From: a virus
Length of the DNA stretch: 31,671 nt
IMG/VR virus record: IMGVR_UViG_3300027973_000155
Span: 1 to 31,671 of that record
Direction: 5' to 3' (one strand)
Shown: positions 1-31,671 of the stretch, one piece after another
Numbering within the stretch: position 1 is the first letter of the stretch
Layout of the letters: every line of letters starts with the position of its first letter
Translations under genes and position numbers: made by a program
Notes under the pieces: model-generated
Databases searched by the model: none
Told to the model about the DNA's origin: nothing
Seen by the model: only the letters and a program-made list of their open reading frames with translations

Positions 1-480
1 CAAACAGGCGCAGTTATGTACGAAGCAGAATTTCGTGCATACACAAAAGCCAATGGTGGCCCATCATGGGAAACAACAACAACTGAAGTCTTAGAGGCTT
101 TAGGTGCTAATGTAGTCTTTGAAGGCCCACAAGCAACTGGTGGAACTGTTTACCAATACTCTCAAGCCTCTGGTGTTGAGCAAGTAGATGGTAAGTGGTA
201 CACAAAGTATGTGCTTGGCCCTGTCTTTGTAGATACTACTGTTGAGGGCGTAACTACTACTGCCCTTGAGCATGAGACTGCTTACAAAGCCACTAAAGAT
301 GCTGAACAGGCTAAATCTGTGCGTCAGACCCGTAGTGACAAACTAGCAGATTGCGATTGGACTCAAGTGGCAGACAGCCCTGTGGACAAGACTGCATGGG
401 CAACATACCGCCAAGCCTTGCGTGACATTACCACTCAAAGCGGTTTTCCTTGGACTGTTACATGGCCTGATGCCCCATGA
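1..480 (+). CDS. Tail assembly chaperone-like protein (5' end lies at the other end of the window)
   Basis: The frame is open from base 1 (QTGAV, then the Met at 16), so 16 is not the true start. Joining the circle adds MQIKT from 31485-31499 and gives a protein of about 164 residues. The C-terminal 60 residues hold a DCDWTQVADSPVD stretch, then WATYRQALRDI and FPWTVTWPDAP. This order matches the phage tail assembly chaperone family (Phage_tail_APC, PF16778), recognised by eye. Such proteins usually sit just after tail-fibre genes and help fibre or tail assembly; here the gene follows the large fibre gene across the junction. The N-terminal half has no domain I recognise. The stop overlaps the next start by 4 bases (ATGA). 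Confidence 0.8.
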   Translation, partial: QTGAVMYEAEFRAYTKANGGPSWETTTTEVLEALGANVVFEGPQATGGTVYQYSQASGVEQVDGKWYTKYVLGPVFVDTTVEGVTTTALEHETAYKATKDAEQAKSVRQTRSDKLADCDWTQVADSPVDKTAWATYRQALRDITTQSGFPWTVTWPDAP

Positions 481-704
481 CACAAGAAGTAACCCACGCC
501 CAAATCTACGAAAGACTGCTTGAAGTAGAGACTAAGGTAGATGCCATCGACAAGAATACAAAAGGTCTTGTAGAGGCTATAAACGCCTTGGATGGGGCTT
601 TTAAAGTATTGGGTTGGGTTGCCTCTGCTGCCAAGCCTATTCTATGGATAGGTGGGTTAATTATGGCTGCTGGTGCTATTTGGCAAACATGGATTAAAAA
701 ATAA
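477..704 (+). CDS. Small protein with amphipathic N-terminus and one C-terminal membrane segment (holin-accessory type)
   Basis: This 75-residue protein has a charged, heptad-like N-terminal half (residues 1-43, VETKVDAIDKNTKGLVEAI) and one hydrophobic segment at about 46-68 (WVASAAKPILWIGGLIMAAGAIW). It ends in WIKK. The topology resembles XhlA-like proteins, which assist holins, but no specific family match can be claimed. It overlaps the gene before it by 4 bases and the next small ORF by 1 base (TAATG), so it belongs to the lysis block leading to the endolysin. Function is inferred from topology and position. Confidence 0.7.
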   Translation: MTQEVTHAQIYERLLEVETKVDAIDKNTKGLVEAINALDGAFKVLGWVASAAKPILWIGGLIMAAGAIWQTWIKK

Positions 705-793
705 TGGATTGGCTAGAAGCTATTGTGGCTCTAGCCTTTTTGTTTTGTTTTGTCATGTTTTGTAGTCATGTCATTCTTTGGGCTATGCCGTGA
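704..793 (+). CDS. 29-residue single-pass membrane peptide
   Basis: The ATG at 704 overlaps the previous stop (TAATG). The product begins MDWLEAIVALAFLFCFVMFC and continues SHVILWAMP, which is hydrophobic almost throughout. Its TGA overlaps the GTG start of the next gene as GTGA. Tight overlap on both sides, without frame loss, argues that it is translated. It may be a holin-like or regulatory lysis peptide; no homologue is recognised. Confidence 0.45.
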   Translation: MDWLEAIVALAFLFCFVMFCSHVILWAMP

Positions 794-1077
794 GATGGCT
801 AGTAGCACTTGTTCTAACTCTCTCACTTCAATCTACAGGAAAAGACCTATGTAGTGTGCGTGAGTTTTATGGGATAGCGTACACAGTACATAACCCTACT
901 GAGCGTCACCAACAGATGTCTGCTTGGCTTACAAAACATAAGACATTGTGTAAAAGTTCCGACATGACTGTGATATGGAATAACTTGAGTGAATGGGCTG
1001 GTAGTGCTGATAGTGCAGAGTTAAGACATAAGATTGTTATTGCTTACAAGGATGCACTTGAGAGGGAGAAGAAGTAA
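790..1077 (+). CDS. Putative secreted 95-residue protein in lysis block
   Basis: I start this at GTG 790, which overlaps the previous TGA (GTGA), rather than at the TTG at 778. The product then begins MRWLVALVLTLSLQSTG, a plausible export signal with no lipobox. The mature part has cysteines (in DLCSVREF and TLCKSS) and ends with a charged helix, KDALEREKK. No known family is recognised. A periplasmic lysis accessory or spanin-like role is possible from position, but the protein lacks the lipoprotein partner arrangement of Rz/Rz1. The stop overlaps the next start (TAATG). Confidence 0.6.
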   Translation: MRWLVALVLTLSLQSTGKDLCSVREFYGIAYTVHNPTERHQQMSAWLTKHKTLCKSSDMTVIWNNLSEWAGSADSAELRHKIVIAYKDALEREKK

Positions 1078-1154
1078 TGGATATGTTAGAAATATTGCTT
1101 TGGTTGGCAGTGCCTTTGAACTATATCTATTGGATTTTTATTCATAATGATTGA
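1077..1154 (+). CDS. 25-residue membrane peptide
   Basis: The ATG at 1077 overlaps the previous stop (TAATG) and follows a purine-rich stretch, GAGAAGAAG. The product begins MDMLEILLWLAVPLNYIYWI and ends FIHND. It is a hydrophobic peptide like the one at 704-793. It overlaps the next gene by 8 bases. The repeated pattern of tiny membrane ORFs wedged between larger lysis-block genes supports it, but the length is close to chance. Confidence 0.4.
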   Translation: MDMLEILLWLAVPLNYIYWIFIHND

Positions 1155-1383
1155 CACCATCAAGCTATTTCCGACTGTTCAGCCATCAGGATATCCAGAT
1201 AGGCATGACCTTGCCCAAGTAAAGCTAGAAAAACAGCATGAAGTTAACAAGGCAAATGAGTTAGCCAAGCAAAAAAAGACTCAATTGCAAGACATAGGAT
1301 TTGAGATTTACACTAAAAAAGTAGTTCAAGAGCGACTCCGTATGGAGATATTTCAAAATCGTAAACTGGATATTTATGTATGA
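1147..1383 (+). CDS. Hypothetical charged helical protein, 78 residues
   Basis: A small soluble protein with a Lys/Glu-rich helical middle (about residues 25-50, KLEKQHEVNKANELAKQKK) and a basic C-terminus. There is no signal peptide or membrane segment and no recognised family. It overlaps its neighbours by 8 bases upstream and 4 bases downstream (ATGA), so it is translated as part of the lysis operon. Function unknown. Confidence 0.6.
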   Translation: MIDTIKLFPTVQPSGYPDRHDLAQVKLEKQHEVNKANELAKQKKTQLQDIGFEIYTKKVVQERLRMEIFQNRKLDIYV

Positions 1384-1637
1384 AACAAGACCAAGATGTT
1401 GTAGGTAAGCTGACGTACTCTGTTACCTTAATGGTAGCTTCTACTCTTTGCTTATCAGTATTAGGAATGGTTGCGGCTTTTCTTTTAGGCTTATGGGCTA
1501 AAGAGGTTGATAACGCAGAAATATTTTCTATGTTGCACCCTGCTTTTCAAACCATCATTGGTGGCTTTATTGGTCTTTTGGCGGGTGTAAAACTCTCGCA
1601 TGGCGACAAACATCATTGCAAACATTGTGAGGACTAA
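1380..1637 (+). CDS. Two-segment membrane protein, candidate holin or antiholin
   Basis: This 85-residue protein has two hydrophobic segments, about residues 11-40 and 56-73, with a short charged loop (AKEVDNAE) and a His/Cys-rich hydrophilic tail (GDKHHCKHCED). Two segments with a charged tail is the class II holin topology. It lies directly before a second, 3TM-type holin, so the pair could work as holin and antiholin. The C-terminal HHCKHC could bind metal. It overlaps the previous gene by 4 bases. Confidence 0.65.
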   Translation: MKQDQDVVGKLTYSVTLMVASTLCLSVLGMVAAFLLGLWAKEVDNAEIFSMLHPAFQTIIGGFIGLLAGVKLSHGDKHHCKHCED

Positions 1638-1639
1638 TC

Positions 1640-2134
1640 ATGCTTGATATTCTTTCTGGTGGTTTACTAGGTTCAATCTTTGGTGGCATCTTTAGGATGG
1701 CCCCAGAGGTTCTCAAGTGGCTCGATAAAAAGTCAGAAAGGGCGCACGAACTAGCACTTTTTTCTAGGCAATGCGACTTAGAGCAAATGCGTGGGCAAAT
1801 GAAACTCGCAGAAATAGGCGCACAAAGAGAAGCAGCTATTGACGTAGGCGTGATGGATGCCTTTCAATCAGCCATAGAACAGCAAGCAACGATGGTTAAA
1901 GCAGCAGGTGGATGGGTAGCCTCACTTTCTGCTTCTGTACGTCCTGTGGTCACCTATTGGGTTTTGTTTGTTTGGTCATTTATCCATGTGTGGTTTGCAT
2001 ACAACGCTTGGTTAAATGGTGCGCCAGCCGTTGAAGTCTTCAAAACTATGATGACTCCAGACTTTTCTGCTTTGCTATCAGGAACAATTAACTATTGGTT
2101 TCTTGATAGAACTCTGTCTAAGCGTGGGTTATGA
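1640..2134 (+). CDS. 3TM holin (GTA_holin_3TM-like)
   Basis: A 164-residue protein. Its N-terminal GGLLGSIFGGIFRMAPEVLK, long amphipathic middle (KSERAHELALFSRQ) and C-terminal RPVVTYWVLFVWSFIHVWF resemble the holin family of phages and gene transfer agents called 'holin of 3TMs' (PF11351). Hydrophobic segments lie at about residues 4-19, 102-120 and 143-156. It would make the inner-membrane lesion that releases or activates the endolysin encoded next. A good ribosome site (GAGGA) precedes the ATG. The stop overlaps the endolysin start by 4 bases. Confidence 0.8.
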   Translation: MLDILSGGLLGSIFGGIFRMAPEVLKWLDKKSERAHELALFSRQCDLEQMRGQMKLAEIGAQREAAIDVGVMDAFQSAIEQQATMVKAAGGWVASLSASVRPVVTYWVLFVWSFIHVWFAYNAWLNGAPAVEVFKTMMTPDFSALLSGTINYWFLDRTLSKRGL

Positions 2135-2574
2135 ACTTAGAACTTGCAACAGCACTATGTAAGAGGTTCGAGGGATTTTCTTCTGTGGTTTATATTTGTC
2201 CAGCAGGAATTCCAACGATAGGCTTTGGTTCTACCTACTATGCCAATGGAGTAAAGGTCACCATGAATGACCCTCCAATTAGCCAGCAAGCTGCCCATGA
2301 CTTGTTAATGGTGGAGTTAGAGCATACTTATCTGCCAAGCGTTTTAAGGCAATGTCCCATTCTTGCAACTGATGAACGTAAGTGCAACGCTCTGATTTCG
2401 TTCACCTACAATTTGGGCTGTGGACGACTCCAAACCTCTACTCTCAAGCGGAAAATCAATGCCCAAGATTGGGAAGGGGCTAAAGAGCAACTCATGTTAT
2501 GGAACAAGGGCGGTGGTAAAGTTCTAGCAGGTCTGACAAAGCGCAGAGTTGCTGAATGTGCCTTGTTAAATTAA
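2131..2574 (+). CDS. Endolysin, GH24 lysozyme (muramidase)
   Basis: A 147-residue T4-lysozyme-type glycoside hydrolase (PF00959) that cleaves the MurNAc-GlcNAc bond of peptidoglycan. The catalytic pattern is visible: E14 in RFEGF, C23 in YICPAG, T29 in IPTIGFG, spaced E-8-C-5-T as in P21-type endolysins where Cys replaces the T4 Asp. Later conserved blocks are NALISFTYNLGCG (116-128 region) and LTKRRVAECALL near the C-terminus. There is no clear signal-anchor, so export probably depends on the upstream holin. It is the last gene of the overlapping lysis block. Confidence 0.93.
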   Translation: MNLELATALCKRFEGFSSVVYICPAGIPTIGFGSTYYANGVKVTMNDPPISQQAAHDLLMVELEHTYLPSVLRQCPILATDERKCNALISFTYNLGCGRLQTSTLKRKINAQDWEGAKEQLMLWNKGGGKVLAGLTKRRVAECALLN

Positions 2575-2604
2575 ACTGTAACAATTCTTCTATAAGGTGT
2601 TGAA

Positions 2605-2979
2605 ATGCCTAACATTCCTACACCAGAACACGCAGAACTGTTTGCACAAAGTGTCAGAAAGTGGCAGCAAGTGCTTAGTCTTGGCGATTGGAGAATTGAG
2701 AAGGGCATAAAGCCAGCTAAAGCGGCTATGGCTTCTGTTGAGTTTACCCCTGCTGCAAGACTTGCTGTTTATCGTTTGGGTGACTTTGGTGCTGAAAAGA
2801 TAACACCTGAGAGCATAGACCAAACTGCTTTGCATGAGTTACTTCATGTTTTCCTACATGACCTAATGACTGTGGCACAAGACCCTAAATCATCACAAGA
2901 TGAGATTGAAATGCAAGAGCATAGGGTCATCAATTTGCTAGAAAAATTACTCTCAAAGGATTCTTATGGGAAGCAGTAA
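2605..2979 (+). CDS. HExxH metallopeptidase-like protein
   Basis: A 124-residue protein with a zinc-protease signature, HELLHVFLHDL, at residues 77-87. E105/H106 in QEHRVINLLEKLL could supply a third ligand. It is shorter than most SprT or M-family peptidases, which fits the many small phage HExxH proteins of unknown target. The ribosome site is AAGGTG before ATG 2605. It is followed, with a 14-base overlap, by the phosphoesterase gene. The substrate is unknown; virion or lysis-linked proteolysis is a guess. Confidence 0.75.
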   Translation: MPNIPTPEHAELFAQSVRKWQQVLSLGDWRIEKGIKPAKAAMASVEFTPAARLAVYRLGDFGAEKITPESIDQTALHELLHVFLHDLMTVAQDPKSSQDEIEMQEHRVINLLEKLLSKDSYGKQ

Positions 2980-3952
2980 CGAAACCTGTACGGATACCGA
3001 GTTTATACAATTATGGGGTCAACTTCAGTCTGCTCAAAAAGTAGCTGACCATCTTGGCATTGCAAATAGGGCAGTTCATTTGCGTAGAAGATGGATTGAA
3101 AAAGAATACAACATGGCACTTCATGCAAGTGACCATCGTGGGCTGAAATACGATAAAAACAAACCTAAGTCATTTTCTCCGCTAAAACAAGTAAATCTTG
3201 GCATACTGGACGGAACAGTTATTGTGTTCTCAGATGCTCACTTTATCCCTGCACAACGTACAACAGCGTTTAAAGGGCTTCTATGGGCTATACAGCAGTT
3301 CAAACCCAAGGCGGTGATATGTAACGGAGATGCCTTTGATGGTGCATCTATATCCCGTCACGATGTAACTGACCAACCTCAAACTTCTGTTATCCAAGAA
3401 CTAAAAGCTACGCAAGGTGCGTTGGGTGAGATAGAGGAAACCGCTAAAGCTGCGAGACACAATGTAAAGCTACTGTTTACATGGGGTAATCACGACATTC
3501 GGTTTGGCAATAGATTAGCTCAACAAGCCCCACAGTTTAAGGAAGTACAAGGGTTTAAGCTGACAGACCATATCTCAGATTGGGACTTCTGTTGGGCAGT
3601 ATGGCCTACCGAGGATGTAATTATCAAGCATCGTTACAAAGGTGGTGTTCATGCAACTCACAACAATACTGTAAACGCTGGTGTGTCTATCGTTACTGGA
3701 CACCTTCATAGCTTAAAAGTCACTCCGTTTAGCGACTACAACGGGGTTAGGTATGGTGTGGATACGGGAACTTTAGCTGAGACTGATGGGCCACAGTTTA
3801 CTTATGCTGAGATAAATCCTAACAATCACAGGTCAGGATTTGCTGTTCTTAATTTCTTTAACGGACAGTTACTGTGGCCAGAACTTGTGCATAAGTTTGA
3901 CGAGGACATGGTTCAATTTAGGGGCCAAGTAATTGACGTAGGTGCATTTTGA
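2966..3952 (+). CDS. Calcineurin-like metallophosphoesterase
   Basis: A 328-residue protein with the full two-metal phosphoesterase motif set: SDAH (D90, H92), NGDAFD (D122, D125), GNHD (174-177), H229, and GHLH (245-248). Residues about 14-50 (SAQKVADHLGIANRAVHLRRRW) look like a small helix-turn-helix. A DNA-end or nucleotide phosphodiesterase role is possible, and the HTH-like segment makes a DNA substrate attractive, but the substrate cannot be read from sequence. The start overlaps the previous gene; the stop overlaps the next small ORF (TTGA). Confidence 0.88.
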   Translation: MGSSNETCTDTEFIQLWGQLQSAQKVADHLGIANRAVHLRRRWIEKEYNMALHASDHRGLKYDKNKPKSFSPLKQVNLGILDGTVIVFSDAHFIPAQRTTAFKGLLWAIQQFKPKAVICNGDAFDGASISRHDVTDQPQTSVIQELKATQGALGEIEETAKAARHNVKLLFTWGNHDIRFGNRLAQQAPQFKEVQGFKLTDHISDWDFCWAVWPTEDVIIKHRYKGGVHATHNNTVNAGVSIVTGHLHSLKVTPFSDYNGVRYGVDTGTLAETDGPQFTYAEINPNNHRSGFAVLNFFNGQLLWPELVHKFDEDMVQFRGQVIDVGAF

Positions 3953-4092
3953 GTGCTTGGTTAATCATTGTCACAGGCGGTATCTACGCCTACATTGCTG
4001 GTGAGCAGCTATGGAAAGATAACCCACATATGGCGATTGTCTATGCGGGTTATGCGTTCTCGAATGTAGGTCTTTACCTGTTGGCAAAGTAG
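3949..4092 (+). CDS. 47-residue membrane protein (TTG start)
   Basis: A TTG at 3949 overlaps the previous stop (TTGA) and has AGGTG just upstream. The product begins MSAWLIIVTGGIYAYIAG, has a polar turn (EQLWKDNPHM), and then a second hydrophobic segment (AIVYAGYAFSNVGLYLLAK): a two-helix hairpin. It ends two bases before the end of the converging acidic gene. It is a small phage membrane protein of unknown role. Confidence 0.6.
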   Translation: MSAWLIIVTGGIYAYIAGEQLWKDNPHMAIVYAGYAFSNVGLYLLAK

Positions 4093-4093
4093 C

Positions 4094-4324
4094 TTATAAA
4101 GGCTCGTGAGCGTTTAAAGCAAAAGCTGGCGTTTCTTCTTCTTCTGTATCTTCTTCTTCTGTATCTTCATCTTCATCAATGTCAGCAACTTCATATTCAA
4201 CTGCCCAGCCGTGTTCTTCTTGGAATTCAATAAAAGTTTTGATGATTTCAATTTTCTCGAAATCCCATGTCTCAATTGTAATTTTCTCATTCTCAATATA
4301 ACCAATGTCCATTTCAAATTTCAT
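4094..4324 (-). CDS. Small acidic protein with Glu/Asp-rich tail
   Basis: A 76-residue protein beginning MKFEMDIGYIENEKITIETW with an excellent AGGAG ribosome site. After about residue 44 it becomes very acidic, with EDTEEE repeated (about residues 51-64), encoded by a short direct repeat, then TPAFALNAHEPL. The N-terminal half may fold as a small beta domain. Acidic phage proteins often mimic DNA to inhibit host nucleases or regulators; that is inference only. It is the last gene of the leftward strand and has its own promoter candidate near 4360-4388. Confidence 0.7.
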   Translation of the reverse strand: MKFEMDIGYIENEKITIETWDFEKIEIIKTFIEFQEEHGWAVEYEVADIDEDEDTEEEDTEEEETPAFALNAHEPL

Positions 4325-4359
4325 GATTTTCTCCTAACGCAACCGATTGTTGCAATGAA

Positions 4360-4388
4360 ATCGTAGAACATTTTTATGTCAGAAACAA
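4360..4388 (-). promoter_or_regulatory. Candidate promoter for the acidic protein gene
   Basis: Read on the minus strand: TTGTTT (4388-4383), a 17-base spacer, then TACGAT (4365-4360). The predicted start near 4353 falls at the edge of a GCAAC-cgatt-GTTGC hairpin (4339-4353). The same TTGTTT -35 occurs in the main leftward promoter. Confidence 0.45.
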
Positions 4389-4391
4389 GAC

Positions 4392-4700
4392 TCAAGGTTC
4401 TTTTTGGAAGACTCCGTTAGGCAAAAGAATACCCCTACGATTCTTAATCTGGTCATACGCTATTTCCATACATTGCACTAGATTTATGTCTTGCAGCACA
4501 CAGTAGTTAATAAGGCAGACCATGACATCACCAACAGAATCAACAATAGCATCCTCGTCATTTTTAATCGTGGCATCTGCAAGTTCCCCCATCTCTGACA
4601 TTGCTTTAAGAAGCTGAACCTCTGGTGTGCTGTTAGGGATAATCTTTCGAGCCTCTGCCCATTGGATTATCAACATTTCAATGTGTGCGTATGACGACAT
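4392..4700 (-). CDS. MazG-like nucleotide pyrophosphohydrolase
   Basis: A 102-residue all-helical protein. ExxE at 36-39 (SEMGELADA) and DxxxD at 54-58 (VDSVGDVMV) match the metal-binding helices of the MazG/dUTPase-like superfamily, which hydrolyses (d)NTPs to monophosphates. It could adjust nucleotide pools or degrade alarmones during infection. I choose ATG 4700 because AAAGGAT lies just upstream and the previous stop is at 4703; an upstream start at 4733 would overlap the nuclease gene. It forms an operon with the nuclease. Confidence 0.78.
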   Translation of the reverse strand: MSSYAHIEMLIIQWAEARKIIPNSTPEVQLLKAMSEMGELADATIKNDEDAIVDSVGDVMVCLINYCVLQDINLVQCMEIAYDQIKNRRGILLPNGVFQKEP

Positions 4701-4702
4701 AA

Positions 4703-5080
4703 CTATCCTTTCGAGTTTGCAAATTCGTACCACAGAACATAAAAGTCTTTGAGAAAATCAAGACCTTCACCAATTTTTACACATCTACCTAAAACAACTT
4801 GGAACACATCTCCAACTTCTGTTTCTGCGTCTGTGTTACCAATAATGACTAACACAGTAAAGTTAGGCACTTGAGCAAAAGCCTTTAACAACAATTGCTG
4901 ACCAGTAGCCATGTTCTCGTTAGGCTTCTTCCACTCACCGATTAGGAAGCAGCCCTTTCTCTCGCAAATCATGTCTATGTTACTAGGCAAGAAATGCGAG
5001 TTTTCTGGAATCAAACCTTGGAAATCTCGGAAGTCTATATGACTTGCCAGAGAGTTCCGCATTTGGTTAGAAGGGTGCAT
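4703..5080 (-). CDS. PD-(D/E)XK nuclease-like protein
   Basis: About 125 residues. PSNIDMICERKGCFLIGEWK gives the D...ExK core of a PD-(D/E)XK nuclease, followed by a helix with GQQLLLKAFAQ, which resembles motif IV of resolvase or VRR-type enzymes. The start is uncertain: ATG 5080 or 5083 next to GAGG, or ATG 5062. An upstream start at 5167 would lie wholly inside the SSB-like gene, so it is rejected. Its place beside SSB-like and ERF genes suggests a role in recombination or branched-DNA processing. Confidence 0.65.
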   Translation of the reverse strand: MHPSNQMRNSLASHIDFRDFQGLIPENSHFLPSNIDMICERKGCFLIGEWKKPNENMATGQQLLLKAFAQVPNFTVLVIIGNTDAETEVGDVFQVVLGRCVKIGEGLDFLKDFYVLWYEFANSKG

Positions 5081-5306
5081 CATCCTCATACACAACCTTT
5101 TTCTTAGGCTGTAACGAAGCATCAGCGTTCTTATTCTTGATAGACAAGGACATGAACTTCTGACCATCCTTGCTTAATTTTAGCCAAGCAGATAGCCAAT
5201 ACTCCACACCATCTACATTGAGTGACCCTTTGTAATCAGGAAACTTGGCATCGTCTTTCCTGTCGTTCTTGAACAAACTTCCTCGGTTTGTATTGTCGTA
5301 TTCCAT
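5067..5306 (-). CDS. Small SSB-like protein with acidic DDAPF tail
   Basis: A 79-residue protein with a compact beta-rich body (NRGSLFKND, YKGSLNVDGVEYWLSAW, FMSLSIKNK) and a C-terminus VVYEDDAPF. The last five residues resemble the DDIPF tip that bacterial SSB uses to recruit partners. This suggests a single-stranded-DNA-binding or SSB-mimicking protein. Ribosome site AAAGG before ATG 5306. It sits between the ERF annealing protein and the nuclease, a typical recombination context. OB-fold assignment is inference. Confidence 0.7.
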   Translation of the reverse strand: MEYDNTNRGSLFKNDRKDDAKFPDYKGSLNVDGVEYWLSAWLKLSKDGQKFMSLSIKNKNADASLQPKKKVVYEDDAPF

Positions 5307-5308
5307 GA

Positions 5309-5911
5309 TTAACCTTTCGCTTTCTTAATTGCGCTTCTTACATTACTTGGCATCAGCGTCCATAGAGCAACCTTTTGGTCTGCTTCTAAGTTCTCCTGTT
5401 CCAACCTCATCCAAGCTGCCTTGGAATCTTTCTCACAAATAGCAATCAGTTCAACTGCTAATTCGTCAAGATACTTTAGTATTTCAATGGGTAACTCATC
5501 TCGTATGCCTTGTGCTGGCGTGATGATTACTTGCTCTTTAAGTGGCGCAGAGGAATCCAGAGCATCATGCTCAACAATTTCCATTGCTGTAACCCACAGG
5601 TAACGTCTGGTGTACGTTTCTACAGCCCCTAGGTTTTGAATTGGATGGCAACCTTTAAGGTTAGCGTCTGCCATTGGTGATGTAATGACAAGGCTAGTGC
5701 CATCGTCTGTGTCTGTGATGGTCAGGCTTGCTATCTCTGTATCGTAGGACACTACACCACACAAACCAACTTCATTAAAGATTTGGTTAATCGTGGGGAT
5801 AAAGTCTCCAAGTTCAAAGTATGAGTAGCCAGCAAACTTGTTGTGACCAGACTTCTTTAAAGGTGTGTTTTGCAAGAGGATTCTTGCTTGCATGAGTTTC
5901 TTATGTACCAT
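5309..5911 (-). CDS. ERF-family single-strand annealing protein
   Basis: About 200 residues. The N-terminal LKKSGHNKFAGYSYFELGDF, then FNEVGL, and the block NLGAVETYTRRYLWVTAMEI followed by EHDALD are hallmarks of the ERF/Sak annealing family (PF04404), which anneals complementary single strands in recombination and genome circularisation. I prefer ATG 5911 (MVHKKLMQ), which has GAAGGA eight bases upstream, over the GTG at 5926. It overlaps the end of the upstream small gene by 11 bases. Confidence 0.88.
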   Translation of the reverse strand: MVHKKLMQARILLQNTPLKKSGHNKFAGYSYFELGDFIPTINQIFNEVGLCGVVSYDTEIASLTITDTDDGTSLVITSPMADANLKGCHPIQNLGAVETYTRRYLWVTAMEIVEHDALDSSAPLKEQVIITPAQGIRDELPIEILKYLDELAVELIAICEKDSKAAWMRLEQENLEADQKVALWTLMPSNVRSAIKKAKG

Positions 5912-6092
5912 TTGAATTTCCTTCACTTAAATATTCTTCAATCATTGCTTCTTTATTTTCCTCGTATAAATCCTCGAAAGGTACGAAGTGGTTTTCTCCA
6001 CAGCATGAGCCGTAGGTCTTGGGTTCTGTACAGTAGCAGCAGTAAGTTCCTTGCAGGTCTTTAATTGCGTCTTGTCTTGTTAGCTTAGTCAT
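5901..6092 (-). CDS. Small Cys-rich, possibly zinc-binding protein
   Basis: A 63-residue protein with TYCCYCTEPKTYGSCCGENH (residues 16-35): five cysteines and a histidine that could form a zinc site, followed by an acidic helix (EDLYEENKEAMIEEYL). No known family is recognised. The start overlaps the end of the next upstream ORF and the stop overlaps ERF, so it is in the same leftward operon. Confidence 0.65.
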   Translation of the reverse strand: MTKLTRQDAIKDLQGTYCCYCTEPKTYGSCCGENHFVPFEDLYEENKEAMIEEYLSEGNSNGT

Positions 6093-6246
6093 TTGTGATT
6101 CTTTCGATAGGCTTTGCTACAAGCCATTTATCACCCAACTGGCGTACTGACTTCACCCATTGCTTTTGATAGCTTCTGATGACCTGTGGTGGGGCATCAT
6201 AGGTGCGAAACATCTTACGGACATGGGTTAGGTAGTGTGTGTTCAT
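6085..6246 (-). CDS. Hypothetical basic protein, 53 residues
   Basis: Minus-strand ORF starting at ATG 6246 with GGAGAGG upstream. Visible parts are MNTHYLTHVRKMF, then YDAPPQVIRSYQKQWVKSV, then GDKWLVAKPIERI. It is basic and probably helical. It fills the gap between neighbours with a 1-base TAATG overlap upstream and an 8-base overlap downstream, as expected for a real operon gene. No function recognised. Confidence 0.6.
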   Translation of the reverse strand: MNTHYLTHVRKMFRTYDAPPQVIRSYQKQWVKSVRQLGDKWLVAKPIERITND

Positions 6247-6338
6247 TAGCCTCTCCATGCTAAGAGGATACCGATACCGCCAAAGATAACGATGGCTAAC
6301 ACATACTCAACTAGCGTCTGAATAATCTTATTTTTCAT
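6246..6338 (-). CDS. 30-residue membrane peptide
   Basis: The ATG at 6338 has GGGG upstream. The product begins MKNKIIQTLVEYVLAIVI and ends FGGIGILLAWRG: one membrane segment after a short basic N-terminus. It overlaps neighbours as ATGA and TAATG. Early phage membrane peptides often alter host membrane proteins, but no function can be assigned. Confidence 0.55.
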   Translation of the reverse strand: MKNKIIQTLVEYVLAIVIFGGIGILLAWRG

Positions 6339-6526
6339 TTTGAACCCCACTTTGCTGCTCGTGCGTATAAGTTTTCTAACACTAAACAATAGTAGTCAGC
6401 CATTGAATCATTTTGTGCTTTTACATAAGCATCAAACTTTTTTTCAACATAACTAAACGCATGAGTTGGGCCATGCTCAATAAGCATTTCTTTAGCAAAG
6501 TCATTGATTGGCTTTAAATTTTTCAT
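6335..6526 (-). CDS. Hypothetical protein, first gene of the leftward operon
   Basis: 63 residues, starting MKNLKPINDFAKEMLIEHG. I start at ATG 6526 because AAGGAAATCAAG precedes it; the longer start at 6550 has no such site. It is helical, with ADYYCLVLENLYARAAKW at the C-terminus. There is no recognised domain. It is first after the leftward promoter, so it would be expressed earliest. The stop overlaps the next start (ATGA). Confidence 0.65.
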   Translation of the reverse strand: MKNLKPINDFAKEMLIEHGPTHAFSYVEKKFDAYVKAQNDSMADYYCLVLENLYARAAKWGSK

Positions 6527-6545
6527 CTTGATTTCCTTAAAAATA

Positions 6546-6567
6546 CCCACTTACGTTTTGTTGTGGG
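6546..6567 (-). other. Hairpin in leftward leader
   Basis: On the minus strand CCCAC (6567-6563) and GTGGG (6550-6546) enclose a 12-base loop, near the 5' end of the predicted leftward transcript and about 20 bases before the first gene. It lacks a T-run, so it is not a simple terminator. Confidence 0.4.
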
Positions 6568-6575
6568 CTGACGCA

Positions 6576-6603
6576 AGTATAGCAAAGTAAACAGACTAAA
6601 CAA
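6576..6603 (-). promoter_or_regulatory. Leftward early promoter
   Basis: Minus strand: TTGTTT (6603-6598), a 16-base spacer, and the extended -10 TGCTATACT with TATACT at 6581-6576. The predicted start is the A opposite 6569, in CAGCCC. The core TTTGCTATACTTGC is shared with the promoter at 9676. It drives the ERF operon. Confidence 0.75.
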
Positions 6604-6612
6604 GCTATTTAT

Positions 6613-6623
6613 CTAGGTGTTTA
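6613..6623. promoter_or_regulatory. Shared 11-base element (candidate operator), copy 1
   Basis: CTAGGTGTTTA on the plus strand equals TAAACACCTAG on the minus strand. The same 11 bases lie upstream of the rightward promoter at 9644-9654 in the same orientation relative to transcription. It is a candidate site for the Cro-like protein or an activator. Confidence 0.55.
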
Positions 6624-6648
6624 CCCTAAAAACAACAAATAATTTATT

Positions 6649-6657
6649 TGCTACAAT
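6649..6657 (+). promoter_or_regulatory. Rightward extended -10 promoter for the Cro-like gene
   Basis: TGCTACAAT: extended TGn plus TACAAT at 6652-6657. The predicted start (seven bases on) is base 6664, the A of the ATG of the HTH gene, so the mRNA would be leaderless. No good -35 is seen, which extended -10 promoters can tolerate. Confidence 0.6.
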
Positions 6658-6663
6658 GTTTAG

Positions 6664-6816
6664 ATGGATAAACAAACCGCTACCACACTTGCTGGCTCAC
6701 AGAGTGAGCTTGCTCGTATCCTCGGCATAACTAGGGCTGCTGTCTTTCATTGGAAGACAATCCCTAAACTACGCATTTATCAACTAAAAGAACTCAGACC
6801 AGAGTGGTTCAAATGA
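6664..6816 (+). CDS. Cro/YdaS-like helix-turn-helix regulator
   Basis: A 50-residue protein, MDKQTATTLAGSQSELARIL then GITRAAVFHWKTIPKLR. The SELARILGITRAAVFHWK segment is a clear helix-turn-helix, as in Cro or YdaS-type proteins, with recognition helix around residues 27-35. It is the first rightward gene at the divergent promoter, the place of Cro in lambdoid phages. No ribosome site precedes the ATG, consistent with a leaderless transcript. The stop overlaps the next start (ATGA). No partner repressor is present on the opposite strand. Confidence 0.8.
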   Translation: MDKQTATTLAGSQSELARILGITRAAVFHWKTIPKLRIYQLKELRPEWFK

Positions 6817-7181
6817 CACAAGAAGCAATCATCAGGGCATTACAAAATGGCCCACTTACATCCTACCAACTAGAGGATTTAACTGGCATACCCAGACTAT
6901 CTATTGCAGCTTGTTGCACAAAAATGAGCTACAAGAAGAAATTAAAAATTGGAAAAATTAAGATGGGACGTTCTTGGGTTTCTCAGTACACGTTAGAGCC
7001 ACACATGATTGAAGCTACCAAAGCTGCCAATGATGAGCCTTACGACAAGCTAAATCCATTTGATATTCGTAATGCCAGAGGTATCTTTACCAAGGCTGAA
7101 TATGCGGTGATGAACGCACAAGCTATTAGATTGCTTGGCAGACCAGTTGCAAACGAAATTACAAACAATCAATTTATCTAG
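6813..7181 (+). CDS. Winged-helix-like protein, possibly regulatory
   Basis: 122 residues, starting MTQEAIIRALQNGPLTSYQL at ATG 6813, which overlaps the Cro-like stop (ATGA). Residues 5-60 resemble a winged HTH: TSYQLEDLTGIPRLSIAACC forms a helix-turn-helix and SWVSQYTL a wing. The C-terminal part (NPFDIRNARGIFTKAEYAVM) is not recognised. The position between cro-like and replication genes matches lambda cII, but no sequence relation to CII is visible. Confidence 0.65.
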   Translation: MTQEAIIRALQNGPLTSYQLEDLTGIPRLSIAACCTKMSYKKKLKIGKIKMGRSWVSQYTLEPHMIEATKAANDEPYDKLNPFDIRNARGIFTKAEYAVMNAQAIRLLGRPVANEITNNQFI

Positions 7182-7187
7182 TACAAT
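7159..7187 (+). promoter_or_regulatory. Candidate promoter of the structured leader
   Basis: TACAAT at 7182-7187 with a weak TTACAA at 7159-7164, spacing 17. The predicted start is 7193-7194, which coincides with the first base of the closing stem of the RNA described next. The preceding TTTATCTAG also occurs at 6608-6616. Confidence 0.5.
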
Positions 7188-7192
7188 GTTTT

Positions 7193-7260
7193 GAAACACG
7201 GCTAGGTACGAAGTCATGAGCGTACCGAAAAGGGTTCACCCTTTCCCCTGCCGAGGTTTC
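7193..7260 (+). ncRNA. Structured leader RNA, three-way junction
   Basis: The outer stem is GAAAC (7193-7197) with GTTTC (7256-7260), continuing after a small internal loop as CGGC (7199-7202) with GCCG (7250-7253). Inside are hairpin 1, GGTACG (7205-7210) with CGTACC (7221-7226) around a 10-base loop, and hairpin 2, AAAGGG (7229-7234) with CCCTTT (7239-7244) around TTCA. All four helices are perfect Watson-Crick. A second AAAGGG at 7266-7271 could compete for CCCTTT, and TTCACC (7235-7240) is the reverse complement of GGTGAA (7283-7288), the likely ribosome site of the replication gene. It does not match a riboswitch or ribozyme class I know. It could be a translational switch or a separate small RNA. 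Confidence 0.65.
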
Positions 7261-7291
7261 TTTCCAAAGGGCGTTATAAAGCGGTGAAATT

Positions 7292-8005
7292 ATGCTATTA
7301 CAGCCAAAGAATTGGGCAGTCTTTCAACATTACAAAGACAGATGCCCTCCGTGGATAAAACTACATCGTGACCTGCTAAACGATAGGTCTTATATGCGCT
7401 TGCCTATTGCTAGCAAGGCACTAGCACCTATGCTCTGGTTGCTTGCAAGTGAGTCAAAAGATGGTGTTTTTGATGGCTCACTAGATGAGCTAGTCTTTCG
7501 TCTGCACATTAGCGAGAAAGATTACCAAGCTGGTGTGAAGCCATTGATTGATAACAACTTTTTTACTGTTGTTAGCGGAGTGCTAGCAGAACGCTTGCAG
7601 ACTGCTATCCCAGAGACAGAGACAGAGACAGAGACAAAGAAAGAGAAGAAGACACTCGGCAAACGCCTCGCTTCTGATTTTAGTTTTCCAAAAGAATGGG
7701 AAGAATTCTGTCAAACAGAACGCCCAGAACTTAGCCCTGTCAAAACCTTTGACCAATTTAAGGATTATTGGATAGCCCAAGCTGGTCAAAAAGGTGTAAA
7801 GCTGGATTGGTTTGCGACATGGCGAAATTGGGTTAGAAGCACCAACGCACCCAAGCCAAACCCTTATGACGTTGTAAGGCTCACAGTTCCGAGCAGAAAT
7901 GAGCCTGACCCTGCGTTAGAAAAGATTAAAGCTGATGCGAAAAAGGCTGCACCCATGCCAGACCATATTCGCCAAGCAATGAATTCATTAAGGAAAAAAG
8001 CATGA
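7292..8005 (+). CDS. Phage replication protein (helicase-loader or initiator type)
   Basis: 237 residues. The N-terminal PPWIKLHRDLLNDRSYMRLP followed by LWLLASESKDGVFDGSLDEL resembles the winged-helix domain of phage replisome organisers. A linker with ETETETET (coded by GAGACA repeats near 7614-7637) leads to a C-terminal domain ending in DWFATWRNWVRS, a motif typical of DnaT/gpO-like helicase-recruiting proteins. There is no ATPase or polymerase motif, so host DnaB and polymerase would be recruited. Its leader carries the structured RNA at 7193-7260. It overlaps the next gene by 4 bases. Confidence 0.75.
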   Translation: MLLQPKNWAVFQHYKDRCPPWIKLHRDLLNDRSYMRLPIASKALAPMLWLLASESKDGVFDGSLDELVFRLHISEKDYQAGVKPLIDNNFFTVVSGVLAERLQTAIPETETETETKKEKKTLGKRLASDFSFPKEWEEFCQTERPELSPVKTFDQFKDYWIAQAGQKGVKLDWFATWRNWVRSTNAPKPNPYDVVRLTVPSRNEPDPALEKIKADAKKAAPMPDHIRQAMNSLRKKA

Positions 8006-8826
8006 GCAACCCATTCAAAATTATTGAGCCAACTTGCGTTAGTTTTTCTGGCGGTAGAACTTCAGCTTATATGCTTTACAAGGTGTTAGAGGCTCACGAC
8101 ATGAGCCTACCTAAAGACGCTGTTGTTTGTTTTGCAAATACAGGCAAAGAAGACGAAGCAACTTTGAGGTTTGTCGAGAATTTTAGTAAAGAGTGGAATG
8201 TTCATATCAATTGGCTTGAATGGGATTCGGTTGATGGCAAACCAACATTTAAAGTTGTTGACTATGAAACTGCCAGTAGAAATGGTGAGCCATTTGAAAA
8301 ATGTATTCATCATTACAGAAAATTGCCTAATCCAGCGCAACGATGGTGTACTGGTCAATTAAAGATACGAACAATACATCGGTACTTGCGAAGTCTTGGT
8401 TGGGACCACGATGAAAACGATAACAATGATTTTGTTGGAATTCGTGCTGATGAGCCAAGACGTGCTGCCAAGATGAGCAAAAACAAGTTGCCACTTTATT
8501 TGTCTGGCGTTACAAAAGAAACAATAAACCAGTTTTGGTCTGAACAATCTTTTACTTTAGATTTACAGATTCATCGTGGTGAATCTTTGCTTGGAAATTG
8601 TGACCTTTGTTTTTTAAAAAGCGTAGACAAAAAAGTTAACATTGCAAGATTACATCCTGAAAAAGTTTTATGGTGGGCAAAAATGGAAAGTGATGTATTT
8701 GAGATGAGCAAAGAATCAACAGGATTTAATAAGGGGCATCCGTCTTATCGTGAATTGCATAATTTTTCAGCAAATCAAATGCAAATGTTTGATGACCAAT
8801 CGATAGATTGCTTTTGCGGGGATTAA
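8002..8826 (+). CDS. PAPS reductase-like (adenine nucleotide alpha-hydrolase) enzyme
   Basis: 274 residues. FSGGRTSAYM (SGGRTS at 16-21) is the PP-loop, then FANTGKEDEATLRFV, RWCTGQLKIRTIHRYL, FVGIRADEPRR, and Cys clusters NCDLCFLK and CFCGD. This order matches the phage 'phosphoadenosine phosphosulfate reductase' family, related to both CysH and DndC. The cysteines could hold a metal or Fe-S centre. In phages it may aid sulfur supply or modify DNA or tRNA; with no other dnd or cys genes nearby the reaction is undecided. It overlaps the replication gene by 4 bases. Confidence 0.82.
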   Translation: MSNPFKIIEPTCVSFSGGRTSAYMLYKVLEAHDMSLPKDAVVCFANTGKEDEATLRFVENFSKEWNVHINWLEWDSVDGKPTFKVVDYETASRNGEPFEKCIHHYRKLPNPAQRWCTGQLKIRTIHRYLRSLGWDHDENDNNDFVGIRADEPRRAAKMSKNKLPLYLSGVTKETINQFWSEQSFTLDLQIHRGESLLGNCDLCFLKSVDKKVNIARLHPEKVLWWAKMESDVFEMSKESTGFNKGHPSYRELHNFSANQMQMFDDQSIDCFCGD

Positions 8827-8851
8827 ATGAATCACTTTCAATGGCCTAAAA

Positions 8852-9067
8852 ATGAATCCAGCAGAATTAAACCACTTCAAGGACTGCGAAGCCCAAGAGT
8901 GGTTGAGGCGGTACAGGAAAAAGAAATCGATGATTGGCTCAAGCAAAGCGTTGCTCTGGTGGCAGGGAGTGTGCGTGGACTTGGAACGAATCAGAGGCGT
9001 GTCCGCTACTTTGGATTTGAGAAACCGCATGACGAGGTTACGAAATGAGGAGAGCAGCAAGAGTTGA
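8852..9067 (+). CDS. Hypothetical phage protein, 71 residues
   Basis: The product begins MNPAELNHFKDCEAQEWLRR, and continues with LLWWQGVCVDLERIRG and LRNRMTRLRNE. The Trp- and Arg-rich helical pattern looks like small early-region phage proteins I have seen beside nucleases, but I cannot name a family. The ribosome site is weak. A second frame (8827-9048) overlaps almost completely and has better junctions with both neighbours; I prefer this frame on protein character. It overlaps the next gene by 23 bases. Confidence 0.5.
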   Translation: MNPAELNHFKDCEAQEWLRRYRKKKSMIGSSKALLWWQGVCVDLERIRGVSATLDLRNRMTRLRNEESSKS

Positions 9068-9311
9068 TGCTAACCAAGACCAGATAGTTTCTGCCTTGCG
9101 TGGTGCAGGGGCATACGTCTGGATTATTGGCTTACCAGTTGACCTGCTGGTTGGCTACAAGGGTCACACCTTTCTGGTGGAGATTAAAACGGACTCTAAA
9201 AAGCGTTTAACGAAGCTACAAGCCGACTTTTTCGAGAATTGGTCAGGTAGTACCTTGGCAAGAATAGATTGCCCAGAGGCGGCATTAAGAATGATTGGAG
9301 TAGTTAAGTGA
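9045..9311 (+). CDS. VRR-NUC-like nuclease
   Basis: An 88-residue protein with the compact PD-(D/E)XK fold of VRR-NUC enzymes: N-terminal helix with Q12 (ANQDQIVSAL), GLPVDLLVGYKG giving the catalytic Asp, and FLVEIKTDSKKRLTKLQADF giving ExK followed by a helix with Q. Phage relatives are thought to cut branched DNA or act in replication. GAGG lies seven bases before ATG 9045. The stop overlaps the next GTG start. Confidence 0.82.
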   Translation: MRRAARVDANQDQIVSALRGAGAYVWIIGLPVDLLVGYKGHTFLVEIKTDSKKRLTKLQADFFENWSGSTLARIDCPEAALRMIGVVK

Positions 9312-9640
9312 AAGCACCTTACAAAGCCATTGAATTTATCATTGAAAACGCACCTAAGTTTGCCGAGGCTAAAGCACAAAGGATATACCTTGAGGAGTTT
9401 CGCAAGACTAAGAAGGCTCTATTGATGAAGGATGCGTTAGCCAGAGGGATAGATTCTGCTGTGGCTCAAGAGCGTGAAGCCTATGCACACATTGAGTATG
9501 CTGATTTGCTTAGAGGACTTATGGTGGCAATTGAGAAGGAAGAAACCTTAAAATGGATGCTGACTGCTGCCCAGATGAAAGCTGATATATGGCGGTCTGA
9601 GCAAGCAAGTGAGCGTCTTGGCGTAAAAACTACAGAGTAG
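9308..9640 (+). CDS. Hypothetical helical protein next to nuclease
   Basis: 110 residues, GTG start at 9308 overlapping the previous stop (GTGA). It is almost all helix: KAQRIYLEEFRKTKKALLMK, then QEREAYAHIEYADLLRGLM, then ETLKWMLTAAQMKADIWRSE. Similar proteins are common next to replication and VRR-NUC genes in phages, without known function. It is the last gene before the promoter at 9644-9681. Confidence 0.7.
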   Translation: MKAPYKAIEFIIENAPKFAEAKAQRIYLEEFRKTKKALLMKDALARGIDSAVAQEREAYAHIEYADLLRGLMVAIEKEETLKWMLTAAQMKADIWRSEQASERLGVKTTE

Positions 9641-9643
9641 GTA

Positions 9644-9681
9644 TAAACACCTAGTAAATACTGTGTTTAGTTTGCTATACT
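9644..9681 (+). promoter_or_regulatory. Rightward promoter with shared operator element, copy 2
   Basis: TAAACACCTAG (9644-9654), then TGTTTAG and the extended -10 TGCTATACT with TATACT at 9676-9681. The predicted start is A9688. From TTTGCTATACTTGC through TCAGCCCA it matches the leftward promoter except for one base. The element-to-core distance is about 10 bases shorter here, roughly one helical turn. The -35 is weak, so an activator may be needed. Confidence 0.7.
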
Positions 9682-9727
9682 TGCATCAGCCCAAGCAATT
9701 CGCAAGGGTACTTTTAAGGAATAAATC

Positions 9728-9979
9728 ATGAAATACGAATTTGACACAACTACTGGTGAAGGCTCTGTAATCGTTACTGTTGTGATGAGTTGTGAGCGTG
9801 ACGAAGAAGGCACTTACAACGAGAACATTGATGAAGTCTGGTTTGAAGGACGCAATGTCATGGGTATCTTTACTGACAAACAATTTCAAGAGTTAGAGAT
9901 TGAGGGCTGTATGCGTCTTTCTAAGCACATCTTGGAAGAAGCAGACGAAGCCAAAATAGCGGCTTACGAAAGTGAATAA
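9728..9979 (+). CDS. Hypothetical acidic protein, 83 residues
   Basis: It begins MKYEFDTTTGEGSVIVTVVM with a good ribosome site (TAAGGA). It looks like a beta-rich N-terminus (SVIVTVVMSCERDEEG, EVWFEGRNV) and a helical acidic end (LSKHILEEADEAKIAAYESE). No family recognised. It is the first gene of the transcript from 9688. It overlaps the HNH gene by 8 bases. Confidence 0.7.
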   Translation: MKYEFDTTTGEGSVIVTVVMSCERDEEGTYNENIDEVWFEGRNVMGIFTDKQFQELEIEGCMRLSKHILEEADEAKIAAYESE

Positions 9980-10229
9980 CAGACCCAATAACAGGGAACG
10001 ACTCCACTTGGCAAAGATTAAAGAAATGCCTTGTGGGGTCTGCAATGCTTCTGGACCAAGCGATGCACACCATATTGTTCAGCATAACCAATACTTATGT
10101 ATTCCTTTATGTAAGGACTGCCATCAGGGTAGCTTTAATGGCATACACGGACAGGCTAGGATTTGGAAGGTAGAAAAGCTGAATGAGATGGATGTATTGA
10201 ATCTAACCCTTGCAAAACTTTTTAATTAG
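9972..10229 (+). CDS. HNH endonuclease-like protein
   Basis: 85 residues with GTG start at 9972. CGVCNASG, SDAHHIVQHNQYLCIPLCKDCHQG and NGIHG give two Cys pairs and the DAHH...H core of an HNH (beta-beta-alpha-metal) nuclease, close in style to small Ref- or DUF968-like recombination nucleases. It is probably a metal-dependent DNA nickase or a recombination accessory. It is the last gene before a strong terminator. Confidence 0.8.
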   Translation: MNNRPNNRERLHLAKIKEMPCGVCNASGPSDAHHIVQHNQYLCIPLCKDCHQGSFNGIHGQARIWKVEKLNEMDVLNLTLAKLFN

Positions 10230-10265
10230 CGCACAATGGACGCACTCAGTTGCCATTGAGACTTT

Positions 10266-10292
10266 AGAGGGACTTGTTCCCTCTTTTTTTTT
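10266..10292 (+). terminator. Rho-independent terminator
   Basis: AGAGGGA (10266-10272), loop CTTGT, TCCCTCT (10278-10284), then a run of T to 10292. It ends the rightward early transcript after the HNH gene. The -35 of the next promoter lies inside the hairpin. Confidence 0.9.
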
Positions 10293-10302
10293 ATGAGATA
10301 AT
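10274..10302 (+). promoter_or_regulatory. Promoter for the Cys-rich and Lys-rich gene cluster
   Basis: TTGTTC (10274-10279), a 17-base spacer, and GATAAT (10297-10302) with TG at 10294-10295 (extended -10). The predicted start is near 10309, 17 bases before the next gene. The -35 is nested in the preceding terminator. Confidence 0.6.
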
Positions 10303-10325
10303 AAATAAACTCCATAGGGATAACC

Positions 10326-10799
10326 ATGTCTGGTTTACTTGAGCCATCCGTAAAAATTGAGATTGAGATACAAAGCCAAGAGAAAAATGGCGAAGCGTGT
10401 CCAGTTGCCACAGGTGACGTATCTGTCAATCTTGAGAATCGTCAAAAGGGCATTGATAAGGCTAACTATGGCCCAATGAACCCTAACGAGGCAAACGCTG
10501 ATTACTGGCGTGAAATCTCTAAGGTATGGAGAAACTCTCCAGAGCAAGCTAAAAAGTCTCGTTGCGGAAACTGCGCTGCTTTTATCCAAACCACTAAGAT
10601 GCTAGATTGCATCGAATCAGGCTTAAAAACTGGTGATACTGAAACTGACGCATGGGCAGTTATTGACGCTGGCGACTTAGGATATTGTGAGATTTGGGAC
10701 TTTAAGTGTGCTGCCAAACGTACTTGTACTGCTTGGGTAACTGGTGGCCCGATTACTGACGATTCTGAAAATATGGGAGATGACAATGGGGACTACTAA
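10326..10799 (+). CDS. Cys-rich hypothetical protein
   Basis: 157 residues. The first 60 are polar and probably disordered. The second half holds SRCGNCAAF, MLDCIESGL, LGYCEIWDF, and KCAAKRTCTAW: seven cysteines in a compact region that could bind zinc or an Fe-S cluster. It resembles proteins seen in aquatic phages beside terminase genes, without known function. Possible role in virion assembly or redox is speculative. The downstream gene starts inside its 3' end with its own GGGAG site. Confidence 0.65.
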   Translation: MSGLLEPSVKIEIEIQSQEKNGEACPVATGDVSVNLENRQKGIDKANYGPMNPNEANADYWREISKVWRNSPEQAKKSRCGNCAAFIQTTKMLDCIESGLKTGDTETDAWAVIDAGDLGYCEIWDFKCAAKRTCTAWVTGGPITDDSENMGDDNGDY

Positions 10800-10938
10800 T
10801 ATGCAAGCGGCTGAGATGATGGGTTTATATCCAAGCATGACAGCTAAAAAGAAGCCAGCGACTAAAGCTATGCCAAAGCCAATGCCTATGCGTGGTGAGC
10901 GTACAGCAAAGAACAAAGCAAATAAGCCAAAAAAATGA
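10786..10938 (+). CDS. Small Lys/Pro/Met-rich basic protein
   Basis: 50 residues from ATG 10786 (GGGAG upstream): MGTTNMQAAEMMGLYPSM then a strongly basic tail (KKKPATKAMPKPMPMRGERT, KNKANKPKK). It is probably disordered and able to bind nucleic acid. It overlaps both neighbours (14 bases upstream, ATGA downstream). An alternative start is ATG 10801. No named family recognised. Confidence 0.6.
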   Translation: MGTTNMQAAEMMGLYPSMTAKKKPATKAMPKPMPMRGERTAKNKANKPKK

Positions 10939-11093
10939 ACGGACTTTATGCAAATATCGCTGCGAAGAAGAAGCGGATAGAGGCGCAGAAAGCAGCAGGC
11001 AAGACCCCAGAGCGTATGCGTAAGGTAGGTAGCAAGGGTGCACCTACTGCGGATGCGTTTAAGCAAGCAGCTAAGACTGCTAAAAAGAAATGA
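10935..11093 (+). CDS. Small Lys-rich phage protein (MNGLYANIAAKKKR type)
   Basis: 52 residues: MNGLYANIAAKKKRIEAQKA, MRKVGSKGAPTADAFKQAAK, ending in KKK. The MRK.GSKGAPTA.AFK pattern recurs in short proteins near packaging genes of aquatic phages, to my recollection. It overlaps neighbours by ATGA on both sides. It is strongly basic; a packaged or DNA-associated role is a guess. Confidence 0.7.
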   Translation: MNGLYANIAAKKKRIEAQKAAGKTPERMRKVGSKGAPTADAFKQAAKTAKKK

Positions 11094-11341
11094 TTAAACG
11101 TGGTTCAGAGCAGTTTTCTGGCTATAACAAGCCCAAAGCTACTCCTAGCCATCCCACTAAGTCTCACGCTGTTTTAGCAAAGTCTGGTGAGGATGTAAAG
11201 CTCATCCGTTTTGGTCAGCAGGGTGTAAAGGGTTCTGCTGATGGCACAAAGCGTAACGAAGCGTTCAAGGCTCGTCACGCTGAGAATATTGCCAAGGGTA
11301 AGATGAGTGCAGCATATTGGGCTAACAAGGTTAAATGGTAA
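11090..11341 (+). CDS. Conserved phage protein with RFGQQGVKG and KARHAENIAKG motifs
   Basis: 83 residues. LIRFGQQGVKGSADGTKRNE followed by FKARHAENIAKGKMSAAYWA and KVKW is a pattern I recognise from many marine and freshwater phages, always hypothetical. It is basic, with a conserved Trp-rich end. It overlaps the upstream gene (ATGA) and belongs to the basic cluster before the terminase. Confidence 0.75.
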   Translation: MIKRGSEQFSGYNKPKATPSHPTKSHAVLAKSGEDVKLIRFGQQGVKGSADGTKRNEAFKARHAENIAKGKMSAAYWANKVKW

Positions 11342-11345
11342 AACT

Positions 11346-11519
11346 ATGAAAACTCCTAAGATGAACAAAGCTGGTAAAGCCAAAATGGGTGCTGTGATGC
11401 ACGAGTTTGGAAAAGGCGAACTGCACTCTGGTAAGGGCGGTAAAGTCGTTAAGAATCCCAAGCAAGCAGTTGCGATTGCTATAAGTGAAGCTGCTCGTAA
11501 GATGGGTAGAATGAAATAA
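11346..11519 (+). CDS. DUF6496-like small basic protein
   Basis: 57 residues from ATG 11346: MKTPKMNKAGKAKMGAVMHE then FGKGELHSGKGGKVVKNPKQ and AVAIAISEAARKMGR. The VMHEF-K-G-L-SG-GGKV-N-KQA-AI-ISEA pattern resembles DUF6496 (PF20106), which occurs in both phages and bacteria. Function unknown; Lys/Gly richness suggests nucleic-acid binding. It is the last gene of the cluster. Confidence 0.72.
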   Translation: MKTPKMNKAGKAKMGAVMHEFGKGELHSGKGGKVVKNPKQAVAIAISEAARKMGRMK

Positions 11520-11524
11520 CTAAG

Positions 11525-11543
11525 TCTGCTCGTTGTGAGCAGA
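11525..11543 (+). other. Perfect hairpin before the packaging genes
   Basis: TCTGCTC, loop GTTGT, GAGCAGA: seven base pairs with no T-run, so a typical terminator is unlikely. It lies 36 bases before the small terminase gene and after its ribosome-free gap. It may be an mRNA-processing or DNA-recognition element. Confidence 0.45.
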
Positions 11544-11578
11544 TACTAACTTGACCAACCCTAGAGGAGTCAAACAAA

Positions 11579-11845
11579 ATGATTGAAAAACAATCAAACA
11601 TTTCATATCGTGGTGGCGCACGAGAAGGCGCAGGTAGACCGAAGGGAAGTCTTGATAAGGGCAATGCTGTTCTTAGAGAGATGATACTGGAGGCACTAGA
11701 GGGCGCAGGTGGCGTTGCTTATCTCGTAGAGAAGGCAGAGACACACCCACAGGCTTTCATGGGACTAATCGGTAGGGTCTTACCACTCCAAGTAACTGGA
11801 GAAGAAGGTAAAGACATTCAGATAAGCGTCCAATGGCAGAAGTAA
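11579..11845 (+). CDS. terS: Terminase small subunit
   Basis: 88 residues. GGAREGAGRPKGSLDKGN is the usual basic N-terminus of small-terminase-like DNA-binding proteins, followed by helical LREMILEALEGAGGVAYLVE and FMGLIGRVLPLQVTGEEGKD, typical of this group. It would recognise the packaging site and load the motor. It is short but complete. GAGGAG lies before the ATG. It overlaps the large subunit by 13 bases. Confidence 0.8.
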   Translation: MIEKQSNISYRGGAREGAGRPKGSLDKGNAVLREMILEALEGAGGVAYLVEKAETHPQAFMGLIGRVLPLQVTGEEGKDIQISVQWQK

Positions 11846-13095
11846 TCGAGATAGCCTACAAACCCAGAGAACAACAGCTTGCTATCCATGAACTGATGGA
11901 CAGTAAGCGTTTTGGCGTTGTCGTTGCTCATAGGCGCATGGGTAAGACAGTCTCTGCGATTAACCACTTAATCAAGGATGCTTTGCTCAACCAAAAGGAA
12001 GCCCCTAGATACGCCTACATAGCCCCTACATACGGACAAGCTAAGAGGGTGGCATGGGACTACCTTGTGAAGTATGCAGAGCCTCTGGGTGGCACAAGCA
12101 ATATCTCAGAACTTAGGGTGGACTTCTGGGGTAGGCGCATCCAGTTGTTTGGCTCAGACAATCCAGAAACACTCCGTGGTCAGTATTTTGATGGGGTCAT
12201 TCTTGATGAAATTGGTGACCAGAACCCTAAGATATGGACAGACATAGTAAGACCTGCACTAGCTGACAGGAAGGGCTGGTGTCTCTTTATTGGTACGCCT
12301 AAAGGACACAATCACTTCAAAGAACTGCGAGACAGGGCTGAGAAAGAGGATGGATGGGGTTTGTTAGAGTTCAAAGCATCAGAGACAGGGGTAGTGGATG
12401 ATATTGAACTGAAGGCTGCTAAGAATGAGATGGGTGAGGATAAATACCGCCAAGAGTTTGAGTGTAGCTTTGATGCTGCCGTAGAGGGTTCATACTTTGG
12501 TCAAATCCTTAATGAACTGGAAGAAAAGAAGCATATGCAGGAGATATCCAGAGAGGAGTTAAGCAGAACTTTTACTGCTTGGGACTTGGGAATGGGTGAC
12601 TCTACGTCTATCTGGGTGGCTCAATTGGTGGGTACTGAGGTACGCCTGATTGACTACTACGAGAATCATGGCGTTGGACTAGACCACTACGTTAAGTGGA
12701 TTAAAGACAACGACTATCTCAAAGCAGAGCATATTCTGCCCCATGACGTTAGGGTCAGGGAACTTGGGACAGGTAAGAGCCGAATGGAAATGCTTGAGGA
12801 ATCAGGGCTAGAGGTCAAGATTGCACCCAGAATGGGACTTGATGATGGCATCCAAGCTGTCCGTAGATTACTGCCAAGGTGCTGGTTTAACGTACCTCAA
12901 GTGCAGATTGGACTGAACTGCCTGAGAAATTACCGCAGAGATTACGATGAGAAGCGCAAGATATTCTATGAGCGTCCGTTACATGATTGGTCTAGTCATG
13001 GTTCGGACTCATTCCGCTACTTAGCCCTTGGATTGGATGAAGGACATTCAACGTGGTCTAAGCCTATTAACTCAGCACCGAAATGGATTGTTTAA
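11833..13095 (+). CDS. terL: Terminase large subunit
   Basis: 420 residues, a complete ATPase-nuclease packaging motor. Walker A is AHRRMGKT (32-39), Walker B VILDE (122-126), and the coupling motif GTPKG (154-158). The RNase-H-like nuclease has D251 (AWDLGMGD), D305 (LPHDVR) and D392 (SHGSDSFRY). These are the expected acidic triad. The enzyme drives headful or site-specific packaging into the prohead through the portal encoded just after. It overlaps a small ORF by 1 base (TAATG). Confidence 0.96.
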   Translation: MAEVIEIAYKPREQQLAIHELMDSKRFGVVVAHRRMGKTVSAINHLIKDALLNQKEAPRYAYIAPTYGQAKRVAWDYLVKYAEPLGGTSNISELRVDFWGRRIQLFGSDNPETLRGQYFDGVILDEIGDQNPKIWTDIVRPALADRKGWCLFIGTPKGHNHFKELRDRAEKEDGWGLLEFKASETGVVDDIELKAAKNEMGEDKYRQEFECSFDAAVEGSYFGQILNELEEKKHMQEISREELSRTFTAWDLGMGDSTSIWVAQLVGTEVRLIDYYENHGVGLDHYVKWIKDNDYLKAEHILPHDVRVRELGTGKSRMEMLEESGLEVKIAPRMGLDDGIQAVRRLLPRCWFNVPQVQIGLNCLRNYRRDYDEKRKIFYERPLHDWSSHGSDSFRYLALGLDEGHSTWSKPINSAPKWIV

Positions 13096-13271
13096 TGTAT
13101 GTACAAATGCAGGGCATAAATTTAGCCCCAAAGGTAAAAGAACTTGAAAAACGCATCGAAATGTTGGAAAATGTGGTAAAAGAGTTACAATCCTCGTCAA
13201 GACCGAAACTTGGTCGCCCTCCAAAGGATGCACATGGAAACGAACGACTTGAAGTCGATACTGCAAGCTGA
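13095..13271 (+). CDS. Small coiled-coil protein between terminase and portal
   Basis: 58 residues from ATG 13095 (TAATG with terL). KVKELEKRIEMLENVVKELQ is a clear coiled coil, followed by a basic RPKLGRPPKD tail and polar end. The coding region overlaps the portal start by 38 bases. It may be a packaging accessory or chaperone; no family recognised. The GRPPKD tail is an AT-hook-like sequence. Confidence 0.65.
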   Translation: MYVQMQGINLAPKVKELEKRIEMLENVVKELQSSSRPKLGRPPKDAHGNERLEVDTAS

Positions 13272-15366
13272 GATTGATGACGCTATTGGCTTTATTGAGA
13301 GTGAAACAGTAGAGCAGCGCAAACAGGCTTTAGAAGCGTATCTCCGTCAACCTTATGGCAATGAGGTAGAAGGTAAGTCTTCAATCGTTACAGGTGAAGT
13401 TGCAGAAGCCATTGATGGTGCTTTGCCTTCCCTAGTCCGTATCTTTACAGGCTCAGATGATATTGTAGTTTTTGAGCCTCAAGGCCCGAATGATGAAGCA
13501 TCTGCAAAACAAGCGACACAGTATTGCAACTGGGTTTTTAGCCGTGATAACGAAGGCGTGGCTATTCTCCATGATTGGTTCAAGGATGCTCTGCTTCAAA
13601 AGAATGGAATCATAAAAGCGTATTGGGAAGACAAAGAAGACATTACCAAAGAGCGTTATTTTGACTTGTCTAATGACGAGTTAGCAATGCTGATGAGTGA
13701 TGAGACTATGGAGATTGTCGAGCAAGATACGACAGAGTTTCCAATATTTGACCCGATGGGACAGCCAGTTATAGACCCTATGGGTGCGCCTGTGATGGGT
13801 GCTACTCATAACGTAGTTGTGCAACAAAAGAAAAAGTCAGGCAAGGTAACGATTGAGAACGTACCGCCAGAGGAGTTCTTGATTAGCAAGAAGGCTCGTA
13901 CTATTGCTGATAGCCCATTTGTGGCTCATAGGCAGATGTTGACTCGTAGCACATTGATTGCTATGGGTTTTAACAAAGACCAAGTAGAGAGTTTACAGAT
14001 GGGTGATGCTTTGGCTTATACGCCAGAGCGTGTGGCTCGTTATGCTGCTGGTGAGCAACCCTACCAAGTTCAGACTGATGACCCTTCAATGCAAGAGATT
14101 GAAGTCTTTGAGTGCTATGTCAAAACTGATATAGATGGAAAAGGCATTGCTTCTTTGACTCAAGTTTTCTATGCAGGAAATGAGATTCTTCAAGATGAGA
14201 AAGGCAAAGAGATTATTGAGGAAACAGACTATGTTCCTTTCCACTCAATTTGTCCTATTCCAATTCCGCATAAGTTCTTTGGTAACTCACTAGCTGACAG
14301 AACAGTTGACTTACAGTTAATCAAGACCACTATCACTCGTCAGATGTTGGATAACTTATATCTGACAAATAATGCACGAGTGGTAGCTGTTGAAGGTCAG
14401 GTAAACCTTGATGACTTGCTTACATCTACTGCTGGTGGTGTGATTCGTGCCAAGTCTCCTAATGCTGTTCAACAGTTAGTTGTGCAGAACGTGGCAAATC
14501 AGGCTTTCCCAATGCTTCAGTATTTGGACACAGTACAGTCTAAGCGTACAGGTGTTAGTGATGCTTCACAGGGTTTAGACCCTTCTATCTTGCAGAACGT
14601 AACGGCAGCAGCAGTAGCTTCTATGCAACAAGCTGGCGCAGGTAAGATTGAACTGATTGCTCGAATATTTGCTGAGACAGGCGTTAAGTCTTTGTTCAAA
14701 GGCATCCTTCACTTGCTCTGTAAGTACCAAGACAAGGCTCGCATGGTGCGTATGCGTGGTGAGTTTGTAGAGTTTGACCCTCGTACATGGGCTAACCAAT
14801 ATGACGTGTCTATCAACGTGGGTCTGGGTGCTGGAAACCGACAAGAGCAGATGGCTATGCTGTCTATGGTTCTTGCTAAACAAGAACAGTTGATTGGTCA
14901 GTACGGCCCTGCTAACCCTTACGTTTCCCCTGCACAGTATCGTGGCACATTGGGACGCATGGTAGAGATTGCTGGCTTCAAAGATAGTGCTGAATTCTAC
15001 AAAGCAATTACGCCAGAGCAAGACCAGATGCTCTCTAATCCTCCTCCACAGCAACAGCAAATGCCTCCAGAAATACAAGCATTGATGGCTAGAACACAAG
15101 CTGAGATACAAGCTAACCAAGCTAAAGCACAAGCTGACTTGCAGATGCAACAACAGCAGATGCAGATTGATATGCAAATGGCTGAACAGAAGGCTGCTCT
15201 TGAAATGCAATTGATGCGGGAGAAAGAAATGGCTAAGTTGCAACTTGAGCGTGAGAAACAACAGGCTTACTTTGCATTGAAGCAACAAGAGTTTGAAGCA
15301 GAAGCACAATTGAAAGCAATGAAGATTGGTGCTGGCATTACATCCAACGTAGAAATTAGGGGTTAA
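13234..15366 (+). CDS. Portal protein, P22-like
   Basis: About 710 residues, close to P22 gp1 in length. The start at ATG 13234 (METNDLKS) is chosen because AAAGG lies six bases upstream. The N-terminal half has typical podoviral portal blocks (RQPYGNEVEGKSSIVTGEVA, LHDWFKDALLQKNGIIKAYW, PPEEFLISKKA). The C-terminal 110 residues are a Gln/Met/Ala-rich long helix (from about residue 600 onward), like the P22 barrel. It forms the DNA channel and binds terminase and adaptor. Confidence 0.92.
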   Translation: METNDLKSILQAEIDDAIGFIESETVEQRKQALEAYLRQPYGNEVEGKSSIVTGEVAEAIDGALPSLVRIFTGSDDIVVFEPQGPNDEASAKQATQYCNWVFSRDNEGVAILHDWFKDALLQKNGIIKAYWEDKEDITKERYFDLSNDELAMLMSDETMEIVEQDTTEFPIFDPMGQPVIDPMGAPVMGATHNVVVQQKKKSGKVTIENVPPEEFLISKKARTIADSPFVAHRQMLTRSTLIAMGFNKDQVESLQMGDALAYTPERVARYAAGEQPYQVQTDDPSMQEIEVFECYVKTDIDGKGIASLTQVFYAGNEILQDEKGKEIIEETDYVPFHSICPIPIPHKFFGNSLADRTVDLQLIKTTITRQMLDNLYLTNNARVVAVEGQVNLDDLLTSTAGGVIRAKSPNAVQQLVVQNVANQAFPMLQYLDTVQSKRTGVSDASQGLDPSILQNVTAAAVASMQQAGAGKIELIARIFAETGVKSLFKGILHLLCKYQDKARMVRMRGEFVEFDPRTWANQYDVSINVGLGAGNRQEQMAMLSMVLAKQEQLIGQYGPANPYVSPAQYRGTLGRMVEIAGFKDSAEFYKAITPEQDQMLSNPPPQQQQMPPEIQALMARTQAEIQANQAKAQADLQMQQQQMQIDMQMAEQKAALEMQLMREKEMAKLQLEREKQQAYFALKQQEFEAEAQLKAMKIGAGITSNVEIRG

Positions 15367-15368
15367 AT

Positions 15369-17009
15369 ATGGCTACAGCACCAGTTTATTACACAGACCA
15401 GTTAGTTAAAGAATACATTGATAAAAACTTTGCAGGTAAAACTGGCGCAGAACTATATAACGCTGTAGCTGATGAAGCTGCTAAACAGGGCGTATCAGCA
15501 GAGCAAATTGGGCGTGTGCTTGGGTTTGATACTGCTGCTGTAAACAAATACGCTACAGACATTGGAAAGCCACTTGTTGCAGAACAAAAAGCACTCACGG
15601 ATGTAATTGATTACGCCTATAACACTCAGTTTGGGCGTGACCCCACAGCGCAAGAAGCAAAAGAAGCACAAGCATATTTAACTGGCGGTGGAACTAATAC
15701 TAACCAACAAAACTCTGTGCGTGGTACTGGAATTCTTAACCAAAGTTTAGAAGGCTATAACTACGATACCCAGAGCATTATTTCTGGTTATCGAAGCACA
15801 CTAGGACGTAACCCTACGCAGACTGAGTATGTTTCTGCTATGGCTACATTGGGCTATGACCCATTTAATCCTACTGTTCTTGGTGAGGCTGGTAAGTTAT
15901 CGGCTAATGTTGCTGCGCTAGAAAGTGACCCATTTGCAGGTCGTTATGCAAACGTCAATCCCTATGGAACTTATGACGTAGCTACACAGACATATAAACT
16001 TGATGGGACATTGCCAAACATTTCTCAGACTTCTCAAGGTAATAGTGTCCAGTTTATTAGTCCTGTTACGCAAAGACCTATTACCACTTCATTTGTAAAT
16101 GGTAAGTTGGTTGTTAAGGATGGTGTAGATACTCTTACTGGTGAGCAAGCGCAATCAGCAATTAACCTTGCATTGAATACTGGTGCATTGACAGCAACTG
16201 AGTACAAAAACCTAACTGGTGCATTGGCTAGTGCTAAATCAATGGATGATGTTTACAAGGCTTTTGGTACACCACAAGCAGTAGCGGCACTAGACCCTAA
16301 CTATGGCTTTCAGTTGGGTGTGGGTAAGACGTTAGCCCAAGCACAAGCAAACTCTGTTGGTGTACAGGCTTTAGTTGACCAAGCTGCTGCCGCTAATGGC
16401 GGTAGGTTACCTGCTAACTTTTCTGTAGCTAACTTGGCTAAAACGGCTAATGTACCTTTCCAATTTGGTCAACCAACTTATAACAAGGCTTTTACGACTG
16501 ATACAGGTAAAACAATTACGACATTGGCTAAGTCGCCAACAGTAATGTATAACCCTGCTAATCCTAACGCACCATTTAATTTTAACCCTGCAAACGTATA
16601 TCAAGAGCCAGTTACGGCAGGTCAATTCCGTGAGTTGTTCCCTTCATTTGGTGAATCAAAGCGTTTAGCGCAGGGAATTATTAACGAGCGTCCTAGTACA
16701 CAAAGCATTGTGAACATGATTCAAGGCGCAAATGTAAGCCCTACATATAGACCGCCTCCAACTATTGCTGCGCCTACTGGATTGATGGACGCTTGGAAGG
16801 CAGCAGAAACATCTGGAAACTATGGTGATGTAGCTAATATGCTTAAAGGCGTATCAGTTAATGATTTGCGTAACTATGGTGCTTCACCTGCCGACATTCA
16901 ATATATTACATCTCGTCCTGAGATAGCAGGTTTATTCCCAACTGGAACAACTGCTAGCACAACTGCTACACCTTCTTTAAACAACGTGTTAAGCATGATT
17001 GGCAGATAA
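15369..17009 (+). CDS. Large virion-associated protein with two DUF4214-like repeats
   Basis: 546 residues. Residues 83-106 (AYNTQFGRDPTAQEAKEAQA) and 141-162 (YRSTLGRNPTQTEYVSAMAT) are two copies of an (F/L)GR(D/N)PT helical motif, as in DUF4214-type repeats. The rest is rich in Ala, Thr, Asn and Gly and seems to be beta or disordered. It lies between portal and scaffold. It could be an internal or head-fibre protein. No firm family. Confidence 0.65.
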   Translation: MATAPVYYTDQLVKEYIDKNFAGKTGAELYNAVADEAAKQGVSAEQIGRVLGFDTAAVNKYATDIGKPLVAEQKALTDVIDYAYNTQFGRDPTAQEAKEAQAYLTGGGTNTNQQNSVRGTGILNQSLEGYNYDTQSIISGYRSTLGRNPTQTEYVSAMATLGYDPFNPTVLGEAGKLSANVAALESDPFAGRYANVNPYGTYDVATQTYKLDGTLPNISQTSQGNSVQFISPVTQRPITTSFVNGKLVVKDGVDTLTGEQAQSAINLALNTGALTATEYKNLTGALASAKSMDDVYKAFGTPQAVAALDPNYGFQLGVGKTLAQAQANSVGVQALVDQAAAANGGRLPANFSVANLAKTANVPFQFGQPTYNKAFTTDTGKTITTLAKSPTVMYNPANPNAPFNFNPANVYQEPVTAGQFRELFPSFGESKRLAQGIINERPSTQSIVNMIQGANVSPTYRPPPTIAAPTGLMDAWKAAETSGNYGDVANMLKGVSVNDLRNYGASPADIQYITSRPEIAGLFPTGTTASTTATPSLNNVLSMIGR

Positions 17010-17011
17010 CC

Positions 17012-18016
17012 ATGAACTATCAAGAATTGCGTAGCTTAGTTGGTGGTGATGCGCCTCAGAGTGCTTCCTATGAGGATATTATTTCTGGTATTCAAAGCCA
17101 GTATCGTCCACAGACACAGTTTGTACCCACAAGGTCATTGCTGGACATGATTGGTACTCAGTTACCCGACCAACCTAGAATTGCTTATGGCTCTTTGTTA
17201 CAGGCGCAACCCAGAGTATTGCCAGAAAAGTTTGATATTACTAAATACACAACTAAGACTGAAGGCGATACAACTACAACTACAGATACTGGTCTTACTG
17301 GTGGCGATAGTGGTGGAGATGGTGGTAATGTTGGAACTACTGGTAACTCAGGGGTTACTGTAAATGCTGATGGTACTGTTACAGCAAACACAGTAAACCA
17401 AGGTCTAGCCTCAGTTGTTGGCATGGTTACTGGTTTACCACTTGGATTGGTTGCGTCAATAACAAATGCAATAAATAATGCTACTGCAAATATAGCAAAT
17501 GCAGCCATTACTCAAGCAGATGTAGATAGCATTGCTACTACTGGTAATACAGCAACGGCTGGCGCAACTGGTACTGGCGCAGCAGCCGCAGCAGCAGGAA
17601 CGGCAGCAGCAGCCGCAGCAAGTGCAGCAGGAATGTCAGATGCAGCCGCAGCAGCCGCAGGTCAAGCAGCCGCAGATGCAACAGTTGGTGGTGCTTCAGC
17701 AGCCGCAGCAGCATCGGCAGCAGCCGCAGCAGCCGCAGCAGCCGATAGTGCAGGTAATAGTGGAATTGCAGGGGATACAGGGCCAAGCGGAATTGGTGAT
17801 GGCGTTGGCGATGGAACTGCTTTTGCTAGAGGTGGCTTAGTTACCATGAACAGATTGATGGGCGCAAACCCAATGGGTCAAGACGATGGTTATGCCTCAT
17901 TGCAGTCTGGTGAGTACGTCATTAAGAAAAACGCTGTCGATAAGTATGGTGAGGAATTCCTTGGGTTGCTTAACTCTGGAAAACTTACAAAGAAACAAAT
18001 TAAATCACTTCTATGA
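17012..18016 (+). CDS. Ala-rich low-complexity protein with conserved C-terminal domain
   Basis: 334 residues. Residues about 80-115 are Thr/Gly/Asp-rich, and residues about 188-245 form long alanine runs (coded by GCA/GCC repeats). The last 60 residues, with FARGGLVTMNRLMG, DDGYASLQSGEYVIKKNAVD, and KYGEEFLGLLNSGKL, resemble a small C-terminal domain seen in phage structural and tape-measure-like proteins. It may be flexible and packed in the virion. It overlaps the next gene by 4 bases. Confidence 0.65.
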   Translation: MNYQELRSLVGGDAPQSASYEDIISGIQSQYRPQTQFVPTRSLLDMIGTQLPDQPRIAYGSLLQAQPRVLPEKFDITKYTTKTEGDTTTTTDTGLTGGDSGGDGGNVGTTGNSGVTVNADGTVTANTVNQGLASVVGMVTGLPLGLVASITNAINNATANIANAAITQADVDSIATTGNTATAGATGTGAAAAAAGTAAAAAASAAGMSDAAAAAAGQAAADATVGGASAAAAASAAAAAAAAADSAGNSGIAGDTGPSGIGDGVGDGTAFARGGLVTMNRLMGANPMGQDDGYASLQSGEYVIKKNAVDKYGEEFLGLLNSGKLTKKQIKSLL

Positions 18017-18255
18017 ACGATAAAGCGGTTCTGGCTCAATGGGCTAAAAACTTACTAAACGATGACTTTTTCAAAGAAGTATTAAATAACTTGAAAAATG
18101 AACAGATTAGTGTGATAATTAACACAAGTGCAGAAGAATGTGATAGGCGTGAAGACGCTTATCGGCACATAAAGACTATTGAATTGATTACAGGACACCT
18201 AGAAGGTTTAGCCTCGGAAACTGTGATTAGAGAGAAGAAGTGGAAAATTCTGTAG
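18013..18255 (+). CDS. Hypothetical helical protein, 80 residues
   Basis: MNDKAVLAQWAKNLLNDDFF, then LNNLKNEQISVIINTSAEEC, then AYRHIKTIELITGHLEGLAS. It is helical and fits the small genes found just before scaffold genes in podoviruses, where function is unknown. It overlaps the previous gene by 4 bases (ATGA). Two hairpins follow it. Confidence 0.65.
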   Translation: MNDKAVLAQWAKNLLNDDFFKEVLNNLKNEQISVIINTSAEECDRREDAYRHIKTIELITGHLEGLASETVIREKKWKIL

Positions 18256-18289
18256 CCTAAAAGCTACCCTCCGTCCAGAAGGTTTCTGG
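18252..18289 (+). other. Tandem hairpins before the scaffold gene
   Basis: GTAGC-CTAAAA-GCTAC (18252-18267) and CCAGAA-GGT-TTCTGG (18275-18289). Neither has a T-run. They lie between the 80-residue gene and the scaffold gene and may stabilise or process the late mRNA. Confidence 0.4.
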
Positions 18290-18307
18290 CGATTATTGAG
18301 ATGACAA

Positions 18308-19231
18308 ATGGAAAACACCAACCCTAATGGGAGTGAAAGCCTAGATGTAAACCAAGCCGCTTCAGCGTTTGAAAGTCTGATGGGTGATTCTGAGGAAGCT
18401 GACAACAGCCAAACCGAAGGTCAACCAGAGTACGAACAAGAGACTGACGAAGTTGAGTATTCAGAGGAATCTGATGAACCAAAGCCTAGATATAAAGTTA
18501 AGGCATCTGGTGAGGAAGTCGAAGTAGAACTAGACGAACTTATCAAGGGTTATCAACAAGGTACGGACTACACAAAGAAGTCTCAGGCTCTAGCTGAACA
18601 ACGTAAGGCGATTGAAGCTGAACGTAGTCACTTAGAGTATGTTAAACAAGAGCGACAAGCATACGCCCAGAAGTTGCAAGCGTTGGATAGCTTCCTTACG
18701 CAGCAGCATCAGGGTGTGGACTTAGAAGTTTTAAAGGAAACAGACCCTATCGGTTATGCGGTAGCGGTAGCGGAACAGAGCCAGCGTGAGAAGCAGTTAG
18801 CAGTAGTGAGGAATGAACAGCAACGCATTGCCCAACAGCAACAAGCAGAGCAACAATCCCAACTGCAAAACCATCTCCGTCAAGAATCTGAGAAGCTAGT
18901 TAGTCTTATTCCTGAGTTAGCGACACCACAGGGTGATGCGGTACGGAAACAAATCCGTGACTATGCGAAGTCTGTAGGTTGGTCTGACCAAGAACTCAGT
19001 TCCGTGTATGACAGTCGTGCTGTACATACCTTGTATAAGGCAATGAAGTATGAGCAACTTCAAAAGAGCAAACCAGAGTTAAATAAAAAACTCTTGGCTG
19101 CCCCTAAGATGATGCGTAGTGGTACTTCTGCACCTCCTACAAGGTCTGCACAAGATAAACAGGTTATGCAAAGGTTGCGTGAAACTGGAAAAGTTACTGA
19201 CGCAGCAAAAGCATTTGAACGATTTTTATAA
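18308..19231 (+). CDS. Scaffolding protein
   Basis: 307 residues. An acidic N-terminus (to about 58) is followed by YKVKASGEEVEVELDELIKG, TDYTKKSQALAEQRKAIEAE, and a long Gln/Glu-rich helical region, then a basic C-terminal end (KKLLAAPKMMRSG). This is the standard layout of phage scaffolding proteins directly before the capsid gene. It would drive prohead assembly and then leave. The start has GAG upstream. Confidence 0.88.
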   Translation: MENTNPNGSESLDVNQAASAFESLMGDSEEADNSQTEGQPEYEQETDEVEYSEESDEPKPRYKVKASGEEVEVELDELIKGYQQGTDYTKKSQALAEQRKAIEAERSHLEYVKQERQAYAQKLQALDSFLTQQHQGVDLEVLKETDPIGYAVAVAEQSQREKQLAVVRNEQQRIAQQQQAEQQSQLQNHLRQESEKLVSLIPELATPQGDAVRKQIRDYAKSVGWSDQELSSVYDSRAVHTLYKAMKYEQLQKSKPELNKKLLAAPKMMRSGTSAPPTRSAQDKQVMQRLRETGKVTDAAKAFERFL

Positions 19232-19249
19232 ATTTTGGAGTATTAAATT

Positions 19250-20194
19250 ATGGCTACCTATCAAACGTACACCGCTATTGGTCAGCGTGAAGACCTTACA
19301 GATGTTATTTATAACATCTCACCAACCGACACGCCCATGATGAGTTCCATCGGCAAGACTAAAGCAACTGCTGTTTACCATGAGTGGCAAACGGATTCGC
19401 TCGCTAGTGCTGCTTTAAATGTAACTGTAGAAGGTGCAACGGCATCTGACATTACTATTTCTCCTACGACTCGTGTAGGAAATCGTTGCCAGATTTCACA
19501 GAAGACAATCAAGATTTCTAACACCTTGCAAGCAGTAGATAAAGCTGGTCGTAAGTCTGAAAAGGCTTATAACTTGGCTAAAGCATCTGCTGAAATCAAG
19601 CGTGATATGGAATTGACATTGTTGAGCAATCAAGTTGCTACCAATGGTAACTCCTCTACTGCTCGTGCTTTGGGTGGTTTGCAAGCATGGTTGGCTACCA
19701 ACTACTCTGGCGGCACTTCTGGTGTTGCTGGTGCATCTGGCACTACTGCTCGTACAAACGGCACTAACCGCACTTTCACAGAAGCAATCTTGCAAACTGT
19801 TGTTAAGAGCGTTTATACCGCAGGTGGCAATCCTAAAATCTTGATGGTTACTCCTGCTCACAAGCAAACAGTATCAGGATTTGCTGGTATTGCTGCACAG
19901 CGTTACATGGCCCCTACAAATGCACCTACGACTATCATCGGGGCGGCAGATGTTTATTTGTCAGATTTCGGTACTCTGAGCGTGGTTCCATCACGTTTTA
20001 TGAACAGCACCAACTCTGCTGACGATGTTGCTTTCTTGCTTGACCCTGACATGGCTGCTGTAGCTTATCTGCGTCCTTTTACAACCAATGAGTTGGCTGT
20101 TACTGGTGACAACGAATCTACACAACTGTTGGCTGAGTTCACATTAGAAGTTCGTAACGAAGCTGCACACGGCATCATTGCTGACTTGACCTAA
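19250..20194 (+). CDS. Major capsid protein, DUF5309 type
   Basis: 314 residues. MATYQTYTAIGQREDLTDVI, then ISPTDTPMMSSIGKTKATAV, then EWQTDSLASAALNVTVEGA are typical of DUF5309 (PF17236) capsid proteins with an HK97-like fold. The end has FLLDPDMAAVAYLRPFTTNE and TLEVRNEAAHGII. GGAG lies upstream of the ATG. Directly after the scaffold and before a strong terminator, as expected for the most highly expressed gene. Confidence 0.92.
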   Translation: MATYQTYTAIGQREDLTDVIYNISPTDTPMMSSIGKTKATAVYHEWQTDSLASAALNVTVEGATASDITISPTTRVGNRCQISQKTIKISNTLQAVDKAGRKSEKAYNLAKASAEIKRDMELTLLSNQVATNGNSSTARALGGLQAWLATNYSGGTSGVAGASGTTARTNGTNRTFTEAILQTVVKSVYTAGGNPKILMVTPAHKQTVSGFAGIAAQRYMAPTNAPTTIIGAADVYLSDFGTLSVVPSRFMNSTNSADDVAFLLDPDMAAVAYLRPFTTNELAVTGDNESTQLLAEFTLEVRNEAAHGIIADLT

Positions 20195-20211
20195 TAGTTA
20201 GGTGACTCTCA

Positions 20212-20250
20212 AAATGCCTCAGACTAACCCTCTGGGGCATTTCTTTTTCT
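20212..20250 (+). terminator. Strong terminator after the capsid gene
   Basis: A hairpin AAATGCC-T-CAGA, loop CTAACCC, TCTG-G-GGCATTT, then CTTTTTCT. It would limit read-through from the capsid gene into tail genes. Confidence 0.85.
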
Positions 20251-20258
20251 AGCAAAAC

Positions 20259-20267
20259 TGATAGAAT
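20259..20267 (+). promoter_or_regulatory. Extended -10 promoter giving a leaderless tail-gene transcript
   Basis: TGATAGAAT with TAGAAT at 20262-20267. The predicted start, seven bases on, is A20274, the first base of the next ATG. No Shine-Dalgarno sequence lies before this ATG. The arrangement copies that at 6649-6664. Confidence 0.55.
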
Positions 20268-20273
20268 TAGTGT

Positions 20274-20588
20274 ATGCAAAACCCTGTTAAATTTAGAGAT
20301 TCTGTAGTCCATGCTGATGGTGAGGGCGGTATTGTCATTGAGACTAAGCAAGACATTACAGGAATCATTGAGCAGAACAAAAAGGAATATAACTCCTTTG
20401 ATGAACGTGCTAAATGGTCAGATGAGTTGTTTGGTAACAAGATAGCATCTATACCATTTACAGTTATTGATGAACTCAATAAACAAGGCGTTATGCGTGG
20501 CTTTGATGTAATTGATGAAAAAAGATTCAAAGCGTGGTTAAACGAGCGTGATAACAGAGTTTTTAGAACTCGGACAGGAGTTGTATGA
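20274..20588 (+). CDS. Hypothetical head or neck protein, 104 residues
   Basis: MQNPVKFRDSVVHADGEGGI, then ITGIIEQNKKEYNSFDERAK, ending in RFKAWLNERDNRVFRTRTG. The C-terminal FKAWLN-RDNRVFRTR pattern recurs in small proteins after DUF5309 capsids in podoviruses. It may be a head completion protein; not proven. Predicted to be made from a leaderless mRNA. The stop overlaps the next start (ATGA). Confidence 0.7.
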   Translation: MQNPVKFRDSVVHADGEGGIVIETKQDITGIIEQNKKEYNSFDERAKWSDELFGNKIASIPFTVIDELNKQGVMRGFDVIDEKRFKAWLNERDNRVFRTRTGVV

Positions 20589-21205
20589 GTTTCACGACAT
20601 ACTCTGATTTAAAGACTTCCATAGCCAGTTATTTGGCTAGGTCTGACTTAACTTCACAGATTCCAGACTTTATTACATTTGCTGAAAATCGTTTACGCAG
20701 AGAACTGCGTATTCGTCAGATGTTAAAGTCTGTAACAACTGCAACTGTCTCAGGAGATAGCACAGTAGAAGTTCCTAGCGACTTCTTGGAGATTCGTGAT
20801 TTTGTTGTAATGACAAACCCAATTCAACCATTGAGTTACTCTAGCCCATCATCGTTATCTAATGACCCAAGAACATCAGAAGTTGGTGTTCCTAAGTCTT
20901 ACACTATTCTTGCAAGTGAGTTTCAATTAGCACCTGCACCTGATGGTGTTTATACACTGAAGTTATTGTATTATTCTGCGCCAGCATATTTATCTACATC
21001 AAATACAAATAATGCGTTTTTAAATACTGCGCCAGATGCTTTGCTTTATGCTTCTTTGATTGAAGCAGAGCCTTATCTAATGAATGATGCTCGTATAAAT
21101 ACATGGGGAACTATGTACGATAGAGCAATTTCTTCTCTCACTAGGTCTGATGAAAACACTCAGTATTCTGGTGTACCCCTGTCAATCAAATTAACTGCAA
21201 GGTGA
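20585..21205 (+). CDS. Head-tail adaptor protein
   Basis: 206 residues. SFTTYSDLKTSIASYLARSD, PDFITFAENRLRRELRIRQM, VPSDFLEIRDFVV, and LKLLYYSAPAYL are the usual blocks of phage adaptor proteins (gp4 or tail-tube-A-like, often called 'phage adaptor protein'). It binds below the portal and connects to the nozzle. AGGAG lies before ATG 20585. It overlaps the previous gene by 4 bases. Confidence 0.82.
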   Translation: MSFTTYSDLKTSIASYLARSDLTSQIPDFITFAENRLRRELRIRQMLKSVTTATVSGDSTVEVPSDFLEIRDFVVMTNPIQPLSYSSPSSLSNDPRTSEVGVPKSYTILASEFQLAPAPDGVYTLKLLYYSAPAYLSTSNTNNAFLNTAPDALLYASLIEAEPYLMNDARINTWGTMYDRAISSLTRSDENTQYSGVPLSIKLTAR

Positions 21206-21209
21206 AATC

Positions 21210-21596
21210 ATGTCTGAAATGTCAAACTATTTGGAAAATGCTCTTATCAATGTCACATTGAGAGCAACTGCATACACAGCACCTACGACTGTATATGTAG
21301 CACTTTACACAACTGACCCAACTGATGCGGATACTGGAACTGAGTGTTCTGGAACTTCTTATGTTCGTCAGTCTGTAACATTTGCTGCACCTTCTAATGG
21401 TGTATCTACAAACTCTGCTACTGTTGAATTCCCACAAGCTGGTGGTGCATGGGGAACAATCACACACATTGGTTTGCGTGATGCCTCTACAGCAGGTAAC
21501 TTGCTATATCACACACCACTAGATGCTTCTAAAACTATTGCAACTGGTGATGTATTCCGTATTTCTACAGGCTCGTTGTCAGTAACATTGTCATAA
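21210..21596 (+). CDS. Virion surface or tail-associated beta protein
   Basis: 128 residues. NYLENALINVTLRATAYTAP, TTVYVALYTTDPTDADTGTE and AWGTITHIGLRDASTAGNLL are recognisable blocks of a widespread phage structural family (often annotated tail fibre or decoration protein). It is all-beta with aromatic repeats. AAGGTG before the start. It lies in the tail module between adaptor and nozzle. The exact location in the virion is uncertain. Confidence 0.72.
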   Translation: MSEMSNYLENALINVTLRATAYTAPTTVYVALYTTDPTDADTGTECSGTSYVRQSVTFAAPSNGVSTNSATVEFPQAGGAWGTITHIGLRDASTAGNLLYHTPLDASKTIATGDVFRISTGSLSVTLS

Positions 21597-21597
21597 G

Positions 21598-22158
21598 ATG
21601 GCAGACTTACTACCTCCTTGGTCGATAGATTCGCTTGACAATTTAAAGTCAAGCATAGATGAACTCACTCTAACTTTAGACAGTTCTCTATATACAACAT
21701 CTGTTACTTTGTGGGATGCGTCTGCTAGTGTTACATCTAGTGCAGCAGTTACTGCTATTGGCTCTAGGGTTCAATCTGGTATTGCGGTAATAACTGCATC
21801 TGCAAATGTTTCTGCTATCGGCAGTATTATTCATAGCGGTAGTGCTTCAATAACAGCCAATGCAAGCGTTTCAGCAGTTGGCACAATTGTTGTTTCTACT
21901 AGCGCATCTATAAATGGTGTTGCTACATTTACAGGCAATGGTGGAATAACTGCTGATGGTTCTGCAAGAATTACAGCAAATGCAACAGTAAGCGCATCTG
22001 GCTCATTGATATTTTATGTAAGCCCTGTTATTACTTGTTCAGCTACAGTTGTTGCCAATGGTCATATTCTTGGTAAGAATTGGACTCCAGTAGCTTCTAA
22101 TGACAACACATGGACTTTAGTTCCTCAAGGAAGTAACACATGGCTACGACAAGGGTAA
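21598..22158 (+). CDS. Protein with six exact-length 20-residue beta repeats
   Basis: 186 residues. Residues 41-160 are six consecutive repeats of precisely 20 residues (starting at 41, 61, 81, 101, 121, 141) with consensus SAxITAxAxVSAxGxIxxSG. Strict length with alternating small and hydrophobic residues suggests a beta-helix or beta-roll rod. Residues 10-32 carry a motif SIDELTLTLDSSLY also found in the next gene. The C-terminus is Trp-rich (NTWTLVPQGSNTWLRQG). No good ribosome site; coupling to the gene before is likely. It may be a fibre or spike attached to the nozzle. Confidence 0.7.
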   Translation: MADLLPPWSIDSLDNLKSSIDELTLTLDSSLYTTSVTLWDASASVTSSAAVTAIGSRVQSGIAVITASANVSAIGSIIHSGSASITANASVSAVGTIVVSTSASINGVATFTGNGGITADGSARITANATVSASGSLIFYVSPVITCSATVVANGHILGKNWTPVASNDNTWTLVPQGSNTWLRQG

Positions 22159-23576
22159 CATTTGGCGAGTGGATGCCTGACCAGTCAGGTATTTCTGGCT
22201 CATTAACAGATGCTAAGAATGTAGTATCTCAAGCCATTGGTTATGGCCCATTCCCTACGCCCGTATCATATTCAAGCGCAGCAGCAGAAAACTTAACTTC
22301 TTTATATGCGGCTAAAGCACCAGATGGGAATACATATTTCTTTGCTGCTGGCGCATCTAAAATTTATACAGTTGGTGGAACTGGTGCTTTGACTCAGGTA
22401 AATACAGGATTGACAACAGGAACAAACGATAGAGTAAGGTTTACTCAGTTTGGTAAAAGTGTCATTATTTGTAACAACGCTGAAAAACTAAAATCATGGG
22501 TTCTTGGTACATCTAGCACTTTTACAGAAGTAGCGGCTACTGCGCCTATTGCTAAATTTATTACTGTGGTGCGTGACTTTGTTGTTTGCGCTAATACGTT
22601 AGAGACAACTCAACAACAGTATCGTGTCAGATGGTCTGCTATCAATGATGAGACAGATTGGGTAGAGAATGTAAACACTCAATCCGACTATCAAGATATT
22701 CCTGATGGTGGACAGATTGTAGGAATCCGAGGTGGTGAGTTTGGTTTAGTTTTGCTAGAGCGTTCTATCCATCGTATGACCTATGTTGGTACTCCATTTA
22801 TATTCCAGTTTGACAATATCTCTAGGAATAAAGGTTGCATGGTAGCTGGCTCTATTGCTCAGTACCAAGGAATTACATTTTTCTTGTCAGACGATGGTTT
22901 CTATATGTGCGATGGACAACAAGTTGTTTCTATTGGCGCAGAAAAAGTAGATAGATTTTTTCTTACTGATGCAAATGAAGCAGACTACAAAACAATGTCT
23001 ACGGCTATTGACCCTGTTCGTAAGTTAGTTATTTGGAACTATAAATCTGTAGATGCCACTCGTAAACTGATGATTTACAACTTCCAAACAAAGAAGTGGA
23101 CTTATGGCGATGCTAATACTGATTACCTTGGTGAAGCATCGTCTGGTGCATTGACGTTAGAAGAATTAGATTCTGTATCAGGAAGCATTGACGCTCTGAC
23201 AACAAGTTTAGATTCTTTGCTATATATCGGTGGTAAGTATTTCTTAGGTGGAACTTACGGAACTAGGGTTTATTCGTTTACTGGCTCTAACCTTACAGGA
23301 AATATCTCAACTGGAGATATAGATGTAGGTGCTAACTCAGTAGTAACCCTAGCTAGACCTATTGTTGACAATGGTTCTGGCTCTTTATCTGTAGCTTCTA
23401 GGCAACTTTTAAATGAATCTGTAACTTATGGGACTTCAACTGCTGCCGACTCCGAGAACAGGGTTTCCCTACGTTCTGCTGGTAGATACCATAGATTAAA
23501 CCTAGTTCCTACTGGTGCTAATTGGAAAACTGCCGTAGCGGTGGATGTGGATATTACGCCACAAGGGGTTCGCTGA
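22140..23576 (+). CDS. Tail nozzle/hub protein, beta-propeller (P22 gp10-like)
   Basis: 478 residues with repeated beta-propeller-like stretches (SLYAAKAPDGNTYFFAAGAS, RVRFTQFGKSVIICNNAEKL, FGLVLLERSIHRMTYVGTPF, GITFFLSDDGFYMCDGQQVV). The VGTPFIFQFDNISRNKG block recurs in P22 gp10-like nozzle proteins of podoviruses. It would plug or extend the tail channel. AAGGAAG lies upstream of ATG 22140 within the previous gene (19-base overlap). Residues 342-362 carry the shared SIDALTTSLDSLLY motif. Confidence 0.8.
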   Translation: MATTRVTFGEWMPDQSGISGSLTDAKNVVSQAIGYGPFPTPVSYSSAAAENLTSLYAAKAPDGNTYFFAAGASKIYTVGGTGALTQVNTGLTTGTNDRVRFTQFGKSVIICNNAEKLKSWVLGTSSTFTEVAATAPIAKFITVVRDFVVCANTLETTQQQYRVRWSAINDETDWVENVNTQSDYQDIPDGGQIVGIRGGEFGLVLLERSIHRMTYVGTPFIFQFDNISRNKGCMVAGSIAQYQGITFFLSDDGFYMCDGQQVVSIGAEKVDRFFLTDANEADYKTMSTAIDPVRKLVIWNYKSVDATRKLMIYNFQTKKWTYGDANTDYLGEASSGALTLEELDSVSGSIDALTTSLDSLLYIGGKYFLGGTYGTRVYSFTGSNLTGNISTGDIDVGANSVVTLARPIVDNGSGSLSVASRQLLNESVTYGTSTAADSENRVSLRSAGRYHRLNLVPTGANWKTAVAVDVDITPQGVR

Positions 23577-24358
23577 TGTTTAGAAGCCTACCCGCATTTG
23601 GTGGTGACCAGAGGGCTGTGGCAGAGGTTGTCCGTGGAATCATGGATGGAAAGACCAATAACACAGGGACTTTGACTCTGGCTACTGGTGGTGCTTTAAC
23701 TACCACTTTGACAGACCGAAGGATAGGCCCAGACAGCGTAATTGTTTTTGTCCCTGCCTCTGCTGCTGCTTTTGCTGATTCTGCACCTTATGGGGCTTTT
23801 CAAGATGGAACAGACCAGACTGTAGCTAATACAACGACTGCCTATCCCATTACTTTTGACACAACAGACTTCTCCAATGGGGTTACTTTATCAAATAGTT
23901 CTAGGTTGAATGTAAAAGCAGCAGGGTTGTATAACATACAGTTTTCTATCCAACTGAAAAATACAACAAACGACTCGCAAGATGCTGATATTTGGTTCAG
24001 AAAGAACGGAACAGATATAGCTGCTTCTAACAGTAGGTTTGGTTTAGCCCAGAGAAAATCATCTGGTGACCCATATCACTTAATTGGGGCAATGAACTTT
24101 TATGTAAATTTGGCAGCTAATGACTATATCCAGTTGATGTGGAGAGCATCAGATGTTGGTGTGGTAATTGAGCATTATGTGGCTGGAACAAGCCCTACAA
24201 GACCATCTACGCCATCTGTGATAGCGACTGTTAACTTAGTTTCACTCGCTGCCGCAACAAATATCTACGCAAGTTCCCAAGGACAGGGTACGGCTACGAT
24301 TACCCACTTTGCCAATTCAACTGCAAATAAGACATATCGGTATGCAATTATTGGTTGA
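23576..24358 (+). CDS. Tail fibre or head-fibre-like protein with C1q/TNF-like domain
   Basis: 260 residues from ATG 23576 (TGATG overlap); the longer start at 23522 falls inside the nozzle gene. GTLTLATGGALTTTLTDRRI is followed by a region (about 115-230) with VKAAGLYNIQFSIQLKN, FRKNGTDIAASN, YVNLAANDYIQLMW and HYVAG, characteristic of C1q/TNF-like trimeric jelly-roll domains. A receptor-binding or decoration role is inferred. It ends the tail-neck module just before the palindrome and promoter at 24351-24409. Confidence 0.72.
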   Translation: MFRSLPAFGGDQRAVAEVVRGIMDGKTNNTGTLTLATGGALTTTLTDRRIGPDSVIVFVPASAAAFADSAPYGAFQDGTDQTVANTTTAYPITFDTTDFSNGVTLSNSSRLNVKAAGLYNIQFSIQLKNTTNDSQDADIWFRKNGTDIAASNSRFGLAQRKSSGDPYHLIGAMNFYVNLAANDYIQLMWRASDVGVVIEHYVAGTSPTRPSTPSVIATVNLVSLAAATNIYASSQGQGTATITHFANSTANKTYRYAIIG

Positions 24359-24379
24359 TTTTAATAATTTATGTATAAT
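24351..24379 (+). promoter_or_regulatory. Strong sigma70-type late promoter
   Basis: TTGGTT (24351-24356), 17-base spacer, perfect TATAAT (24374-24379). The predicted start is 24386. It would drive the three ejection-type genes and probably the fibres. Confidence 0.75.
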
Positions 24380-24409
24380 GGATTCCGTGGATGACCCATC
24401 TTGGAATCC
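24380..24409. promoter_or_regulatory. 30-base nested palindrome at the late promoter start
   Basis: GGATTCC (24380-24386) pairs with GGAATCC (24403-24409), and inside it GATG (24390-24393) pairs with CATC (24397-24400). It begins directly after the -10, so most of the left arm lies upstream of the predicted start. That position fits an operator; as RNA it would also form a hairpin. AGGAG and the ATG at 24429 follow. Confidence 0.6.
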
Positions 24410-24428
24410 GAAACTCTAGGAGTAAAAG

Positions 24429-25319
24429 ATGGTAACCGAAACCAGAACTTTAGTTGACCCAACAATTGCACCATATTTAACGTATGGTTTGCAGCAAGCC
24501 GCTAATCTTTATGGTGCTGGCGGCCCACAATACTACACAGGCGAAACCTTTGTTTCTCCTTCCCAGACCACACAAGCTGGAGTTCAAGCCTTAGAGACTC
24601 GTGCGTTAGCAGGTAGCCCTTTAACTGGCCTTGCTCAACAGCAATTGCAGGGAACTTTGGGTGGTGCTTATTTAGGTGGTAATCCTTTCTTTCAAGGTGC
24701 GTTTGCCCCTGCTGCCCAAGCTGCTAAGTCACAATTTGACACAAGCCTATCTGACATTGCGTCTAAGTCTAGCCTAGCAGGTCGTTATGGCTCTGGTGCT
24801 ATGGGTAACCTACAGAATCGTGCTACAGGTCAGTATGCACAAGCATTGACTAACACAGCAGGTCAACTGGCTTATCAGAACTACGCTGATGAGCGTAATA
24901 AGCAACAACAAGCTATTGGCATGGCCCCACAGATGGCGGCTACTGATTATCAAGACATTAACCAGTTGTTGCAAGCAGGTCAGTTGCGTGAAGGCTACCA
25001 AGGTCAACAGTTAGGTGCTGATATTCAGCGTTTTAATTTCTTGCAAAACCAGCCACAACAGAACCTGCAAAACTATATGTCATTGGTATATGGCAATCCA
25101 TTAGGACGAGTTGGTCAGACTACAGCGTCTGGTGCTGCTGATACTTCTGCGTTCCAGAAGTTGTTAGGTACTGCTGCTACTGCTGGTGGTTTATATAAAA
25201 ATCTAGGTTCTCCAAACATGAGTTGGTTATCTAATTGGGGTGCTAATTCTCCAGCAGCTACATATGATGCTGCAACCAATTTTGCAAGTTCAAATCCACT
25301 TGGCTGGCTTGATTTCTAA
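24429..25319 (+). CDS. Internal virion (DNA-ejection) protein 1
   Basis: 296 residues. LVDPTIAPYLTYGLQQAANL, PQYYTGETFVSPSQTTQAGV and ASKSSLAGRYGSGAMGNLQN are typical of a common podoviral ejection-protein-type family. It is helical, rich in Gln and Ala, without signal or TM. AGGAG seven bases before ATG. Together with the next two genes it forms the usual three-protein ejection set of short-tailed phages, which extends the tail through the cell envelope. Confidence 0.75.
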   Translation: MVTETRTLVDPTIAPYLTYGLQQAANLYGAGGPQYYTGETFVSPSQTTQAGVQALETRALAGSPLTGLAQQQLQGTLGGAYLGGNPFFQGAFAPAAQAAKSQFDTSLSDIASKSSLAGRYGSGAMGNLQNRATGQYAQALTNTAGQLAYQNYADERNKQQQAIGMAPQMAATDYQDINQLLQAGQLREGYQGQQLGADIQRFNFLQNQPQQNLQNYMSLVYGNPLGRVGQTTASGAADTSAFQKLLGTAATAGGLYKNLGSPNMSWLSNWGANSPAATYDAATNFASSNPLGWLDF

Positions 25320-25327
25320 GGACTGAC

Positions 25328-26704
25328 ATGGCTGGACTATTAGACATTTTCGGTACAGGCGGTGCAGACACAATGGGTCTGCTCGGTATGTCTGCGGCTG
25401 ATATTGCTCGTAATCGTGAAGACGCACAAGCACAAGCACTCTACGCATTGGCTGGCAGACTATTCCAAGGTGGGAATACTGGTCAGTCTATTGCTGAAGG
25501 ATTGCAAGCTAGTCAGAAAGCCTATAAAGGCGGTATGCAAGAAACATTGCAAAACCAACTACAAAACGTGCAATTGCAAGACATGATTCGTAAACGTCAG
25601 TTAGAGCAACAACAATTAGCTGAACAACAAAGAATTCAAGGTGTTATCCAAGGTGCTATAACCAAGCCTCAAGAAATTTATGGCGAGGATATGATGGGTC
25701 AGCGAGTAGGCGAAGGAATGACTGCTGGTGGTTTTGATTTGCAACGAGCAATGCCACAATTGATGGCTTCTCCAGAGGGACGTAAAGCACTAACTGAATT
25801 GATTGCTTCTCAAAAGGCTATGGGTGGAGAACTTACTACATTGGCTGAAGGTGCTAATCTTGTTCGTGTTAGCCCAACTGGAGAAGTTAAAACTGTTGCT
25901 AGTGGCGCACCTAAACGTGAACCAGTACCTACTGAAATTGCACAATACAAATTAGCACAAAGCCAAGGTTTTGAAGGCAGTTTCTTAGATTTTGAAAAAT
26001 CTAAAAAAGGATTTACATATCAAGATGCTGGTAACGCAATTATTCAATTGGATTCAAGTGGCAAAGAAGTTTCACGCATCCCTAAAGGTCGTGCGCCAGA
26101 AGGCCCTGTAAGTTTCCAAGCTATTGAAACAGACCAAGGATTGATGGCTTTTAATCCAAGAACAATGGGAATGACTCCAGTATTGGGTGCTGATGGTAAA
26201 CCATTAACTAAGTCTGGAAAACCAACTGAAGGTGAAACTAATGCGGCTGGATTTGCATCTCGCATGGTTGCAGCAGAATCAATTACATCAAAACTAGCTA
26301 CAGGCAATGCGCCTAAGTTTGGTGAAGCAATTACAAGTGTTATTCCTTTAATTGGCAAAGCAATCCCAGAGATTATTCCTCAAGCTATTGGCGGTTTATC
26401 TCCAGAGCGTAGGCAATACTTGCAAGCAGCTAATAACTTTATTCGTGCTAACTTGCGTAAAGAATCAGGCGCAGCAATTGGTGCTGACGAGTGGACTGCT
26501 GAGTTTATTAACTACTTCCCTCAATACAATGATGATGAACAAACAATTAAGCAGAAAGCAATTTTCCGTAATATTTTGACGCAAAATATGATTGGTTCTG
26601 CTGGTAAATCATTTAAAGCACCAAGCATGACACCCACAACATCAATGACTGACTCATATGGTTTAACTCCAAGACTTAGCAACTCATTGCGTGGAGGTCA
26701 ATAA
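25328..26704 (+). CDS. Internal virion (DNA-ejection) protein 2
   Basis: 458 residues. The N-terminus is helical and Gln-rich (QETLQNQLQNVQLQDMIRKR). The middle is mixed, and the C-terminal third has YLQAANNFIRANLRKESGAA, IGADEWTAEFINYFPQYNDD and IKQKAIFRNILTQNM, a block common in phage internal proteins. AAGGA before ATG 25328. It is likely packaged and ejected with DNA. It overlaps the next gene by 1 base (TAATG). Confidence 0.75.
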   Translation: MAGLLDIFGTGGADTMGLLGMSAADIARNREDAQAQALYALAGRLFQGGNTGQSIAEGLQASQKAYKGGMQETLQNQLQNVQLQDMIRKRQLEQQQLAEQQRIQGVIQGAITKPQEIYGEDMMGQRVGEGMTAGGFDLQRAMPQLMASPEGRKALTELIASQKAMGGELTTLAEGANLVRVSPTGEVKTVASGAPKREPVPTEIAQYKLAQSQGFEGSFLDFEKSKKGFTYQDAGNAIIQLDSSGKEVSRIPKGRAPEGPVSFQAIETDQGLMAFNPRTMGMTPVLGADGKPLTKSGKPTEGETNAAGFASRMVAAESITSKLATGNAPKFGEAITSVIPLIGKAIPEIIPQAIGGLSPERRQYLQAANNFIRANLRKESGAAIGADEWTAEFINYFPQYNDDEQTIKQKAIFRNILTQNMIGSAGKSFKAPSMTPTTSMTDSYGLTPRLSNSLRGGQ

Positions 26705-28710
26705 TGGCTTACGAAAATGTTGAGCGAGTTCGTAAAAACCTTATCACAATGGTTGACAAGAACGCACCTAATGATGATATTAACAAGTACCTAAAAGAAG
26801 AAGGATTTACACAAGAAACATTTGCTAAAGCACTAGACCTTGTTAAGCAATCTGGCGGTAGAACTTCTGAGTATGGCGCAGGGCGTTCATTGGCTCAAGG
26901 CGCAACATTTGGTTTTGCTGATGAACTTGAATCATTGATGAAGTCATTGTCTGGTCAAGGTACTTACGAGCAAAACTTGGCAGCACTTGAACTTGCTAAA
27001 CAAAAGTATGGACAAGAAAACCCTAAAACTGCAATAGCAACTGAAATTGCAGGTGGGTTGCCATACGCATTATTACCATTCTTGGGAACTGCTAGATATG
27101 CACAAATGGCTAAAGACGCTGCACCATTGGTTCGTGCAGGAGTTACGGCTGGCGCATCTGCTGTCACAGGCGCACTTACTGGCGCACTCGGTGGTGCTGG
27201 TAGCGCAGGGGTTGGTGAGCGTATGGCTGGCGCACAAGCTGGTGGTACTCTTGGCGGTCTTGTAGGCGGTGCTGCACCTGCTGTTGCCAAGGGCGTTGGA
27301 ATGGCTGGTAGTAAAGTTGTTGACGTAACAAGTGGTATCCCTGTTCTTCAGCAAGTTGGTAAAGTCGTTGGTGTGGCTACTGGTCAAAGTATTGACTATG
27401 CTAATCGTGCAAAAGCTAAACTATTAGAGGCTTTATATCGGGATAAGGTAAGCCCTGCTGACTTGGAAAAGATGATTCTTGCGGCTACTAAGCCAGTAGG
27501 ACTTGTTGATATTGCAGGTGAAAATGTTAGGTCACTTGCTGATGTTGCTCAGAAATATCCAAGTACAGCAAGACAAACAGCTAAGACTGCACTTGAAGAA
27601 CGAGCCGCAGGTCAAGGTGAACGTATCCAAGGTGATATTTCTAAATATTTAGGTGGATTTACAGACCCTTTTGAATACACAACAGTAATTGCTCAAAGAC
27701 AAAAACAAGTTTCAACTCCACTTTATCAAAAGGCTTATGCTTATGGTGAAGTGACTGACCCTAGTGTATTAAAGTATTTAGAACTACCACAGTTTAAGAC
27801 AGCAACAAAGAAAGCACAAGAACTGTTAGCTGCTGAAGGTAGAACAGTTGATATGTCTCGTCCTACTGTTGAAACTCTTGATAACATTAAGCGTGGTCTT
27901 GATGTTCTTATTGATGCAGAAACAGACGCATTTGGTAAAGTTTCTAAACTAGGGAACATTTACAAAAACAAGAAAAATGAATTCTTGTCTGAGTTAGATA
28001 CTGCTGTTCCTGACTTTGGTAGGGCTAGGGCTGCTTTTGCAGGTGAAGCTGAATTGCTTGATGCTACTAAATTGGGTAAAGACTTCTACAAACAAACAGC
28101 AGCAGAAGCAAACAGAACATTTGCAAAGTTATCTGCATCTGAGCAAGAGGCTTATAAAGTTGGTGCTTTGGACGCTGTAAAAGAAAAGATTACAACGGCT
28201 AAAGATACTGCTGACATTCGTAAGCGCATATTTGGTTCACCATCAGAGCGTTCACGAGTTTCCTCATTGTTCCCAGATGACGCTACTTTCAAGCAGTTTG
28301 AAAAAGACATGATGACCGAATCAATGATGCGTAAAACTCAAGAAAAAATCTTGGGTAATTCTGCAACATTTGAAAGACAGATTGCTAGTCAAGGTTTAGA
28401 ATCAGAGCCTAGTTTTATTGGTCAAATGATTGAGCAAGGCCCACTCAGGGGAACGCTAGGTTATTTGAAAGCACAAGGTCAAGGTGTAGCTGGTCAAACA
28501 GCAGAGGAACTTGGCCCAATGCTATTTAAACTTGGTGACCCAAGAGCAAACTTACAGACTTTACAAGGTCTGAGTGCTTATGAAAAATACTTGCTAGACC
28601 TAGAGGCTAAAAAGGCTGCTGGATTAACTGGCGCATCTACAATGACAGGTCTTCTAAATACTGAAAAACCATATCGTGTAGATTTAACTGGAATGGCTAA
28701 CCCCGACTAA
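26704..28710 (+). CDS. Internal virion (DNA-ejection) protein 3 with membrane-like glycine-rich segment
   Basis: 668 residues. GRSLAQGATFGFADELESLM (about 60-79) is a signature of phage ejection-type proteins. Residues about 110-190 are Gly/Ala-rich and hydrophobic (AGVTAGASAVTGALTGALGG), a glycine-zipper that could insert in the membrane. A long helical region follows. It ends with polar repeats. It is the largest of the three ejection genes and probably forms the inner-membrane part of the channel. Confidence 0.75.
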   Translation: MAYENVERVRKNLITMVDKNAPNDDINKYLKEEGFTQETFAKALDLVKQSGGRTSEYGAGRSLAQGATFGFADELESLMKSLSGQGTYEQNLAALELAKQKYGQENPKTAIATEIAGGLPYALLPFLGTARYAQMAKDAAPLVRAGVTAGASAVTGALTGALGGAGSAGVGERMAGAQAGGTLGGLVGGAAPAVAKGVGMAGSKVVDVTSGIPVLQQVGKVVGVATGQSIDYANRAKAKLLEALYRDKVSPADLEKMILAATKPVGLVDIAGENVRSLADVAQKYPSTARQTAKTALEERAAGQGERIQGDISKYLGGFTDPFEYTTVIAQRQKQVSTPLYQKAYAYGEVTDPSVLKYLELPQFKTATKKAQELLAAEGRTVDMSRPTVETLDNIKRGLDVLIDAETDAFGKVSKLGNIYKNKKNEFLSELDTAVPDFGRARAAFAGEAELLDATKLGKDFYKQTAAEANRTFAKLSASEQEAYKVGALDAVKEKITTAKDTADIRKRIFGSPSERSRVSSLFPDDATFKQFEKDMMTESMMRKTQEKILGNSATFERQIASQGLESEPSFIGQMIEQGPLRGTLGYLKAQGQGVAGQTAEELGPMLFKLGDPRANLQTLQGLSAYEKYLLDLEAKKAAGLTGASTMTGLLNTEKPYRVDLTGMANPD

Positions 28711-28718
28711 GGACTAAC

Positions 28719-29504
28719 ATGGCAAAGACAAAGATTAGCGAATGGAGTTCGACTCCCGCAAATAACACAGACATTGATAGCATTAACATTGCAGAGGGTT
28801 GTGCGCCTTCTGGAATTAACGATGCTATCCGTGAGTTGATGAGCCAAGTTAAAGACTTGTATGCTGGAACTAGCGGTGACACAATTGCTATTGCTGGTGG
28901 TGGTACTGGTGCAGGGACTGCGGCTAATGCTCGTGTTAACTTGCTTCCATCTTATACTTCTAATGGAACTAAGGTTCTAGCGGTTAATTCTGGTGCTACT
29001 GATGTTGAGTGGATAGCAGCAGCCAGTGGTGATGCAACTCTTGCAGGCGCACAAACCTTTACAGGAACAAAAACTTTTTCTGGTACTTCTTCAGCCATTG
29101 GCATCGTTTTAAATGATGCGGCTGAAGTGGCAACAGTATCAGCAACTGCGGCTACAGGTACAATCAACTATGACATTACAACTCAGTCTGTTCTGTACTA
29201 CACAAGTAACGCAAGTGCTAACTGGACAGTTAACTTCAGAGGCTCTAGCGGTACATCATTGAATACTTTGATGAGTACAGGTCAATCAATGACTGTGGCT
29301 TTCTTGGTTACTCAAGGCTCTACTGCTTACTACAACTCTGCTGTGCAAGTTGATGGCACTACATCAGGTGTTACGACACGTTGGCTAGGTGGTGCGCCTA
29401 CTGCGGGTAATGCTAGTGGAATTGATAGCTATCGTTATTTGATTATCAAAACAGGTAGTGCAACCTTCACAGTCTTGGCAAGCAACACACAATTTAAGGC
29501 TTAA
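28719..29504 (+). CDS. Tail fibre protein with attachment-type N-terminus
   Basis: 261 residues. KISEWSSTPANNTDIDSINI followed by AEGCAPSGINDAIRELMSQV is a very common N-terminal region of phage fibre proteins. The rest is Thr/Ser/Gly/Ala-rich beta with TLAGAQTFTGTKTFSGTSS, typical of trimeric shafts. AAGGA lies before ATG 28719. It probably connects the tail to the larger fibre encoded next. Confidence 0.82.
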   Translation: MAKTKISEWSSTPANNTDIDSINIAEGCAPSGINDAIRELMSQVKDLYAGTSGDTIAIAGGGTGAGTAANARVNLLPSYTSNGTKVLAVNSGATDVEWIAAASGDATLAGAQTFTGTKTFSGTSSAIGIVLNDAAEVATVSATAATGTINYDITTQSVLYYTSNASANWTVNFRGSSGTSLNTLMSTGQSMTVAFLVTQGSTAYYNSAVQVDGTTSGVTTRWLGGAPTAGNASGIDSYRYLIIKTGSATFTVLASNTQFKA

Positions 29505-29507
29505 ACC

Positions 29508-31475
29508 ATGCCATTACAAGCTACAAGCGGTGCGGCTAGTTACGATGCCTTTGGTGGTGGTGCGGCCGCTGTTCCTCAGTACATTGAGGATGTGTTCAGT
29601 ACATACCTTTATACAGGTAACGGCACTACAAACACCATTGTTAATGGGCTTGATTTATCTGGTAAGGGTGGTTTGGTTTGGATTAAGGGTAGGAATACGG
29701 CCTACACTCATTTATTATTTACAAGTGGGCTTACATCAAACAGCTATTACATGCAAAGTAATGGCACAAATGGTCAGAGCAACGGTTCGCCAGATTTTAA
29801 TGGTTTTAACTCTAATGGTTTTACACTAGAAGCCCCGATTGAATTATCGGGAACTGCTCTTAATGGTAACGGAAATAGTTTTGTTTCATGGAGTCTACGC
29901 AAGCAACCAAAGTTCTTTGATATTCAAACTTGGACAGGAACAGGCTCTAACAGAACAATATCTCATGCACTAGGCTCAGTTCCTGCTTGCATTATGGTGA
30001 AGCGCACAAATTCATCTTCTACCAATTGGGCTGTTTACCATAGAAGCCTTGAAAACACGCAATACCTTGTTTTAAACAGCACAGCAGCAGCAGCCACAGG
30101 TGCAACTTGGTGGAACAGCACAACTCCAACATCCGCAGTCTTTAGCCTTGGAACTGACGCAAGTGTTAACGCATCAGGCGGCACATATATCGCTTATATC
30201 TTTGCCCATGACGCAGGAGGCTTTGGCCTAACTGGTACAGACAATGTGATTTCGTGTGGGTCGTTTAGCACAAACGCAAGCACTACAACTTCCGTAAATC
30301 TTGGTTATGAACCACAATGGTTGATGATAAAAAGAACTGATGGTGTTGGTAATTGGTATATGCTTGATAATATGAGAGGACTTGCTGTTGCTGGCAATCA
30401 ACCTTTTTTGCTAGCTAATAGCTCAAACGCTGAAGCGTCATCAGGATATAACGCAATTCCTACTGCTACAGGATTTGATGTTCCCATAACAAGTAATTTT
30501 AATGAATCTGGTTATCAATACATCTACATAGCCATTCGCAGAGGCCCGATGAAAGTGCCTACGGATGCGACTAAGGTGTTTAGTCCTAATATATGGTCGG
30601 GTACAGGAACTACTCAGCAGATTACAACTGGCTTTTTCCCTGATATGTTTATTGGTATAAATCGTGGCGCAGTACACGCTAGAACATATGCAACTGATAT
30701 TTTGAGAGGATTGGGTGTTACTTTAGCTACAAACTTAATAAATGCAGAAAATTCTGAGTCTGGCAATACGTTTAATATGACTGGCTACAGTAATAACAAT
30801 GGTAATTTAAATAGCACATTTGGTGGTGGTCAAACTTATGTAGGAGAGTTCTTCAAACGCGCCCCCAGCTTCTTTGATGAGGTTTGCTATACAGGGACGG
30901 GAAGTGCTCAAGCCTTGACGCATAACTTAACTGTTGTGCCTGAGATGATGATTGTTAAACGTAGAGATTCAGCAACAGCGGGGTCTTGGTTTGTTTACAC
31001 ATCGTTTATTGGCAATGATGGATATTTGGCTTTAAACGACACAACAGCGGCAGACTATTGGATTAACATTTGGAACGATACAACGCCAACATCAACCCAG
31101 TTTACTGTGGGTAGTTATTTAAGCCAATCAGGTGGAACTCATGTTGCCTACCTATTTGCCACTTGTGCAGGGGTTTCCAAAGTAGGTTCATACACAGGCA
31201 ACGGCACAACCCAAACCATAAACTGCGGCTTTACAGGCGGCGCAAGGTTTGTTCTTATCAAACGTACTGATGCGGTTGGAGATTGGTACACCTATGACAC
31301 AGCCCGTGGCATGACTGTATTGACAGACCCATATTTACTTATGAATAGCACAGCGGCTGAAGTAGCAACGCTTGGTTCTGTCACAACAGTATCAACAGGT
31401 TTTGCGTTGAACTCAACCATCTTAGCCGCCATCAATGTAAATGGTGGCTCTTACATCTTTTTGGCTATTGCGTAA
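29508..31475 (+). CDS. Large tail fibre with six ~100-residue repeats
   Basis: 655 residues. After a short N-terminus, six repeats start with a (Y/W)TG(N/T)G-like turn at about residues 35, 142, 253, 363, 461 and 562, each followed by a strand pair ending in (M/L)IKR(T/R)(D/N) and closing with YIAYIFA or YIFLAIA. The repeat spacing is 98-111 residues. This resembles the repeated fibre domain I recall as DUF7483, not verified. It is the likely receptor-binding fibre. The tail chaperone gene follows after ten bases. Confidence 0.82.
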   Translation: MPLQATSGAASYDAFGGGAAAVPQYIEDVFSTYLYTGNGTTNTIVNGLDLSGKGGLVWIKGRNTAYTHLLFTSGLTSNSYYMQSNGTNGQSNGSPDFNGFNSNGFTLEAPIELSGTALNGNGNSFVSWSLRKQPKFFDIQTWTGTGSNRTISHALGSVPACIMVKRTNSSSTNWAVYHRSLENTQYLVLNSTAAAATGATWWNSTTPTSAVFSLGTDASVNASGGTYIAYIFAHDAGGFGLTGTDNVISCGSFSTNASTTTSVNLGYEPQWLMIKRTDGVGNWYMLDNMRGLAVAGNQPFLLANSSNAEASSGYNAIPTATGFDVPITSNFNESGYQYIYIAIRRGPMKVPTDATKVFSPNIWSGTGTTQQITTGFFPDMFIGINRGAVHARTYATDILRGLGVTLATNLINAENSESGNTFNMTGYSNNNGNLNSTFGGGQTYVGEFFKRAPSFFDEVCYTGTGSAQALTHNLTVVPEMMIVKRRDSATAGSWFVYTSFIGNDGYLALNDTTAADYWINIWNDTTPTSTQFTVGSYLSQSGGTHVAYLFATCAGVSKVGSYTGNGTTQTINCGFTGGARFVLIKRTDAVGDWYTYDTARGMTVLTDPYLLMNSTAAEVATLGSVTTVSTGFALNSTILAAINVNGGSYIFLAIA

Positions 31476-31484
31476 GGAAAAATC

Positions 31485-31671
31485 ATGCAAATCAAAACAC
31501 AAACAGGCGCAGTAATGTACGAGGCAGAATTTCGTGCATATCAACAAGCCAATGGTGGCCCATCATGGGAAACAACAACAACTGAAGTCTTAGAGGCTTT
31601 AGGTGCTAATGTAGTCTTTGAAGGCCCACAAGCAACTGGTGGAACTGTTTACCAATACTCTCAAGCCTCTG
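31485..31671 (+). CDS. 5' part of the tail assembly chaperone-like gene (truncated by window end)
   Basis: An ATG at 31485 follows an AAGGA-type ribosome site at 31474-31478, ten bases after the stop of the large fibre gene. The product begins MQIKTQTGAVMYEAEF and runs off the end. From base 31546 it is identical to bases 47-172. Before that, 31500-31545 differs from 1-46 at six bases: three silent changes, and three changes that turn TK into QQ. This is therefore the true beginning of the gene at the window start, seen in a slightly different variant. A tandem paralogue is possible but less likely. Confidence 0.8.
   Translation, partial: MQIKTQTGAVMYEAEFRAYQQANGGPSWETTTTEVLEALGANVVFEGPQATGGTVYQYSQAS
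31500..31671. repeat. Terminal overlap with bases 1-172 (circular molecule)
   Basis: Bases 31546-31671 (126 bp) equal bases 47-172 exactly. The preceding 46 bp are about 87 percent identical. The reading frame runs through the join, which supports a circular genome map of about 31,499 bp. A length of 126 also fits a de Bruijn overlap with k near 127, so it need not be a physical terminal repeat. Confidence 0.85.

Follow-up and report, generated by a model that had tools for sequence, protein, structure and literature searches.

An int-alpA-family RNA before a phage replication gene, a probable antisense repressor of the gene it precedes

The window, by which we mean the whole stretch of DNA analyzed, is a 31.7-kb viral contig (31,671 nucleotides) that carries a compact structured RNA element between an unmatched upstream gene and a replication gene (Table 1). 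A small Cro-like regulator (6664-6816) precedes the upstream gene, and the early region as a whole looks lambda-like: besides this regulator and the replication gene, it has Erf-like and SSB genes, which lie on the opposite strand. The terminase has its nearest relatives in the Methylophilales phage Venkman and an environmental podovirus, and more distant ones in HTVC010P-type pelagiphages. As originally predicted, the element is free of ORFs (none of at least 60 aa within 7193-7260 on its own strand).

Table 1. Positions of the RNA element, its parts, and the neighboring features in the window
Feature	Position	Strand	Description
Upstream gene	6813..7181	+	Without Pfam or PHROG match; usual companion of the RNA in the clade (80 related loci)
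Predicted promoter	7158..7187	+	-35-like ATTACA 7158-7163, -10 TACAAT 7182-7187, 18-nt spacer
int-alpA-family RNA	7193..7260	+	RF02996, 37.6 bits; covariance model R1, 81.1 bits
Closing stem, 5' side	7193..7202	+	GAAAC and CGGC pair with GCCG 7250-7253 and GUUUC 7256-7260
Arm 1	7205..7226	+	Stem GGUACG/CGUACC, loop AAGUCAUGAG with palindrome UCAUGA
Conserved junction CGAAAAG	7226..7232	+	From the alignment; conservation partly by construction (elements picked using CGAAAAG)
Arm 2	7232..7247	+	Stem GGG 7232-7234 / CCC 7245-7247; putative antisense loop UUCACCCUUU 7235-7244
Box A, AAAGGG	7266..7271	+	Complementary to CCCUUU of the arm-2 loop
Box B, AAAGCGGTGAA	7278..7288	+	The entire loop can pair with it, one C being bulged; spans the Shine-Dalgarno of ATG 7292
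Replication gene, presumed target	7292..8005	+	phrog_26426 replication protein, E 1.2e-30

The three-way-junction fold is real, judging from the strong covariation with which it is kept among 43 distinct relatives. We collected 160 related loci via the replication gene and the upstream gene. The covariance model (R1) was built from 43 distinct elements first picked by a search for CTAG, CGAAAAG, and CCTG, so their invariance in the alignment partly reflects how the elements were chosen; members deviating from them were recovered afterwards with the covariance search. The model finds the RNA in nearly all of the 160 loci and in 18 of 18 long contigs of the window's clade. Its three helices covary, with 97.5% of cells paired and 89 cells changed on both sides (0 of 500 shuffles as high). 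The inner part of the closing stem covaries, and arm 1 has both-sided changes at four of its five modeled pairs. The outer GAAAC/GUUUC part was left out of the model because the linker length varies, and in the alignment both of its sides are altered, by eye and in few members, in those with GGAAT/ATTCC and ACACGC/GCGTGT.

In the window itself, the minimum free energy of 7193-7260 is -22.8 kcal/mol (z -2.4; 3 of 200 shuffles equally good), and the four helices originally predicted do fit into the 68 bases. Covarying stems had been named as the evidence that would support them; three helices covary and the fourth, AAAGGG/CCCTTT, does not. That stem is not conserved (paired in 54.6% of cells, covariation absent), although nearest-neighbor energies favor it in the window copy (-22.8 versus -19.3 kcal/mol). 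The conserved third helix is instead formed by G7232-G7234 with C7245-C7247, three pairs that are 100% paired and expose the loop UUCACCCUUU; both sides of the middle pair are changed in 23 of 43 sequences.

The original prediction held that the element belongs to no known class. The Rfam search that it proposed returned an existing family, RF02996 (int-alpA), with 37.6 bits against a gathering cutoff of 35.8 and with model positions 1-71 of 71 covered (window 7195-7271). Like int-alpA, the element is a three-way junction with CUAG, CGAAAAG, and CCUG. It is unlike it in that arm 1 in the window is longer than in most bacterial members, the closing stem is weak, the element in this clade has its own adjacent promoter, no integrase was detected, and the upstream gene is not recognized as AlpA. 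The location between integrase and alpA that gave the family its name was not recovered in the window or in 17 related contigs, which may be incomplete, and is context rather than part of the definition of the RNA. The motif was reportedly described by Weinberg et al. in 2017; we found no published function for int-alpA (RF02996), as our literature search gave only a passing mention in an unrelated study. By a pattern scan that covers the commonest form, the family turned up in 40 of the 369 genomes sampled from a single bacterial class. Nine named phage records (replication gene and terminase relatives plus P1 and P4) contain no RF02996 match over the cutoff, and no DNA similar to the element was found in cultured phages. 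A Brevibacillus genome (L189) and a viral contig (L391) have the same member sequence, with loop AUCCAUCCC and, by eye, GGGATGG boxes; the family is therefore not confined to Proteobacteria.

In the window's clade, comparison of relatives gives the RNA a conserved promoter of its own. The ATTACA/TACAAT pair found by the promoter scan is no more than expected by chance by itself, and the element starts 6 nt after TACAAT. Across 25 dereplicated relatives that differ in the sequence before the element, two sites stand out in information content, TG-n-TATAAT and the -35 position, and the start falls at GAAAC, which bears out the predicted start at the first base of the closing stem. A TATAAT-like hexamer is present at the same spot in 52% of 40 other dereplicated clade members (about 75% if a shift of one base either way is allowed). 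The -10 element is extended in many members, and its fixed distance places the start at the first base pair. Two results count against the interpretation favored below: family members beyond the window's clade lack a dedicated promoter, so it is unsupported as a family-wide trait, and no canonical terminator follows the RNA.

Pairing of the arm-2 loop with boxes A and B is strongly supported by comparative evidence from several hundred relatives. The sequences directly 3' of the RNA vary in step with this loop, and in the window the predicted duplex of the loop with box B has an energy of -10.2 kcal/mol. For 22 loop types from close relatives, the mean energy with the own tail was -8.84 kcal/mol, versus -6.25 kcal/mol when permuted (0 of 20,000 as low); collapsing the set to five clusters left a weaker p of about 0.008, which counts against the favored interpretation. 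For 93 new types in other viral contigs, among the matches listed, the values were -10.24 versus -6.14 kcal/mol (0 of 20,000); both viral pattern scans need fixed letters, and the type counts are samples among the matches listed rather than totals. Bacterial members of int-alpA follow the same rule, with -10.04 kcal/mol for own and -8.38 kcal/mol for swapped boxes (0 of 20,000 permutations) in a set of 46 bacterial-genome types, of which at least one (L212) is a weak parse. The box A and box B regions are each significant alone (z about -17; 113 loop types). Two caveats apply to these tests: the loop types share descent, and the duplex energies take no account of competing structure. The first box starts a median of 15 nt after CCUG (interquartile range 15-17), and the reverse complement of the tail gave no match signal as a loop target. 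Simple cofolding of the window RNA with the leader yielded a gain of only -0.5 kcal/mol, which also counts against the favored interpretation; the gain is small because cofolding prefers the unconserved arm-2 hairpin. Of the proposal that this is a new cis-regulatory or small RNA of early replication, the regulatory part is supported, each loop type being complementary to the ribosome-binding site before its own replication gene, and the claim to a new class falls away.

Phages with nearly the same replication gene (98-99.7% identity across 300 nt) can differ in the loop, each with boxes to match (L010 versus L007; L002, a close copy of the window, versus L015), from which we conclude that specificity is exchanged as a cassette. 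Arm 1 also differs among close relatives and combines freely with arm-2 types. Box B sits at the ribosome-binding site before unrelated genes. In the clade, several kinds of replication initiator are found downstream of the RNA; in other viruses the downstream genes encode GIY-YIG and HNH homing endonucleases and DUF927 proteins, which we take to be primase-helicase-like; in bacterial members they are mostly uncharacterized.

The arrangement recalls C4 of P1 and P7 (RF01695) and CI of P4, where a pair of target boxes likewise comes immediately after a three-way-junction RNA, the second of them at the next gene's ribosome-binding site. In the P1 annotation (L165) the succession is the one seen here, from the RNA through two boxes to the start codon, with C4 at 344-420, a2 at 424-430, b2 at 453-460, and icd from 471. 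P1 C4 represses by binding near the ribosome site, and antisense pairing underlies P1/P7 heteroimmunity (PMC12197685). For P4 CI, pairing occurs with targets both upstream and downstream and brings about early termination (PMC4825925). The likeness does not extend to sequence. C4 is absent among Rfam matches to the element up to E = 5, model R1 does not match the C4 of P1 and P4, and with no match in either direction, including the phage records, homology to C4 by sequence was rejected. The use of segments differs as well: C4 uses two, the loop of hairpin 2 for b2 and a junction strand for a2. Separate antisense segments a' and b' were not found here; the junction strands are conserved and a single loop fits both boxes. 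Within 3 kb, upstream arm-2 boxes of the a1/b1 type, as in C4, were no commoner than expected from other types. Plasmid copy-control antisense RNAs (RNAI/RNAII and similar) provide loop-mediated control of replication with specificity types, in which the phage RNA would, by analogy, resemble them. They are unlike it in being transcribed from the strand opposite their target, whereas the RNA and its presumed target here lie in tandem on the same strand.

From the loop/box match, the C4-like order, and the C4 and CI precedents, we infer that the element most likely represses translation of the replication gene as an antisense RNA. It would thus be an exchangeable, C4/CI-like off-switch for the next gene, probably acting in trans as immunity. 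The exposed arm-2 loop would pair with box A and box B in the leader of the replication-gene mRNA, and pairing over the Shine-Dalgarno would block ribosome binding; early termination may be promoted too, as for P4 CI. With a promoter of its own in the window's clade, the RNA could act in trans on the phage's own mRNA and on that of any co-infecting phage sharing its loop type. A swap of loop and boxes as a unit would change the immunity type. The exchange of cassettes favors action in trans, whereas the narrow spacing and the lack of a family-wide promoter favor action in cis. Lysogenic immunity is not evident, which counts against this interpretation: no tyrosine integrase, S24 repressor, resolvase, or ParA was detected in 18 clade contigs (the window and 17 relatives, 30-41 kb), all of them linear records that may be incomplete.

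The main alternative, rather less likely, is that the element is a leader switch acting in cis, in which the arm-2 loop within the replication-gene mRNA itself forms a pseudoknot either with box B, closing the ribosome site, or with box A, leaving it open, and a ligand or protein that recognizes the conserved junction makes the choice. Such a switch would fit the constant adjacency of RNA and boxes on one strand at a narrow distance. That one loop fits both boxes would make the two pairings mutually exclusive within one molecule, and the junction is strongly conserved, if partly by construction. Most family members have no adjacent promoter, and the promoter in the window's clade could simply be that of the replication gene. 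A helix in cis, however, needs no change of specificity between phages whose replication genes are 98-99.7% identical, and such phages carry different sets. In addition, the annotation of P1 treats C4, whose parts come in this order too, as a separate antisense RNA, and antisense pairing operates in P1/P7 heteroimmunity (PMC12197685).

Inverted repeats fold as DNA too, and given the location just before replication genes the element might instead be a replication origin or a single-strand initiation hairpin rather than an RNA device. We consider this very unlikely, since the loop finds its boxes only on the mRNA strand and has no match in the tail's reverse complement, the complementarity is located at ribosome-binding sites, and family members precede homing-endonuclease genes as well. 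Less probable still is that the match between loop and boxes is functionless and reflects the general fit of a pyrimidine-rich loop to a purine-rich ribosome-binding site. Shine-Dalgarno sequences are indeed purine-rich, and swapped pairs still reach about -6 to -8 kcal/mol, but permutation among types, which keeps composition, attained the observed value in 0 of 20,000 trials in each of three sets, and box A is significant alone although it lies outside the last 19 nt before the start codon.

A palindromic tetramer (CATG, GATC, AATT, AGCT, and GGCC were seen) occurs in 71% of 59 distinct arm-1 loops versus 40% of shuffled loops (0 of 2,000), an enrichment that is suggestive only, as the loops of relatives are not independent. 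Linked arm-1 targets within 3 kb showed no excess over other types. Kissing dimers through the arm-1 loops are possible. Tentatively, and with more doubt than for repression itself, int-alpA could constitute a large natural set of exchangeable, mutually orthogonal antisense modules (more than 100 loop/box types seen) in phages, genomic islands, and homing genes. In these phages, where no lysogeny genes were detected, it might confer an immunity to superinfection that needs RNA alone and acts when replication is initiated. The RNA might also dimerize via the self-complementary arm-1 loop, which would let a pair of identical arm-2 loops occupy box A and box B at once. If the antisense reading holds, an RNA family for which we found no published function would gain a testable and specific mechanism, and the C4/CI principle, known from a few model phages, would extend to many more phages as well as to bacterial genomes and homing-endonuclease cassettes. 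The family would also supply many naturally matched antisense/target pairs. It would further pose a puzzle: no lysogeny genes were detected in these phages, yet they retain a diversifying antisense switch on the replication gene.

By eye, some genes downstream of such elements (L323, L423, L341) resemble Rha or KilA-N antirepressors, whose role would be similar to that of the gene controlled by C4 in P1. A second, diverged element of the family is present in some phages of the clade (L047:6148-6206, L045:1191-1250, and, on the minus strand, L107:1580-1642 and L124:939-1001). These second elements precede another gene and have, by eye, a loop/box match of their own, for example a loop with ..CUCAUCA.. 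and boxes TGATGA and TGATGGAG. In the window, a tandem GAGACA repeat (about 7611-7640) lies inside the replication gene between its two conserved parts, and a PAPS-reductase-like gene (8002-8826) is located directly 3' of the replication gene.
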